Shown piece by piece: positions 1 to 64,000 of a DNA stretch of 64,000 nucleotides (its first letter is position 1; every line of letters begins with the position of its first letter). Under the pieces are notes generated by a model. It was not told the origin of the DNA and ran no database searches. It saw nothing but the letters and a program-made list of their open reading frames with translations. The stretch covers positions 1 to 64,000 of the forward strand of contig JADCGP010000017.1 in assembly GCA_020248915.1 (NCBI GenBank), given 5' to 3'. Source of the stretch: Rubrivivax sp. (GTDB lineage: Bacteria; Pseudomonadota; Gammaproteobacteria; Burkholderiales; Burkholderiaceae_C). Both the position numbers and the translations under genes were made by a program.

Positions 1-3
1 AAT

Positions 4-20
4 GCCCGCAGCGCGGGCTT
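4..20 (+). terminator. small GC hairpin at window edge, possible terminator
   Basis: A perfect 6-bp inverted repeat (GCCCGC at 4-9, GCGGGC at 13-18) with a 3-base loop sits between flanking A and T pairs. It resembles the core of a rho-independent terminator for a gene left of the window, but no real T run follows it, so the call is weak. Confidence 0.3.
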
Positions 21-38
21 CGTGCGAGACTTCATCTC

Positions 39-100
39 GGTGGTTCCTTTCTTTGCTTGCTAGGCACCTGGATGGTCTCATCCAGGCGAAAGGAACCGCC
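39..100. repeat. nested inverted repeat with strong predicted hairpin
   Basis: Bases 39-51 pair with 88-100 over 13 positions (12 Watson-Crick and one G-U). Inside them 67-74 pairs perfectly with 79-86 around a 4-base loop. The ATG of the first gene (72) lies inside the inner stem. The element could be a 5' leader structure controlling that gene, a recombination or transposition end, or a structured RNA. The sequence does not decide between these. Confidence 0.6.
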
Positions 101-476
101 ACCTTCAGCTCACGCGTTCAACAGACCTCGGGACATCGCCCTGTTGCTGGACCACGAACTGGTGGCGCTGCACAACCTGCAGACCGGCAAGTCGGTCAAC
201 TACCTGCGCAGCGACCCGCCGCTGCTGTGGCGGCGGTGCGAGGCGGTGATCGCGGTACTGGCCACGGTGGGCGGCATCGCGGCGTTCGCATTGGCTGGCG
301 GTGTCGCGCCGCTGGGGGCGGTCGTGGCCACGTTGATCGGTGCGCCCGGGGCGGTCAGCCTGCGTTTGCTGCGGCAAGTTCTGGCACGGCGTGCGATCGA
401 CCGCGCGTTGATCGAGGCGCTGCGCCAAGTGCGGCAGCCGGGGCTGAGTCACCCCGTCCTGCGCCGCGTGAAGTAG
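72..476 (+). CDS. small hypothetical membrane protein
   Basis: An open frame of 134 residues from ATG 72, or 139 from TTG 57. I do not recognise the family. The N-terminal half is soluble. Residues of about 60-100 form two adjacent hydrophobic stretches (AVIAVLATVGGIAAFALAGG, then APLGAVVATLIGAPG) that look like a membrane hairpin. The C-terminus is basic and helical. Codon choice looks like coding DNA, while the opposite strand reads as Gln/Arg-rich shadow. Both candidate starts lie inside a strong hairpin, so the start is uncertain. No partner gene shares its operon: 328 bases separate it from tacA. Confidence 0.45.
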   Translation: MVSSRRKEPPPSAHAFNRPRDIALLLDHELVALHNLQTGKSVNYLRSDPPLLWRRCEAVIAVLATVGGIAAFALAGGVAPLGAVVATLIGAPGAVSLRLLRQVLARRAIDRALIEALRQVRQPGLSHPVLRRVK

Positions 477-644
477 CGGGGACTTCGTAGGTCCGGTCAC
501 AAACTCGACACGCTAAGTGCCTGTCGGCGCAGGCGATTTCGGTCGCGGTTCGGTTAAGCACGGCCGGCAACCCTTAACCCGACGCCCCGCAGCCGCAGCA
601 GCCGGCCGCATGACTCTCCTCAGCGGGTTCGCCCGCCGCTACAC

Positions 645-689
645 CCCAAGCGTAGGAACGTGCGCATAAACGACGCTTCTACGCTTGGG
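645..689. repeat. perfect 11-bp inverted repeat
   Basis: CCCAAGCGTAG at 645-655 is the exact reverse complement of CTACGCTTGGG at 679-689, with a 23-base AT-richer spacer. It ends 115 bases before the tacA start. It could be a second regulator site, a recombinase core site, or a transcript hairpin. Confidence 0.6.
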
Positions 690-757
690 CAATAGCTGAG
701 CAGGCTTCGTCAACCGCGCGCGCCGCCGCCAGCGCCCCGTTATCGCCACAACAGCCC

Positions 758-786
758 TTGCCCCGTACGGACAGCTGCCGTACATT
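758..786 (+). promoter_or_regulatory. candidate sigma-70 promoter of tacA-tacT
   Basis: TTGCCC at 758-763 and TACATT at 781-786 are separated by 17 bases. Each matches four of six consensus positions. The -10 box lies 18 bases before the tacA ATG, so the transcript leader would be short and carry the AGGGA ribosome site at 793-797. Read by eye only. Confidence 0.45.
765..783. promoter_or_regulatory. candidate TacA operator palindrome
   Basis: GTACGG (765-770) and CCGTAC (778-783) form an inverted repeat around a 7-base spacer, between the -35 and -10 boxes and overlapping the -10. Ribbon-helix-helix antitoxins of this class usually repress their own promoter by binding such palindromes, so autoregulation is likely. 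Confidence 0.45.
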
Positions 787-804
787 CCACGCAGGGAGAT
801 AACC

Positions 805-1098
805 ATGGCCAACCAAGACACCCCTGACACCACCCGCGACGCCAGGCTGGAAGCCCGAGTGTCGGCAGCGCAGAAGAGCTTGCTCCAGCAGGCGGCGGCA
901 CTCTCTGGCCGCACGCTGAGCGAGTTTGTGGTCGCCAGCGCGCAGGACGCGGCGCGCCGGGTGATCGCGGAGCACGAGTCCATCCGCCTGTCGCGCGAGG
1001 AGCAGCTAGCCTTCGTGCAGGCCTTGCTGAACCCGTCGGAGCCGAACGCGCGCCTCAAGCGCGCGGCCAAGGCCTTCCGCCAACGCGCCGGCGCCTAG
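805..1098 (+). CDS. tacA: TacA-type (DUF1778) antitoxin
   Basis: 97 residues from an ATG with a good ribosome site (AGGGA, about 7 bases upstream). The N-terminal 50 residues match the ribbon-helix-helix pattern of DUF1778 antitoxins: a short basic strand (DARLEARVSAAQK) followed by two helices including SGRTLSEFVVASA. The C-terminal tail, rich in charged residues and ending in KRAAKAFRQRAG, is the expected toxin-binding part. In this family the antitoxin neutralises a GNAT toxin and represses the operon. The toxin gene starts 3 bases downstream, and a palindrome lies in the promoter. Length and context fit the family well. Confidence 0.88.
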   Translation: MANQDTPDTTRDARLEARVSAAQKSLLQQAAALSGRTLSEFVVASAQDAARRVIAEHESIRLSREEQLAFVQALLNPSEPNARLKRAAKAFRQRAGA

Positions 1099-1101
1099 CC
1101 G

Positions 1102-1617
1102 GTGGACTTGACCCGCATCACTGTCGAGCCCCTTGGCCGGCAGCACGACCGAACGGCCTTCCACTGCGGCGCGGAGGCGCTCGACCGCTATCTGAAGCAG
1201 CAGGCCAGGCAAGACGCCGAAAAGCGTGTCGCCGCGCCGTTCGTGGCTGTCAGCCCGCCCGACACGCGTGTGCTTGGCTACTACACCCTTTCGGCCTCGG
1301 TGCTGACCTTGGCGGACCTGCCTGACGACCTGGCTCGCAAGCTACCGCGTTATCCGCAGCTGCCCGTGACGCTGCTGGGCCGGCTGGCCGTCCACCAGGC
1401 CACCAAGGGCCAGGGGCTCGGCGAGCACCTGCTGCTGGACGCATTGCAGCGCAGTCTGATGCACGCCGACCAGATCGCCGCGATCGCCGTGGTGGTCGAC
1501 GCCAAGGGCGAGGAGGCCGCTCGCTTCTACGGCCACTACGGATTCAAGCCCCTGCAGGCGCATCCGCTAAGGCTGTTCGTGCCCATGACGACCGTCGCAA
1601 AGCTGCTGGGCGAGTGA
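1102..1617 (+). CDS. tacT: TacT-type GNAT acetyltransferase toxin
   Basis: 171 residues from a GTG start, 3 bases after tacA; no separate ribosome site is visible, so translation is probably coupled. Family toxins acetylate aminoacyl-tRNA and stop translation. Seen here: the N-terminal CGAEALDRYL pattern of the TacT group, acetyl-CoA binding motif A (QATKGQGLGEHLL, about residues 94-106), and the late FYGHYGF segment with the tyrosine used by GNAT toxins. Nothing looks damaged. The stop codon lies 8 bases before the hsdR ATG, so toxin, antitoxin and restriction genes may share transcripts. Confidence 0.87.
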   Translation: MDLTRITVEPLGRQHDRTAFHCGAEALDRYLKQQARQDAEKRVAAPFVAVSPPDTRVLGYYTLSASVLTLADLPDDLARKLPRYPQLPVTLLGRLAVHQATKGQGLGEHLLLDALQRSLMHADQIAAIAVVVDAKGEEAARFYGHYGFKPLQAHPLRLFVPMTTVAKLLGE

Positions 1618-1625
1618 GGCGAGTC

Positions 1626-4600
1626 ATGGCATCGGCACCTCCGCCCAGCAACTTCACGCATCTGCGCGCCCACGACGAGCAGTTGCTTCGGCTGGGGCAA
1701 CTGGCGGAGCGCTACTTCCCTGAAGACCCCAACACCTGCTTGCTGAAGCTGCGGCAGCTGGCCGAGCTGCTGGCCCAGCTGGTCGCTTCCAACGTCGGCC
1801 TGTTCACCTCGCCAGACGAGAAGCAGGCCGACCTGCTACGCCGCCTGCAGGACCAAGGCATTGTCCCGCGCGAGGTCGGGAACCTCTTCCACGAGGTTCG
1901 GCGCGCCGGCAACGACGCCAACCACCGCCTGGCAGGCGATCACCGCACAGCCCTGCTGGCGCTTCGCCTCACGTGGCAGCTGGGCGTGTGGTTCCACCGC
2001 ACCTTCAAGGACGCCGGCTTCAAGTCGGGGCCCTTCCAGCCTCCGTCACCACCAGCGAACCAGAGCGCCGAGCTGCAGGCCGAGCTGGACAGCCTGCGCA
2101 ACGAGCTGGCGCAGTACCGAGCGGCCCACCGGGACGCGACCCAAACGCTCGACCAGGTACAGGCCCAAGCCCAGCAAGCCGATCAGGACCGCGCATTCTG
2201 GGAATCCATGGCCGCGGAAGCCGAGGCCGCCAAGTCCGAACTGCAGCAACGGCTGCAAGCCCTGCAGGCTCAGGCCGAATCTGCACCGCCGCAAGCCATC
2301 GCCAAGTTCGTGGCGGCTGCCAACACGGCCGCGGCGTCCCTGCAGATCAGCGAACGCGACACACGCAAGCTGATCGACGAGCAACTGGCCGCCGCCGGAT
2401 GGACGGTCAACTCAGAGCACCTCACCTTCACCAAGGGAGCCAGGCCACAACGTGGCCAGAACCTCGCCATTGCCGAATGGCCGACGGAGACGGGGCCGGC
2501 CGACTACGCACTCTTCGTGGGCCTGGTGCCCATCGCCATCGTCGAAGCCAAGCGAAAGCACATCGACGTCTCGGGCGCGCTCCAGCAAGCCAAGCGCTAC
2601 AGCCGCGGCTTCAGGCCGTCTCCCGAGGTGGAGCTGCCAGCCTCCAACCACGGTGCACAAGGCGAGTTCCGCATTCCCTTCGTGTTCTCCACCAACGGTC
2701 GCCCTTACCTGCGGCAATTGGCCGAGAAAAGCGGCGTGTGGTTCTGCGACGTCCGCCGGCCCGAGAACCTGGGCCACGTGCTCGATGGCTGGTACACCCC
2801 CGAGGGCCTGAGCGCACTGCTCCAGCGCGACGATGCCCGCGCCCACGCCGAACTGGCCCAATCGCCCTTCGACTACGGCTTCCCGCTGCGGCCCTACCAG
2901 CAGCGGGCCATCCTGGCCACCGAAGCCAGCATCCGCGACGGGCAGCGGGCGATCCTGCTGGCCATGGCCACCGGCACCGGCAAGACCAAGACCTGCATCG
3001 CACTGATCTACCGCCTGCTCAAGGCCAAGCGCTTCCGGCGCATCCTGTTCCTCGTCGACCGTTCGGCCCTGGGCGAGCAGGCCGCCAACGCGTTCAAGGA
3101 CACGCGCATGGAACGCCTGCAGACCTTTGCCGACATTTTCGGCATCAAGGAGCTGGAAGACCAAGCGCCCGACGACGACACCGCCGTGCACCTGGCCACC
3201 GTGCAAGGCATGGTGCAGCGCGTGCTGTACCCCACCGACGGCACCGCGCCGCCACCCATCGACCAGTACGACTGCATCGTCGTCGACGAGTGCCATCGCG
3301 GCTACCTGCTGGACCGAGAGCTGTCCGACACCGAGCTCAGCTTCCGCGGCTACGACGACTACGTGTCCAAGTACCGGCGCGTGCTGGACTACTTCGACGC
3401 CGTGAAGGTCGGCCTGACCGCCACGCCCGCGCTGCACACCACGCAGATTTTCGGCGCTCCGGTTTTCACTTACGGCTACCGCGAGGCGGTGGTCGACGGC
3501 TATTTGGTGGACTACGAGCCGCCGATCCAGGTGCACACCCTGCTTTCCGGCCAAGGCATCGCATGGAAGGCTGGCGAAGAGGTCAAGGTCTACAACACCG
3601 GCCGCCAGCAGATCGAACTGTTCAAGACGCCCGACGAAATCAAGCTCAAGGTCGATGAGTTCAACCGCAAGGTCATCACGCGGCCGTTCAACGAGGTGGT
3701 TTGCACCTACCTGGCCCAGGAGCTGGACCCGGCCTCCCGCCGCAAGACGCTGATCTTCTGCGTCAGCGACAGCCATGCCGACATGGTGGTGGACTTACTG
3801 AAGAAGGCCTTCGCGGCGCAGTACGGCGCGGACGAAGACGACGCCGTCATCAAGATCACCGGCGCGGCCGACAAGCCCTTGCAGCTGATCCGCCGCTACA
3901 AGAACGAGCGCCTGCCCAACGTTGCGGTCACCGTCGACCTGCTGACCACGGGCGTGGATGTGCCGGAGATCTGCAACCTGGTGTTCCTGCGCCAGGTGAA
4001 CAGCCGCATCCTGTTCGACCAGATGCTGGGCAGGGCGACGCGGCTCTGCGACTTTGGCGGTACGGACGTGAAGGACTCGTTCCGAGTGTTCGACGCCGTT
4101 CGCATCTTCGAGGCCATCGGCGACATGACAGCCATGAAGCCGGTCGTCGTGAACCCGAAGATCACCTTCACCCAACTGGCGCAGGAACTGGCCACGCTGA
4201 AGGATGAATCGGCCACCGAACTGGCGCGCGACCAGTTTCTGGCCAAGCTGCAGGCCAAGAAGCGCCACTTGACCGACAAGAACCGGCAGGACTTCGAGAC
4301 CAAGGCGGGCATGCCGCTGCAGGCCTTCGTCCAGAAGCTCAAGGCCATGCCGTTGGCGGATGTGGCGGCCTGGTTCATCCAGAACCCGGACCTGGGCGAG
4401 CTGCTCGACCGCCGCAGCGATGGCCCCGAGCGCGAGATGTTCGTGTCAGAACACGCCGATGCCTTCGACCGCGCCGAGCGCGGCTACGGCAAAGGCAAGA
4501 AGCCCGACGACTACATCCGCGCCTTCAGCGACTTCATCAAGACGCAGGGCAACCAGATCCCGGCGCTGGTGACCGTGCTGACGCGGCCCCGTGAGCTGAC

Positions 4601-5042
4601 CCGTGCTCAGCTGCGCGAGCTGGTCTTGGCGTTGGACCGAGCTGGCTTCACCGAAACCAACCTCGCCTCGGCGTGGCGCGAGCTGACCAACCAGGACATC
4701 GCCGCGCGCATCGTGGGCTACATCCGCCAGGCAGCTATCGGTGACGCGCTGGTACCCTATGCCGAACGCGTCGAACGGGCTTTGCAGCATTTGCTGGCGC
4801 ATCCGCCTGCAGGCAAGCCCTGGAGCACACCGCAACGCGACTGGCTCAAGCGCATCGCCGCGCAGACCAAGGCCAATGTGCTGGTGGACCGCTCCGCCAT
4901 CGACGATCCCGACTTGATCTTCAAGCGCGAAGGCGGAGGCTTCAACCGGCTGGACAAGGTCTTCAACGGCCAACTCCAGCCCGTTCTTGATGCATTCAAC
5001 GACGCGCTGTGGGCCTTGCCGCCCGAATCTGCCAACCGCTGA
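1626..5042 (+). CDS. hsdR: type I restriction enzyme, motor/nuclease subunit HsdR
   Basis: 1138 residues from ATG 1626; an in-frame GTG at 1614 overlaps the tacT stop but lies before the GAGGCGA-like ribosome site. HsdR cuts DNA after ATP-driven translocation when bound to HsdM and HsdS. Order of domains: a helical DUF4145-like N-terminus (about 10-125); a long coiled coil (about 150-225); a nuclease domain with the IVEAK motif near residue 306 and QAKRY after it; a superfamily 2 helicase with Walker A ATGTGKT near 447, DECH near 554, GLTATP and QMLGRATRL; and an EcoEI-type C-terminal domain. All key motifs look intact. hsdM follows 20 bases later. The overall type is closest to the EcoEI/EcoAI (type IB) group. 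Confidence 0.95.
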   Translation: MASAPPPSNFTHLRAHDEQLLRLGQLAERYFPEDPNTCLLKLRQLAELLAQLVASNVGLFTSPDEKQADLLRRLQDQGIVPREVGNLFHEVRRAGNDANHRLAGDHRTALLALRLTWQLGVWFHRTFKDAGFKSGPFQPPSPPANQSAELQAELDSLRNELAQYRAAHRDATQTLDQVQAQAQQADQDRAFWESMAAEAEAAKSELQQRLQALQAQAESAPPQAIAKFVAAANTAAASLQISERDTRKLIDEQLAAAGWTVNSEHLTFTKGARPQRGQNLAIAEWPTETGPADYALFVGLVPIAIVEAKRKHIDVSGALQQAKRYSRGFRPSPEVELPASNHGAQGEFRIPFVFSTNGRPYLRQLAEKSGVWFCDVRRPENLGHVLDGWYTPEGLSALLQRDDARAHAELAQSPFDYGFPLRPYQQRAILATEASIRDGQRAILLAMATGTGKTKTCIALIYRLLKAKRFRRILFLVDRSALGEQAANAFKDTRMERLQTFADIFGIKELEDQAPDDDTAVHLATVQGMVQRVLYPTDGTAPPPIDQYDCIVVDECHRGYLLDRELSDTELSFRGYDDYVSKYRRVLDYFDAVKVGLTATPALHTTQIFGAPVFTYGYREAVVDGYLVDYEPPIQVHTLLSGQGIAWKAGEEVKVYNTGRQQIELFKTPDEIKLKVDEFNRKVITRPFNEVVCTYLAQELDPASRRKTLIFCVSDSHADMVVDLLKKAFAAQYGADEDDAVIKITGAADKPLQLIRRYKNERLPNVAVTVDLLTTGVDVPEICNLVFLRQVNSRILFDQMLGRATRLCDFGGTDVKDSFRVFDAVRIFEAIGDMTAMKPVVVNPKITFTQLAQELATLKDESATELARDQFLAKLQAKKRHLTDKNRQDFETKAGMPLQAFVQKLKAMPLADVAAWFIQNPDLGELLDRRSDGPEREMFVSEHADAFDRAERGYGKGKKPDDYIRAFSDFIKTQGNQIPALVTVLTRPRELTRAQLRELVLALDRAGFTETNLASAWRELTNQDIAARIVGYIRQAAIGDALVPYAERVERALQHLLAHPPAGKPWSTPQRDWLKRIAAQTKANVLVDRSAIDDPDLIFKREGGGFNRLDKVFNGQLQPVLDAFNDALWALPPESANR

Positions 5043-5062
5043 CCTTGTTCGAACCCCTATCC

Positions 5063-6658
5063 ATGTCCAACCACACTGCTGCACTCGACATCGGCGCCAA
5101 GCTCTGGTCGCTGTGCCACGTGCTGCGCGATGACGGCGTCACCTACCACCAATACCTGAGCGAGCTGACCTACCTGCTGTTCCTGAAGATGATGAAGGAG
5201 ACGGGGCAGGAGAGCCGCCTCAAAATTTGGAAAGCGAAGGACAAGAAGAAGGGTTCACCGAAGGAGGAGCAGGCCGGCACTCGTTGGGATGATCTGCTGG
5301 GCGCTTCTGCGCCGGACCGACTCGATCTCTACAAGGAGATGCTGCTGGACTACGGACTGCACGGCCGTGGCGCCGTGCAGGAGATCTACGCCAACGCCAA
5401 CACCTTCATCACCAAGCCAGCCACGCTGAGCAAGCTGGTGACCGACATCGACATCCTGGACTGGTACAGCGTCGACCGCGACGACCTGGGCGACCTGTAC
5501 GAAGACCTGCTGGAGCGCAACGCCGGCGAGAAGAAGAGCGGCGCTGGCCAGTACTTCACGCCCCGGCATCTGATCGACAGCATCGTGGCGGTGATGCAGC
5601 CCCAGCTGGGCGACGTAATCCAGGACCCGGCCGCCGGCACCTGCGGCTTCCTGATCGCGGCCAACAACTACCTGCGCCAGCACAACGACTTCGACAGCCT
5701 CAGCGACGAGGCGCAGCGCAAATACCGCCACCAGACTTTTCACGGCATGGAGCTGGTGCAAGACACGCACCGCCTGGCGCTGATGAACATGCTGCTGCAC
5801 GGCATCGAAGGCGGCGTGACCTATGGCGACACGCTGAGTGACGACCACAAAGGCCTGCCTCCGGCCACGCTGATCCTCAGCAACCCGCCCTTCGGCACAA
5901 AGAAGGGCGGCGGCCTGCCCACGCGCGGCGACCTCACCTTCGAGACCAGCAACAAGCAGTTCGCCTTCCTGCAGCACATCTACCGCGCGCTGAAGCCGGG
6001 CGGCCGCGCCGCCGTGGTGCTACCCGACAACGTGCTGTTCGAGAGCAACATCGGCACCGACATCCGGCGCGACCTGATGGACAAGTGCATCCTGCACACC
6101 ATCCTGCGTCTGCCCACCGGCATCTTTTACGCCCAGGGCGTGAAGACCAACGTGCTGTTCTTCACCCGCGGCGAGGCGGACAAGGGCAACACCAAGGAGG
6201 TGTGGGTGTACGACATGCGCGCCAACATGCCTGCGTTCGGCAAGCGCACGCCCTTCACGCGCGACTACTTCCGCACGCCGCCCGACGCCCCGTTCAGCCA
6301 GGCGCGCGACAAGTTCGAGGACGTTTTCGGCAGCGACCCGCGCGGTGGGCCGGCTGCGCTCGCGGCACGTCAGGACAGTGGAGAGGAGGGTCGCTGGCGC
6401 CGCTTCACGCGCGAGCAGATCGCGCAGCGGGGCGACAACCTGGACATCGCTTGGCTGAAGGACAGCGCCGCATCCACGGCGCAGCAGGAGAGCGAGAACC
6501 CGACGCGCGTAGCCGGGCTGGCGCTGCGCGAACTGAATGCCGCTGTGACCGAACTGCGTGCGCTGCTCGATGAATTGGGCGAGGACCCGGATGCGCTGCT
6601 GGACAGCCTAGTGACCGACGAGGCCGCTGAGCCCGAAGCTGTCGGAGCACAGCCGTGA
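5063..6658 (+). CDS. hsdM: type I DNA methyltransferase subunit HsdM
   Basis: 531 residues from ATG 5063 (MSNHTAAL), preferred to in-frame starts further upstream because the N-terminus then matches HsdM proteins. With HsdS it forms the N6-adenine methyltransferase that marks host DNA. Seen: the N-terminal HsdM_N helical domain (about 8-150), the S-adenosylmethionine motif DPAAGTCGF near residue 187, and the catalytic NPPF near residue 273. The last bases overlap the hsdS GTG by four (GTGA), so subunit ratios are likely set by coupling. No truncation or lesion is seen. Confidence 0.95.
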   Translation: MSNHTAALDIGAKLWSLCHVLRDDGVTYHQYLSELTYLLFLKMMKETGQESRLKIWKAKDKKKGSPKEEQAGTRWDDLLGASAPDRLDLYKEMLLDYGLHGRGAVQEIYANANTFITKPATLSKLVTDIDILDWYSVDRDDLGDLYEDLLERNAGEKKSGAGQYFTPRHLIDSIVAVMQPQLGDVIQDPAAGTCGFLIAANNYLRQHNDFDSLSDEAQRKYRHQTFHGMELVQDTHRLALMNMLLHGIEGGVTYGDTLSDDHKGLPPATLILSNPPFGTKKGGGLPTRGDLTFETSNKQFAFLQHIYRALKPGGRAAVVLPDNVLFESNIGTDIRRDLMDKCILHTILRLPTGIFYAQGVKTNVLFFTRGEADKGNTKEVWVYDMRANMPAFGKRTPFTRDYFRTPPDAPFSQARDKFEDVFGSDPRGGPAALAARQDSGEEGRWRRFTREQIAQRGDNLDIAWLKDSAASTAQQESENPTRVAGLALRELNAAVTELRALLDELGEDPDALLDSLVTDEAAEPEAVGAQP

Positions 6659-8277
6659 CGGAAGCAGCTTCGGTTGGGGCCGACGGCACACTAGGCACGG
6701 ACCTGCCTCCGAGCTGGGCAGTCACGACCCTGGGCACAGTCACCGACTACGGCAAGACCGTGAAGGTCGAGCCGGCGGAAATTCCCGCCGATGCTTGGGT
6801 GTTGGAGTTGGAGGACATTGAGAAGGACAGCTCGCGCATCCTGCAGCGGCTAACCCAGTCCCAGCGGCAGTCGCTCAGCACGAAGAACCGCTTCGACGTC
6901 GGTGATGTTCTCTACGGCAAGCTGCGGCCGTACCTCAACAAGGTGGTCATCGCCGACACGCCTGGCTTCTGCACCACGGAGATCGTGCCTGTGCACGCCG
7001 GCCCAGCGCTCGAACGACGATACCTGTTCCACTGGCTCAAGCATCCCGCTTTTCTGAAGTACGTTGAGGCCACCAGCCATGGCATGAACATGCCGCGCTT
7101 GGGAACCGACGCCGGCAGAGCGGCGCCGATGGTCCTAGCGCCGCGGCCCGAACAGACCCGCATCGCCGACCAACTCGACACCCTGCTGGCTCGCATCCAA
7201 GCCTGCCAGGACCGCCTGGAGGCCATTCCGGCGTTGCTCAAGCGCTTTCGGCAGGCGGTGCTGGGCGCGGCGACCAGTGGTTCACTGACAGCGGATTGGC
7301 GCAAAGACCGTGAAACACCTGCTTGGGTCCCCACCAGCATCGGTGACTTACTCGATGGCAAGCCGAGAAATGGCTACTCGCCAAAGTCTGTTGAGTACGA
7401 GACTTCGGTCCGATCCTTGACGCTTTCGGCGACCACCTCCGGACGCTTCCTGTCGCAACACACAAAGTTCATTCCTGAATCGATTCCAGCTGACTCCCAC
7501 CTCTGGCTGGAGCCAGGAGACATCCTGATTCAGCGAGCCAACACGCTTGAGTACGTCGGCGTGAGTGCAATCTTCGACGGACCGCCCCAGTCCTTCATCT
7601 ATCCCGACCTGATGATGAAGTGCCGCCCAAACAACCGAGTGGACGGCCGGTTTCTATACTTCCTACTGAGTGCTGAGTCCACGAGACGGTACTTCCGCGA
7701 TCACGCCACTGGCACGGCCGGCAACATGCCGAAGATCAACCAGCAGACTGTCATGTCAGCGCCGGTTAATCTGCCACCCATGGATGAACAGGTCGAGATC
7801 GTCCGGCGGGCGAATCGGCTGCTTCACGCATTGAGCCAGTTGGAGCAACGGCACACGGCCGCGGCGGCATTTACACGCCGGCTCACCCCCTTGACGCTCG
7901 CCAAAGCCTTCCGCGGCGAACTCGTTCCGCAAGACCCCAGCGACGAGCCCGCCAGCGAGCTGCTGGCCCGCATCGTCGCCCAACGCGACGCGCCGACAGA
8001 CACCACCTCGGCCCCCCCACCGCGCCGCGGCCGTCCGCCCCGGGCCCTCAAGGAAACCGCCACCATGACCAAGAGCCGCCAGGACGATGACGTGATGGGC
8101 CAGCCCTACCTGGCCGGCCACCTGCGCCGCTTCGGCTCGCCCGCCAGCGCCGAGGCGCTGTTCAAGGTGGCTGAGCTGCCCGTGGCCGACTTCTACAAGC
8201 AACTGGCCTGGGAGGTAGACCAGGGTCACGTGAAGGACAACCAGACCTCGCTGGAGCCCGGGCATGCGGCTGGATAA
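6655..8277 (+). CDS. hsdS: type I specificity subunit HsdS
   Basis: 540 residues from GTG 6655. HsdS reads the two halves of the target sequence and holds the HsdM and HsdR subunits. Two target recognition domains are visible (about 10-160 and 218-370). Each is followed by a conserved helical spacer beginning PRPEQTRI and PPMDEQVEI. The segment coding for the second recognition domain (about 7,320-7,700) is visibly less GC rich than its surroundings, as expected for a swapped domain. After the second spacer is a Pro/Arg-rich linker and an unusual C-terminal part of about 70 residues that looks like a small helical, possibly winged-helix, domain (ALFKVAELPVADFYKQLAW). The end overlaps the next gene by 14 bases. 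Confidence 0.93.
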   Translation: MTEAASVGADGTLGTDLPPSWAVTTLGTVTDYGKTVKVEPAEIPADAWVLELEDIEKDSSRILQRLTQSQRQSLSTKNRFDVGDVLYGKLRPYLNKVVIADTPGFCTTEIVPVHAGPALERRYLFHWLKHPAFLKYVEATSHGMNMPRLGTDAGRAAPMVLAPRPEQTRIADQLDTLLARIQACQDRLEAIPALLKRFRQAVLGAATSGSLTADWRKDRETPAWVPTSIGDLLDGKPRNGYSPKSVEYETSVRSLTLSATTSGRFLSQHTKFIPESIPADSHLWLEPGDILIQRANTLEYVGVSAIFDGPPQSFIYPDLMMKCRPNNRVDGRFLYFLLSAESTRRYFRDHATGTAGNMPKINQQTVMSAPVNLPPMDEQVEIVRRANRLLHALSQLEQRHTAAAAFTRRLTPLTLAKAFRGELVPQDPSDEPASELLARIVAQRDAPTDTTSAPPPRRGRPPRALKETATMTKSRQDDDVMGQPYLAGHLRRFGSPASAEALFKVAELPVADFYKQLAWEVDQGHVKDNQTSLEPGHAAG

Positions 8278-9856
8278 GGTCAGCATCGACGGCTTCAAGA
8301 ACCTCCGCGGGCTGGAGCTCGACTTCGACGAGCGCCAGCTCACCACGGTGTTGATCGGCCAGAACGGCGCCGGCAAGTCCAACCTCATTGAAGCAATCAC
8401 CCAGGTCTTCCGCTGGGTAGACCTGCGGCGCAACGAGCCGCGCTTTCGCTACCGGGTGACCTACCGCATCCAGCCTCAGGGCCCGGCGATCCAGAACCCG
8501 CCGAGCGTGTGCCTGAGCAACTTCCCCGACGAGCCGGCGATTGGGGTCAACGGGCAGGAGGTGAAGCGCACCGAGTTCGAGAAGCGCAAGGCCGAGTGGT
8601 TTCCAGACCTGGTGTTCGGCTACTACTCCGGCGGCAGCCGCCGGCTGGAAGCGCTGTTCGACAGCCACCAGCGGCGCTACTACGACGACATCAAGCTCGA
8701 AGACGACGAAGCCAAGGTGGCCAAGGCGCAGGAAGCCCGGCGCCTCTTCTACTGCCGGCCCATCCATGGCGTGCTGGCGCTGATGGCACTGTTCGCGTTT
8801 CCGGATGCCAAGGTGACCGCCGAGCTCGCTGGCCGTTTGGGCATCACCGGCTTTCATTCGCTGCTGGCTCTGTTCCGAGAACCCTGGTTCGCCAAAGGCC
8901 GCAAGACCAGCGCCGAAGAGCTGTGGGGCGCAGGAGGACCCGCCGGCCGCGCTGCACGCCGCTTCAAGGAGTTGGCCTTTCACCCGTTTGCGCTCGAAGG
9001 CAATGCGGTCGATGACTACCGCGACAAGAAGCAGGTGGAGCCACAGTTCGCTGCCTTCCTGCCATCGCTGGTGCGGCTGCAGCAACTAGCGCAGCAGTTC
9101 AGGAACGAGCGCGAGATGTTCTACGCCCTGGAGGCGATGGACATCTCCGACCTGGTGCGCGAGATACAGGTCTGGGTGAAGCGCAGCAACGACACCAGCG
9201 GCGACGTAGGCTTTGCCGACCTCTCCGACGGTGAGCGGCAGTTGCTGATGGTGCTGGGCCTGATCCGCGTCTCACGCGGCAAGCGAGCGCTCTTCCTGCT
9301 GGACGAACCCGACACGCACCTCAACCCGCACTGGCAGCACAGCTACCTGAAGCTGATCGAGGACTGGACTGGCATCGCGGCCGAGAAGGAGCACTGCCAC
9401 ATCGTGCTGACCTCGCACAACCCGCTCACGATTTCAGCGCTCTCGCGGGACGAGGTACGGGTGATCGCGCAGACCGACGATGGCCGCGTGACCGCATCCG
9501 CGCCATATGCCGACCCGCGTGGCATGGGCTTCACGGCCACGCTGACCGAGATCTTCGGCCTGGCGACGAGCCTGGACGTCGAAACCCAGCGCCTGGTGGA
9601 CGAGCGCAACGAGCTGGTGCAGTTGGCCGAACGCGGCGACGCGCAGCAGCGTCGGCTCATTTCGCTGAATGAACAGCTGGCCCGACTCGGCTTCCTGAAT
9701 GAAGACCGGGAGCCGCTCTACCAAGACTTCCTGCGCGCCTGGCATGACCTGCGCTACGCAGATCGGCCGCCCCTGGCACCCGCAGACGTGGAGGCACGAC
9801 AGCGCGCGATGAAGGAGCTAATCAAGCAGCTGATGACTTCGGAGGCCAAGCAGTGA
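8264..9856 (+). CDS. PtuA-like AAA/ABC-type ATPase (Septu-like)
   Basis: 530 residues from ATG 8264, which lies 14 bases inside the end of hsdS. The protein is of the SMC/RecF-like class: Walker A IGQNGAGKSN (about residues 29-38), a long helical insert, signature LSDGERQLL (about 322-330), Walker B ALFLLDEPDTHLNP (about 344-357) and the switch histidine in VLTSHNP. The C-terminal helical section resembles PtuA. In known Septu systems PtuA assembles with an HNH nuclease, PtuB, and senses infection; here the next gene, overlapping by four bases, encodes exactly such a partner. Placement inside a type I operon rather than alone is unusual. Other AAA_21 defence ATPases are the alternative. Confidence 0.78.
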   Translation: MRLDKVSIDGFKNLRGLELDFDERQLTTVLIGQNGAGKSNLIEAITQVFRWVDLRRNEPRFRYRVTYRIQPQGPAIQNPPSVCLSNFPDEPAIGVNGQEVKRTEFEKRKAEWFPDLVFGYYSGGSRRLEALFDSHQRRYYDDIKLEDDEAKVAKAQEARRLFYCRPIHGVLALMALFAFPDAKVTAELAGRLGITGFHSLLALFREPWFAKGRKTSAEELWGAGGPAGRAARRFKELAFHPFALEGNAVDDYRDKKQVEPQFAAFLPSLVRLQQLAQQFRNEREMFYALEAMDISDLVREIQVWVKRSNDTSGDVGFADLSDGERQLLMVLGLIRVSRGKRALFLLDEPDTHLNPHWQHSYLKLIEDWTGIAAEKEHCHIVLTSHNPLTISALSRDEVRVIAQTDDGRVTASAPYADPRGMGFTATLTEIFGLATSLDVETQRLVDERNELVQLAERGDAQQRRLISLNEQLARLGFLNEDREPLYQDFLRAWHDLRYADRPPLAPADVEARQRAMKELIKQLMTSEAKQ

Positions 9857-10716
9857 TCTACGTCCGGCGAGATCCGAACCACATACCGGAGCGGGTGCTG
9901 CGTGTCGCCGAACGCGCACAGGCCCAGCTGGAGGCGCTTGCGCCGGAGAACCGCGCCGCGTTCATCGAGAAGAAGTCTCATGTGTGGCGCGGGTTCGCTC
10001 GCTACCTGGCCAAGATGTCGTACGGCAAGTGCTGGTACTCGGAGAGCGACTGCGTTCAGTCGTTCAAGGACGTGGACCACTACCGACCGAAGAAGCAGGC
10101 CAAGCGCAGCGACACCGAGAGTGACGACGGCTACCCGTGGCTCGCGTTTTCGTGGGACAACTTCAGGCTTGCGGCTCAGCGGTCGAATCAGATCAACCGC
10201 GATGACGAGACCGATGAATCGGTCGGCAAAGGCGCATGGTTCCCGCTGATGCAGGGCAGCAAGCTGGCGACGTGGGATGACCGCTGCATCGCCGACGAAC
10301 GCCCGGCGCTATTGGATCCGGCCAGGGTGACCGACGTCAGACTCATCGAGGTCACCGCCACCGGGAGGATGGGGCCAACCAGGCTCTGCCTGGGCGAGTA
10401 CGAACGAACACGCGTCAGCACGACAGTCAAGCTCCTCGGTCTGGACCTGCCCGGCCTTGTGTCGGCACGCCAGCGCACCATGCGGCTGGTGCAGGATCTG
10501 GTGGATCAGGTTGAGAAAGCGCTCGTCGCTGCCGACTCAGGCGCGGAGGCTGCGGCCTTTGTGGCAAATCACATGCCCATCGGCGGCCAGTTGAATCTGC
10601 TGCAACGCCTGACCGAACCGAGCCAACCGTATGCCGCTGCGGCACGGGCGCAACTGCGCTTTCTGGGCTACGCCGAGCTTTGTGCTCCGGTCGAACAGTT
10701 GGGGGCCGCTGCATGA
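9853..10716 (+). CDS. PtuB-like HNH endonuclease family protein
   Basis: 287 residues from GTG 9853, overlapping the ATPase stop by four bases. The layout follows PtuB/TIGR02646-like HNH proteins: a Cys-containing turn (KCWYSES, C60), then DVDHYRPKK with the Asp75-His76 catalytic position, then YPWLAFSWDNF and a later FPL element. The usual two Cys pairs that bind structural zinc are mostly gone: the second Cys of the first pair is Ser63, and the later CxxCN is AQRSN (108-112). Only C60 and C67 remain near the turn. The DH residues are kept, so catalysis may survive with a differently held fold. A role in cutting nucleic acid is inferred from family and context. Confidence 0.7.
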   Translation: MIYVRRDPNHIPERVLRVAERAQAQLEALAPENRAAFIEKKSHVWRGFARYLAKMSYGKCWYSESDCVQSFKDVDHYRPKKQAKRSDTESDDGYPWLAFSWDNFRLAAQRSNQINRDDETDESVGKGAWFPLMQGSKLATWDDRCIADERPALLDPARVTDVRLIEVTATGRMGPTRLCLGEYERTRVSTTVKLLGLDLPGLVSARQRTMRLVQDLVDQVEKALVAADSGAEAAAFVANHMPIGGQLNLLQRLTEPSQPYAAAARAQLRFLGYAELCAPVEQLGAAA

Positions 10717-11690
10717 GTGACATCAAGCTCTTCAGGCTGCAAGTCGGCAAAGCCATCGAACTCCAGGGAGACGCCTCCGACCTGGAGAAGCCGCTTCAGA
10801 CGCTGATCGAGGCCAACCTCGACACCCTGCTTGGCATCCGCTTCCTGGCCACCGAGTACTCAACAGGAAAGACGCACGCGGGCCGCATCGACTCACTGGG
10901 CCTGGACGAGAACAACTGCCCCGTCATCCTGGAATACAAGCGCTCGATGGGCGAGAACGTCATCAACCAGGGTCTGTTCTACCTGGACTGGCTTATGGAC
11001 CACCAGGCCGAGTTCAAGCTGCTGGTGATGGACCAACTCGGCAAGCCTGCGGCCGATGCCATCGATTGGACCGCGCCGCGGCTGGTGTGCATTGCGGCCG
11101 ACTTCACCAAGTACGACGGGCATGCCGTTCAACAGATCAACCGCAACATCGAGTTGATCCGCTACCGGCGCTTCGGCGACGAGTTGCTGCTCCTGGAACT
11201 GGCCAATGCAGCCAGTGCCAATGCGGGCAAGGCGTCAAGCGCCAAGGCGGCGAAACCGGCCAAGACGGCGGCTGCGCCAACGGCAGAGCCCACCGGCGCC
11301 AAAAGTGCTGGCGGCGACCGTTCCTATGCCGACTGGCTACCGCTGCTGCCGCCACACCTCAGCGAACTGGTGGCATCGCTGGAGGGGCACGTCCTATCGC
11401 TGGGCGACGACGTGCAGCGCAAGGAGCTCAAGCTCTACGTGGCCTTCAAGCGCCTGAAGAACTTCGCCACCGTGGTGCCGCAGAAGAACCGCCTGCTGCT
11501 CTACCTGCACCTGGACCCCGCGAAGGTGGTGCCGATGCCGCCGAATGGTCAGGATGTCAGCCAGAAGGGGCACTGGGGCACGGGTGACCTGGAGCTGTCG
11601 CTGTCGTCGCAGGCTGATCTGGATGCCGCGAAGCCGCTGATCCTGATGGCCTATGAGGGGCGTGCACCGGCGCCCGCCTTGGGGCTCTAA
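10713..11690 (+). CDS. NucS-like PD-(D/E)XK nuclease with DUF5655-like C-terminus
   Basis: 325 residues from ATG 10713, overlapping the HNH stop (ATGA). The N-terminal domain (about 1-165) has a restriction-like nuclease pattern: GRIDSLGL with Asp60, then VILEYK with Glu74 and Lys76, then QGLFYLDWL, as in DUF91/NucS-type proteins. A low-complexity Ala/Lys/Ser/Thr linker (about 165-200) leads to a C-terminal domain (about 205-325) with VAFKRLKNF and the KGHWGTGD segment that fits DUF5655. The family is often found near restriction genes. Substrate and role are unknown. It is the last gene of the coupled block; 66 bases follow before the next unit. Confidence 0.72.
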   Translation: MSDIKLFRLQVGKAIELQGDASDLEKPLQTLIEANLDTLLGIRFLATEYSTGKTHAGRIDSLGLDENNCPVILEYKRSMGENVINQGLFYLDWLMDHQAEFKLLVMDQLGKPAADAIDWTAPRLVCIAADFTKYDGHAVQQINRNIELIRYRRFGDELLLLELANAASANAGKASSAKAAKPAKTAAAPTAEPTGAKSAGGDRSYADWLPLLPPHLSELVASLEGHVLSLGDDVQRKELKLYVAFKRLKNFATVVPQKNRLLLYLHLDPAKVVPMPPNGQDVSQKGHWGTGDLELSLSSQADLDAAKPLILMAYEGRAPAPALGL

Positions 11691-11756
11691 TGTCGAGCGA
11701 GCACACTTAGACCAGTTGCCGCGAATGCCCGAGATACAAATGCCTGAGAGTGCCCC

Positions 11757-13094
11757 ATGTTGACCTCATTCAGTTTGCGAGACTTCAAGAGCTTCAGAGA
11801 GGCCAGTTTGCCGCTGGGGCCGCTGACGGTCCTGATTGGGGCCAATGCGGCCGGCAAGAGCAATGCAATCGAGGCACTTCGGCTGCTTTCCTGGCTCGCC
11901 CAGGGACAGAAGCTCACGTCCATTCAGTACGCAGTCAACAGCGCGGATCGAGTGGTGCGAGGGCGCGTTGAAGACCTCTGCCACCGGGGCGTGATGAAGT
12001 TCAGTCTGGGCTGCAGGACCGACGATCGCCACTGGAACCGATTGGAGATGCAGCTGACCGTTCGCGACGGCGAGCTTCACATCACCGGTGAACAGGTCGA
12101 TGAGATCGCCGAGAACCTTCCCCTGTACATGATGGACCGACCGTCGCAGGGCCTGAGTACCGATGCGGGTGTGGCCTACAACAACTTCGCGCGGGGCGGG
12201 AACAAGCCGCACGTCACGGTCAGCGACCAGATGGCGGTGTTCGTCCAGTTCGAAAGCGCAGTCCGTTTCGAGGCGGGCCATAAGAAGGCGCAGGAGACGA
12301 TTCCGGCGGTGGCCAAGCGGCTCCAGACCACGCTGTCGAACATTCTTTTTCTCGACCCCGCTCCGGCGCGGATGCGCGAGTACAGCTTCACCAACGACAA
12401 GCGCCTGCTGGGCGACGGGACCAACCTGTCAAGCGTTTTGCACCGACTTTGGGGTCCTGACGGTGAGTCGGACAAAGAGCCCTTCGCCGGCCAGCGCCAG
12501 GCCATCCTCGACTTCATCCAAAGCCTGCCAGAACAGGACATCTCGGGCCTGAGCTTCCTCGATGGCCCGCGCGGCGAGGTGATGGTCCAGTTGCAGGAGA
12601 CTTTCGGCGGCACCCCTCGGGTTTATGACGCGTCGCTGCTCTCCGACGGCACGTTGCGCGTTCTGGCCATCGCAGCCGCCATGCTCTCCGCGCCAGAAGG
12701 GAGCCTTGTCGTCATTGAAGAGATCGACAACGGCGTGCATCCAAGCCGCGCCAGGCACCTCCTCGACAGCATCCGCAGCGTCGCCGAGCGACGCAAGCTG
12801 CGCGTGCTGTTGTCCACGCACAACCCCGCCATGCTGGATGCCCTGCCCGACGCCGCAGTACCTGACGTCGTCTTCTGCTACCGCGATCCGGCCAGCGGGG
12901 CGAGCAAGCTGATTCGGATGAACGCGATTCCTGATGTGCCCGAACTGCTCGTGCAAGGCCCACTCGGCCACCTGATGACATCTGGCGCACTGGAACGATT
13001 CGTCAAGACCCACAAAGGGCCGGACGCGCGCAAGCAGCAGGCAAAGGCATGGCTCGAATCGCTGAAGGCGGCAAAGCCGAGTGTTGGCGAATGA
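11757..13094 (+). CDS. AAA_21-type ATPase paired with a PIN protein
   Basis: 445 residues from ATG 11757. RecF/OLD-like ATPase: Walker A IGANAAGKSN (about residues 27-36), signature-like LLSDGTLRVLAIA (about 297-309), Walker B SLVVIEEIDNGVHP (about 319-332) and the switch histidine in LLSTHNP. It is clearly different from the PtuA-like ATPase upstream, with a shorter central insert. The stop overlaps the start of a PIN-domain gene (ATGA), so the two products are likely partners: ATPase as sensor and PIN as effector, by analogy with other ATPase-nuclease defence pairs such as PARIS. No named system is assigned. It has its own short leader of 66 bases. Confidence 0.8.
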   Translation: MLTSFSLRDFKSFREASLPLGPLTVLIGANAAGKSNAIEALRLLSWLAQGQKLTSIQYAVNSADRVVRGRVEDLCHRGVMKFSLGCRTDDRHWNRLEMQLTVRDGELHITGEQVDEIAENLPLYMMDRPSQGLSTDAGVAYNNFARGGNKPHVTVSDQMAVFVQFESAVRFEAGHKKAQETIPAVAKRLQTTLSNILFLDPAPARMREYSFTNDKRLLGDGTNLSSVLHRLWGPDGESDKEPFAGQRQAILDFIQSLPEQDISGLSFLDGPRGEVMVQLQETFGGTPRVYDASLLSDGTLRVLAIAAAMLSAPEGSLVVIEEIDNGVHPSRARHLLDSIRSVAERRKLRVLLSTHNPAMLDALPDAAVPDVVFCYRDPASGASKLIRMNAIPDVPELLVQGPLGHLMTSGALERFVKTHKGPDARKQQAKAWLESLKAAKPSVGE

Positions 13095-13567
13095 GCGGAA
13101 TCGTCATCGTCGACACCTCGGTGCTGCTGAACATCCTCGATGTTCCGGGGCGCAACGAGAGCCGGGGCGAGGTGCTGGCTGAGCTTGAGAAGCTGATCGA
13201 GGCCAGCAATCACCTGTTCATCCCGATGGCTGCCATCGTCGAGGTCGGGAATCACATCGCCCAGCTTGGCGACGGTGCTCAGCGCAGGGCCGCGGCGGAG
13301 CGCTTCATTGCCGAAGTGAGGAAAGCCCTTGCAGATGAGGCGCCGTGGAAGCCGATCAACTTCCCCTCCAACCAGGAGGTACTGAGTTGGCTCGATGCGT
13401 TCCCAGACGCAGCCATGCAGGGCTTGGGCATGGGCGACCTCTCCATCAAGAAGGAGTGGGAAGACCTGTGCGCGAGGTACCGGATGAGTCGCGTTCGGGT
13501 CTGGACTCTCGACGACGACCTGGCCGGGCTCGACCGTGCCGTGCTCGCGCGCCGCCGGGTGACCTAG
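13091..13567 (+). CDS. PIN-domain ribonuclease-like protein
   Basis: 158 residues from ATG 13091, chosen because it overlaps the ATPase stop and starts directly at the PIN core. The four acidic positions of a PIN active site can be placed: Asp8 (IVDTSVLLN), Glu51 (AIVEVGNH), Asp116 (GMGDLSIKKEWE) and Asp141-143 (WTLDDDLAG). PIN proteins cut RNA in many VapC-type toxins. No VapB-like antitoxin is present; the coupled AAA ATPase takes its place. The likely role is an effector held in check or directed by that ATPase. Last gene of the island. Confidence 0.75.
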   Translation: MSGIVIVDTSVLLNILDVPGRNESRGEVLAELEKLIEASNHLFIPMAAIVEVGNHIAQLGDGAQRRAAAERFIAEVRKALADEAPWKPINFPSNQEVLSWLDAFPDAAMQGLGMGDLSIKKEWEDLCARYRMSRVRVWTLDDDLAGLDRAVLARRRVT

Positions 13568-13587
13568 ACTCTGCAAAGGCGCCCGTC

Positions 13588-13616
13588 GCGGGCTGACAAC
13601 ATCCACTCCAGCCCGC
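13588..13616. repeat. 8-bp inverted repeat after the PIN gene
   Basis: GCGGGCTG and CAGCCCGC are perfect reverse complements with a 13-base loop, 20 bases after the PIN stop. Either a weak terminator or part of the island border. Confidence 0.4.
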
Positions 13617-13623
13617 AATTCCT

Positions 13624-13643
13624 GTGTACCCACACGTGTACCC
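13624..13643. repeat. paired GTGTACCC repeats with central palindrome
   Basis: Two 8-base direct copies lie 12 bases apart; between and overlapping them is ACACGTGT. The spacing of about one helix turn suits a protein-binding site. It could also be an old recombination scar at the island edge. Confidence 0.4.
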
Positions 13644-13777
13644 GCCAGCGACCTCGAACCGGCAAACCCAGCATCCATGCGGCTTCCCGGCCGATCTCCC
13701 TGAGCAGGTGCAGAACATCGAGTGAGGCTTCGGGGCAGCTGCCCTGCGTGCTTGCCGCATGCGGCTTGCCCGATCGC

Positions 13778-14485
13778 TCACCGCTCCAGCAGCCTGGCGT
13801 ACTCCCGACTCACGACCGAGTAGCACTCGCAGCTGCGGCGCTCGAGCCCGGGCCGGTCGAGCACCCGGATGCGCCCGCGGGCGTATCGGATCAGCCCGGC
13901 CGCCTGCAGCTTCAGCGCCGCCTCGGTGACGCCCTCGCGGCGCACGCCGAGCATGCCGGCGATGTGCTCCTGCGTCGTCGCCAGCTCGTCGCCGCGGATC
14001 CGGTCCAGACGCAGCAGCAGCCAGCGGCACAGCTGCTGGTCGAGCGCGTGATGGCGGTTGCAGACCGCCGTCTGCGCGATCTGGGTGATCAGCGCCTGCG
14101 TGTATCGCAGCAACAGGTGCATCACCTCGGGCGAGCGGTCGAACTCCTGCTTCACGAAGCCGGCGTGCACGCGGCAGGCCTGGCCGGCGATCTGAACGAC
14201 GCCTCGGCTCGGCGTCGATTCGCCGCCCATGAAGAGCGCGATGCCGACCAGCCCTTCCCGCCCGACGACCGCGATCTCGGCGGACGAGCCGTCCTCGAGG
14301 ACGTGCAGCAGCGAGACGATCGCCGTGGTCGGGAAGTAGACGTGGCCCATCGGCACGCCCGACTCGTACAGTACGCGCCCTGACGGCAACGCCACGGGCT
14401 CGAGCCGCGATGCCCAGCGTTGCCAGACGTCCTCGCCGAGGCTGGCCAGCAGCCCGTTCGCGCGGGGCGAGATCGTCGAATTCAT
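13778..14485 (-). CDS. Crp/Fnr-family transcriptional regulator
   Basis: 235 residues from ATG at 14485 (MNSTISPRANG); upstream in-frame starts give a low-complexity extension and were not used. An N-terminal cyclic-nucleotide-binding-like beta roll (about 15-130) contains the segments SGRVLYESG and EIAVVGREGLVG. The C-terminal winged helix-turn-helix (about 160-220) contains TTQEHIAGMLGVRREGVT as the recognition helices. The ending carries the Cys pair SCECYS found in one Crp-like subgroup. No Fnr-type four-cysteine set is seen, so the ligand is unknown. It is divergent from the small protein/protease pair 287 bases away, which it may control. Confidence 0.85.
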   Translation of the reverse strand: MNSTISPRANGLLASLGEDVWQRWASRLEPVALPSGRVLYESGVPMGHVYFPTTAIVSLLHVLEDGSSAEIAVVGREGLVGIALFMGGESTPSRGVVQIAGQACRVHAGFVKQEFDRSPEVMHLLLRYTQALITQIAQTAVCNRHHALDQQLCRWLLLRLDRIRGDELATTQEHIAGMLGVRREGVTEAALKLQAAGLIRYARGRIRVLDRPGLERRSCECYSVVSREYARLLER

Positions 14486-14772
14486 CCGGGTGCCGTCGGC
14501 GTGTCTGGTGGGGGCACCGCAGCGGTCGGGCACCCAGCGCAGAGGACTGTAGTCCATGGGCCCTTGGGGCGACTGTGGCGCCAGGGTGCCTGCGGGCCTC
14601 GGAGAACCCAAGCCCGAGCGCGTGGCGGGCGCAACGGCGAGCGGTGTGCCAACCGGACGCCAAGGTGCGCCGGCGAACAGACAGGCAGTTCCTGTCGGGG
14701 CATCATGTGGGTTTGGTGGTCCGGCCTTCACAGTCCCTTGGGGAGGTCGTGCCCGCTCGACCCAGGAACCCG

Positions 14773-15021
14773 ATGTCTCGTCCGCGCCCGCTTTCCCCCG
14801 AATCTGCCGCATCGGCGGCGGCCCGGGGCATCAGCCTGTACCGCAGCCAGATGCTCGCCTACAACCTGCCAGGCGCCATGGCAGCGATCCTGGCGGCGCG
14901 GCTGGGCGATGTCCCCGGTGAACACCTGGACGGTTACCTGCGCCTGCGCTGGCTGCGCTGGGAGTGCGGCCGTCTGAGGCTGACTCCCGCCGGCTCTCGG
15001 GTGTGCGCCGCTGCCGCATGA
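14773..15021 (+). CDS. small hypothetical protein coupled to a protease gene
   Basis: 82 residues from ATG 14773. I do not recognise a family. The middle is helical (SLYRSQMLAYNLPGAMAAILAARL) in sense, and the C-terminus is Trp/Arg-rich (LRLRWLRWECGRLRL). Its stop overlaps the protease ATG (ATGA), a strong sign that it is a real gene expressed with that protease. It could be an accessory or inhibitor, but this is only context. Confidence 0.5.
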   Translation: MSRPRPLSPESAASAAARGISLYRSQMLAYNLPGAMAAILAARLGDVPGEHLDGYLRLRWLRWECGRLRLTPAGSRVCAAAA

Positions 15022-15779
15022 GCCCAGGCGACCAGCACGACGCGCGCGGCATGCTGATGGCCGTGACCCGGGTGCAGACGTTGCTCGGGTCGAGGGCATT
15101 GTCGTCCGCCACGGGGTTCTACTTCCAGCGCGACAGCCGGCTGTTCCTGGTCACGAGCCGCCACGTGTTCTTCGATGGTCCCAGCGGCCACGCGCCGGAC
15201 CAGGTCGAGCTTACCTGCCACACCCATCCCACGGACCTGACGCGGGTGCAGCCTGCCGTGCTGCCGCTGTACGCGGATGGCCGCGCGGCCTGGCAGCAGG
15301 CTCAGGACAGCGGCGGCGACATCGACGTCGCCGCGCTCGAGATCCGGCCGTCCCACCTGCCGCAGCCCAGCGCGATGCGCGCGTTCGGTCCGGAGGATCT
15401 GGCCAGCGGCAAGTCGACCTGGGACGTCGGGGACAGCCTCGCGATCCCGGGCTTCCCGCTGGGATTCCACGACACGGTGCACCACCTTCCCGTGGTGCGC
15501 ACGGCCGCGGTCGCCTCGGCCTACGGCGTGCGATTTCAGGGGCGGGGCTACTTCCTCACCGACGGCCGCACGCACCGCGGCAGCAGCGGCGCCCCGGTGC
15601 TGCTGCACGAGACCGTTCCTGGCGGCGGCCGCCGCTGGCGGCTGCTGGGCGTGCACTCGAGCCGCATGGACATGAGCGGCCGGGACGCAGCGCTGGACGA
15701 GTCGCTCGGGCTGAACTGCGCCTGGTACGCGGACGTGCTGATGACGCTGACCCAGGCCGCAGCGCGTCTGCCGTCATGA
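15018..15779 (+). CDS. trypsin-like serine peptidase
   Basis: 253 residues from ATG 15018. The triad of a chymotrypsin-fold peptidase can be placed: His49 in VTSRHVFFDG, Asp103 in GGDIDVAALEI and Ser190 in RGSSGAPVL. No signal peptide or PDZ domain is visible, unlike DegP, so it is probably cytoplasmic and single-domain. Similar stand-alone trypsin-like proteins occur in bacteria with unknown targets. Translationally coupled to the 82-residue protein upstream and divergent from the Crp-type gene. Function beyond peptidase is not determined. Confidence 0.75.
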   Translation: MSPGDQHDARGMLMAVTRVQTLLGSRALSSATGFYFQRDSRLFLVTSRHVFFDGPSGHAPDQVELTCHTHPTDLTRVQPAVLPLYADGRAAWQQAQDSGGDIDVAALEIRPSHLPQPSAMRAFGPEDLASGKSTWDVGDSLAIPGFPLGFHDTVHHLPVVRTAAVASAYGVRFQGRGYFLTDGRTHRGSSGAPVLLHETVPGGGRRWRLLGVHSSRMDMSGRDAALDESLGLNCAWYADVLMTLTQAAARLPS

Positions 15780-16197
15780 ATCCCGTCCGGGACCGCACAG
15801 CGCTTGGCGGGCACTGCGCGACCGCCGCGCGAGCCCTTGCGCGACAGTGGCCCGGTGCTATGCGCCGGTGATCGGACCTGCGGCGTCGGGCCCGACGGAC
15901 CCGGGCGCCGGACCGGCCGCCTGCTGAGAAGTGGTGGCTTGCAGCGACTCGCCACGCTCCGGGTCGTCGCCCCGGCATGCCGCGGGCTCCGGGTCGACCA
16001 TCCAGCACTCCAGGCGACCGCCCTGGCGCGCACGCTTGCTCACCGCATCTTCCTCCATCCGGTAGACAGGGCCGCACCGTCGGCCACTTTCGCCTTCGGC
16101 TACTTTCGCACGCGGCAGCGCTGGAGTCCGTGCCCCAGCGCACGGAAGCCTGTCACCCGATCGCTGGTGCGGGCCATTCCCGGCCGCGCCCGCGCCC
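15780..16197. other. 418-base stretch without a supported gene
   Basis: A minus-strand reading frame of 66 codons (15858-16058, beginning MEEDAVSKRARQGG) exists and might encode a small protein, but nothing confirms it: low complexity, no partner, no strong ribosome site. No repeat, terminator with T run or RNA gene is seen. It separates the protease from the convergent dehydratase gene. Confidence 0.5.
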
Positions 16198-17760
16198 TCA
16201 CGTGACGGGAGCGGGGTTGAACAGCACGAGCTGGTTGTGCAGTCCCCAGCGCTCGGCCCAGGTGCGGCGCCCGCTGGCCACCTCCAGCAGCAGCCGGAAC
16301 AGTGCCCATCCGGTCTCCTCCACCGTGGCCTCGCCGCTGGCGATGCGGCCGGCGTCCAGGTCCATCAGGTCGTGCCAGCGCCGCGCCAGCTCGGTGCGCG
16401 TGGCCACCTTGATCACCGGGCAGGCCGCGAGCCCGTAGGGCGTGCCGCGACCGGTCGTGAACACGTGCAGGTTCATCCCGGCGGCCAGCTGCAGCGTGCC
16501 GCAGACGAAGTCGCTGGCCGGCGTGGCCGCGTACAGCAGCCCGCGGACCGTGGCGCGATCGCCCGGAGGCACAACGCCGGAGATCGGCGCGCTGCCCGAC
16601 TTGACGATCGAGCCCATCGCCTTCTCGACGATGTTGGACAACCCGCCGGCCTTGTTGCCCGGGGTGGTGTTGGCGCTGCGGTCCACGCCGCCGCGCCGCA
16701 GGTAGTCGTCGTACCAGGCCATCTCGCGCAGCATCGCCTGGGCCACCTCGGGGCTGGCGGCGCGTGCGGCGAGCTGCGCGATGCCGTCGCGCACCTCGGT
16801 GGTCTCGGAGAACATCACCGTCGCGCCGGCGCGCACCAGCAGGTCGGCGCAGGCCCCGACCGCCGGGTTGGCGGTGACGCCGGACAGCGCGTCGCTGCCC
16901 CCGCACTGCACACCGACGACCAGTTCACTGGCGGGCACCGTCTCGCGGCGGCGGGCGTCCAGGCGCTCGAGGTGGACGCGCGCGCGCTCGACGATGCGGT
17001 CGACCATGGAGCCGAACCCCACGTGGGCGGGGTCCTGCAGGCAGACCACGTCGGGCGCGTCCTCCCCGGCAGCCAGAGCGATGCTGCCGGGCGGCAGCAG
17101 CCTTGCCGGCTGCAGCTTCTCGCAACCCAGGCTCACCACCAGCAGCTCGCCGCCGAAGTTGGGGTTGCGTGCCAGGTTGCGCAGCGTGCGTATCGGGATC
17201 TCGGCACCGGGGGCGTCGATGGCCACGCCGCAGCCGTAGGCGTGCTCGAGAGCGACGACGCCGTCGACGTTCGGAAAGCGCGGCAGCACCTCGCTGCGGA
17301 TGCGCGCAGCCGCCACCTCCACGACGCCGGCCACGCACTGCACCGTCTGCGTGATGGCGAGCAGGTTGCGCGTGCCGACGCTGCCGTCGGCGTTGCGGTA
17401 GCCCTCGAAGGTATGGCCCTCCAGCGCGGGCAGCGCCGGCGCACGCGCGGTGGCCAGGGGCAGGCCGTCCAGCACGGGCGCGGGCGGCGGCTCGAGCAGC
17501 CGCTCGTGCACCCAGCGGCCCGCCGCGACGGCCGCGCGCGCACGGCCGATCGCCACGCCGTAGCGCAGCACCGGCGCGCCGGCCGCAATGTCGACCAGCG
17601 CCACCTTGTGCGCCTGCGGCACCGCCTCGAGCAGGACCGGGCCGCCCGGCAGTGCCGTGCCCGCCGGCAGCCCGCCGTCGTTGGCCACGACGGCCACGTT
17701 GTCGTCGGCGTGCATGCGCACCATGACCGGGTTGCGCGAGGCGTCGGGAGGGGCATCCAT
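16198..17760 (-). CDS. UxaA/GarD-family sugar-acid dehydratase
   Basis: 520 residues from ATG 17760. The family removes water from altronate or galactarate using iron. The N-terminal SAF domain (about 10-90) contains the start [13 protein letters not shown] and a downstream VPQAHKVAL segment. The main domain follows with [22 protein letters not shown] and SLGCEKLQ, then [10 protein letters not shown] and [13 protein letters not shown], which are the expected conserved blocks. Length is close to GarD (about 523 in E. coli) and longer than UxaA (about 495), but the substrate cannot be fixed from sequence alone. No other uronate or aldarate genes lie nearby. Divergent from gmk. Confidence 0.88.
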
Positions 17761-18032
17761 CGTCGTGACCTCCAGGTAGCCAGGGCGGGCGCTTGCGGCA
17801 CCGAGACCGCGCCCGCACGGCGCAAACGGAAATGCTCGCCCGGGCCCGGTCTGCGCGATCGTAGGCCAGGACGGCCGCCCACGCCCCTTCCTGCGCTTGC
17901 TGCCGCTCCCGGCGCTCCGGCGGCTCCGGCCGCGGCCGACGCTCCCCCGCCCTGGGACGCCTGCCCAGGACCGAGGAGGCCTGCCGCCGCACCGGCGCCG
18001 GGCAGGCCCGCGTTCCCGTGGACAATCGCCCG

Positions 18033-18653
18033 ATGGAGACCCCGGGCAACCTGTTCTGCGTGGCCGCGCCCAGCGGCGCCGGCAAGTCCAGCCTCGTCAA
18101 GGCCCTGCTCGAACTCGACTCGCACCTGATGGTGTCGGTCTCGCACACGACCCGCGCGCCCCGCGGCCAGGAGCTGCACGGCCGCGAGTACTGGTTCGTC
18201 GACGAGGCCGAGTTCCGCGCGATGATCGAGCGCGGCGAGTTCTTCGAGTGGGCACACGTCCACGGCCACCTGTACGGCACGTCGCGCAAGGCCATCGAGG
18301 CCCGGCTCGCCCAGGGGGAGGACGTGGTGCTGGAGATCGACTGGCAGGGCGCGCTGCAGATCAAGCAGCTGTTCGGCCACGCGGTGCTGATCTTCGTGCT
18401 GCCCCCGTCCTGGGACGAGCTGGAGCAGCGCCTGCGGCGCCGCGGCGAGGACGGTCCGGCGGTCATCACCACGCGCATGGCCAACGCGCGTGCCGAGGTC
18501 GCGCAGGCGCGCCACTTCGACTACGTGATCGTCAACAGCCTGTTCGAGACCGCGCTGTTCGACCTGAAGACGGTGGTGCACTCGCAGCGCCTGAAGTACG
18601 CCGCCCAGCGCCGCGCCCGCTCGCAGGTGTTCAGCGCCCTGGGGTTGGACTGA
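18033..18653 (+). CDS. gmk: guanylate kinase
   Basis: 206 residues from ATG 18033; an in-frame GTG at 18018 would add five residues. Converts GMP to GDP with ATP. Seen: P-loop APSGAGKSS near the N-terminus, the GMP-binding stretch [11 protein letters not shown] and the YWFVDEAEF segment, and [11 protein letters not shown]. Full length and intact. rpoZ follows 62 bases later and spoT after it; gmk-rpoZ-spoT is a conserved proteobacterial order linking GTP supply to ppGpp control. Confidence 0.97.
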
Positions 18654-18663
18654 CGCGCGGCGG

Positions 18664-18669
18664 TATACT
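18664..18669 (+). promoter_or_regulatory. possible -10 box upstream of rpoZ
   Basis: TATACT (five of six to consensus) lies 46 bases before the rpoZ ATG. The nearest -35-like TTGGAC (18645-18650) is only 13 bases away, which is too close, so this is a weak call. Confidence 0.3.
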
Positions 18670-18715
18670 TGGCGGCTTCGCCCAGGACGAACATCCGGAC
18701 ACGCCGGACACCCCA

Positions 18716-18919
18716 ATGGCCCGCATCACCGTCGAAGACTGCCTGTCCAAGATTCCCAACCGGTTCCAGCTCGTGCTGGCAGCAACCTACCGTGCGCGGA
18801 TGCTGAGCCAGGGCCACTCGCCCAAGGTCGAGACGCGCAACAAGCCCGGCGTGACCGCGCTGCGCGAGGTGGCCGCCGGAGAGGTGGGCCTCGAGATGCT
18901 GCGCAAGGTGCCGGTCTGA
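18716..18919 (+). CDS. rpoZ: RNA polymerase omega subunit
   Basis: 67 residues. It helps assemble beta-prime into RNA polymerase and contributes to a ppGpp-binding site. The start [26 protein letters not shown] and [11 protein letters not shown] are typical omega motifs. Shorter than the 91-residue E. coli protein, as is usual in Burkholderiales. Lies between gmk and spoT and is followed by a long GC hairpin. Confidence 0.96.
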
Positions 18920-18982
18920 GTCCGCGCGTGCGAGCGGCGGCATAGCAGCCGCACCGCTGGCCGCCGTCCCTCCCGATCCCGC

Positions 18983-19020
18983 CCGCGGGCGCCCTCCCTC
19001 ACAGGGAGCGGCGCCCGCGG
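18983..19020 (+). terminator. strong GC hairpin after rpoZ
   Basis: CCGCGGGCGCC (18983-18993) pairs with GGCGCCCGCGG (19010-19020), extended by CTCCCT/AGGGAG with one unpaired base and a 3-base loop. The T run is poor (GCGCTTT). It may pause or end the gmk-rpoZ transcript before spoT. Confidence 0.5.
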
Positions 19021-19133
19021 CGCTTTGGGGCCGGCCGCTGCGCGGCGGCAGCGCCCGCCACGTTTCTCGCAGTGCCGGCGGGGTCGGCGGCGGCAGCGAT
19101 GCCGGCGGCGGCTTCCGCGCTAAGCTACGGCTC

Positions 19134-21425
<2,292 letters not shown>

Positions 21426-21458
21426 CGGCACGGGCCTCTCGCGCGGCGGCGCCTGCGC

Positions 21459-22034
21459 CTAGCCCGGGGCCCCTGGTCCGGGGTACCACACGGCCAAGAC
21501 CTCGACCACCTCGACGCCGCCCGGCGTCGGCACCTGCACCTCGTCACCGGTGCGCGCCTTGATCAGCGCCCGCGCCACCGGCGCCACCCAGCTCACCTCG
21601 CCCGCCAGCGCGTCGGCCTCGTCGATGCCCTTGATCGTGATCGTGCGCTGCTCGCCGCGCGCGGTGGCGTAGGTGACGGTGGCGCCGAAGAAGACCTGGT
21701 CCCGGCCATGGTGAGCGGAGGGGTCGGCGACCTCGGCGATGTCCAGCCGCCGCGTCAGGAAGCGGATGCGGCGGTCGATCTCGCGCAGCCGCTTCTTGCC
21801 GTAGAGGTAGTCGCCGTTCTCCGAGCGGTCGCCGTTGCTCGCCGCCCAAGACACGACCTCGACCATCCGCGGTCGCTCCACGTCGAGCAGCCGCAGCAGT
21901 TCCTCGCGCAGCCGGCGGTAGCCCTGGGGCGTGATGTAGTTTCGCGCACCGGCAGGCAGCGGTGGCAGGGCTGGGGAATCGTCCTCGTCGACGGCATCGT
22001 CGCCGTCGCCCTCCCGCACGAACGCCTTGTTCAC
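21459..22034 (-). CDS. greB: transcript cleavage factor GreB
   Basis: 191 residues from GTG 22034 (VNKAFVREG). Binds the RNA polymerase secondary channel and stimulates cleavage of backtracked RNA. Seen: the N-terminal coiled coil (ITPQGYRRLREEL and ENGDYLYGKKRLREID) with the acidic tip, and the C-terminal FKBP-like half with VFFGATVTY and EVSWVAPVARALI. About 25-30 residues longer at the N-terminus than E. coli GreB because of an acidic linker (EGDGDDAVDEDD). Convergent with spoT, with 33 bases between. Confidence 0.93.
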   Translation of the reverse strand: MNKAFVREGDGDDAVDEDDSPALPPLPAGARNYITPQGYRRLREELLRLLDVERPRMVEVVSWAASNGDRSENGDYLYGKKRLREIDRRIRFLTRRLDIAEVADPSAHHGRDQVFFGATVTYATARGEQRTITIKGIDEADALAGEVSWVAPVARALIKARTGDEVQVPTPGGVEVVEVLAVWYPGPGAPG

Positions 22035-22382
22035 GGACGCACCGTCTGGAACGTCGTGATGCCCGGCACGCCGGTTCGCGCCGCCCCCCCACCTGCGGGG
22101 GGGCGAGGCTCGATGCGTTGCGGCACTCCAGGCCTGCGGCCCGGGTCGCTCGGGCCGCCGACGAGGTGCTGCAGGGAACTCATGGGCATGCGAGGGCGCA
22201 CCAGGCGCGGCTGGGATGGGAGTCAGGAGCCTCCGCACCAAGGCGTTGGCACCAAGTCGTAACAGCGGATTGTCTCCGCGCGGTGGCGAGTGCGATCATC
22301 ATGTTGAGGAGATTGTCCTGAAGGTCGGACCGGCGCGGGCCGATGGCCGATCAAGGTGTTCCCGGTCCGCTGTTCGCCGCCC
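22035..22382. other. 348-base divergent regulatory gap
   Basis: Lies between greB (minus) and the sensor-like gene (plus). It holds a perfect 9-bp hairpin (22082-22105), 48 bases upstream of greB. Toward the plus-strand gene there is a weak promoter candidate, TTGTCT at 22270-22275 and GATCAT at 22294-22299 with an 18-base spacer. No gene is supported. Confidence 0.5.
22082..22105. repeat. 9-bp perfect GC hairpin in the greB leader
   Basis: CGCCCCCCC and GGGGGGGCG pair around a 6-base loop. If greB is transcribed from further upstream, this hairpin sits in its 5' leader and could affect expression. Confidence 0.45.
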
Positions 22383-23600
22383 ATGCCCTCCCCAATCCCC
22401 GACCACGCCAGCAACGGCACGGTGCCAGACCCAGCCACGCCTCCATCCAGCGGCTGGCGCAAGACAAGCCCGCGCCGGCTGCTCGCCGTGCTCGGCGCGC
22501 TCGGCATGGTGATGGTGGCCACGCCGCTGGCCGAGGTGCTGCGGCGCCAGTCCGAGGACTTGGCGCGCCTGCAGGACGCGACGCAGCGCATCGTGCCGCT
22601 GCAGGCCAACGTGGGAGTGCAGCGCGCGCTGCTCGATCACCAGTTCCTGGCCTCGGCGACGCTCGGTGGACAGCCCGAACGCGAGGCCGAGCGGCAGACG
22701 CAGCAGGCCGTCGTCGGCGTGCGCATCGACACGTTGCACCTGGCATTGACACAGGCTCACGAGCCTGAGGCGATGGGCGAGCATGATGCCCTGCGCGAGG
22801 ACTGGCGCGTGCTGGCGTCGCGGCTCGAGGCGCGCCGCATCGACGCTGACACCAGCCAGCGCAGCCATCGGCTGCTGATCGACCAGTCGATCCAGATCGG
22901 CGACCTGCTCGTCGGGTGGCCGGGGCAGTCGACGGTCACCGGGGAGGCCGGCGGCAGCGCCGACTTGCGACGGCGGGCCGCAGCAACCAGCCGCCTCGCC
23001 TGGCAGGCGCTGCCCCGGCTGGAACACGCCATCGCCGGGATGGGGACCGACGGGCCCGCCCCTGGCGAGCTGCTCGCCGTCCTCCGTTCGTCATGGCGGC
23101 AGGTGCAGCGGCTGGCGGCTGCCGGGCAGGATCCGGCCGCGCCTGAACTCGAACGTGCGCTTCGGCCCTGGCTGGCCGAAGTGCCTGGGCAGCACGAGGC
23201 GGCACCTGCCGCCGATCTGGGCGCGCTGGCGCCGGCACGGCAGGCCGTTCGCGCCTGGGCGGACCGAGCCCAGCAGGCCGCCGCGGTCGAGCGCGCCCGC
23301 GCCGCCGCGCAGGCCGAGGCGACCCTCAGCCTCACGACCGCCGGCGCGGCGCTCGGGCTGCTGGCGTACGTGCTGCTGGCCTGGGCCGTGGCGCGCAGGC
23401 TGCGCCGCATCGACCCCGGCGGCTTCCCGCCCGCGCCGCAGGCCGAGGGCGCCGAGGGTGCCCCTGCGGACGCAAGCACTCCGCGCAGCGAGGCCGCGCG
23501 GCTGCTCGGGCGCCTGCGCGACGCGCAGGCCGGCGGATGGTCCGGCACTCACCGCGGACGGCGGAGAGGCTCGGCGTCGCCGCAGGACACCGACCGCTGA
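22383..23600 (+). CDS. two-helix membrane sensor-like protein without output domain
   Basis: 405 residues from ATG 22383, or 414 from GTG 22356. I do not recognise a family. A first membrane helix (about residues 33-52, LLAVLGALGMVMVATPLAEV) is followed by a long, mostly helical, probably periplasmic section of about 260 residues. A second membrane helix (about 320-345, SLTTAGAALGLLAYVLLAWA) leads to a short Pro/Ala/Arg-rich cytoplasmic tail. The topology matches a chemoreceptor or sensor kinase input half, but no HAMP, signalling or kinase domain follows. Convergent with the PAS-GGDEF-EAL gene 45 bases away, which has the same input topology. Confidence 0.6.
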   Translation: MPSPIPDHASNGTVPDPATPPSSGWRKTSPRRLLAVLGALGMVMVATPLAEVLRRQSEDLARLQDATQRIVPLQANVGVQRALLDHQFLASATLGGQPEREAERQTQQAVVGVRIDTLHLALTQAHEPEAMGEHDALREDWRVLASRLEARRIDADTSQRSHRLLIDQSIQIGDLLVGWPGQSTVTGEAGGSADLRRRAAATSRLAWQALPRLEHAIAGMGTDGPAPGELLAVLRSSWRQVQRLAAAGQDPAAPELERALRPWLAEVPGQHEAAPAADLGALAPARQAVRAWADRAQQAAAVERARAAAQAEATLSLTTAGAALGLLAYVLLAWAVARRLRRIDPGGFPPAPQAEGAEGAPADASTPRSEAARLLGRLRDAQAGGWSGTHRGRRRGSASPQDTDR

Positions 23601-23645
23601 TCGCGGCGGCCGCGTCCGCGGGCTGCGAGCCCAGGCCTGCAGCCG

Positions 23646-26468
23646 TCAGGCTGGTGCCGATGCGGCCGCCAGCCGCTCGCGGATCCAGCGGTCGATCTCC
23701 GGGCCCGTCAGCGGCCGGCCGTACAGCCAGCCCTGGCCGAGGTCGCAGTCCAGCGAGCGCATCAGGGCTGCCTGGCCGTCGGTCTCGATACCCTCGGCAA
23801 CCGTGACCATGCCGAGGGTCCGGGCCACGCGGATCGTGGCCTCGATCAGCACACGGTGGTACTCCACGGTCTCGGCGTGGACGACGAAGCTGCGGTCGAT
23901 CTTCACCGTGTCCACTGGCAGCTGGTGCAGGCAGGCGAGCGACGAGTAGCCCGTGCCGAAGTCGTCCAGCGCCAGCCGCAGGCCCCGCGCCTTGAACTCG
24001 CGCAGCGTGGACTGAACCCGCTCGTCCTGTGCCGCAAGGCTCTCGGTCACCTCGAGCAGCAGCGCGGAGGGCGGCATGGCGGCGCTGTCCAGCGCCCTCG
24101 TCACGTCGTCGACCAGGCCGGGCCGGTCGAGCTGAGCCCGCGACAGGTTCACCGAGAGCAACGCGGGTGCATCGGGCCCCAGAGAGCGGCGCCAGTCTGC
24201 GAACTGGGCGCACGCGAGATCGAGCACCCGGCGGCCCACGTCGTCGATCAGGCCGCATTCCTCGGCCACGCCGATGAAGGCGGCAGGCGCCAGCAGCCCG
24301 CGCTCGGGATGCTGCCAGCGCACCAGAGCCTCGACCCCCTGCATGCGCTGGCTGGCCAGATCCACCAGCGGCTGGTAGACGACGAAGAGCTCGTCGTTGC
24401 GCAGAGCCCGGCGCAGGTCCTGCTCGACGGCCAGCGTCTGCGCCAGCCGGTCGTGCATCGCCGGCTCGAACAGCACCCAGCGGCCGCGACCGCTGCGCTT
24501 CGCATGGTACATCGCGGTGTCGGCACAGCGCAGCAGGTCCTCGGCGTCGGCAGCACCGTCGCAGCAGAGCACGGCGCCGATGCTCGCGCCGCCCCGCACC
24601 GGATGGTCGAGCACGGTGCAGGGCTCCGACAGTTCGCCGAGCAGGCGCCCGGTCACCGCGGCCAGTACATCGGCATCTCGCACGCCGTCCAGCACGACGA
24701 CGAACTCGTCACCACCCATTCGTGCCGCGAGGTCCTGCGTGGCCAGCAGGCGGGCCAGCCCATCGCCGGGTCGCAGCGCATGCCGCAGCCGCAGGGCGAC
24801 CTGGCGCAGCAGTTCGTCGCCTGCGGCGTGGCCGAGGCTGTCGTTGACGTGCTTGAAGCGGTCGAAGTCGATGAACAACACCGCGAAGCCGTAGCCGGGG
24901 TGCCGCCCGGCGTGGGCGATCGCGTGGCGCACCCGCTCGAGGGCGACCGCGCGGTTGGGCAGGCCGGTCAGGCCGTCGGTGCGGGCGCTGGCATGCAGGC
25001 GGTCCTGCAGCCGACGGTGCTCGGTGACGTCGCCCAGGCAAGTGACGACGCCGTTGCGGTTGCCGTTCACGTCGCGCAGCGGCTCGGTGTTGACGAGCAG
25101 CCAGCGCAAGCCCCCTTCGGCCAGCCGGACGCCGATCGCCTCCCCGCGGCGCGGCTGTCCGTCGGCCAGGGTCTGCATCGCCGGGTGCTGATCGGCCGGC
25201 AGGTCGCTGCCGTCTTCGCGCAGCGCGTGCCATGACGGCGGGCCGCGGCCGTCGCGCTCGAGCATCCCGTCGCGATCCACGCCGAGCAGCTGCTCGGCCA
25301 CCCGGTTGGCATCGACCACGCTGCCCGCCTCGTCCTGCACCACGACCCCGACCGGCAGCGCCTCCCACAGCACCTGCAGCTTGCGCTGCTCGGCCATGCG
25401 CTGGGTCACATCGGTGCCGACGGAAACGAAGCCCACCGTCACGCCGTGCCGGTCCAGGCGCGGCTGCACGTCGATGTCGAGCCACAGCGAGCGCCCATCG
25501 CGCCGGCGGCACAGGAGCTCGACCCGCGCTGCACGGCCGTCGGCCCGTGCCGCCTCCAGGCGTGAGCGGGCTTGCGGATCGGCGTGCGGGTGCTGCAGCA
25601 GGTCCCACGTCATCGCGCCGCGCGCCTCGCCCAGCGACCAGCCGGTCAGCCGCGTGAAGGACTCGTTTGCCCACTCGATCCGGTCCTGAGCATCGGTGAG
25701 GAGCACGAGCGCGGACGTGCGCGAGGCCACGTGGGCCAGCTGCTCGAGCTCGAGGGACTGCACGCCCAGCAGGTCGATCTGCCGCCGCACGAGCCGCGCG
25801 GTCGGCTCGACGATGGCCACCGCCAGCACGAGCAGCAGCGCAAGCACGGCCACGCCCTGCAGCTGCAGCTGCCGCGCTGCCTCGTCGACGCGGCGCTCGG
25901 CGTCCTCGTGCAGGCCCTGTTGCAGCGCTGCTGCGGCCATGCCGGCCTGCCGGGACTCGGCCTGCACGGACTGCGCGAGCGCGGCGATGTCGCCGGACGC
26001 ATCGCCGTTGCGCTGCAGCGCACGGACCAGGGCGTGAGCCCGGTACCACAGCCGCTCGCGGGACGCCTCCCAGGCATCGCGCGCTGCGCGCAGGTCGCCG
26101 CGGCCGGACTGGTCGATCGCCTCGCGCGCCAGCCCGTCGAGGCGGACGGCGGAGGCGGCTGCCTCGACGAGCGTCTGCTCGAGCTGCTGGCGGACGACCG
26201 CTCCGGTGGCCGGGTCGGCGCGCGCCAGCAACGCATGCCTGCCGAGCTGCAGCGCCTGCGCCTGCAGCAGGCTGGCCGCCTCGACCACGGCCAGGTCGCG
26301 CGTGCGCACGGAGTCCAGCACCAGCGCGCGCTGGCCCTGCCAAAGCCACAGCGCGGCCAGGGCGGCGAACGCCAGGTAGACCGACACCCGCACGCGCCAC
26401 GGCAGCGCGCCCTCGCCGCCCCGGCGCGCCGCGCCGGCTGGTGGGGACATCGGGGCGACGGTCGACAT
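23646..26468 (-). CDS. PAS-GGDEF-EAL membrane protein for cyclic-di-GMP turnover
   Basis: 940 residues from ATG 26468; a second start at 26453 is possible. Two membrane helices (about 25-45 and 205-228) enclose a periplasmic sensor part. Two PAS domains follow (about 250-370 and 380-490). The GGDEF domain has an intact MGGDEF, but the RxxD inhibitory site (RPGD) lies further upstream than usual because of a short insert (LLATQDLAA). The EAL domain keeps EALVRW, LEVTES, DDFGTGYSS, KIDRSF and VAEGIET, so diesterase activity is likely. Net direction cannot be told from sequence. Lies 120 bases downstream of the mcp gene on the same strand. Confidence 0.92.
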   Translation of the reverse strand: MSTVAPMSPPAGAARRGGEGALPWRVRVSVYLAFAALAALWLWQGQRALVLDSVRTRDLAVVEAASLLQAQALQLGRHALLARADPATGAVVRQQLEQTLVEAAASAVRLDGLAREAIDQSGRGDLRAARDAWEASRERLWYRAHALVRALQRNGDASGDIAALAQSVQAESRQAGMAAAALQQGLHEDAERRVDEAARQLQLQGVAVLALLLVLAVAIVEPTARLVRRQIDLLGVQSLELEQLAHVASRTSALVLLTDAQDRIEWANESFTRLTGWSLGEARGAMTWDLLQHPHADPQARSRLEAARADGRAARVELLCRRRDGRSLWLDIDVQPRLDRHGVTVGFVSVGTDVTQRMAEQRKLQVLWEALPVGVVVQDEAGSVVDANRVAEQLLGVDRDGMLERDGRGPPSWHALREDGSDLPADQHPAMQTLADGQPRRGEAIGVRLAEGGLRWLLVNTEPLRDVNGNRNGVVTCLGDVTEHRRLQDRLHASARTDGLTGLPNRAVALERVRHAIAHAGRHPGYGFAVLFIDFDRFKHVNDSLGHAAGDELLRQVALRLRHALRPGDGLARLLATQDLAARMGGDEFVVVLDGVRDADVLAAVTGRLLGELSEPCTVLDHPVRGGASIGAVLCCDGAADAEDLLRCADTAMYHAKRSGRGRWVLFEPAMHDRLAQTLAVEQDLRRALRNDELFVVYQPLVDLASQRMQGVEALVRWQHPERGLLAPAAFIGVAEECGLIDDVGRRVLDLACAQFADWRRSLGPDAPALLSVNLSRAQLDRPGLVDDVTRALDSAAMPPSALLLEVTESLAAQDERVQSTLREFKARGLRLALDDFGTGYSSLACLHQLPVDTVKIDRSFVVHAETVEYHRVLIEATIRVARTLGMVTVAEGIETDGQAALMRSLDCDLGQGWLYGRPLTGPEIDRWIRERLAAASAPA

Positions 26469-26588
26469 GGCCTGCGGTGGAGGGGCGCCCGGGAGACGAC
26501 CGCAAGCCCGCTGCTCAGCTCGTCGGCCGGGCGCACTGCAGCTGCAGCGCGCCACGGCACGAGCCGGCGGCGCGGGTCACGTCGGCAA

Positions 26589-28613
26589 TCAGGGCAGTCG
26601 GAACGCGGACACCTCGCCGGCCAACCCCGTGGCCTGCTCCTTCAGCGAGCCGGCCGCCGCCGCGGTCTGCTCGACCAGCGCCGCGTTCTGCTGCGTGACC
26701 GTGTCCAGTTCCTGCACGGCCTTGGACGTCTGCGTGACGCCCTGGGTCTGCTCGCGCGAGCCGACGGCCACCTCCTGCAGCAGTTCCTTCACGCGACCGG
26801 CGGTGCCGACGATCTCCTCGATCGTCTCTCCGGCCTCGCGCACCACGCGGGTGCCACTCTCGACCTGTTCGAGGCTGGCGCCGATCAGCGTCTTGATCTC
26901 GCGCGCTGCGGTCGAGCTGCGCTGCGCGAGCGCACGAACCTCGCTGGCCACGACCGCGAAACCGCGGCCCTGCTCGCCGGCACGGGCGGCCTCGACCGCG
27001 GCGTTCAGCGCCAGGATGTTGGTCTGGAAGGCGATGCCATCGATCGTGCCGATGATCTCGCCGATCTTGCCCGAGCTTGAGTGGATCTTCTGCATCGTCT
27101 GGACCACCTCGCCGATGATCCGGCCACCGCGGGCAGCGACCTCCGAGTTGGTGCCGGCCAGCCGCGAGGCCTCTTCCAGCGTGATCTCGTTGTGCTTGAC
27201 GGTGGCCGCGATCTCCTCCATGGCGGAGGCCGTCTCCTCCAGGTTGGCTGCGGACTGCTCGGTGCGCGAGGACAAGTCCTGCGCGCCGCCGGCGATCTGC
27301 GTGCTCGCCGTGACGATGCTGTCGGAGGCGCGCCGGACCTGGCCGACGATGCGCTGCAACGACTGCTGCATTTGCGCCAGCGCCACGATGACGCCCGCCG
27401 CCTCGTCCGAACCCCAGGCGTGCGGACGGGTCGTCAGGTCACCGTCGCGCATCGCGTCGATGTGCCGCGACACTTCCTTCAGGCCGCCCTCGAGCACCTT
27501 GCGGAAGCTCGTGAACAGGTAGGCCGCCGCCAGCAAGCCGATGACCAGAGCGCCGATGGCGAGGGCGCGATCGCCCTGCATGCGCTGGACGCGCGCCTCG
27601 ATCAGGCGGTCGAGCTCCGCGGATGCCTGCGCGCCCAGGGCGGTCATCGCCTCGATGCTGCGTCCCGCCACGGCGATCTGCGTGTTGGCGTCGCCTGACA
27701 CGGCGGCCTGCAGCAGCGCCGAGTCGGCCTGCGCCAGCAGCGCCGCCACGGCCTGCTTGGTGGCGTCGATCTTGACCTTGGTCGCCACGTCGGCGTTGTA
27801 GGCGACCGCCTTGGCCAGGCCGGCCTCCATCGCCGCGAGGTTGCTCTGCAGCAGCGTGAGCTGTTCGATGATCAGCCGGCGCTGGGCGCCGGAGCCGCCC
27901 TTGGCAGCCAGCATCGACGCCCCCAGGCCGCCCACCTGCGAGGCCGCCTCGAGCATCACGGGCAGCCGGAACATCGCCGCGTCCATCAGGTAATAGGTGT
28001 CGATGTCCGGGTCCAGCGTCAGGTTCGAGCCGTCGGTGGACGCCCCGAGAAGGTCGAGCAGCGCCTGCGTCTTGGCGCCGTGCGCGGCGAAGACCGCATC
28101 CACGCTGCCGCCGGCCGGCGCGGCGCGTACGGCTTCGACGAAGCGGGCGCTGGCGGCGCCCGTACCGAGCTCGGCACCCAGCCGCTTGTCCACCTCCGCC
28201 AGCTTGGCCATGCGGGCGGGCACCTCGGCCTTGGCACGGGCCAGCTCGGCCCCCGCCCCGGCAACGCCGGCGGCCTCGAGCGAGGCGTGCAGGCGCTGCC
28301 GCTGCAGCACCTCCAACAGCGGCATCACGTCGGCCGCATAGGTGATCCCCAGCCGCTCCTTGGCCGAGAAGGCGATCTGCGCGTTCTGATTCGTGAAGTA
28401 CTGCCAGCCAATCACCGCCATCGGCACCAGGAACGAGCAGCCGATGATCGCGGCCTTGGCCCGGAATCCGATCGAGCGGAACAGCCGCACGCCGGGCGCC
28501 CACACGCCGTGGTAGCGGAAGAAGTCGGAGAACGAACTCGACGAACCCGCGTTCGCGGACGTCCCGTCGGCCCGCAGCGGGTACGTCAGGGTCAGGGTCG
28601 GATCGGCTTGCAT
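26589..28613 (-). CDS. methyl-accepting chemotaxis protein
   Basis: 674 residues from ATG 28613 (MQADPTLTLTYP). Membrane receptor that passes ligand signals to CheA. A cytoplasmic N-terminal stretch of about 45 residues precedes the first membrane helix (about 50-70). A long helical periplasmic domain runs to a second helix (about 318-340), then a HAMP-like linker (DGDLTTRPHAWGSDE). The signalling domain has the hairpin core FQTNILALNAAVEAARAGEQ intact. The C-terminus (SAFRLP) lacks an NWETF-type CheR tether. No che genes are in the window. Confidence 0.92.
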   Translation of the reverse strand: MQADPTLTLTYPLRADGTSANAGSSSSFSDFFRYHGVWAPGVRLFRSIGFRAKAAIIGCSFLVPMAVIGWQYFTNQNAQIAFSAKERLGITYAADVMPLLEVLQRQRLHASLEAAGVAGAGAELARAKAEVPARMAKLAEVDKRLGAELGTGAASARFVEAVRAAPAGGSVDAVFAAHGAKTQALLDLLGASTDGSNLTLDPDIDTYYLMDAAMFRLPVMLEAASQVGGLGASMLAAKGGSGAQRRLIIEQLTLLQSNLAAMEAGLAKAVAYNADVATKVKIDATKQAVAALLAQADSALLQAAVSGDANTQIAVAGRSIEAMTALGAQASAELDRLIEARVQRMQGDRALAIGALVIGLLAAAYLFTSFRKVLEGGLKEVSRHIDAMRDGDLTTRPHAWGSDEAAGVIVALAQMQQSLQRIVGQVRRASDSIVTASTQIAGGAQDLSSRTEQSAANLEETASAMEEIAATVKHNEITLEEASRLAGTNSEVAARGGRIIGEVVQTMQKIHSSSGKIGEIIGTIDGIAFQTNILALNAAVEAARAGEQGRGFAVVASEVRALAQRSSTAAREIKTLIGASLEQVESGTRVVREAGETIEEIVGTAGRVKELLQEVAVGSREQTQGVTQTSKAVQELDTVTQQNAALVEQTAAAAGSLKEQATGLAGEVSAFRLP

Positions 28614-28770
28614 GTCGGAGGGCCTCTCGGTTCGTGACGGCTTTCGGGGTCTGCCGTTCATTGTCGGAAGCCCGGCTGCGGACTTGAGCCCGAGCAGGGA
28701 GCCGAAGGCCGCGCAGTTCACGCACCGACAGGCGGCCAGGCGCCGCGGCAGTGTCGGCAGCCCCGTCGGA

Positions 28771-29952
28771 TCAGCCGGCAGCCCGACGGGCGCACAGCAG
28801 CGCCAGCAGCCCCGACAGCGCCGCGGCCCAGAACACCGCGGCGAAGCCCTGGTGCTCGATCAGCCAGCCCCCGGCCACGCCGCCAAGCACGCCGGGAACG
28901 CCGTAGCCGAGCACCGTGTACAGCGCCTGGCCACGCCCGCGCAGGCGCCCTGGGAAGTGCCGGTGCACCAGCGCGATGCAGGCAGCGTGATGGGCGGCGA
29001 AGGTGAAGGCGTGCAACGCTTGAGCGAGCACAAGCACCCAGGGCCATCCGCCGGCGCCGGCAATCGCCGAGAAGCGCAGCACCGTGGCTGCGGCCACCAC
29101 CTGCAGCCAGCGCTCGGGCGGCAGCCGCACCGCCCAGCGGCCCTGCGTCCAGAAGAAGGCAATCTCCATCGCCACCGACACGGCCCACAGCGCGCCGACC
29201 GCCGCCTTGCCGTAGCCGAGCGACACCAGGTAGAGGGAGAAGAAGGCGTACAGGCTGGTGTGGGCAAGCACCGTGAACGCGATCGAGGCGAAGAACCAGG
29301 CCACCGCGGGCTTCCTCAGCTGCGGCAGCGCCGGCGGCGCGGGCTCGTCGGCCGCCACGGGCTCGCGCAGGGTCGGCAGGCGCAACGCCACCGCCAGCAG
29401 CAGCACGTTCATCGACAACACGAACCAAGGGAAGATGCCGATGCCGGCGACGTCCAGCAACGCGCCGAAGACGGTGACGGCGACGATGAACCCGACCGAT
29501 CCCCAGACGCGCACCCGGCCGTAGCGGGCGAGGTCCATCTCGCCGCCGCGCCCGAGCAGGTGGGCCAGCGTCGCCTCGTACAGCGGCACGACCCCGGAAT
29601 TGGCCAGGAACAGCACGAACGTGACGGCCGAGACCGCGAAGGCGACGTCGCCGGCCCACCGCACGCCGATCAGCCCGGCGGCGGACAGGACGCAGCCCAG
29701 GCTCGCCAGCCGGATCAGCTCGACGCGCCGCCCGCTGTGGTCGCCGGCCCAGCTCCAGCCGTAGGGCGCGAACACGCGCGTCCAGCTCTGCAGCGACGCG
29801 ATCGCCCCGATGGCCAGAGTCGACAGGCCCAGCGACTGGAACCACAGCGGCGCGTACGGGTTGAACAGCCCGATCGCGCCGAAGTAGCAGAACGACAGCG
29901 CGCCGAAGCGCCGCAGCCCGCTCGTACGTCCGTCGGGCGCGCGCTCGCTCAT
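28771..29952 (-). CDS. MFS transporter (LacY/HcaT-like)
   Basis: 393 residues from ATG 29952, which overlaps the aroC stop by four bases. About twelve membrane helices are visible. It begins [23 protein letters not shown], shortened here to the key PYAPLWF pattern, typical of MFS_1-like permeases such as 3-phenylpropionate and nucleoside transporters. The loop after helix 2 carries GDHSGRR in place of the classical MFS motif. The substrate is unknown. Coupling to aroC is by position and gives no clear functional link. Confidence 0.85.
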
Positions 29953-31064
29953 CCGCCGCCGACGGGCGGCATCGCACCGGCGATCGGCGGGGCGTCCAGC
30001 CGGACGTCGCCGCATTGGGCGCGGTGGCGCAGCGCGTGGTCCATCACCACCAACGCGAGCATCGCCTCGGCGATCGGCGTCGCGCGGATGCCGACGCAGG
30101 GGTCGTGCCGGCCGTGGGTCTCGACGCGCACGGGGCGCAGCTCGCGGTCGATCGAGCGGCGCGGCGTGCGGATCGAGCTCGTCGGCTTGATGGCGATGCG
30201 CACGACCAGGTCCTGCCCGGTGCTGATGCCGCCGAGCACGCCGCCGGCGCGGTTGGCCGCGAAGCCCTCGGGCGTCAGCTCGTCGCCGTGCACGCTGCCG
30301 AGTTCGCCGACGACGCCGAATCCGGAGCCGATCTCCACGCCCTTGACGGCATTGATGCCCATCATGGCCCAGGCGATGTCGGCATCGAGCTTGTCGAACA
30401 GCGGATCGCCCAGCCCCGCGGGCACGTTCATGGCCCGCACCTCGATGCGCGCGCCACACGAGTCGCCGGCCTTGCGCAGCGCGTCCATGTGCTGCTCGAG
30501 CCTCGGCACCAGCGTGGCGTTGGCGGCGAAGAAGGGGTTGTGCGGGATGTGCTCTAGGCCCTCGAAGGGAATCTCGATCTCGCCCAGCGCGCTCATCCAG
30601 CCCGTGAAGGTGGTGCCGTGGCGCTCGCGCAGCCACTTGCGGGCCACGGCGCCGGCGGCCACCATCGGCGCGGTCAGGCGCGCCGAGCTGCGCCCGCCGC
30701 CGCGCGGATCGCGGAGGCCGTACTTGCGCCAGTAGGTGTAGTCGGCGTGGCCGGGGCGAAAGGTGTCGAGCAGGTTCGCGTAGTCCTTGCTGCGCTGGTC
30801 GGTGTTGCGGATCAGCAGGCAGATCGGGGTGCCGGTGGTCATCCCCTCGAAGACGCCAGAGAGGATCTCCACCGCGTCGGGCTCGTTGCGCTGCGTGACA
30901 TGACGACTCGTCCCGGGTCGCCGCCGGTCGAGCTCGCGCTGGATGTCGGCTTCCGACAGTGTCAGCCCCGGCGGGCAGCCGTCGATCACGCAGCCGATGG
31001 CCGGGCCGTGGCTCTCGCCGAAGTTGGTGACGCGGAACAGTTCGCCGAAGGTGGAACCGGGCAT
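29949..31064 (-). CDS. aroC: chorismate synthase
   Basis: 371 residues from ATG 31064. Makes chorismate from 5-enolpyruvylshikimate-3-phosphate in the last shared step of aromatic amino acid synthesis, using reduced FMN. Seen: [16 protein letters not shown] near the N-terminus, [18 protein letters not shown] and [11 protein letters not shown], all family signatures. Full length. Its last bases overlap the transporter start. Divergent from the second mcp gene. Confidence 0.97.
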
Positions 31065-31236
31065 GTGCTCTGCATTCTAGGCAGCGCGCCGGCGCGCGGT
31101 CGCGCGGCGTGAGCGAATTCACGGACTTGCGGCTCCGGACCCGCGCCCGGGCTCGCGTGCGCGGCAATCGCTTCCGATACCCCTACAGGCACGCCGGACG
31201 CCGCGCCGGCGCCACCTGCCATGCCGACGAACCGAC

Positions 31237-31243
31237 AAGGAGA
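31237..31243 (+). promoter_or_regulatory. ribosome binding site that fixes the mcp start
   Basis: AAGGAGA lies 7 bases before ATG 31251. It decides for that start over the in-frame ATG at 31221. Confidence 0.75.
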
Positions 31244-31250
31244 CCCGCCG

Positions 31251-32828
31251 ATGCAGCCGACCGCCCGAGCCTCATTGACCGTTGCCCGCACCCAGGCCCT
31301 GGGATTCGGCGTGCTGATCGCGCTGCTGCTGCTGGCGATCGCAACGGCGCTCTACGCGATGTCCACCGCCAACGCGGCGTTGAAGACGATCTACGAGGAC
31401 CGCACCGTTCCGCTGCAGCAACTGGGCCGGATCAGCTACCTCGTCTCCCGCAACCGCATCGTCCTGGCAGACGCCTCCGATCACGGCAACCCCGAGGTCG
31501 TGGCCAGGCGGGTAGGCGAGTACGAACGCAACAGCGCGGAGATCGACAAGCACTGGCGCGAGTACCTGGGCACCCTGCTGACCGAGGAGGAGAAGGTCCG
31601 CATCGCCAAGGTCGAAGCCGCCTACAGGCCGCTGCAGGACGAGGGCTTCGGTGCCACGGCCACCGCGCTGCGGGCCGGCAACTTCGAGTCCGCGCGCGCC
31701 GCGATGAAGTCCAAGGTGTCGCCCTTGAACCCGGCCTACGTTCAGGCGATGGAGTCCCTGATCAAGCTGCAGATCGACGTGGCAGCGGAGGAGTTCCGCG
31801 GCGCCGTGCTGACCGCGGACCGGATGCGCAACCTGATGCTGGGAATCGGCGCGGCCGCGCTGCTGCTGTCGCTGGTCGCAGCGACGTGGATCACCCGCTC
31901 GCTGGTGCGCCGCCTTGGAGCGGAGCCCGCCACGCTTGCCGCGGTGGCGGACCGGATCGCCGGCGGCGACCTGGGCGCCCAGGGCCTGCCGCAGGCTCAG
32001 GCCGGCAGCGTGCTGGCCGCGATGCTGACGATGAGGGCCGCGCTTGCCCAGGTCGTGGGGACCGTGCGGTCGGGAGTCGACCAGGTGGCCACGGCCAGCG
32101 CGCAGATCGCCCAGGGCAACGGCGACCTCTCTGCGCGGACCGAGCAGCAGGCAGCGAGCCTGCAGGAGACGGCCTCGTCGATGGAGCAACTCACGGGCAG
32201 CGTGCGATCGAGCGCGGACAACGCGCGCCAGGCCAACCAGCTCGCCCAGGGCGCCAGTGCCGTCGCGCAGCGCGGCGGCGAGGTCGTGGGCCAGGTGGTG
32301 GCCACGATGAGCGAGATCGAGCAGGCCAGCCGCCGGATCTCGGAGATCATCGGCGTCATCGACGGCATCGCCTTCCAGACCAACATCCTCGCGCTGAACG
32401 CGGCGGTCGAGGCTGCCCGTGCCGGTGAGCAGGGCCGGGGCTTCGCCGTCGTGGCCAGCGAGGTGCGCAGCCTGGCCCAGCGCAGCAGCGAGGCGGCGCG
32501 CCAGATCCGCACGCTGATCGGCGATTCGGTGGCTCGCGTCGAGAGCGGGAGCAATCTCGTGCGCGACGCCGGCCAGACGATGGACCAGATCGTCGCCCAG
32601 GTGCAACGGGTCGGCGATCTGATCAACGAGATCACGGCCGCCGTATCCGAGCAGACGCAGGGCATCGAGCAGGTGGGGGTCGCCGTGCAGCAGATCGACC
32701 GCACCACGCAGCAGAACGCGGCGCTGGTGGAGGAGTCGGCCGCCGCGGCCTCCAGCCTGCGCTCGCAGGCCTCGAAACTGGCCGAGGCGGTGTCGGCGTT
32801 CCGGATCGACGCCGCCGCAGCCCACTGA
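31251..32828 (+). CDS. methyl-accepting chemotaxis protein
   Basis: 525 residues from ATG 31251. A compact Tar-like receptor: membrane helix 1 (about 15-38), a four-helix-bundle type periplasmic domain (about 40-190, with IYEDRTVPLQQLGRI), membrane helix 2 (about 192-215), a HAMP region and a signalling domain with the same FQTNILALNAAVEAARAGEQ core as the other receptor. The C-terminus ends without a CheR tether. Divergent from aroC. A perfect hairpin follows 8 bases after the stop. Confidence 0.93.
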   Translation: MQPTARASLTVARTQALGFGVLIALLLLAIATALYAMSTANAALKTIYEDRTVPLQQLGRISYLVSRNRIVLADASDHGNPEVVARRVGEYERNSAEIDKHWREYLGTLLTEEEKVRIAKVEAAYRPLQDEGFGATATALRAGNFESARAAMKSKVSPLNPAYVQAMESLIKLQIDVAAEEFRGAVLTADRMRNLMLGIGAAALLLSLVAATWITRSLVRRLGAEPATLAAVADRIAGGDLGAQGLPQAQAGSVLAAMLTMRAALAQVVGTVRSGVDQVATASAQIAQGNGDLSARTEQQAASLQETASSMEQLTGSVRSSADNARQANQLAQGASAVAQRGGEVVGQVVATMSEIEQASRRISEIIGVIDGIAFQTNILALNAAVEAARAGEQGRGFAVVASEVRSLAQRSSEAARQIRTLIGDSVARVESGSNLVRDAGQTMDQIVAQVQRVGDLINEITAAVSEQTQGIEQVGVAVQQIDRTTQQNAALVEESAAAASSLRSQASKLAEAVSAFRIDAAAAH

Positions 32829-32835
32829 CGCCTTC

Positions 32836-32860
32836 GCGGCGGCGACCGGATCGCCGCCGC
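32836..32860 (+). terminator. perfect 10-bp hairpin after the mcp gene
   Basis: GCGGCGGCGA (32836-32845) and TCGCCGCCGC (32851-32860) pair around CCGGA. It starts 8 bases after the stop. No T run follows, so it may act as a weak or rho-assisted terminator. Confidence 0.5.
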
Positions 32861-32971
32861 CGCGGTGGCCGGGCGCCCTGCGTGCCCTGTCCGTGACGGG
32901 ATGCGCACCCGCGGCACCGGCGGGACGGTCGACGGCCTCAGCGCGGGCTCCGCGAAGCCGAAACGACCGAC

Positions 32972-34114
32972 ATGCAGTGGGAGTCAGTCCATCAGGGCGC
33001 CCAGACCGCTGGCGACGCGCAGGCCGCACCGGCGGCTCCGCGGCAACGGCTGCGCAGGGGCGAGGGCGGACGCAGGCAGCTGGTGACTGCCACCGCGTCG
33101 GTGGCCGCTGCCATCCCGTTGATGCTCGGCGCCGCCGCGATCGGGCGGGCACACTGGGGAGCGGTCCTGGTCTGGGCACCCCTGTCGATGGCGATGTCGC
33201 TGTTCGCGTGGGCGGCACTGCAGCTGGGGTGGACACAGCGCTGGCGCGACCCGGCGCTGACGGCGCCCCAGGTTGCGTGGTCGATCGGCTCCACCGCCGC
33301 CTGCTACGCCATGCTGGGCCCGCTGCGCGGCGCTGCGCTGCCGATGCTCGCGCTGGCCTTGCTGTTCGGCTTCTTCGCGCTCCCGGCCGCCACGGTACGC
33401 CGGCTGGCGGCATGGACCCTGGCCGTGTACGCCTCGACGATGCTGCTGATGGCGCACTGGCAGCCGGGGCGCTATCCCCCCGCCGAGGAGGTGATCCACT
33501 TCTCCGTGCTGCTGCTCACGGTGCCGGTGATGGCGCTGCTGGCCACGCGGATGAGCGAGCTGCGCGCGCGGCTGGGGCGCCAGAAGTCCGAACTCGAGGA
33601 GGCGCTCGCCCGGATCCGCGAGCTCGCCGCATGCGACGAGCTCACCGGCCTGCACAATCGCCGCCGCGGCACCGAGGCGCTTCAGGTGCATCGGGCGCGC
33701 GCGCTGCGGCACGGAGGCACGTTTGTGGTGGCGATGGTGGACATCGATCACTTCAAGGCCATCAACGACCGCCACGGCCATGCCGGCGGCGACGCGGTGC
33801 TGCGTGCGTTCGCCGACATCGCCGGCAGATCCGTTCGCACGGGCGACACGCTGGCCCGCTGGGGCGGCGAGGAGTTCCTCGTGGTCTACGAGACCGAAGA
33901 ACCCGGCGCGGCCTCGGCGGCCGCCGAGCGGCTGCGGCGCAGCGCCTCGGAGCTCGTGGTCGAGCTGCCCGACGGCTCGAGCACGCGGCTGACGGTGTCG
34001 GTCGGTCTGGCCTCGTGGCGCAGCGGCGAGCCGGTCGAGGTGCTGATTGCACGGGCCGACCGGGCGCTGTACCGCGCCAAGTCCGAGGGCCGCAACCGCG
34101 TCGTCACGGACTGA
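32972..34114 (+). CDS. membrane diguanylate cyclase (GGEEF)
   Basis: 380 residues. Makes cyclic-di-GMP from GTP. The N-terminal half has about six membrane helices (about 45-195) after a soluble start of about 40 residues. A short coiled linker leads to the cyclase domain (about 210-375) with MVDIDHFKAIND, an RxxD inhibitory site (RTGD) at the standard distance and WGGEEF near residue 297-301, so activity and product inhibition are both expected. Nearest neighbours are the mcp gene upstream and the convergent CBS gene. Confidence 0.93.
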   Translation: MQWESVHQGAQTAGDAQAAPAAPRQRLRRGEGGRRQLVTATASVAAAIPLMLGAAAIGRAHWGAVLVWAPLSMAMSLFAWAALQLGWTQRWRDPALTAPQVAWSIGSTAACYAMLGPLRGAALPMLALALLFGFFALPAATVRRLAAWTLAVYASTMLLMAHWQPGRYPPAEEVIHFSVLLLTVPVMALLATRMSELRARLGRQKSELEEALARIRELAACDELTGLHNRRRGTEALQVHRARALRHGGTFVVAMVDIDHFKAINDRHGHAGGDAVLRAFADIAGRSVRTGDTLARWGGEEFLVVYETEEPGAASAAAERLRRSASELVVELPDGSSTRLTVSVGLASWRSGEPVEVLIARADRALYRAKSEGRNRVVTD

Positions 34115-34136
34115 GGCCGGGGCCCACCCGCGCCGC

Positions 34137-34589
34137 TCAGCCGCGCGCCGCGCCCTCCTCCGGCCAGTCGCGGATGTAGGCCTTGAGCATCCGGTTCTCG
34201 AAGTCCTGCTGGTCGACGACGGTCCTGGCGACATCGTAGAACGAGATCACGCCCATCAGCGTGCGCCGCTCGAGCACGGGCATGTAGCGGGCGTGCCGCG
34301 CCAGCATCATCCGGCGCACCTCGTCGATGTCGGTCTCGGGCGTGCAGGTCAGGGGCGCGTCGTCCATCACGCTGCGGACCCTGCGCTCGCCGACCGTGCC
34401 GCCCTGGGCGACGATGGCGGCGATGACCTCGCGAAAGGTCAGCATGCCGATCAGGTCGCCGTGCTCCATCACGACCAGCGAGCCGATGTCGTGGCCGGCC
34501 ATCGTCTTCAGCGCCTCGGCGAGCGGCTGGTCGGGGTGGACCGTGTACAGCGTGTTGCCCTTGACGCGCAGGATGTCGGTGACTTTCAT
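34137..34589 (-). CDS. two-CBS-domain protein
   Basis: 150 residues from ATG 34589 (MKVTDILRVKG). Two CBS motifs fill the protein (about 10-60 and 75-130), with IGSLVVMEHGDLIGMLTF and RYMPVLERRTLMGVISF as the repeated cores. CBS pairs usually bind adenine nucleotides and act as energy sensors. The partner is unknown. Divergent from metY with 131 bases between. Confidence 0.85.
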   Translation of the reverse strand: MKVTDILRVKGNTLYTVHPDQPLAEALKTMAGHDIGSLVVMEHGDLIGMLTFREVIAAIVAQGGTVGERRVRSVMDDAPLTCTPETDIDEVRRMMLARHARYMPVLERRTLMGVISFYDVARTVVDQQDFENRMLKAYIRDWPEEGAARG

Positions 34590-34720
34590 CGCGGGGTGCC
34601 CGGGCTTGCCGGGAGGGAACGAGCCCGGTCCAATATAGCCCACAATCCCCCAGCGGCGGCGGTGGCAGCCGGGGCACCACGCCCCGCGGGCGCCGGCCGC
34701 CGTTCGAGGAGCGCCCGACG

Positions 34721-36031
34721 ATGGCCGGCCCGTCCGACCCCGGTTTCGACACGCTCGCGCTGCACGCCGGCGCGGCCCCCGACCCCGCCACCGGCGCACG
34801 CGCGGTGCCGCTGCACCTGAGCACGAGCTTCGTGTTCGAGAGCAGCGAGCACGCCGCGAGCCTGTTCAACATGGAGCGCAGCGGGCACGTCTACTCCCGC
34901 ATCAGCAACCCCACCAACTCGGTGCTGGAGGAGCGCGTGGCCGCGCTCGAGGGCGGCTGTGGTGCCATCGCCACCGCCAGCGGCCAGGCCGCACTGCACC
35001 TGGCGATCGCGACGCTGGCCGGCGCCGGCTCCCACCTCGTGGCCAGCGCGGCGCTCTATGGCGGCAGCCACAACCTGTTGTCGTACACGCTGGCGCGCTT
35101 CGGCATCGAGACGACCTTCGTCAGGCCGGGCGACCTGGACGCCTGGCGCGCGGCGATCCGGCCGCAGACCCGGCTGCTGTTCGGCGAGACGCTGGGCAAC
35201 CCGGGCCTGGACGTGCTCGACATCCCCGCCGTCAGCGCCATCGCGCACGAGGCCGGCGTTCCGCTGCTGGTGGACAGCACCTTCACGACGCCGTGGCTGA
35301 TGCGGCCCTTCGAGCACGGCGCCGACCTGGTCTTCCACAGCGCCACCAAGTTCCTGTCCGGGCACGGCACGGTCGTCGGCGGCGTGCTCGTCGACAGCGG
35401 CGCCTTCGACTGGGCCGCGGCCCACGAGCGCAGCGGACGCTTCGCCGAGATCGCCGCGCCCTACGGCGGCTTCCACGGCATGGTGTTCGACGAGGAGAGC
35501 ACGGTGGGCGCCTTCCTGCTGCGCGCCCGGCGCGAGGGCCTGCGCGACTTCGGCGCCTGCATGAGCCCGCACACGGCCTGGCTGATCCTGCAGGGCATCG
35601 AGACGCTGCCGCTGCGCATGGCGCGCCACGTCGACAACGCGCGCAAGGTGGTGGCCTTCCTGGCCGTCCACCCGATGGTGGCGCGCGTGGGCTATCCCGA
35701 GCTCGAGGACCACCCGAGCCACACGCTGGCCAGGCGGCTGCTGCCGCGCGGCTGCGGCAGCGTGTTCAGCTTCGACCTGAAGGGCAGCCGCGCGCAGGGC
35801 CGCGCCTTCATCGAGGCGCTGAAGATCTTCAGCCACCTGGCCAACGTCGGCGACTGCCGCTCGCTCGTCATCCACCCGGCCAGCACCACGCACTTCCGGA
35901 TGGACGACGCGGCGCTGGCAGCCGCCGGCATCGCGGCCGGCACGATCCGCCTGTCGATCGGCCTGGAGGACCCCGACGACCTGGTCGACGACCTGAAGCG
36001 CGCCTTCAAGGCGGCGCAGAAGGCGGGGTGA
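34721..36031 (+). CDS. metY: O-acetylhomoserine sulfhydrylase-type PLP enzyme
   Basis: 436 residues from ATG 34721, preceded by GAGGAGC. Cys/Met metabolism PLP family; makes homocysteine from an acylhomoserine and sulfide. Seen: the N-terminal DTLALHAGAAPD and YSRISNPTNSVLE, the PLP-lysine segment SATKFLSGHG, and the late HPASTTHFRM. Its length (about 430) fits MetY better than MetZ or MetB (about 390-400). The acyl donor, acetyl or succinyl, is not certain. The hydrolase gene starts 4 bases after its stop, so the two are co-transcribed. Confidence 0.88.
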   Translation: MAGPSDPGFDTLALHAGAAPDPATGARAVPLHLSTSFVFESSEHAASLFNMERSGHVYSRISNPTNSVLEERVAALEGGCGAIATASGQAALHLAIATLAGAGSHLVASAALYGGSHNLLSYTLARFGIETTFVRPGDLDAWRAAIRPQTRLLFGETLGNPGLDVLDIPAVSAIAHEAGVPLLVDSTFTTPWLMRPFEHGADLVFHSATKFLSGHGTVVGGVLVDSGAFDWAAAHERSGRFAEIAAPYGGFHGMVFDEESTVGAFLLRARREGLRDFGACMSPHTAWLILQGIETLPLRMARHVDNARKVVAFLAVHPMVARVGYPELEDHPSHTLARRLLPRGCGSVFSFDLKGSRAQGRAFIEALKIFSHLANVGDCRSLVIHPASTTHFRMDDAALAAAGIAAGTIRLSIGLEDPDDLVDDLKRAFKAAQKAG

Positions 36032-36035
36032 GCCG

Positions 36036-36836
36036 ATGAAGCTCGTCGTCGACGGCCGCGAGGCCTACGCCTACACCGGAGGCAAGGCCTTCGACCCGGC
36101 GAGTCCGTGCGTGCTGTTCGTGCACGGCGCGCTGCATGACCACAGCTGCTGGACGCTGCTGGCGCGATGGTGCGCGCACCACGGCTTCGGGGTGCTGGCG
36201 GTCGACCTTCCCGGCCACTCCCGCAGCGCCGGCCCGCCGCTGGGCAGCGTCGAGGAGATCGCGGCGTGGCTTTGGGCGGTGCTCGATGCCGCCGGCGTGC
36301 AGCAGGCCGCCCTGGTCGGCCACAGCATGGGCTCGCTGGCCGCGCTGCAGGCCGCGGGCACCGCGCCGCAGCGGGCGACGCGGCTCGTGATGATGGGCAC
36401 CGCCTACCCGATGCAGGTGTCGGAGGCGCTGCTCGCCACGGCGCTGGCCGACCCGCTGCGCGCGATCGACATGGTCAACGCGTGGTCGTACGGCAGCCTC
36501 GCCGCGAAGCCCTCGTTTCCCGGCCCCGGCATGTGGCTGCACGGCAGCAACCGGGCGCTGATGCGGCGCAACCAGGCCCGCTGCGCACCGGACAACCTGT
36601 TTCACCGCGAGTTCTCGATCTGCGACCGCTACCGCGGCGGCGAGGCCGCAGCCGAACGGGTGACGTGCCCGGTGCACTTCGTGCTCGGCGCCGCCGACCA
36701 GATGACCCTGCCCAAGGCCGCGCGCGAGATCGGAGCGGCCCTGAAGGCCCGCGTGCACGTGGTGCCGGCGGGCCACAACCTGATGGGCGAGGCGCCGGAC
36801 GCGACGCTGGCCGCGCTGCGCGAGGCTCTCGCCTGA
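36036..36836 (+). CDS. alpha/beta hydrolase
   Basis: 266 residues. The nucleophile elbow GHSMGS (Ser near residue 95), the oxyanion region VHGALHDHSCW, AVDLPGHSRS and the late VPAGHNL histidine mark an active alpha/beta hydrolase. Substrate unknown. Follows metY by 4 bases and precedes the DUF962 gene by 27 bases. By position it may act on sulfur or acyl compounds, but nothing proves this. Confidence 0.85.
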   Translation: MKLVVDGREAYAYTGGKAFDPASPCVLFVHGALHDHSCWTLLARWCAHHGFGVLAVDLPGHSRSAGPPLGSVEEIAAWLWAVLDAAGVQQAALVGHSMGSLAALQAAGTAPQRATRLVMMGTAYPMQVSEALLATALADPLRAIDMVNAWSYGSLAAKPSFPGPGMWLHGSNRALMRRNQARCAPDNLFHREFSICDRYRGGEAAAERVTCPVHFVLGAADQMTLPKAAREIGAALKARVHVVPAGHNLMGEAPDATLAALREALA

Positions 36837-36863
36837 CCAACCCGCCCTGACGAGGAGCCATCG

Positions 36864-37214
36864 ATGGACCGCACCGCCGCGCCACCGACCGGGACTGCCG
36901 AGACGATCGACCCGCGGAGCTTGCGAACCTTCGCCGACTTCTATCCCTTCTACCTCGGCGAGCACCGCAACCGCACCTGCAGGCGGCTGCACTTCGCCGG
37001 TTCGACCTTGTCACTCGCCTGCCTCGCCATCCTACTCAGCGGCGGCGGCTGGCACTGGCTGCTGCTCGGCCTGCTTGCCGGCTACGGCTGCGCCTGGGTC
37101 GGCCACTTCGGCTTCGAGAAGAACAGACCGGCGAGCTTCAAGCGCCCGCTCTACAGCTTCCTCGGCGACTGGGTGATGTACCGCGACATCTGGCTCGGCC
37201 GCATCCCGTTCTGA
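36864..37214 (+). CDS. DUF962/Mpo1-like membrane protein
   Basis: 116 residues from an ATG with GAGGAG 6 bases upstream. Contains [19 protein letters not shown] and [15 protein letters not shown], the His-containing motifs of the DUF962/Mpo1 family, and two membrane helices between them. Yeast Mpo1 is an iron-dependent dioxygenase of 2-hydroxy fatty acids; activity here is inferred from family. Last gene of the metY-hydrolase-DUF962 group. Confidence 0.85.
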
Positions 37215-37379
37215 GCATCGCGGGCGCGTCCTCGGCGTCGAGTTCGTGCGTGCAGCCCGTCCGCAGGGCAACGCGCGCAGCCTTCGACAGACGGGTTGGC
37301 AGGTGACGCGCACTGGCGGGCCATGCCGCCGCCGCGCAGACCGCGGCTGCGCGCGCCCGGCTTCGTCGCTGGCCGAAGC

Positions 37380-38447
37380 TCAGGCTGCCCCCACGGGCGA
37401 CGGCCGCGGATCCTGCGCCGTCAGCAGCACGGGCGCCGGCAGGGTTGCCGACAGGGCGGACAGAAGCTCGTAGCTGCGCTTGCGCGCCGCGTGCTCGTGG
37501 ATCGCGCTGGCGACGATCAGCTCGTCGGCGCGGGTGCGGCGCGCGATGGCAGCGAGCGCCTCCTGCACGCGCGCCGGGCTGCCCACTGCGGCACAGGCCA
37601 GCATGCGCTCGACGCCGGCACGCTCGGCCGGGCTCCACAGCGCGTCCATCTCGCGCGGGTCGATCGGCCGCGGCAGCGGGCCGCGCCGGCCACGCTGCAT
37701 GCCGAGGAAGCGCTGCTGCAGCGACGTGGCCAGGCGTGCCGCCACCGCGTCGTCGGCGGCGCAGACCACGTTCACGCCCACCATCGCGTGCGGCCGCGGC
37801 CAACGCTCGCTGGGCCGGTAGGTGGCCCGGTAGATCTCGAGCGCCTGGTCCAGCAGCTCCGGCGCGAAGTGCGACGCGAACGCGAACGGCAGCCCGAGCC
37901 AGGCGGCGAGCTGGGCCGAGTACAGGCTCGAGCCGAGCAGCCACACCGGCACCCGCGTGCCCATGCCGGGGATGGCGCGCACGGCCTGGTCCGGCCGCGC
38001 CGGCTCGAGGTAGCCGATCAGCTCGAGCACGTCGTTGGGGAACCCCTGTTCCTCGTCCGACGGCGCAAGCGTGCGGCGCAGCGCGCGCATCGTGACGCGG
38101 TCGGTGCCGGGTGCGCGGCCGAGACCGAGGTCGATGCGGTCGGGAAACAGCGTGGCCAGCGTCCCGAACTGCTCGGCGATCACGAGCGGCGCGTGGTTGG
38201 GCAGCATCACGCCGCCCGAGCCCACGCGGATGCGCCCGGTGACGGCGGCGATCTGACCCACCAGCACCGCGGTGGCCGAGCTGGCCACGCCGTCCATGTT
38301 GTGGTGCTCGGCCACCCAGTAGCGGCGGTAGCCCAGGCTCTCCGCGTGGCGCGCGAGGTCGAGCGTGTTGCGCAGTGCGTCGGCGGCGGAGCCGCCCTCG
38401 ACGATCAGCGACAGGTCGAGCACGGACAGCGGCGGCAGCGTGTTCAT
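37380..38447 (-). CDS. luciferase-like flavin monooxygenase (LLM class)
   Basis: 355 residues from ATG 38447, overlapping the yihY stop by four bases. The MsnO8-type start [36 protein letters not shown] and [11 protein letters not shown] mark the group. It should use reduced FMN; the substrate is unknown. Convergent with the DUF962 gene, with 165 bases of unannotated DNA between them. Confidence 0.88.
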
Positions 38448-39706
38448 GGCAGCAGTTCGGACAGCGTCATCTCGTCGAGCCGCGTGCGGCGGCGGAAGCC
38501 CACGCTGGCCGCACCCGGCGCCAGCAGCAGGCCGTCGATCAGTGCCTTGGCGGGCACGGCGTCGGGGTCGCACAGCAGCGCGTGGCGCGGCTCGCCGTCG
38601 GGGCCCTCTTCCTCGAGCCGTGCCACCCAGTCGATGGCCGCCAGCGACTCGAGCGCGGCATCGACCTGCAGGGGGTCGGTGTGCAGCCGCGCAGCCAGCG
38701 CGGTGAGCGTCAGCCCGCCCTCGCCGGCCCGACGCGCACGGTGCAGTTCGCCCAGCAGGGCCAGCGCCAGCTCGAAAAGGTGCCCCGGCGTGGCGGGCTG
38801 CCGCGCCACGTGCATGCCCAGGCTCGGCGCATAGGCAGCCACCACCGCGCCCAGCAGCACGATCACCCAGCCCAGGTAGAGCCACAGCAGGAAGATCGGC
38901 AGCGTCGCGAAGGCGCCGTAGATGACCGAGTAGGTCGGCACCGCCTGCAGGTACCAGCCCAGGGCTTCCTTCGCCCCCTCGAAACCGATGGCGACGAACA
39001 GGCCGCCGGCCCAGGCGTGGCTCCAGCGCACCGGCGCGTTGGGCACGAAGCGGAACAGGCCCGCCATCGCCGCGGCCAGCAGCGCGAACTGCACGATCCC
39101 GAGCGCGAAGCCGATGCCGCCGGGCAGCGCCGCCACCAGCCCGCGCGACGCCGAAAGCGCGTACGAGGTGACCGACAGGCTCAGGCCGAGGGCCAGCGGC
39201 CCGAGCGTCAGCATGGCCCAGTACACCAGCACGCGCTGCGCGAGCGGCCGCGGCCGGCGCACCCGCCAGATGCGGTTGAGCGTGCGGTCGATGGTCAGCA
39301 TCAGCGCCAGCGCGGTGACCACCAGCAGCACCAGGCCGGCGGCGCCGATGGCGCGCGCCTTGCCCGCGAACTGGGTCAGCGCCTTGATCACCGGCCGCGC
39401 GATGTTCTCCGGCACCAGCGACTGCAGGAACAGCTTCTCGAGCGCGTCCTGGAAGACCGCGAACATCGGGAACGCCGAGAACACGGCCAGCATCACCGTC
39501 AGCAGCGGCACCAGCGCGATCAGCGTCGTGAAGGTCAGGCTGCTGGCGGTGAGCGAGAGCTGGTCGTCGCGGAAGCGCTGGCGCAGCGTGCGCGCGGTGT
39601 CCAGCCAGGGCCAGTGGCGCAGGCGGTGAAGCAGGCGCTCGAGCGTGCGCGCGATCCGCGCGCCGAGCCACCCCTGCACGGCCCCCTGCGCGTCGTAGGA
39701 GTTCAT
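38444..39706 (-). CDS. YihY/virulence factor BrkB family membrane protein
   Basis: 420 residues from ATG 39706 (MNSYDAQG); an ATG at 39718 is also possible. Six membrane helices (about 40-290), with [20 protein letters not shown] and [18 protein letters not shown] as the recognisable YihY blocks. A soluble C-terminal section of about 110 residues may be winged-helix-like. The older name RNase BN is not supported for this family. Coupled to the luciferase-like gene and only 18 bases from the divergent DUF2069 gene, so both promoters overlap. Confidence 0.88.
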
Positions 39707-39724
39707 GCTGGCTATCATGCCAGC

Positions 39725-40138
39725 ATGAGTTCCGACCCTGCGGTGCCGACTGCACCGATCCCGCCCTCGCCGGCCCTTCAGCAGCTGCGGGCGGCGAGCA
39801 TCGCCTGCACGCTGGCCCTGGTGGTGCTGTCGCTGGCGTGGGAGCTGTGGCTGGCGCCCACCGGCCAGCGCACGCTGGCGCTGAAGGCGCTGCCGCTGGC
39901 GCTGGCGCTGCCGGGCCTCGCGCGCCACCGGCTCTACACCTACCGCTGGCTGAGCCTGCTGCTTTGGCTGTACGTGCTCGAGGGCCTGCTGCGCGCCACC
40001 ACCGAAGGCGGCATCTCGATGGCGCTGGCCGTCGCCGAGGTGGCGCTGGCGCTCGGGCTGTTCACCGCCACCACGCTGTACATCCGGTACAGGCTGCGCG
40101 GCGCGCGCGCCGCGGCAGCCCCGGCGGCCGCCGGCTGA
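39725..40138 (+). CDS. DUF2069 membrane protein
   Basis: 137 residues. About four membrane helices with [21 protein letters not shown] in short form (RLYTYRW) as the family mark, and a C-terminal Arg/Ala tail. Function unknown. Divergent from yihY and followed after 31 bases by the flavoprotein gene. Confidence 0.8.
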
Positions 40139-40169
40139 GCGGGCGCGGGCAGCGGGCGCCAGACTGGCG

Positions 40170-41576
40170 ATGCGAGCGGCGCTGCTGGAGGCCCTGGCCG
40201 GCATCGTCGGTCCGGCCCAGGTGCTGCGCGACGGCGATCTCTCGGCCTACGAGGCCGACTGGCGCAAGCGCTGGCGCGGCCGCGCGCTGGCGGTGGTGCG
40301 CCCGGGCAGCACGGCCGAAGTGGCGGCCGTGGTGCGCGCATGCGCGGCGCACGGCACGACCATCGTGCCGCAGGGCGGCAACACGGGGCTGGTGGGCGGC
40401 GGCGTGCCCGATGCCAGCGGCACGCAGGTGCTGCTGTCGCTGCAGCGGCTGAACCGAGTGCGGTCGCTCGATGCGGCGAACCTCACGCTCACGGTCGAGT
40501 CCGGCTGCGTGCTGCAGGCCGCGCAGCAGGCCGCGGCCGCGGCCGGCCTCTTGCTGCCGCTGAGCCTGGCTGCCGAGGGCAGCTGCACGGTCGGCGGGAA
40601 CCTCGCCACCAACGCCGGCGGCACCCAGGTGCTGCGCTGGGGCAACGCGCGCGAGCTCTGCCTGGGGCTCGAGGTGGTCACGGCCGCGGGCGACGTGTGG
40701 GACGGCCTGACCGGCCTTCGCAAGGACAACACCGGCTACGACCTGCGCGACCTGTTCATCGGCAGCGAGGGCACGCTCGGCATCATCACCGCGGCGACGC
40801 TGAAGCTGGCACCGCAGCCGGCGGCCGTCGTCACGGCATTCGCCGCCTGCGGCTCGCTCGAGGGCTGCGTGCGGCTGCTGGCGCTGGCCCGCGCACGACT
40901 CGGCTCGGGGCTGACCGGCTTCGAGGTGATGGGCCGTTTCGCTCTGGAACTCGTCGCCCGCCACTTCCCGCAGCTGCCGCGCCCGCTGCCGGCAGCGCAG
41001 TGGACGGTGCTGCTCGAGGCAAGCGATGTCGAGGGCGAGGCCGAGGCGCGGGCGCGCTTCGAATCGCTTCTCGGCGCGGCACTGCAGGACGGCATGGTTG
41101 CCGACGCGGTGGTGGCCGAGAGCCTGGCGCAGTCGAAGGCGCTGTGGCACGTGCGCGAGTCGATCCCGCTCGCGCAGGCCGAGGAGGGGCTCAACATCAA
41201 GCACGACATCTCGCTGCCGGTGTCGGCCATCCCCCGCTTCGTCGAGCGCACCGACGCCGAGCTGGCAACGCGCTGGCCAGGCGTGCGCCTCGTCAATTTC
41301 GGGCACCTGGGCGACGGCAACCTGCACTACAACGTCCAGGCACCGGAGGGTGCCGACGCGAAGCGCTTCCTCGCCGACGAGGAACACGCGGTCAACCGCG
41401 TGGTGTTCGACGCCGTCGCCGCCTGCGGCGGCTCGTTCTCGGCCGAGCACGGCATCGGCGCGCTCAAGCGCGACGAGCTGGCGGCGCGCAAGTCGCCGGT
41501 GGCGCTGGGCCTGATGCGCGCCATCAAGGCCGCGCTCGACCCGCAGGGGCTGCTGAACCCGGGGCGGCTGCTGTAG
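40170..41576 (+). CDS. FAD-linked D-2-hydroxyacid dehydrogenase (GlcD/D2HGDH-like)
   Basis: 468 residues. VAO-type FAD fold: PQGGNTGLVGGGV (about 64-76), NLATNAGG and GSEGTLGIIT bind the cofactor. The C-terminal cap has FGHLGDGNLHYNV and ends LDPQGLLNPGRLL. This best fits D-2-hydroxyglutarate or D-lactate dehydrogenases; which substrate is used is open. Full length, convergent with the DUF1178 gene at 20 bases. Confidence 0.9.
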   Translation: MRAALLEALAGIVGPAQVLRDGDLSAYEADWRKRWRGRALAVVRPGSTAEVAAVVRACAAHGTTIVPQGGNTGLVGGGVPDASGTQVLLSLQRLNRVRSLDAANLTLTVESGCVLQAAQQAAAAAGLLLPLSLAAEGSCTVGGNLATNAGGTQVLRWGNARELCLGLEVVTAAGDVWDGLTGLRKDNTGYDLRDLFIGSEGTLGIITAATLKLAPQPAAVVTAFAACGSLEGCVRLLALARARLGSGLTGFEVMGRFALELVARHFPQLPRPLPAAQWTVLLEASDVEGEAEARARFESLLGAALQDGMVADAVVAESLAQSKALWHVRESIPLAQAEEGLNIKHDISLPVSAIPRFVERTDAELATRWPGVRLVNFGHLGDGNLHYNVQAPEGADAKRFLADEEHAVNRVVFDAVAACGGSFSAEHGIGALKRDELAARKSPVALGLMRAIKAALDPQGLLNPGRLL

Positions 41577-41596
41577 CGTTGGCGGGAGCGGCGGCG

Positions 41597-42037
41597 CTAC
41601 TGCAGCGGGCCGTCCAGCGCGCGCGGCACCGGCAGCGCGAAGGTCTCTATGCCCTCGTCGAGCAGCGCGCTGCGCTGCTCGGGTGTGGCCTGGCCGCGGA
41701 TCCCGCGCTCGGGCGCCTCGCCGTAGTGGATGCGCCTCGCCTCCTCGGCGAAGCGCTCGCCGACGTCCTCGGTGCGGGCGACGAGCTCGCGCACGGCCTG
41801 CAGCCACAGGGCCTGCAGGTCCGCCGGGCGCGCCTCGGCCGACCGTGCGGGCTCGACCGGCTCGCGCGCACCCGACAGGTTGAGCCGCGGCGCCGACGGC
41901 ATGCGCCCGATCACCTTGTCGGCGCAGATCGGGCACTCGACCAGCCCCCGCCCGTTCTGGCTCATGAAGTCCTCATCGGAGCCGAACCAGCCCTCGAAGA
42001 CGTGACCGTTGGCGCAACGCAGGTCGAGCACCTTCAT
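41597..42037 (-). CDS. DUF1178 protein
   Basis: 146 residues. The N-terminal zinc-ribbon-like part has LRCANGHVFEGWF and VECPICADK; a low-complexity middle leads to a conserved end with ARRIHYGEAPERGIRG. Function unknown. Starts 7 bases after the NUDIX gene and is the last gene of the nuo transcript; this pairing is common in Burkholderiales. Confidence 0.88.
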   Translation of the reverse strand: MKVLDLRCANGHVFEGWFGSDEDFMSQNGRGLVECPICADKVIGRMPSAPRLNLSGAREPVEPARSAEARPADLQALWLQAVRELVARTEDVGERFAEEARRIHYGEAPERGIRGQATPEQRSALLDEGIETFALPVPRALDGPLQ

Positions 42038-42044
42038 GATCGGA

Positions 42045-42662
42045 TCATGGTAGCCCGGACGCGATCCCGGCGCCGGCGAAGGTCAATGGCCGCAGGCCGC
42101 GCTGCCAGCCCTGCAGCCAGTGCAGGCCCACCAGCGTCTTCACGTCGGTCAGCGAGCCGGCAGCGTCCAGGGCCTCGAGCTCGTGCTGGCGCAGCGTGAC
42201 GGTCTCGACGAACTCGCCGTCGTCGGGCCGGGCCGGCCCCGGCTCGAGGCCGCGGGCGAACCAGATCCAGATCCGCTCGCTGCTGTAGGCGGCGGCGTTG
42301 TGGAGGAAGCCGCCGCAGGCCCACTCGCGGGCGGTGTAGCCGGTCTCCTCGGCCAGCTCGCGGATCGCGCAGGCGAGCGTCGGCTCGTCGCCCTCGCGCT
42401 TGCCCGCCGGCCACTCCAGCAGCACCCGGCCCAGCGGGTGGCGCCACTGCCGCACCAGCACCAGACGCGGGTCGGGGCCGTCGTCGAGCAGCGGCACCAC
42501 GGCCACCGCGCCGCGGTGCTCGATGTACTCCCGGGTGGCCTGGCGGCCGTCGGGCAGCCGCACGACGTCGCGCCGGACCTCGAGGAAGCCGCCGCTCAGC
42601 AGCACCTCACCGCCGACGCGGGTCTCGCGCAGGTGCGCGTCGCCGGCCTCGGGCTCGTCCAA
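42045..42662 (-). CDS. NUDIX hydrolase, ADP-ribose pyrophosphatase type
   Basis: 205 residues. The Nudix box runs from GKREGDEPTLACAIRE through LAEETGYT and is complete (REx-EExG residues). The EYIEHRGAVAVVPLL and LVRQWRHPLGR segments fit ADP-ribose pyrophosphatases. Follows nuoN by 4 bases, so it is expressed with complex I; a link through NAD turnover is plausible but inferred. Confidence 0.9.
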   Translation of the reverse strand: MDEPEAGDAHLRETRVGGEVLLSGGFLEVRRDVVRLPDGRQATREYIEHRGAVAVVPLLDDGPDPRLVLVRQWRHPLGRVLLEWPAGKREGDEPTLACAIRELAEETGYTAREWACGGFLHNAAAYSSERIWIWFARGLEPGPARPDDGEFVETVTLRQHELEALDAAGSLTDVKTLVGLHWLQGWQRGLRPLTFAGAGIASGLP

Positions 42663-42666
42663 GCGA

Positions 42667-44148
42667 TCAGCTGCCCAGCGACTTCTGGATCGCGTCGCGG
42701 CACATCGCCATCAGGCCGCCGGAGAACAGCCCGAACAGCAGCACCGCCGCGCCGTTGGCCGCCAGCAGCGCCGTGACGCCCTGGGAGCGCAGGATCGGGG
42801 CGTCCTGGGCCGGCTCGTCGAACCACATCACCTTGACGACGCGCAGGTAGTAGAACGCGCCGACCAGCGAGAACAGCACCGCCAGCACCGCCAGCACGAT
42901 GTAGCCGGTGACGTTGGTCGTGACCAGCGCCTGGATCACCGACAGCTTGGCGAAGAAGCCGATCATCGGTGGCACCCCGGCCAGAGAGAACATGAACACC
43001 GTCATCACGCCGGCCAGCCACGGGCTGCGGCGCGACAGCCCGGCGAGGTCCTCGATCTGCTCGCTCTCGAAGCCCTCGCGCGACAGGTGCATGATCAGGC
43101 CGAAGGTCCCCAGCGTCGTCAGCACGTAGGCCACAAGGTAGAACATCGCCGAGCTGTACGCGTTGGCCGCCGAGAGCGTGTTGCCGCTCACCACGCCGGC
43201 CGACAGGCCGACCACGACGAAGCCTATCTGCGCGATGGTGGAGTAGGCCAGCATGCGCTTCAGGTTGGTCTGCGCGATCGCGGCGACGTTGCCCAGCACC
43301 AGCGATGCCACGCCCATCACGATGAACATCTGCTGCCAGTCCACCGCCAGGCCCAGCATGCCCTCGACCAGCAGCCGGATCGTGATCGCGAAGGCGGCGA
43401 ACTTGGGCGCGCTGCCGATCAGCAGCGTCACGGCCGTCGGCGCGCCCTGGTAGACGTCGGGCACCCACATGTGGAACGGCACCGCCCCTAGCTTGAAGCC
43501 CAGGCCGGCGACGACGAAGACGATGCCGAACACCAGCACCTCGCGGTTGATCCGTCCGGTAGCGATCTGCTCGAACACCTTCGGGATCTCCAGCGTGCCG
43601 GTGGCGCCGTACATCATCGACAGCCCGTACAGCAGGAAGCCGCTCGCCAGCGCGCCGAGCACGAAGTACTTCATCGCCGCCTCGGTGCTGACGGCGTGGT
43701 CGCGGCGCAGCGCGGTCAGCGCGTACAGGCTCAGGCTCATCAGCTCCAGGCCGAGGTAGACGACCAGGAAGTGGTTGGCCGAGCACATCACCGAGACGCC
43801 CAGCAGCACGAACAGCGTGAGCGTGAAGAACTCGCCCTTGAGCATCTCGCGGCTGCCGAGCGTGGGCCGGGCGTAGGCCACCGTGATCATCACCGCCACC
43901 GCGGCGAAGAACGCCAGCAGGTGGCCCATCGGGTCGGTCACGACCATGCCCTGCATGCCGTAGGCGGTGCCGCCGCCGGCATAGCTCGCCAGGTGCAGCG
44001 CCGCGAACACGCCGACGGCCACCTGCGTCATCCAGAAGGTGGGACGCCGGGCCGGGTCGGTGACGAAGAGGTCGGCCAGCAGGACGAAGCAGGCGGCCAG
44101 CAGCAGCCACAGCTCGGGATGGATCACGGACCAGTTCATCGGTGCCAT
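42667..44148 (-). CDS. nuoN: NADH-quinone oxidoreductase subunit N
   Basis: 493 residues, about 14 membrane helices, antiporter-like proton-pumping subunit of complex I. LLVFVVAG-like helices and the conserved lysine- and glutamate-bearing blocks (KYFVLGALASGFLLYG, FKLGAVPFHMWVPDVYQG in part) are seen. Last nuo gene, 16 bases after nuoM. Confidence 0.97.
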   Translation of the reverse strand: MAPMNWSVIHPELWLLLAACFVLLADLFVTDPARRPTFWMTQVAVGVFAALHLASYAGGGTAYGMQGMVVTDPMGHLLAFFAAVAVMITVAYARPTLGSREMLKGEFFTLTLFVLLGVSVMCSANHFLVVYLGLELMSLSLYALTALRRDHAVSTEAAMKYFVLGALASGFLLYGLSMMYGATGTLEIPKVFEQIATGRINREVLVFGIVFVVAGLGFKLGAVPFHMWVPDVYQGAPTAVTLLIGSAPKFAAFAITIRLLVEGMLGLAVDWQQMFIVMGVASLVLGNVAAIAQTNLKRMLAYSTIAQIGFVVVGLSAGVVSGNTLSAANAYSSAMFYLVAYVLTTLGTFGLIMHLSREGFESEQIEDLAGLSRRSPWLAGVMTVFMFSLAGVPPMIGFFAKLSVIQALVTTNVTGYIVLAVLAVLFSLVGAFYYLRVVKVMWFDEPAQDAPILRSQGVTALLAANGAAVLLFGLFSGGLMAMCRDAIQKSLGS

Positions 44149-44164
44149 CGGGTCGTCCTCCGCC

Positions 44165-45640
44165 TCACTGCAGCTTCGACACGGCGACGTGCCGAAGCAG
44201 CTCGGCCACCGAGGCGTTCATCAGGTCCGTGACCGGCTTCGGGTGGATGCCCATCCAGAGCACCGCGACCGCCAGCAGCGCCAGCACCAGGAACTCGCGG
44301 CCGTTGATGTCGGACAGGCCCCGGACGTCGTCGTTGGCGACGGCCCCGAAGTAGACCCGCTTGACCATCCACAGCGTGTAGGCGGCGCCGAACACCAGCG
44401 TGGTGGCGGCGAGCGCAGCGACCCAGAAGTTCACTTGCACCGCGGCCAGGATCACCATCCACTCGCCGACGAAGCCGGCGGTGCCGGGCAGGCCGCAGTT
44501 GGCCATCGCGAAGAGCAGCGCGAACGCGGCGAACCTGGGCATCGTGTTGACGACGCCGCCGTAGGCGGCGATCTCGCGGCTGTGCACGCGGTCGTAGAGC
44601 ACGCCGATGCACAGGAACATCGCGCCGGAGACGAAGCCGTGGCTGATCATCTGCACCAGGCCGCCGGCCACGCCGAGCTCGTTGAACAGGAAGAAGCCCA
44701 GCGTGACGAAGCCCATGTGCGCCACCGAGCTGTAGGCGACCAGCTTCTTCATGTCCTGCTGCACCAGCGCCACCAGGCCGATGTAGGTGACCGCCACCAG
44801 CGACAGCGCGATCATCACCCAGGCGTACTCGCGGGCCGCGTCGGGCGCGATCGGCATCGAGAAGCGCAGGAAGCCGTAGGCGCCGAGCTTCAGCATGATG
44901 GCCGCCAGCACGACCGAGCCGCCGGTGGGCGCCTCGACGTGGGCATCGGGCAGCCAGGTGTGCACCGGCCACATCGGCACCTTTACGCTGAAGGCGGCGA
45001 AGAACGCGAAGAAGATCATCGCCTGCGCGGCCATCGGCAGCGGCAGCCGGTGCCAGGTGAGGATGTCGAAGCTGCCGCCGCTCTTGAAGTACAGGTAGAC
45101 CAGCGCGATCAGCATCAGCAGCGAGCCGAGCAGCGTGTACAGGAAGAACTTGAAGGCGGCGTAGACGCGTCGCGGCCCGCCCCAGACGCCGATCACGATG
45201 TACATCGGGATCAGCGTCGCCTCGAAGAACACGTAGAACAGCAGCCCGTCGAGCGCGCAGAACACGCCGATCATCAAGCCGGAGAGGATCAAGAAGGCGC
45301 CGTGGTACTGGGCGACGCGGCGGTCGATCACCTCCCAGCCGGCGAGCACGACGATGACCGTGATGAACGCCGTCAGCGGGACGAACCAAACCGACAGGCC
45401 GTCGACGCCGAGGTGGTAGCGGACGTTGAAGCGATCGATCCACGGCATCCGCTCGACGAACTGCATGCCGGCGTTGGTCGCGTCGAATCCGGTGACCACC
45501 GGGATCGTGACGAGGAAGGAGGCCACCGCACCGACCAGCGCGATCGCCCGCACCACGTGCGCACGGTCGTCGCGGCCGAGCGCGAGCAGCAGCGTGCCGA
45601 AGGCGATCGGCAGCCAGATGGCGGTGCTGAGGAGGCCCAT
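44165..45640 (-). CDS. nuoM: NADH-quinone oxidoreductase subunit M
   Basis: 491 residues, about 14 membrane helices. Antiporter-like pump subunit with GVDGLSVWFVPLT, VKVPMWPVHTWLPDAH and LGAYGFLRF, which carry key lysine and histidine residues. Between nuoL (15 bases) and nuoN. Confidence 0.97.
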   Translation of the reverse strand: MGLLSTAIWLPIAFGTLLLALGRDDRAHVVRAIALVGAVASFLVTIPVVTGFDATNAGMQFVERMPWIDRFNVRYHLGVDGLSVWFVPLTAFITVIVVLAGWEVIDRRVAQYHGAFLILSGLMIGVFCALDGLLFYVFFEATLIPMYIVIGVWGGPRRVYAAFKFFLYTLLGSLLMLIALVYLYFKSGGSFDILTWHRLPLPMAAQAMIFFAFFAAFSVKVPMWPVHTWLPDAHVEAPTGGSVVLAAIMLKLGAYGFLRFSMPIAPDAAREYAWVMIALSLVAVTYIGLVALVQQDMKKLVAYSSVAHMGFVTLGFFLFNELGVAGGLVQMISHGFVSGAMFLCIGVLYDRVHSREIAAYGGVVNTMPRFAAFALLFAMANCGLPGTAGFVGEWMVILAAVQVNFWVAALAATTLVFGAAYTLWMVKRVYFGAVANDDVRGLSDINGREFLVLALLAVAVLWMGIHPKPVTDLMNASVAELLRHVAVSKLQ

Positions 45641-45655
45641 GTGTCGTTGTTCTGT

Positions 45656-47668
45656 CTATCGCAGCAGGCCGCCCAGGAAGGGCCACAGCTGCCAGGTCAG
45701 CAGGCCGAAGATGCCCAGCAGCATCACCAGCGCGTACTGGTACAGGCGGCCCGTCTGCCAGCGGCGCATCACGCCCGCCAGCGCGCCGATGCCGCGTGCC
45801 GAGCCGTCGATCGCGCCGTCGATGACCGCCTGGTCGCCGCCCTTCCACAGGCCGGTGCCGAGCCGCCGGGCCCCGGCCGCCAGCAGGTGCTCGTTGATCC
45901 AGTCCATGTAGTACTTGTTCTCGAGCACGGTCACGAGCGGGCGCAGGGCGCGCGCGATCGCCGCCGGGATCGACGGCTGCTTCAGGTAGAACCACCAGGC
46001 GCAGACGACGCCGGCCAGGGCCAGGTACAGGGGCAGCGTGACGAGGCCGTGCAGCGCCATCGCGGACGGTCCGTGGAAGCCCTCGGCCAGCGCGGCCATC
46101 GCCGGGTGCCTGCCGGCATCGACCGTGATCGCGTCCTTCAGGAACTCGCCGAACAGCATCGGCTGGATCGTCATGAAGCCGATCACCACCGAAGGCACGG
46201 CCAGCAGCACCAGCGGCGCGGTCACGACCCAGGGCGACTCGTGGGGCGTGTGCGCGTGGTGGTCGTCGTGGCCGTGGTCGTCGGGCGGCGGGAACGGCTT
46301 GTGGCGGAAGCGCTCCTCGCCGTGGAAGACGAGGAAGTACATCCGGAACGAGTAGAAGGCGGTGACGAAGACGCCGGCGTAGACGGCGAGCATCGCGAAC
46401 GTCGCGCCGGGCAGTGCGCTGTGGTGCGACGCGATCAGGATGCTGTCCTTGCTGTAGAAGCCGCTGAACAGCGGCGTGCCGATCAGCGCCAGTGAACCCA
46501 GCAGCGAGGTGATCCACGTCAGGGGCATGTGCCTTCGCAGGCCGCCCATGTTGCGGATGTCCTGGTTGTGGTGCATGCCGATGATCACGCTGCCCGCGGC
46601 CAGGAACAGAAGCGCCTTGAAGAAGGCGTGGGTCATCAGGTGGAACACCGCGACGCTGTACGCCGACAGCCCCAGCGCCACCGTCATGTAGCCCAGCTGG
46701 CTCAGCGTCGAGTACGCGACGACCCTCTTGATGTCGTTCTGGATGATGCCGAGGAAGCCCATGAACAGCGCCGTGATGGCACCGATCACCAGCACGAAGT
46801 TCAGCGCGGTGTCCGACAACTCGAACAGCGGGCTCATGCGTGCGACCATGAAGATGCCGGCGGTCACCATCGTGGCGGCATGGATCAGCGCCGAGATCGG
46901 CGTCGGGCCCTCCATCGAGTCGGGCAGCCACACGTGCAGCGGGAACTGGGCGCTCTTGCCCATCGCGCCGATGAACAGGCAGATGCAGGCCACCGTCAGC
47001 AGGCCCCAGTCGGTGCCGGGGAAGCCGAGCTTGGCAAGTTCGCCGCCCTTGGCGAAGACCTCGCCGTAGTTCAGGCTGCCGCCGTAGGCCAGCAGCAGGC
47101 CGATGCCGAGGATGAAGCCGAAGTCGCCGACCCGGTTGACCAGGAAGGCCTTCATGTTGGCGAAGATCGCCGTCGGCTTCTTGTACCAGAAGCCGATCAG
47201 CAGGTAGCTGACCAGCCCCACCGCCTCCCAGCCGAAGAACAGCTGCAGGAAGTTGTTGCTCATGACCAGCATGAGCATCGAGAACGTGAACAGGCTGATG
47301 TAGGCGAAGAAGCGCTGGTAGCCCGGGTCGTCCTCCATGTAGCCGATGGTGTAGATGTGCACCATCAGGCTGACGAAGGTGACGACCACCATCATCATCG
47401 CCGTCAGTCCGTCGACCAGGAAGCCGACCTCCATGACGAGCTTGCCCACCACCATCCACTCGTAGATCGTGGCGTTGAAGCGCGCGCCTGCGGCCACCTG
47501 CGCCAGCACGACGGCCGAGCAGACGAAGGCGACGAGGACACCGAGGATGGTGAAGAAGTGGGCGCCGCGGCGGCCCACCCAGCGGCCGGCCAGGCCGGCC
47601 ACCAGGGCTCCGGCCAGCGGCGCCAGAGGCACCGTCAGCAGCAGACCTTGCGAGAGCGTCGCGGCCAT
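45656..47668 (-). CDS. nuoL: NADH-quinone oxidoreductase subunit L
   Basis: 670 residues, the distal pump subunit with about 16 membrane helices including the long C-terminal lateral helix. LFFGWEAVGLVSYLLIGFW, GKSAQFPLHVWLPDSMEG and HAATMVTAGIF (given in parts) are typical. A His/Asp-rich loop (DDHGHDDHHAH) is found between late helices. Five bases after nuoK. Confidence 0.97.
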   Translation of the reverse strand: MAATLSQGLLLTVPLAPLAGALVAGLAGRWVGRRGAHFFTILGVLVAFVCSAVVLAQVAAGARFNATIYEWMVVGKLVMEVGFLVDGLTAMMMVVVTFVSLMVHIYTIGYMEDDPGYQRFFAYISLFTFSMLMLVMSNNFLQLFFGWEAVGLVSYLLIGFWYKKPTAIFANMKAFLVNRVGDFGFILGIGLLLAYGGSLNYGEVFAKGGELAKLGFPGTDWGLLTVACICLFIGAMGKSAQFPLHVWLPDSMEGPTPISALIHAATMVTAGIFMVARMSPLFELSDTALNFVLVIGAITALFMGFLGIIQNDIKRVVAYSTLSQLGYMTVALGLSAYSVAVFHLMTHAFFKALLFLAAGSVIIGMHHNQDIRNMGGLRRHMPLTWITSLLGSLALIGTPLFSGFYSKDSILIASHHSALPGATFAMLAVYAGVFVTAFYSFRMYFLVFHGEERFRHKPFPPPDDHGHDDHHAHTPHESPWVVTAPLVLLAVPSVVIGFMTIQPMLFGEFLKDAITVDAGRHPAMAALAEGFHGPSAMALHGLVTLPLYLALAGVVCAWWFYLKQPSIPAAIARALRPLVTVLENKYYMDWINEHLLAAGARRLGTGLWKGGDQAVIDGAIDGSARGIGALAGVMRRWQTGRLYQYALVMLLGIFGLLTWQLWPFLGGLLR

Positions 47669-47673
47669 CTCGG

Positions 47674-47988
47674 TCAGCCCTTCAGTTCGTCGAGTTCCTC
47701 GACGTTGATCGACGCACGGTTGCGGAAAAGCACGACGAGGATCGCCAGCCCGATGGCCGACTCCGCCGCGGCCACCGTCAGGATGAAGAACACGAAGACC
47801 TGCCCGTCCATGTCGCCGAGGTAGTGCGAGAACGCGACGAAGTTCAGGTTCACCGCCAGCAGCATCAGTTCGATCGCCATCAGCAGGACGATCAGGTTGC
47901 GGCGGTTCAGGAAGATCCCGATCACGCTGAGCGCGAACAGGATGCCGCCCAGCGACAGGTAGTGACCCAGGGTGATCGGGCCCAGCAT
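47674..47988 (-). CDS. nuoK: NADH-quinone oxidoreductase subunit K
   Basis: 104 residues, three membrane helices with the two functional glutamates ([14 protein letters not shown]). Related to MrpC. The ATG shares one base with the nuoJ stop. Confidence 0.97.
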
Positions 47989-48623
47989 CACGCGCCCCCC
48001 CCGCCCTGCCCGCCCGGTGCCGGCGGCTCGGACGCCGGCGGCATCTTGACGATGCGCACGCGGTCGGCCTTGCGGGCGCGCACCTGCTCGGAGGGGTCGA
48101 TCCGGCGGCTGTCCTTGCGCGCGCGCAGCGTCAGCGCGATCGCCGCCACGATGGCCACCAGCAGCAGCACCGCGGCGATCTGCAGCGGGTACAGGTAGTT
48201 GGTGTAGATCTCGATGCCCAGCAGCCGCGTGTTGCCCATCTCGACCGCCTTGGCCGTCGGCACGGGCGCCTGCGTCAGGTGGAAGCCACGCATCAGCACC
48301 AGGGCCATCTCGAGCGCGATCACCGCGCCCACCGCGCCGGCCACCGGCAGGTGTTTCCAGAACCCCTCGCGGAAACCGTCGCTGTTGATGTCGAGCATCA
48401 TCACGACGAACAGGAACAGCACCATCACCGCGCCGACGTAGACCAGCACCAGCGCGATGGCGAGGAACTCGGCGCGCAGCAGCATCCAGATGCAGGCAGC
48501 GCTGAAGAACGCGAGCACCAGGAACAGCGCGGCATGCACCGTGCTGCGCGCCGTGATGACGCGGAACGACGCCGCCAGAAGCACGGCCGAGAAGACGTAG
48601 AAGAGTGCGGTCGTCGTGTCCAT
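47988..48623 (-). CDS. nuoJ: NADH-quinone oxidoreductase subunit J
   Basis: 211 residues, five membrane helices including [16 protein letters not shown] with the pi-bulge region that couples quinone chemistry to pumping. A Pro/Gly-rich C-terminal tail ([12 protein letters not shown]) is a local extension. Overlaps nuoK by one base. Confidence 0.96.
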
Positions 48624-48692
48624 GTGTTTGGTCCGGGGCCCCTCCGTGCCCCGCCGGGCAGCCTGCCCGGCGGTGCCGGGCGGCCGTCACGC

Positions 48693-49190
48693 TCAGCGGT
48701 ACTTCGCGTCGGCCTCGCGGTTGGCCGCGATCTCCTTCTCGTAGCGGTCACCCACCGCGAGCAGCATGTCCTTCGTGAAGTACAGGTCGCCGCGTTTCTC
48801 GCCGTGGTACTCGAAGTGGTGGGTCTCGACGATCGAATCCACCGGGCAGCTTTCCTCGCAGAAACCGCAGAAGATGCACTTGGTCAGGTCGATGTCGTAG
48901 CGGGTCGTGCGGCGCGTGCCGTCGGCCCGCACGTCGCTCTCGATCGTGATCGCCAGCGCGGGGCAGACGGCCTCGCACAGCTTGCAGGCGATGCAGCGCT
49001 CCTCGCCGTTGGCGTAGCGGCGCAGCGCGTGCAGGCCGCGGAAGCGCGGCGAGAGCGGCGTCTTCTCCTCCGGGAACTGGATCGTGATGTTGGGCCTGAG
49101 GAAGTGGCGGCCGGTCAGCGCCATGCCCTTCAGCAACTCGATGAGCATGAAGCTCGACAGCACGTCCTTGATCGCGGTGAGGGAACTCAT
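48693..49190 (-). CDS. nuoI: NADH-quinone oxidoreductase subunit I
   Basis: 165 residues. Peripheral-arm ferredoxin-like subunit with two complete 4Fe-4S motifs, [12 protein letters not shown] and [12 protein letters not shown], that carry clusters N6a and N6b. Follows nuoH by 64 bases. Confidence 0.97.
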
Positions 49191-49254
49191 GGTCGGCTCC
49201 TGCAGGCGGCGCAGCCCCCACTGGAGTTGACGAGCGCAAGCGGGCGTGGTGGCG

Positions 49255-50322
49255 TCATTGCGGCTTGAAGATGTTGAAGGGCGTCTGCATCCACAGGCCG
49301 ACGACCACCAGCCACACCAGCGTGACCGGGATGAAGATCTTCCAGCCCAGGCGCATGATCTGGTCGTAGCGGAAGCGCGGGAAGGTGGCGCGCACCCACA
49401 GGAACATCGTGACGACGACGAAGGTCTTGACGGCCAGCCAGATCCAGCCCGGGATGAAGTCGAGCGCGGCGATCGGCGGCAGCCAGCCGCCGAGGAACAT
49501 GATCACGCACAGCGTCGAGATCAGGATCATGTTCGCGTACTCGGCCAGGAAGAACATCGCGAAGCTCATGCCCGAGTACTCGATCATGTGCCCGGCAACG
49601 ATCTCGCTCTCGCCCTCGACGACGTCGAACGGGTGGCGGTTGGTCTCGGCCAGGCCCGCGATGAAGTAGACGACGAACACCGGCAACAGCGGCAGCCAGT
49701 TCCAGCTCAGGAAGTTCAGCCCCATCTCGGCGAACGTGCCGCGGTCCTGCTGCATCACGATGTCGGTCAGGTTCATGCTGGCCGACACCATCAGCACGAC
49801 GACCAGCGCGAAGCCCATCGCGATCTCGTAGCTGACCATCTGGGCGCTGGCGCGCAGCGCGCCCAGGAAGGCGTACTTGGAGTTGCTCGCCCAGCCGGCG
49901 ATGATGACCCCGTACACCTCGAGCGAGGTGATCGCCATCAGGAACAGCAGGCCGGCGTTGATGTTGGCCAGCGCGACGTCCGGGCCGAACGGGATCACCG
50001 CCCAAGCCGCCAGCGCCGGCATGATCGTCATCACCGGCCCGAGGAAGAAGAGGCCCTTGTTGGCCGCCGTCGGACGGATGATCTCCTTGAACACCAGCTT
50101 GACGGCGTCGGCGATGGGCTGCAGCAGGCCGGCCGGCCCGACGCGGTTGGGCCCGAGCCGGATCTGCGTGAAGCCGATGCCGCGCCGCTCCCAAAGCGTC
50201 AGGTAGGCGACGCAGATCATCAGCGGCAGCAGCACCGCGACGATCTTGACGAGGCTCCAGATGACGAGCCACAGCGTCGGGTGCATGACGCTGGTGGCGG
50301 CCTGGTGCAGCGGCTCGAACAT
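49255..50322 (-). CDS. nuoH: NADH-quinone oxidoreductase subunit H
   Basis: 355 residues, eight to nine membrane helices, next to the quinone channel. [18 protein letters not shown] and [16 protein letters not shown] (given in parts) are the family marks with charged residues of the E-channel. Two bases after nuoG. Confidence 0.97.
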
Positions 50323-50324
50323 GG

Positions 50325-52670
50325 CTACACGGCCTCCAGCGTGACGGTGCCGAACATCGCGCCCAGCATCGACGTGGAGGGGTGCCCGGCGGCGATGCGC
50401 ACCGTGCCCTCGGCCAGCGTGCGGTCCTCGCGCGCGGGCAGGATCACGGAGTGGCGCTCGTCGTGCACCATCACCTTGTCGGTCAGCCGCAGCGCGGCCC
50501 ACAGCGCCGCAGGCACGCCCACGACCGGCTCGCGCGCGTCCGCGGTCTGCTGCAGCGCCGGGGCGCGGCGCACGATCGGGTCGGTGGCATAGATCGGCAC
50601 GTCGGCGATGCGCTCGCAGCGCACCGCCGAGCCGGCGCCCTCGCCGGGCCCGGGCGCGGACGCCAGGCCCGGCGCGACGACCGGCGCGTTGTCGAGCCGG
50701 GTGCACAGCGCGTCGACGTCGCCGAGCGCGGCGCGGCGGACGTCCTCCACGGTCTCGGCGTCGAAGCCGGGCAAGCCGAGCAGGTTGCCGAGCACGCGCA
50801 GCACCTTCCACGCCGGGCGCGCCTCGCCGGGCGGCTTGACGACGCCGTGGAAGGCCTGCAGCCGGCCCTCGGCGTTGACCAGGCTGCCGCCGGTCTCGGT
50901 GAAGGCCCCGATCGGAAGCATCACGTCGGCCACGTCGGCAGCGGCGTCGGCGAACGCGGTCAGCGCGACGACCAGACCCGAATCCGCCAGTGCCTGCCGC
51001 GCCGCCGCGGCGTCGGCCGCATCCAGCGCCGGCTCGACGTTGAGCAGCAGCAGCGCCTTCATCGGCTGGGTCAGCATCCGGCCGGCGTCCAGGCCGCCCG
51101 GGCCCGGCACGGCGCCGACCAGCTGCGCGCCGACGTCGTTGCCGCCCTCGCCCAGGTAGCCGCACGAGGCACCGACGCGCCGGGCGATCCAGTCGGCCAG
51201 CGCCAGCAGCTGACCGGCCTGCGGATGCCGCGCGGCGGCGTGCCCGAGCAGCAGCGCGCCGCGGCGCCCGGACAGCAGCGACCGGGCCACGTCCTGCGCG
51301 GCCTGCGAGGGCGTCGTGCCCGCCACCGGCGGCTCCACGCCCTGCGCCGACGCGACCGCGGCCGCCACCTCGGCCAGCGCCTGCGGCCAGCCCGAGGGGC
51401 GCGCCGTGATCGCGTGCGCCACCGGCATCGCCCAGTCGTCGTGCACCGCGTGCAGGCTGGACAGCCGGGCGCCGCGGCGCGCCGCCTGGCGCAGCCGCTG
51501 CGCGAGAAGCGGATGGTCCTTGCGCAGGAACGACCCGATCACGAACGCGCGATCGAGCTGCGACAGCGTGGCGACGGCCGTGCCGAGCCAGCGTGCGCGA
51601 CCGGCCGGCGCGGTGTTGCCGAAGTCGGCATGCCGCAGGCGATGGTCGATGTTCTCGCTGCCCAGGCCGCGCACCAGCGAGGCCAGCAGGTGCAGTTCCT
51701 CCACCGTCGACATCGGGTGCGCCAGCGCGCCGATGCCCGCGGCGCCGAACTCGGCCTTCACGCGGCCGAGGCCGTCGGCCACGTAGTCCAGTGCCGTCTT
51801 CCAGTCGACCGCGCGCCACTCGCCGCCCTGGCGGATCATCGGCTGCGTCAGCCGGCGGCCGGAGTCCAGCGCCTCGTAGCCGAAGCGGTCACGATCGCTG
51901 ATCCAGCACTCGTTGACCTCCTCGTTCTCGAGCGGCACAACGCGCATCACCTTGTTCGCCTTCACCTGCACCACCAGGTTGGCGCCGACGCTGTCGTGCG
52001 GGCTCACGCTCTTGCGGCGCGACAGCTCCCAGGTGCGGGCGCTGTAGCGGAAGGGCTTGCTCGTCAGAGCGCCGACCGGGCAGATGTCGATCATGTTGCC
52101 CGACAGCTCGCTGTCGACCGTGCCCCCGGTGACGGTGGTGATCTCGCTGTGCTCGCCGCGGTGGATCATGCCGAGCTCCATCACCCCGGCCACCTCCTGG
52201 CCGAAGCGCACGCAGCGCGTGCAGTGGATGCAGCGGCTCATTTCCTCCATCGAGATCAGCGGGCCGACGTCCTTGTGGAAGACGACGCGCTTCTCCTCCT
52301 GGTAGCGGCTCGCGCCCTTGCCGTAGCCGACCGCGAGATCCTGCAGCTGGCACTCGCCGCCCTGGTCGCAGATCGGGCAGTCGAGCGGGTGGTTGATGAG
52401 CAGGAACTCCATCACCGACTGCTGCGCCTTGACCGCCTTGTCGCTCTTGGTGCGCACGACCATCCCGTTGGTGACCGGGGTGGCGCAGGCGGGCATGGGC
52501 TTGGGCATCTTCTCGATGTCGACCAGGCACATGCGGCAGTTGGCGGCGATCGAGAGCTTCTTGTGATAGCAGAAGTGAGGGATGTAGACGCCTGCGGCGT
52601 CGGCCGCATGCATCACCATGCTGCCGTCGGGCACGGTGACCTTCCTGCCGTCGAGATCGATCTCAGCCAT
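50325..52670 (-). CDS. nuoG: NADH-quinone oxidoreductase subunit G
   Basis: 781 residues. The N-terminal 2Fe-2S domain ([17 protein letters not shown]) is followed by N4/N5 ligands ([23 protein letters not shown]) and a molybdopterin-oxidoreductase-like body. The region where E. coli NuoG has the extra N7 cysteines reads [13 protein letters not shown], without Cys. So it is of the mitochondrial/alpha-beta type without N7. Seventeen bases after nuoF. Confidence 0.96.
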
Positions 52671-52687
52671 GGGTCCTCGGATCCGGC

Positions 52688-54070
<1,383 letters not shown>

Positions 54071-54075
54071 CTCGT

Positions 54076-54579
54076 TCAGCGCGCGTTCTTCAGCGTCTCG
54101 AGCAGGTCGTCGAGGCGCTCGTTGGACATGAAGCTCAGCATCGTGCGGTCGTTGACGAGCATCACCGGCGCGTCGGCGCAGGCGCCCAGGCACTCGCTGG
54201 GCTGCACGGTGAAGGCGCCGTCGGCCGTGGTGCCGTAGGGCTCGACGCCGAGCCTGCGGCACAGGTGCGCGAGCGCCTTGTCGCCGTCGCGCAGCGCGCA
54301 CGGCAGATTGGTGCAGACGTTCAGCTTGAACGCGCCCACCGGCTGCGCGTTGTACATGTTGTAGAAGGTGGTCACCTCGTGCACCGCGATCGGCGGCATG
54401 CCGAGGTAATCGGCCACGACCTTCTCGCTCGCCTCGCTGACCCAACCCTGATCGTGCTGGACGATGGCCAGGCAGGCCATCACCGCCGACACCTTCTGGT
54501 CGGCCGGGTACTTGGCCACCTCGCGGTCGAAGCGCGCGCGGAGGTCGTCGGTCAGCACGAAGCCCGCCGTCGCGCTCAT
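54076..54579 (-). CDS. nuoE: NADH-quinone oxidoreductase subunit E
   Basis: 167 residues from ATG 54579, which overlaps the nuoD stop by four bases. Thioredoxin-like fold with the 2Fe-2S N1a ligands Cys89 and Cys94 (VCTNLPC) and Cys130 and Cys134 (ECLGAC). Confidence 0.97.
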
Positions 54580-55829
54580 CGGTCGATCTCCCCGAACACG
54601 ATGTCCATCGTGCCGATGATCGCGACCGCGTCGGCGATCATGTGGCCGCGCGCCATCTCGTCGAGGGCGGCCAGGTGCGCGAAGCCCGGGGCGCGGATCT
54701 TCAGCCGGTGCGGCTTGTTGGCCCCGTCGCTGACGATGTAGATGCCGAACTCGCCCTTGGGGTGCTCGACCGCCGCGTAGGCCTCGCCCTCGGGGACGTG
54801 CATGCCCTCGGTGAAGAGCTTGAAGTGGTGGATCAGCTCCTCCATGTTGCTCTTCATGTCGACGCGCGACGGCGGAGCCACCTTGTGGTTGTCGGTGATC
54901 ACGGGCCCGGGGTTGTTCCGCAGCCACTCGACGCACTGCCGGACGATGCGGTTGGACTGGCGCATCTCCTCGACGCGCACCAGGTAGCGGTCGTAGGTGT
55001 CGCCGTTGACGCCCACGGGCACGTCGAAGTCCATCTTCGCGTAGACCTCGTAGGGCTGGGTCTTGCGCAGGTCCCAGGCGATGCCGCTGCCGCGCAGCAT
55101 CGGGCCGGTGAAGCCGAGGTTCAGCGCCCGCTCCGGGCTGACCACGCCGATGCCCACCGTGCGCTGCTTCCAGATGCGGTTGTCGGTCAGCAGCGTCTCG
55201 TACTCGTCGACGTAGGCCGGGAAGCGGCGCGTGAAGTCGTCGATGAAGTCCAGCAGCGAGCCCTGGCGGTTCTCGTTCAGGGCCCGGATCGCGCGCTCGT
55301 TGCGGATGCGGCTCGCCCGGTACTGCGGCATCCGGTCGGGCAGCTCGCGGTAGACACCACCGGGGCGGAAGTAGGCGGCGTGCATGCGCGCGCCGCTGAC
55401 CGCCTCGTACATGTCGAAGATGTCCTCGCGCTCCCGGAAGCAGTAGATGAAGATGTTCATCGCGCCGCAGTCCAGGCCGTGGCAGCCGAGCCACAGCAGG
55501 TGGTTCAGCAGACGGGTCAGCTCGCTGAACATCACGCGGATGTGCTGCGCGCGCTCGGGCACCTCGATGCCGAGCAGCTTCTCGATCGCCAGGCAGTAGG
55601 CGTGCTCGTTGCACATCATCGACACGTAGTCGAGCCGGTCCATGTAGGGCAGGCTCTGAAGGTACGTGCGCGTCTCGGCCAGCTTCTCGGTGGCACGGTG
55701 CAGCAGGCCGATGTGCGGGTCGGCGCGCTGGATCACCTCGCCGTCGAGCTCGAGCACCAGCCGCAGCACGCCGTGCGCAGCCGGGTGCTGGGGCCCGAAG
55801 TTGAGGGTGTAGTTCTTGATCTCAGCCAT
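54576..55829 (-). CDS. nuoD: NADH-quinone oxidoreductase subunit D
   Basis: 417 residues. Forms the quinone site with NuoB; begins with [22 protein letters not shown] in family form. [15 protein letters not shown] and [12 protein letters not shown] are seen. Overlaps nuoE. A gap of 111 bases separates it from nuoC; a Pro/Arg-rich frame there is not a gene. Confidence 0.97.
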
Positions 55830-55940
55830 GCGGGGCCTCGGCCGCTGCGCACCCTTCCGGGCGGACGGCGCGGATCCGGACTTGCCGGTCCGCAGGCTCC
55901 GCCTCCCGGCGCGAGGCCACGGGCAGCTTCGGTGGGGACG

Positions 55941-56540
55941 TCATTGCAGGCCGCCGTAGTGGTCTTCGCGCACCACGCGCGGCACGTTCTCGCGCGGCTC
56001 GATCGTCACGGGCTGATAGACGACGCGCTTCTTCTCGGGGTCGTAGCGCATCTCGACATGGCCCGAGACCGGGAAGTCCTTGCGCATCGGGTGCCCGATG
56101 AACCCGTAGTCGGTCAGGATGCGGCGCAGATCGAGGTGGCCCTCGAAGACGATGCCGAACAGGTCGAACGCCTCGCGCTCGAACCAGTTGGCCGAGTTCC
56201 ACACCTCGGTGACGCTGGCCACGGCCGGCATGTCGTCGTCGGGGCAGAACACCTTGAGCCGCAGGCGCCAGTTGTTGCGCACCGAGAGCAGGTGCGACAC
56301 GACGCAGAAGCGCGGGCCCTCCCAAGGCTCGTTGCGGTAGTCGGCGTAGTCGACGCCGCACAGGTCGACGAGTTGCTCGAAGCCGAGCTCGGGGCGGTCG
56401 CGCAGCGCCAGGGCCGCCGCGAGGTAGCCGGACGCGCGCACGGTCAGCGTCAGCTCGCCGCGCGCGTGCACCAGCGACACCGTCTCTTCGCCGAGGGCGG
56501 ACTCGAGCGCGGCCTTCAGGGTTTCGGTTCGATGGCTCAT
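55941..56540 (-). CDS. nuoC: NADH-quinone oxidoreductase subunit C
   Basis: 199 residues from ATG 56540. Connects NuoD to the arm. [16 protein letters not shown] and [19 protein letters not shown] (in parts) are the conserved 30-kDa subunit marks. Separate from nuoD, unlike the fused E. coli NuoCD. Confidence 0.97.
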
Positions 56541-56551
56541 CGGCGGCAGCG

Positions 56552-57028
56552 TCAGCGCGCGATCGTGTTCTCGCGCCGGATCTTGGCCTGCAGCTGCAGG
56601 ATGCCATACAGCAGCGCCTCGGCGGTGGGCGGGCAGCCGGGCACGTAGACGTCGACCGGCACGATGCGGTCGCAGCCGCGCACGACGCTGTAGCTGTAGT
56701 GGTAGTAGCCGCCGCCGTTGGCGCACGAGCCCATGCTCAGCACCCAGCGCGGCTCGGCCATCTGGTCGTAGACCTTGCGCAGGGCCGGGGCCATCTTGTT
56801 GCACAGCGTGCCGGCCACGATCATCAGGTCGCTCTGGCGCGGGCTCGGGCGGAACAGCATGCCGAAGCGATCGATGTCGTAGCGCGCAGCGCCGGCATGC
56901 ATCATCTCGACGGCGCAGCAGGCCAGGCCGAAGGTCATCGGCCACAGCGAGCCGGTCTTCGACCAGTTGACCAGCTTGTCCACCGACGTGGTGACGAAGC
57001 CTTCCCTCAGGACGCCTTCGATGCCCAT
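56552..57028 (-). CDS. nuoB: NADH-quinone oxidoreductase subunit B
   Basis: 158 residues. Holds cluster N2: LACCAVEMM gives two adjacent cysteines, and MGSCANGGG and VPGCPPTAE give the other two. Follows nuoA by 82 bases. Confidence 0.97.
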
Positions 57029-57110
57029 GGTCAGCCTCCTGCGGTCCGCCCCGGGGAGGCGGCCGCCCCCTCGGAAGGTGGCGTGTGAGTGCGAGCCTGG
57101 CGATCCATCT

Positions 57111-57470
57111 TCACTCCCAGTCCAGCGCGCCCTTCTTCCACTCGTACACGAACCCGACGACCAGGATCGCGAGGAAGACCATCATGGCCCAGAAGCCTGA
57201 CGCGCCGATGTCGTGGAGCGCGACCGCCCAGGGGAAGAGGAAGGCGATCTCGAGGTCGAACAGGATGAACAGGATCGCCACCAGGTAGTAGCGCACGTCG
57301 AACTTCATCCGCGCGTCCTCGAAGGCCTCGAAGCCGCACTCGTACGGGCTGTTCTTCTGGGGGTCGGGCCGGTTCGGGCCGAACAGGAAGCCGAGCAGCT
57401 GCGGCGCCACCCCGACGGCGACGCCGACGAGGATGAAGAGGATCACCGGCAGGTAGGCTTGGAGGTCCAT
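57111..57470 (-). CDS. nuoA: NADH-quinone oxidoreductase subunit A
   Basis: 119 residues, three membrane helices. [24 protein letters not shown] (in family form, key Cys in YECGFE) is present. First gene of the complex I operon; transcription probably starts in the 93 bases after the tRNA terminator. Confidence 0.97.
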
Positions 57471-57563
57471 CGGCTCAACGGGCGGCGTGGATCACGGTGC
57501 GGGTGGCGGCCAGGGCGGGGGCGGGTCGGCGCGTCAGCGTCATGCAAGCTTGGGTGGGGGCGC

Positions 57564-57610
57564 AAAAAAGCGCGCCGGGTGCCGCTCGGGGCAACACTGC
57601 GGGCGCGCTT
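57564..57610 (-). terminator. rho-independent terminator after tRNA-Leu
   Basis: On the minus strand AAGCGCGCC (57610-57602) pairs with GGCGCGCTT (57576-57568) and runs into six T residues (57569-57564). It begins 35 bases after the tRNA end. This is the only classical terminator in the window and separates tRNA/secG transcription from the nuo operon. Confidence 0.85.
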
Positions 57611-57644
57611 GGCTGGCGCATGACTACTGCTCGTTCCACGGGCT

Positions 57645-57729
57645 TGGTGCCGACGGCGAGACTCGAACTCGCACAGCTTTCGCCACTACCCCCTCAAGAT
57701 AGCGTGTCTACCAATTTCACCACGTCGGC
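57645..57729 (-). tRNA. tRNA-Leu (anticodon GAG)
   Basis: 85 bases including an encoded CCA end. The acceptor stem GCCGACG/CGTCGGC pairs over seven bases; the D arm has AAATTGGTAGACAC; anticodon stem CTATC/GGTAG encloses loop TTGAGGG with GAG; a long variable arm and GTTCGAGTC T arm follow, as in type II leucine tRNAs. Confidence 0.95.
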
Positions 57730-57857
57730 ACGACGTTGACTTCGATGGCGTCGCCCGGTGCGCAAGAGGGATGCAGCGCTCCGGACAGCCCAGCATTGTA
57801 GTCGCATCGCGCGGGCTTCCCGGCCGCGGCGGCGCACGCGGGATGCGCCGCCGCGGC

Positions 57858-58310
57858 TCACTTGCCGGCAGGAGCCGGAACGGCCGGGCTGGCGGGCGCT
57901 GGCGAGGGGACGGCAGGGGACGCGCCAGTGGCCGGCCCGGGCGTGGCACCGGGGGCCGCACCCGGGATCGCACCCGGGATCGCACCCGGAATCGCGCCGC
58001 CGGCCGGCGCGCTCGCCGCGGGCGCCGCCCGGTCGAGCACGCTGCTGCCGCCCTGCCTCACGCCCGACCCGCCGGCATTGGCCAGGTAGGCGAGCGCCAG
58101 CGTGCACAGGAAGAACACCGTCGCGCAGACGGCCGTGGAGCGCGAAAGGAAGTTCGCGCTCCCCGTCGCGCCGAACAGACTGCCCGAGGCGCCGCTGCCG
58201 AAGCTGGCGCCCATGTCGGCGCCCTTGCCGTGCTGCACCAGCACGAGTCCGATCATGATCACCGCCGTCAGCAGCTGCACGGCCAGGATCAGCGTCATCC
58301 AGATTTGCAT
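57858..58310 (-). CDS. secG: protein translocase subunit SecG
   Basis: 150 residues. Two membrane helices (about 5-25 and 60-82) with LVLVQHGKGADMGASFG between them fit SecG, which aids SecYE pore function. The C-terminal 65 residues are an Ala/Pro/Gly tail with GAIP repeats, coded by a 12-bp tandem DNA repeat; E. coli SecG is 110 residues and lacks it. Lies between tpiA and tRNA-Leu, as is usual in this group. Confidence 0.94.
   Translation of the reverse strand: MQIWMTLILAVQLLTAVIMIGLVLVQHGKGADMGASFGSGASGSLFGATGSANFLSRSTAVCATVFFLCTLALAYLANAGGSGVRQGGSSVLDRAAPAASAPAGGAIPGAIPGAIPGAAPGATPGPATGASPAVPSPAPASPAVPAPAGK
57949..57996. repeat. 12-bp tandem repeat in the secG tail
   Basis: Four copies of a CCCGGGATCGCA-like unit; the two middle copies are identical and the outer two differ at a few bases. 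Each codes for Gly-Ala-Ile-Pro or a close variant, so copy-number change keeps the frame. Confidence 0.8.
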
Positions 58311-58359
58311 GTCTCGAAAGCTCCGGGGAATCCGTCGTTGTGCGGGCGCGCGCGGCGGG

Positions 58360-59109
58360 CTAGCGTGCCGCGCGGCAGATGGTGATGAAGTCGGCGGCCT
58401 TCAGCGAAGCGCCGCCGATCAGGCCGCCGTCGATGTCGGGCTGCGCGAACAGGGCGGCCGCGTTGTCCGCCTTGACGCTGCCGCCGTAGAGGATGCGCAT
58501 GCGCTCGCCGTGGCCGCTGGCGGCCTGCAGCTGCGAGCGCAGCACCGCGTGCACGGCCTGCGCCTGCTCGGGGGTCGCGGTGCGTCCCGTGCCGATGGCC
58601 CAGACCGGCTCGTACGCGACCACCATCTCCGCGGCGCAGTGGGCCAGCTCGCGGATCACCGCAGCCAGCTGGCGCTTGACGACCGCCTCGGTCTGGCCGG
58701 CGTCGCGCTGCTCGAGCGTCTCGCCGACGCACACGATGGGCGTCACGCCCTTGCCCAGGGCTGCCTGCGCCTTCGCGGCCACCAGCTCGTCGGCCTCACC
58801 ATGGTGCTGGCGACGCTCGGAGTGGCCGACGAGCACGTAGCGACAGCCGCACTCGGCGAGCATGGCCGCCGACACCTCGCCCGTGTAGGCGCCCTGCGCG
58901 TGCGCGGAGACGTCCTGCGCCCCCCAACGGATGTCGGTGCCGGCCAGCTGCGCGGCCGTCTCGGTGAGGTAGACGAAGGGCACGCAGACCGCGACGTCGG
59001 CCCCGAAGGGTCGGGCCGCCGCGACGGCAGCCAGCAGCTCGGTGTTGGCCGGGCGGTTGCCGTGCATCTTCCAGTTGCCCACCACCAGGGGGCGTCGCTG
59101 CGGATTCAC
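58360..59109 (-). CDS. tpiA: triosephosphate isomerase
   Basis: 249 residues from GTG 59109, overlapping the quinone oxidoreductase stop by four bases. Interconverts glyceraldehyde-3-phosphate and dihydroxyacetone phosphate. GNWKMHGN (Lys), VLVGHSERR (His), AYEPVWAIGTG (Glu) and ILYGGSVK are all intact. Confidence 0.97.
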   Translation of the reverse strand: MNPQRRPLVVGNWKMHGNRPANTELLAAVAAARPFGADVAVCVPFVYLTETAAQLAGTDIRWGAQDVSAHAQGAYTGEVSAAMLAECGCRYVLVGHSERRQHHGEADELVAAKAQAALGKGVTPIVCVGETLEQRDAGQTEAVVKRQLAAVIRELAHCAAEMVVAYEPVWAIGTGRTATPEQAQAVHAVLRSQLQAASGHGERMRILYGGSVKADNAAALFAQPDIDGGLIGGASLKAADFITICRAAR

Positions 59110-60107
59110 GTGCGCTCCTCCTTCCAGGCGAGCACGATCTTGCCGACGTGCTGGCTGGACTCCATCAGCGCGTGGGCCGCGGCCGCCGCGGCGGCCGGCA
59201 GCACGCGGTGCACGACCGGCCGGATGCGGCCCGACTCCAGCAGCGGCCAGACCTCCGCGCGAAGCTCGCGCGCGAGCGCCGCCTTGTAGGCGAGCTGCCG
59301 CGGCCGTAGCGTCGAACCCGTGATCGACAGCCGCCGGCGCAGCACGAGACCGGCGTCGATGCGGCTCGACGTGCCGCCCTGCACCGCGATCAAGGCGAGG
59401 CGCCCGTCCTCGGCCAGGCACTGCAGCTCGCGCTCGACGTAGTCGCCGGCCACCATGTCGAGCACGACGTCGACGCCACGGCCGCCGGTGAATTCCAGCG
59501 ACTCGGCCACGAAGTCCTGCGTGCGGTAGTTGACGGCCCGGTCCGCGCCGAGCGCGACGCAGGCGGCGCACTTCTCGTCGCTGCCTGCCGTGGCGATCAC
59601 GGAGGCGCCGCGCGCCTTGGCGAGCTGGATCGCGGTGACGCCGATGCCGCTGGTGCCGCCCTGGACCAGCAGTGCCTGCCCAGGCTGCAGCCGGGCGATC
59701 GAGAACACGTTCTGCCAGACGGTGAAGAAGGTCTCGGGCAGGCCCGCCGCCTCGATCATCGACAGCCCTGCCGGCACCGGCAGCACCTGGCCCACCGGGG
59801 CGACGCAGCGCTCGGCATAGCCCCCTCCGGCCAGCAGCGCGCAGACCGGGTCGCCCAGGCGCAGCCCGGCGGCCTGCAGGTCGGCCGCAGCGCCGCCCGC
59901 CACCGTGCCGGCGACCTCCAGGCCCGGCAGGTCCGAGACGCCCGGAGGCATCGGGTACATGCCCTTGCGCTGCATCACGTCCGGGCGGTTGACGCCCGAG
60001 GCATGCACCTCGATCAGCACCTCGCCGGCGGCCGGCACCGGATCCGGCCGCGTCACCGGCTGCAGCACCTCGGGCGGACCGAAGCGCGTGATCTCGATCG
60101 CGCGCAT
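59106..60107 (-). CDS. NAD(P)H:quinone oxidoreductase (MDR, PIG3-like)
   Basis: 333 residues. Zinc-free medium-chain reductase: EVLIEVHASGVNRPDVMQR near the N-terminus in family form, and the nucleotide-binding GGTSGIGVTAIQLAKARG. Likely a quinone or enone reductase. Seventeen bases after pnp and coupled to tpiA. Confidence 0.9.
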   Translation of the reverse strand: MRAIEITRFGPPEVLQPVTRPDPVPAAGEVLIEVHASGVNRPDVMQRKGMYPMPPGVSDLPGLEVAGTVAGGAAADLQAAGLRLGDPVCALLAGGGYAERCVAPVGQVLPVPAGLSMIEAAGLPETFFTVWQNVFSIARLQPGQALLVQGGTSGIGVTAIQLAKARGASVIATAGSDEKCAACVALGADRAVNYRTQDFVAESLEFTGGRGVDVVLDMVAGDYVERELQCLAEDGRLALIAVQGGTSSRIDAGLVLRRRLSITGSTLRPRQLAYKAALARELRAEVWPLLESGRIRPVVHRVLPAAAAAAAHALMESSQHVGKIVLAWKEERT

Positions 60108-60124
60108 GGGCTCGGCTCGCCCTC

Positions 60125-62461
60125 TCAGTGGTCCTGCGGGTTGCGGCCGGTGTCGGCGCCACCGTCGGACGCCGCCGCGGGCGGCGCGCCGCCGCCCTCG
60201 CCGCCACCCTGGGCCGCATCGCGCGGACCCCGGGCCTCGCGCGGCTCGCGCGGTTCGCGGTCGCGCCGCGGACGATCGCCGCGGTCCCCGCGATCGCCGC
60301 GGTCCCCGCGATCACCACGGTCCCCGCGGTCGCGCCGCGGCGGCCGGTCGTCCTCGACCCAGCCCTCGGGCCTGTCGAGCAGTGCCTTCATGCTGAGCTT
60401 GATGCGGCCCTTCTCGTCGGTCTCGAGCACCTTGACCTTGACGATCTGGCCCTCGGCCAGCACGTCACCGATCTGCTCGATGCGCTCGTGGGCGATCTGG
60501 CTGATGTGCAGCAGGCCGTCCTTGCCCGGCAGGATGTTGACCAGCGCGCCGAAGTCGAACAGCTTGGTGATCGGGCCCTCGTAGACCTTGCCCACCTCGG
60601 CCTCGGCCGTGATGTCGGCGATGCGCTTCATCGCCAGCTCGGCCTTGGCGGCCTCGGTGCTGGCGATCGTGATCGTGCCGTCCTCGGCGATGTCGATCGT
60701 CGTGCCGGTCTCCTCGGTCAGCGCGCGGATGGTCGCGCCGCCCTTGCCGATCACGTCGCGGATCTTCTCCGCGTTGATCTTCATCGTGTACAGGCGCGGG
60801 GCGAACTGGCTGATCTCGGCCTTGGCGCCCCCGACCGCCTCGACCATCCGTCCCAGGATGTGCAGCCGCGCCTCCTTCGCCTGTTCCAGGGCGACCTGCA
60901 TGATCTCCTTGGTGATGCCCTGGATCTTGATGTCCATCTGCAGCGCGGTGATGCCGCTGGAGGTGCCGGCCACCTTGAAGTCCATGTCGCCGAGGTGGTC
61001 CTCGTCGCCGAGGATGTCGGTCAGCACGGCGAAACGGTTGCCTTCCTTGATCAGGCCCATCGCGATGCCGGCCACGTGCGCCTTCAGCGGCACGCCGGCG
61101 TCCATCAGGCTCAGGCAGCCGCCGCAGACCGAGGCCATCGACGAGCTGCCGTTGCTCTCGGTGATCTCGCTGACGACGCGCAGCGTGTACGGGAACTCCT
61201 CGCGCGGGGGCAGCACGGCCACCAGCGCGCGCTTGGCCAGCCGGCCGTGACCGATCTCGCGCCGCTTGGGGCTGCCGACACGGCCGGTCTCGCCGGTGGC
61301 GAACGGCGGCATGTTGTAGTGCAGCATGAAGCGGTCCTCGAACTCGCCGGCCAGCGCGTCGATGCGCTGCGCGTCGCGTTCGGTGCCGAGCGTGGCCGCC
61401 ACCAGCGCCTGCGTCTCGCCCCGGGTGAAGAGTGCGCTGCCGTGCACACGCGGCAGCAGGCCGGTGCGGATCTCGATCGGGCGCACGGTACGGGTGTCGC
61501 GGCCGTCGATGCGCGGCTCTCCGGAGAGGATCTGGCCGCGCACGATGCGGCTCTCGATCTCGAACAGCAGCCCCTCGACCTTGACGCCGTCGAAGTCCAC
61601 GCCGTCGGCCTTCAACGCGGACATCACGTCGGCGTAGGCCTCGCGGCAGGCCTGCGTGCGGGCCTGCTTGCTGCGGATCTGGTACGCCGCGCGCAGCTTC
61701 TCCTCGCCGAGCGCGGTGACGCGGGCGATGAAGGCCTCGTCCTTGGCCGGCGCGGTCCACTGCCACTGCGGCTTGCCCGCCTCGCGCACAAGCTCGTCGA
61801 TCGCGGCGATCGCCACCTTGCCCATGTCGTGGCCATAGACGACCGCGCCGAGCATGATCTCCTCGGACAGCTGCTGCGCCTCGCTCTCGACCATCAGCAC
61901 GGCGGCCTCCGTCCCGGCGACGACGAGGTCGAGCTGGCTGTTGGCGAGCTCGCCCTTGCCCGGGTTCAGCACGTACTGGCCGTTGACGTAGCCGACGCGC
62001 GCCGCGCCGATCGGGCCGTTGAACGGGATGCCGCTGACGGCCAGCGCGGCGCTGGAGCCGATCATCGCCGCGATGTCGGCCTGGACCTCGGGGTTCAGGC
62101 TCAGCACGTGCACGACGACCTGGACCTCGTTGAAGAAGCCGTCCGGGAACAGCGGCCGGATCGGGCGGTCGATCAGGCGGCTGGTCAGCGTCTCGAGCTC
62201 GCTCGGGCGGCCCTCGCGCTTGAAGAAGCTGCCCGGGATCTTGCCGGCCGCGTAGGTCTTCTCGATGTAGTCGACGGTGAGGGGGAAGAAGTCCTGCCCG
62301 GGCTTGGCCTCTGTGCGGGCCACCACGGTGGCCAGCACCACGGTGCCCTCGATGTCGACCAGCACGGCGCCGGTGGACTGGCGGGCGATCTCGCCGGTCT
62401 CCAGCGTGACCTGGTGCGGCCCCCACTGGAAGGTCTTGGTGACCTTGTTGAACATGCTCAT
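60125..62461 (-). CDS. pnp: polyribonucleotide nucleotidyltransferase
   Basis: 778 residues from ATG 62461; ATG 62455 would also serve. Phosphorolytic 3' to 5' RNA decay. Two RNase PH domains, with [11 protein letters not shown] and [16 protein letters not shown] domain with [16 protein letters not shown]1 domain with [18 protein letters not shown]. The C-terminus carries an unusual Arg-Gly-Asp repeat tail (six RGD units) and then Glu/Arg and Gly/Ala stretches. Preceded by rpsO as in E. coli. Confidence 0.97.
60274..60327. repeat. 18-bp tandem repeat in the pnp tail
   Basis: Three copies of GATCGCCGCGGTCCCCGC (third with two changes) code on the minus strand for Arg-Gly-Asp units of PNPase. 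Copy number can change without frame loss. Confidence 0.8.
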
Positions 62462-62498
62462 GCGTGCAGCTCCTGGTGTGCTGGGATGCGCGCGATGC

Positions 62499-62537
62499 CA
62501 TTCCAGCGTGGCCCCGGGCAGGGGACTCGTTGGAATG
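62499..62537 (-). promoter_or_regulatory. rpsO-pnp intergenic hairpin, possible RNase III site
   Basis: CATTCCA (62499-62505) pairs with TGGAATG (62531-62537), and inside CCCC pairs with GGGG (62512-62515, 62521-62524). In E. coli a hairpin at this place is cut by RNase III and lets PNPase control its own mRNA. The position matches, but conservation is inferred. Confidence 0.45.
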
Positions 62538-62613
62538 ACACGGCTGCGTGCAACCCGGTTTCGGTGGAAGGGGTGCCGGGACGGCCCACGGACCGCCCCG
62601 GGCGGGGTGCGAC

Positions 62614-62883
62614 CTACTTGCGCAGGCCGAGCTTGCTGATCAGCGCCGTATAGCGCTCGGCGTCCTTGTCCTTCAGGTAGGCCAGCAGCCGCTTGCGCTG
62701 GTTGACCAGCTTCAGCAGGCCGCGGCGGCCATGGTGGTCCTTCAGGTGCTGCTTGAAGTGCGGGGTCAGCTCGTTGATCCGCGCGGTGAGCAGCGCGACC
62801 TGCACTTCGGGGCTGCCGGTGTCGGCAGCCGAGCGGGCATTGGCCTTGACGACGTCGGCCTTGGCGGCGGTGGTGAGGGGCAT
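62614..62883 (-). CDS. rpsO: 30S ribosomal protein S15
   Basis: 89 residues. [32 protein letters not shown] and LLAYL are S15 marks. Binds 16S rRNA helix 22. Upstream of pnp. Confidence 0.98.
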
Positions 62884-63047
62884 CGGACGATTTCCTGGGC
62901 GGGGGCGGGCGGAAACCGTTGCGCCGCGCGGTGCCGGAGGCACGTCGCGACGGCGGGCGGGTTTCCGTACGGACTTGCGGCCACCAGTGAAACCGACCGG
63001 TGCCGTGCTGGGCTCCCCGGGCCTGTTCGACCCGGGAAACCGCCGGA

Positions 63048-64000
63048 TTATGCCAGAGCCGGCCGCCCGGCTTCGGCCAGCGGCCAGCGCGGCAGCACGT
63101 CGAAGGCCTGCGGCCGCTGCGGCCGCTCCAGGCCCGCCTGCACCCGCAGCGCGGCCGCCAGCGCGATCATGGCGCCGTTGTCGGTGCACAGGGCCAGCGG
63201 CGGGTAGTGCACGCCCGCCTGCATCCGGGCCGCGCCGGCGTCGAGGGCGGCTCGCAGCTTCAGGTTGGCGCCCACGCCGCCGGCCACGACGAGCGTGCGC
63301 AGGCCGGTCTGGCGCAGTGCCCGCAGCGCCTTGGCCACCAGCACCTCCACGATGGCGGCCTCGGTCGAAGCGGCCAGGTCGGCCCGCGCCTGGACGTCGG
63401 GCTCGGGCCCGAGCCGGCGCAGCTGGGTCGCGACGGCCGTCTTCAGCCCGGCGAACGAGAAGTCGAGACCGGCGCCGTGGCTGCCGTGCAGCAGCGGCCG
63501 CGGCAGCGCGAAGGCCCCCGGGTCGCCCGACTGCGCCAGCCGCGCCAGCGCAGGGCCGCCCGGGTAGCCCAGGCCGAGCAGCTTGGCGCTCTTGTCGAAG
63601 GCCTCGCCGGCGGCATCGTCGATGGTCTCCCCGAGCAGCTCGTAGTGGCCGATGCCCTCCACCCGCATCAGCTGCGTGTGCCCGCCCGACACCAGCAGCG
63701 CCACGAAGGGAAAGCTCGGCGCCGGTGCAGCGAGAAAAGGCGACAGCAGGTGCCCCTCGAGGTGATGGACGCCGAGCGCCGGCCGGCCCAGTGCCGCCGC
63801 CAGCGCTGCGGCGACGCCCGCGCCGACCAGCAGCGCCCCGGCGAGTCCGGGGCCGCGGGTGTAGGCCACCAGGTCGATGTCGTGCACCCCGCAGCCGGCG
63901 CGTTCGAGCACCTGCCGCGCCAGCGGCAGCACGCGCCGGATGTGGTCGCGCGAGGCGAGCTCGGGCACGACACCGCCGTAGGCCTCGTGCATCGCGGCCT
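63048..64000 (-). CDS. tsaD: tRNA threonylcarbamoyladenosine synthase subunit TsaD (partial)
   Basis: At least 314 residues; the N-terminus, about 25-35 residues, lies beyond the window end. With TsaB and TsaE it puts the t6A modification on tRNAs. Seen: [19 protein letters not shown] in part (metal-binding His of the HxxxH-like region), [28 protein letters not shown] and CTDNGAMIA, all conserved. The remainder of the motif and the start are missing only because of the window edge. 164 bases before rpsO. Confidence 0.95.

What the first reader, a model, noticed from the sequence alone, without database searches (positions are those of the whole stretch)
1626..11690. Type I restriction operon with a built-in Septu-like ATPase/HNH pair and an extra nuclease
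hsdR, hsdM, hsdS, PtuA-like, PtuB-like and NucS/DUF5655-like genes lie in one direction with gaps of 20 bases or less and overlaps of 14, 4, 4 and 4 from hsdM on. Accessory genes in type I loci are known (PrrC, RloA/RloB), and Septu is known as PtuA-PtuB, also in retron Ec78. A single coupled operon holding all three activities suggests a layered response: restriction first, ATPase-nuclease if restriction fails. The tail nuclease has no clear place in either system.
Basis: partly seen in the sequence, partly recalled or inferred. Interest (0 to 1): 0.78.

Follow-up and report, generated by a model that had tools for sequence, protein, structure and literature searches.

The report
Septu nuclease wired to methyltransferase
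In this bacterial anti-virus operon a Septu ATPase-nuclease pair appears to be coupled to the DNA-recognition half of a restriction system through a small domain on the recognition subunit, and related operons keep this arrangement even when the classical restriction enzyme is missing.

Summary
The six-gene operon is real and not chance clustering, but it is more than a type I system with extras.

In 30 of 30 scorable loci (29 relatives, plus the window), PtuA-PtuB directly follows an HsdS that ends in an extra tail of about 62-83 aa. HsdS from type I loci without this PtuA lack it: 0 of 13. The tail changes hands with PtuA rather than with HsdM. HsdR, the classical restriction subunit, is dispensable: present in 14 loci, absent in 14, unseen in 2. 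Four whole genomes and four whole plasmids with HsdR-less cassettes contain no HsdR nuclease domain. The DUF5655 nuclease is optional.

Best reading: HsdM-HsdS plus tail is the sensor and PtuAB the effector; HsdR is a second, optional effector. An in-frame ATG marks the tail's start in 26 of 27 hsdS, and databases also hold the tail as a separate small protein.

Docking, trigger and target (DNA or tRNA) are inferred. No structure prediction could be run. The 2024 'embedded defences' preprint, which may overlap, could not be read.

The parts
1626..5042 (+). hsdR, type I restriction subunit (PRK11448 / EcoEI-like): HSDR_N nuclease with D...EAK, GTGKT and DECH motifs; possible GTG start at 1614. 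Optional part of the system
   Evidence: (NF008521 1568 bits); absent in 14 of 28 loci that could be judged
5063..6658 (+). hsdM, type I N6-adenine methyltransferase; DPAAGTCGF and NPPF motifs present
6655..8277 (+). hsdS, specificity subunit with a variable body, a basic Pro-rich linker and a C-terminal tail
8065..8274 (+). HsdS tail: 70-aa module, candidate adaptor for PtuA; in-frame ATG at 8065 with AAGGA at 8050-8054, 10 bases upstream; may also be made as a free small protein
8264..9856 (+). ptuA, ABC/AAA_21 ATPase (PADLOC PtuA model PDLC00293); Walker A, signature and Walker B/DEPD motifs present; overlaps hsdS by 14 bases
9853..10716 (+). ptuB, HNH-type nuclease by PADLOC model (CWYSE...DVDHYRPK); the second cysteine of a CxxC-like pair is Ser here, Cys in some relatives
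10713..11690 (+). PDC-S18 protein: NucS_C-like PD-(D/E)xK region (GRIDSLG...ILEYK) and DUF5655; optional extra
805..1617 (+). TacA-like antitoxin 805-1098 and GNAT (TacT-like) protein 1102-1617; overlaps the possible GTG start of hsdR. Not part of the conserved core
   Evidence: found in 1 of the 17 loci (L003)
11757..13567 (+). PDC-M07A ATPase 11757-13094 and PDC-M07B PIN-like protein (about 13091-13567). Adjacent candidate defence pair, not part of the core
   Evidence: also in 1 of the 17 loci (L003)

Best explanation
This is a methylation-guided Septu. HsdM and HsdS form a type I-like complex that marks the host's own sites and recognises foreign DNA or interference with itself. PtuA-PtuB is the effector, coupled to that complex through the tail on the C-terminus of HsdS (and perhaps a free copy of the tail made from an internal start). 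When HsdM-HsdS meets unmarked phage DNA, or is hit by a phage anti-restriction protein, PtuA's ATPase releases or activates the PtuB nuclease against DNA or tRNA. HsdR and the DUF5655 nuclease are optional further effectors on the same sensor. Shown here: conserved linkage, tail-PtuA association, joint exchange of tail and PtuA, HsdR-less loci and genomes, conserved catalytic motifs. Inferred: physical docking, trigger, target and order of events.
For: (1) 30 of 30 scorable loci (29 plus the window) have HsdS+tail directly before PtuA-PtuB, in beta-, gamma- and alphaproteobacteria, on chromosomes and plasmids; HsdM is seen in 29. A cut-off contig (L027, not counted) shows, by eye, a tail-like C-terminus overlapping ptuA. 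(2) The tail is absent from the HsdS of 13 of 13 type I loci without this PtuA (10, 3). (3) Tail and PtuA travel together. L049 against L050, L051 and L036 has HsdM 86, 89 and 82% identical but tail 20, 24, 23% and PtuA 47, 46, 48%. L035 against L036 has HsdM 56%, tail 74%, PtuA 81%. Partial rank correlation tail~PtuA given HsdM is 0.61 (0 of 2000 permutations as high), tail~HsdM given PtuA 0.11 (23 of 27 loci). (4) hsdR is missing from 14 of 28 loci where it could be seen. HSDR_N is absent from the genomes of Pseudomonas sp. B28, Duganella lactea, G412 and G672 and from four whole plasmids (9 of 14 control genomes ring). On the HsdM tree well-supported branches force at least 4 changes of hsdR presence; on the PtuA tree the fewest is 4, of which 2 are forced. 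(5) HsdM motif NPPF is in 25 of 25 proteins that span it, a motif I pattern in 24 of 25 (not L047); PtuA motifs in 26 of 27 (L048 is frame-broken). (6) In the window's clade HsdS bodies have median identity 37%, tails 78%, as expected if recognition domains are exchanged and the tail is kept.
Against: No interaction, expression or phage data. No structure model (tool switched off); the winged-helix reading of the tail rests on sequence pattern, and Pfam gives only insignificant hits. The tail profiles were built from many of the loci they then score or their close kin (L032-L035 and L047-L050 are in the distant profile), so those match by construction; L036, L051 and L069-L071 were not in it. 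Single-profile searches between the two tail groups are weak (best E 0.004 and 0.025); only the profile-profile comparison is significant. L034 has the most divergent tail and no internal ATG. L032 and L033 have HsdM after PtuB. PtuB is exchanged on its own (L050 vs L051: PtuA 75%, PtuB 32%), and L013's PtuB does not match the motif pattern. L048 has a frame-broken ptuA. Adjoining DNA can be exchanged together without any protein contact. An hsdR elsewhere in the E. coli genomes was not excluded (not searched). The two genomes of the undecided loci L006 and L016 do hold HSDR_N genes (4 and 2 matches). The loci share ancestry (L069 and L070 are near-identical), so 30 of 30 is not 30 independent events.
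Confidence: 0.6

Rival explanations
1. Guard model, as PrrC beside EcoprrI: PtuAB is a latent (t)RNase held silent by the type I complex and released only when a phage protein inhibits that complex. It does not use methylation to choose its target.
For: PrrC lies inside a type I locus and fires when T4 Stp inhibits it (PMC12707154 passages); PrrC170 is a four-gene HsdR, HsdS, PrrC, HsdM set (PMC11555353 passages). Retron-Eco7 PtuAB depletes tRNA-Tyr and is toxic unless held by RT plus msDNA; Septu EcB88 cleaves tRNA-Tyr.
Against: In 14 of 28 loci there is no hsdR to guard, yet HsdM motifs are kept and HsdS bodies diverge, which suggests active methylation and changing specificity.
Confidence: 0.22
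2. Co-transcription only: PtuAB and type I act separately; the HsdS tail is a regulatory or stabilising domain that merely overlaps ptuA and is carried along with it by exchange of neighbouring DNA.
For: Tail and ptuA overlap or adjoin, so one recombination event can move both without contact between the proteins. No interaction has been measured.
Against: The tail is absent from the 13 HsdS looked at beside no such PtuA, and present in the 30 scorable loci (and window).
Confidence: 0.13
3. Chance clustering of three unrelated systems in a defence island.
For: Other defence genes flank the operon (PDC-M07 by PADLOC; TacAT-like by Pfam), and islands collect such genes.
Against: HsdS-PtuA-PtuB kept together in 30 of 30 scorable loci across distant hosts (and window), with an 11- or 14-base hsdS/ptuA overlap kept in the 16 related loci.
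Confidence: 0.03

Closest known systems
Septu (PtuA-PtuB)
   Same: PtuA and PtuB match PADLOC Septu models over nearly their full length; ATPase motifs and the DH...PK part of HNH present; solved sequences found by the PtuA profile include PtuA 8ee4 and retron PtuA chains
   Different: Always joined to a tailed HsdS in the loci scored, with HsdM in 29 of 30 (and window); Septu is described as ptuA plus ptuB (PMC13096335 passages)
Type I restriction-modification, PRK11448/EcoEI-like HsdRMS
   Same: Complete HsdR, HsdM, HsdS in the window
   Different: HsdS carries an extra C-terminal module; related loci drop HsdR and keep HsdM-HsdS-PtuAB
Retron I-A (Ec78/Eco7; 'Septu type II')
   Same: PtuAB as portable effector held by another sensor (PMC11555353 and PMC8565338 passages)
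   Different: The proposed sensor is a DNA methyltransferase-specificity pair, not reverse transcriptase plus msDNA; no RT among the operon genes
PrrC in EcoprrI-type loci
   Same: ABC-ATPase toxin gene coupled to type I genes
   Different: Two-gene ATPase + HNH, not PrrC; HsdR not required; tail on HsdS
MADS (methylation-associated defence system)
   Same: Type I-like MTase and S subunit associated with an AAA ATPase (model names; gene make-up recalled)
   Different: MAD2, MAD3, MAD5 models far below cut-off (82.5 of 720, 19.8 of 420, 50.6 of 400 bits)
TIGR04435 restriction system-associated AAA family ATPase; Septu embedded in Hma; PDC candidates
   Same: ATPases already noted beside restriction genes by family name; Septu found with Hma (passages); DUF5655 gene already modelled as PDC-S18
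   Different: PtuA here scores 124 of the 300 bits needed for TIGR04435; no account of the HsdS tail or the HsdR-less cassette was seen in what I searched

Membership tests
Septu | PtuA ABC-type ATPase with Walker A, signature, Walker B | tested here: met
Septu | Adjacent PtuB matching a PtuB model | tested here: met
   PDLC00343 292 bits
Septu | Complete H-N-H catalytic motif in PtuB | tested here: inconclusive
   DVDHYRPK present; my pattern for the Asn part matched only 1 of 27, so the Asn was not scored; no Pfam HNH hit, TIGR02646 18 of 52 bits
Septu | Self-contained two-gene locus | tested here: not met
   HsdS+tail directly upstream in 30 of 30 scorable loci (and window)
Septu | Anti-phage activity dependent on both genes | not testable with these tools
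   -
Type I restriction-modification | HsdR, HsdM and HsdS present with motifs | tested here: met
   in the window; HsdR missing in 14 of 28 loci
Retron I-A / Septu type II | Reverse transcriptase and msDNA upstream of ptuA | tested here: not met
   hsdS lies directly upstream; no RT among the ten proteins scanned. No RNA-family search was run
PrrC-type guard | PrrC ABC-ATPase/anticodon nuclease protein | tested here: not met
   no PrrC family in the lists (only the best 25 shown for PtuA)
PrrC-type guard | Partner is a complete type I enzyme with HsdR | tested here: inconclusive
   window yes; 14 of 28 loci no
PrrC-type guard | Activation on inhibition of the type I complex | not testable with these tools
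   -
MADS | MAD2, MAD3, MAD5 models above curated cut-off | tested here: not met
PARIS (AriA-AriB) | AriA best model | tested here: not met
   AriA 86 bits against PtuA 591 bits

The most novel reading that the evidence does not exclude
A restriction class without a classical restriction enzyme: a type I methyltransferase-specificity complex licenses a Septu ATPase-nuclease through an exchangeable tail on HsdS, which is also made from an internal start as a free third subunit. Effectors (PtuAB, HsdR, DUF5655 nuclease) would then be modules plugged onto one DNA-methylation sensor.
Probability: 0.35. Interest if true: 0.85.

Novelty: new variant of a known kind. Interest (0 to 1): 0.7.

Why it matters
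How Septu is triggered, and how accessory genes in type I loci are coupled to the methyltransferase, are to my knowledge open questions. This locus offers a concrete link, a ~70 aa tail on HsdS that moves with PtuA, and natural HsdR-less versions that can be tested in a laboratory strain: 10 of 5426 E. coli genomes match together, and all 6 inspected are local HsdR-less cassettes. If right, DNA methylation can serve as the self/non-self signal for an effector other than HsdR, and some 'orphan' type I methyltransferases may belong to complete defence systems that software would call as two unrelated ones.

Tried and rejected
Viral contigs and phage records: no relatives of PtuA (window PtuA, L035 PtuA) or of the tail. 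Plasmid tblastn with the window's 70-aa tail alone found nothing. Solved structures: no sequence match at E<=1 for PtuB or the DUF5655 protein; tail-profile matches to designed PPR proteins (E down to 6e-12) cover about 27 residues, have no single stretch that passes, and were set aside as repeat artefacts. Pfam on 56 tails: 16 families at E 0.015-0.24, each in 1 or 2 members, none accepted. Papers: searches showed no account of an HsdR-less HsdM-HsdS-PtuAB cassette or of the HsdS tail in what I saw (listings, and passages of seven papers found by term search); others (MADS; PDB codes) returned nothing. No paper was read whole. Payne et al. 2024 (bioRxiv 2024.01.29.577857) and Li et al. 2024 (PMC12318543) are not held, so overlap with them is unchecked.

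Considered and rejected: that the tail is ordinary HsdS sequence (13 of 13 PtuA-less HsdS lack it; most stop in the linker, while L062, L063, L066 and L028 run some 15-45 residues further with unrelated sequence); that HsdR-less loci are contig-end artefacts (1.1-8.4 kb held before the first gene in all 14; the shortest, L036, lies on a wholly searched plasmid); that HsdR sits elsewhere (not found in four genomes and four plasmids; not tested for E. coli).

Left out of counts: L007 (contig shows unrelated sequence just before ptuA), L027 (cut off), L058 (Vibrio anguillarum, reading frames broken), L026 (PtuA ~28% identical, no tail, other HNH partner). Among the controls, L062 has an ATPase gene about 1 kb after hsdS with a 29-bit PtuA hit, and L063 shows no hsdR (its match lies near the start of the circular record). 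Correlations used 23 of the 27 loci then in hand (L002, L006, L016, L048 dropped as partial or broken).
Full report
WHAT IS THERE. The window is the first 64 kb of contig 9 of a 4.35 Mb genome. Six open genes run in one direction: hsdR 1626-5042, hsdM 5063-6658, hsdS 6655-8277, ptuA 8264-9856, ptuB 9853-10716 and a NucS_C/DUF5655 gene 10713-11690, with one 20-base gap and then overlaps of 4, 14, 4 and 4 bases. PADLOC calls the pair PtuA/PtuB and the last gene PDC-S18, a class of candidates that PMC12988326 describes as found by 'guilt-by-embedding' (passages; the preprint itself is not held). A TacA/GNAT pair precedes hsdR and a PDC-M07A/B pair follows; among the 17 loci these recur only in L003 (matches over 60 bits). 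The 4-kb bins of 1-12000 have 64-67% GC, those of 16001-64000 67-73%, mostly 71-73%, so the block was probably acquired. No sigma-70-type promoter-like site was found by a simple scan of 400-13700, where chance gives about 1.

CONSERVATION. One scan of named genomes gave 17 loci with PtuA 69-97% identical. Other searches added distant ones: five plasmids at 31-37% identity, two genomes besides the own one in a 398-genome phylum sample, and 10 of 5426 E. coli genomes (union of 8 and 9; 6 of the 10 inspected). In all, 29 relatives plus the window hold enough upstream sequence to score, and 30 of 30 have HsdS directly before PtuA-PtuB (window). HsdM is seen in 29; the 30th, L016, starts inside hsdS. 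Order is M-S-A-B in 27 of the 29 and S-A-B-M in two plasmids (L032, L033). In L048 ptuA is split by a frame break. The clade is rare: 3 of 369 genomes of the class match at E<=1e-20, own genome included, and one of these (G077/L026) is the 28% outgroup.

THE HSDS TAIL. In all 30, HsdS ends in an extra module after a variable, basic, Pro-rich linker. In the window's clade (16 loci compared) tails have a median identity of 78%, close to PtuA 77% and HsdM 79%, while the rest of HsdS has 37%. The distant loci carry a related module: profile-profile comparison of 48 close with 8 distant tails gives probability 93% and E 3.5e-7 over 48 columns. Single-profile searches across the two groups are weak (best E 0.004 and 0.025), and L034 is the most divergent. 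The profiles used for scoring were built from many of the same loci, which therefore match by construction; L036, L051 and L069-L071 were not among them and match too. The pattern suggests a small winged-helix domain, but that is my reading: Pfam does not confirm it, and no structure could be predicted.

CONTROLS FOR THE TAIL. I looked at 13 HsdS from type I loci of the same HsdM family without this PtuA: ten from plasmid records, chosen by hand from the listings to spread over organisms, and three from the class sample (L028-L030). None has the tail by either profile. Most stop in the linker; a few run 15-45 residues further with unrelated sequence. L026, whose PtuA is only 28% identical and whose HNH partner is different, has no tail either.

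EXCHANGE OF MODULES. Comparing 23 loci pairwise, tail identity follows PtuA (rho 0.79) more than HsdM (0.64). Given HsdM, the tail-PtuA partial correlation is 0.61 (0 of 2000 permutations as high), while tail-HsdM given PtuA is 0.11. Among the nine distant loci alone the rho values are 0.63 and 0.13. Single pairs are plainer: L049 against L051 has HsdM 89%, tail 24%, PtuA 46%; L034 against L035 HsdM 84%, tail 35%, PtuA 47%; L035 against L036 HsdM 56%, tail 74%, PtuA 81%. So the break lies inside hsdS, before the tail. Because tail and ptuA adjoin, linkage alone could explain part of this. PtuB is exchanged separately (L050 against L051: PtuA 75%, PtuB 32%).

HSDR IS OPTIONAL. hsdR is present in 14 loci (two of them only in part, at contig ends: L011, L017), absent in 14, and cannot be judged in L006 and L016. 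L069 and L070 are near-identical strains. PF04313 finds no HsdR nuclease domain in the genomes holding L009 and L010 or in the whole plasmids of L032, L033, L035 and L036, nor in G412 and G672, both listed as 100% complete; it rang in 9 of 14 control genomes in each call. It did find matches in the genomes of the two undecided loci, L006 (4) and L016 (2). NF008521 agrees for L009, L010 and three plasmids, with a 12-bit noise hit in the fourth, and finds the expected HsdR in three positive controls. G672 is the genome with the broken ptuA, so there the system may be dead. On the HsdM tree (24 rows) well-supported branches force at least four changes of hsdR presence; on the PtuA tree (26 rows) the fewest is four, of which two are forced; both have some long branches. 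The DUF5655 gene occurs in 10 of 12 hsdR-bearing loci whose downstream flank can be judged (absent in L004, L034; L002 ends inside ptuB, and L017 keeps about 300 bases after it and shows none) and in 0 of 14 hsdR-less loci. In L034 a different restriction endonuclease gene fills that slot.

AN INTERNAL START. 26 of 27 hsdS examined have an in-frame ATG where the tail begins (the exception is L034), although Met is 1.3% of residues and the linker is variable. I searched a 30-codon window, in which a Met by chance is expected in roughly a third of genes; the position is the same in all 17 of the window's clade. A ribosome-binding-site match of at least 5 bases at spacing 4-12 precedes 16 of 26, against 5 of 145 other in-frame ATGs (Fisher p about 6e-12, not corrected for kinship); with at least 4 bases it is 19 of 26 against 24 of 145, with 6 it is 2 of 26 against 2 of 145. 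In the window's clade a Lys-Glu codon pair supplies the match. Database searches find the tail as separate small proteins: 86 clusters for the window type (the 47 that I aligned all begin at this Met) and 27 for the E. coli type (13 sequences seen), some on contigs of 0.36-5.3 Mb (P0066 Rhodobacter capsulatus, P0207 Klebsiella, P0213 Acinetobacter, P0224 Salmonella). Many lie on short contigs, and several look like longer HsdS fragments (P0030, P0077, P0209, P0215, P0230). I could not see the context of any, so a separate gene and a broken hsdS cannot be told apart. The fused form is common: 532 proteins match, 117 of the 120 listed bearing the HsdS Pfam domain.

HOW IT MOST LIKELY WORKS. HsdM keeps its catalytic motif (NPPF in 25 of 25 proteins that span it) and HsdS bodies diverge, so the module probably still marks and reads sequence-specific sites. 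PtuA keeps its ATPase motifs in 26 of 27, and PtuB the CWY[SCT]E...DH...PK part in 26 of 27 (not L013); the Asn of HNH was not scored. In E. coli Septu, mutations of the Walker motifs and of the HNH His or Asn abolish defence (PMC13096335 passages). PtuAB effectors are known with another sensor, the retron RT-msDNA pair, and with different targets: tRNA-Tyr, or nicked DNA as reported for another Septu (PMC11555353 and PMC13096335 passages). I therefore propose HsdM-HsdS plus tail as the sensor for this branch of Septu. The PrrC precedent (PMC12707154 passages) makes a guard function the main rival; HsdR-less loci count against a pure guard of restriction, but not against sensing of phage proteins that bind HsdM-HsdS.

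NOVELTY AND LIMITS. Parts and neighbourhoods are known. Septu models cover this PtuA clade, an NCBI family name already speaks of restriction-associated ATPases (TIGR04435, 124 of 300 bits), Septu with Hma is published (PMC8565338 and PMC12255303 passages), and MADS joins an MTase and S subunit to an ATPase (model names; gene make-up recalled). What I did not find, in the searches listed under Tried and rejected, is the HsdS tail, its association with PtuA, or the HsdR-less cassette. All of this is sequence evidence; nothing about binding, trigger or target has been measured.

Noticed in passing
window 805-1617: TacA-like/GNAT toxin-antitoxin pair whose second gene overlaps the possible GTG start of hsdR; a 91-93% identical pair lies before hsdR in L003.
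   Followed up: partly
window 11757-13567: PDC-M07A ATPase and PDC-M07B PIN-like pair (candidate defence pair by PADLOC), 96-99% identical pair in the same place in L003.
   Followed up: partly
window 9853-10716 and relatives: PtuB exists in CWYCE and CWYSE/CWYTE forms that are exchanged between otherwise similar loci, e.g. L050 against L051.
   Followed up: partly
L034 12443-13486: A different gene annotated as restriction endonuclease lies directly after ptuB, where the window has the DUF5655 nuclease; this slot may be a variable cargo site.
   Followed up: no
L028 6998-8083: In a PtuA-less type I locus a YhcG/DUF1016 PD-(D/E)xK nuclease gene sits between hsdM and hsdS.
   Followed up: no
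L026 138-2398: Type I locus with a distant PtuA-like ATPase (28% identical) and another HNH-like protein, no HsdS tail: possibly a separate restriction-associated ATPase/nuclease pair.
   Followed up: no
L048 8055-9775 (G672): The ptuA reading frame is split in two pieces in an otherwise complete HsdR-less locus.
   Followed up: no
L049-L051, L069-L071: E. coli HsdR-less cassettes sit at more than one chromosomal place (beside ygbA/flhA in L049, L051, L071; beside dinD/yicG in L050, L069, L070), several with integrase or Fic genes nearby.
   Followed up: no
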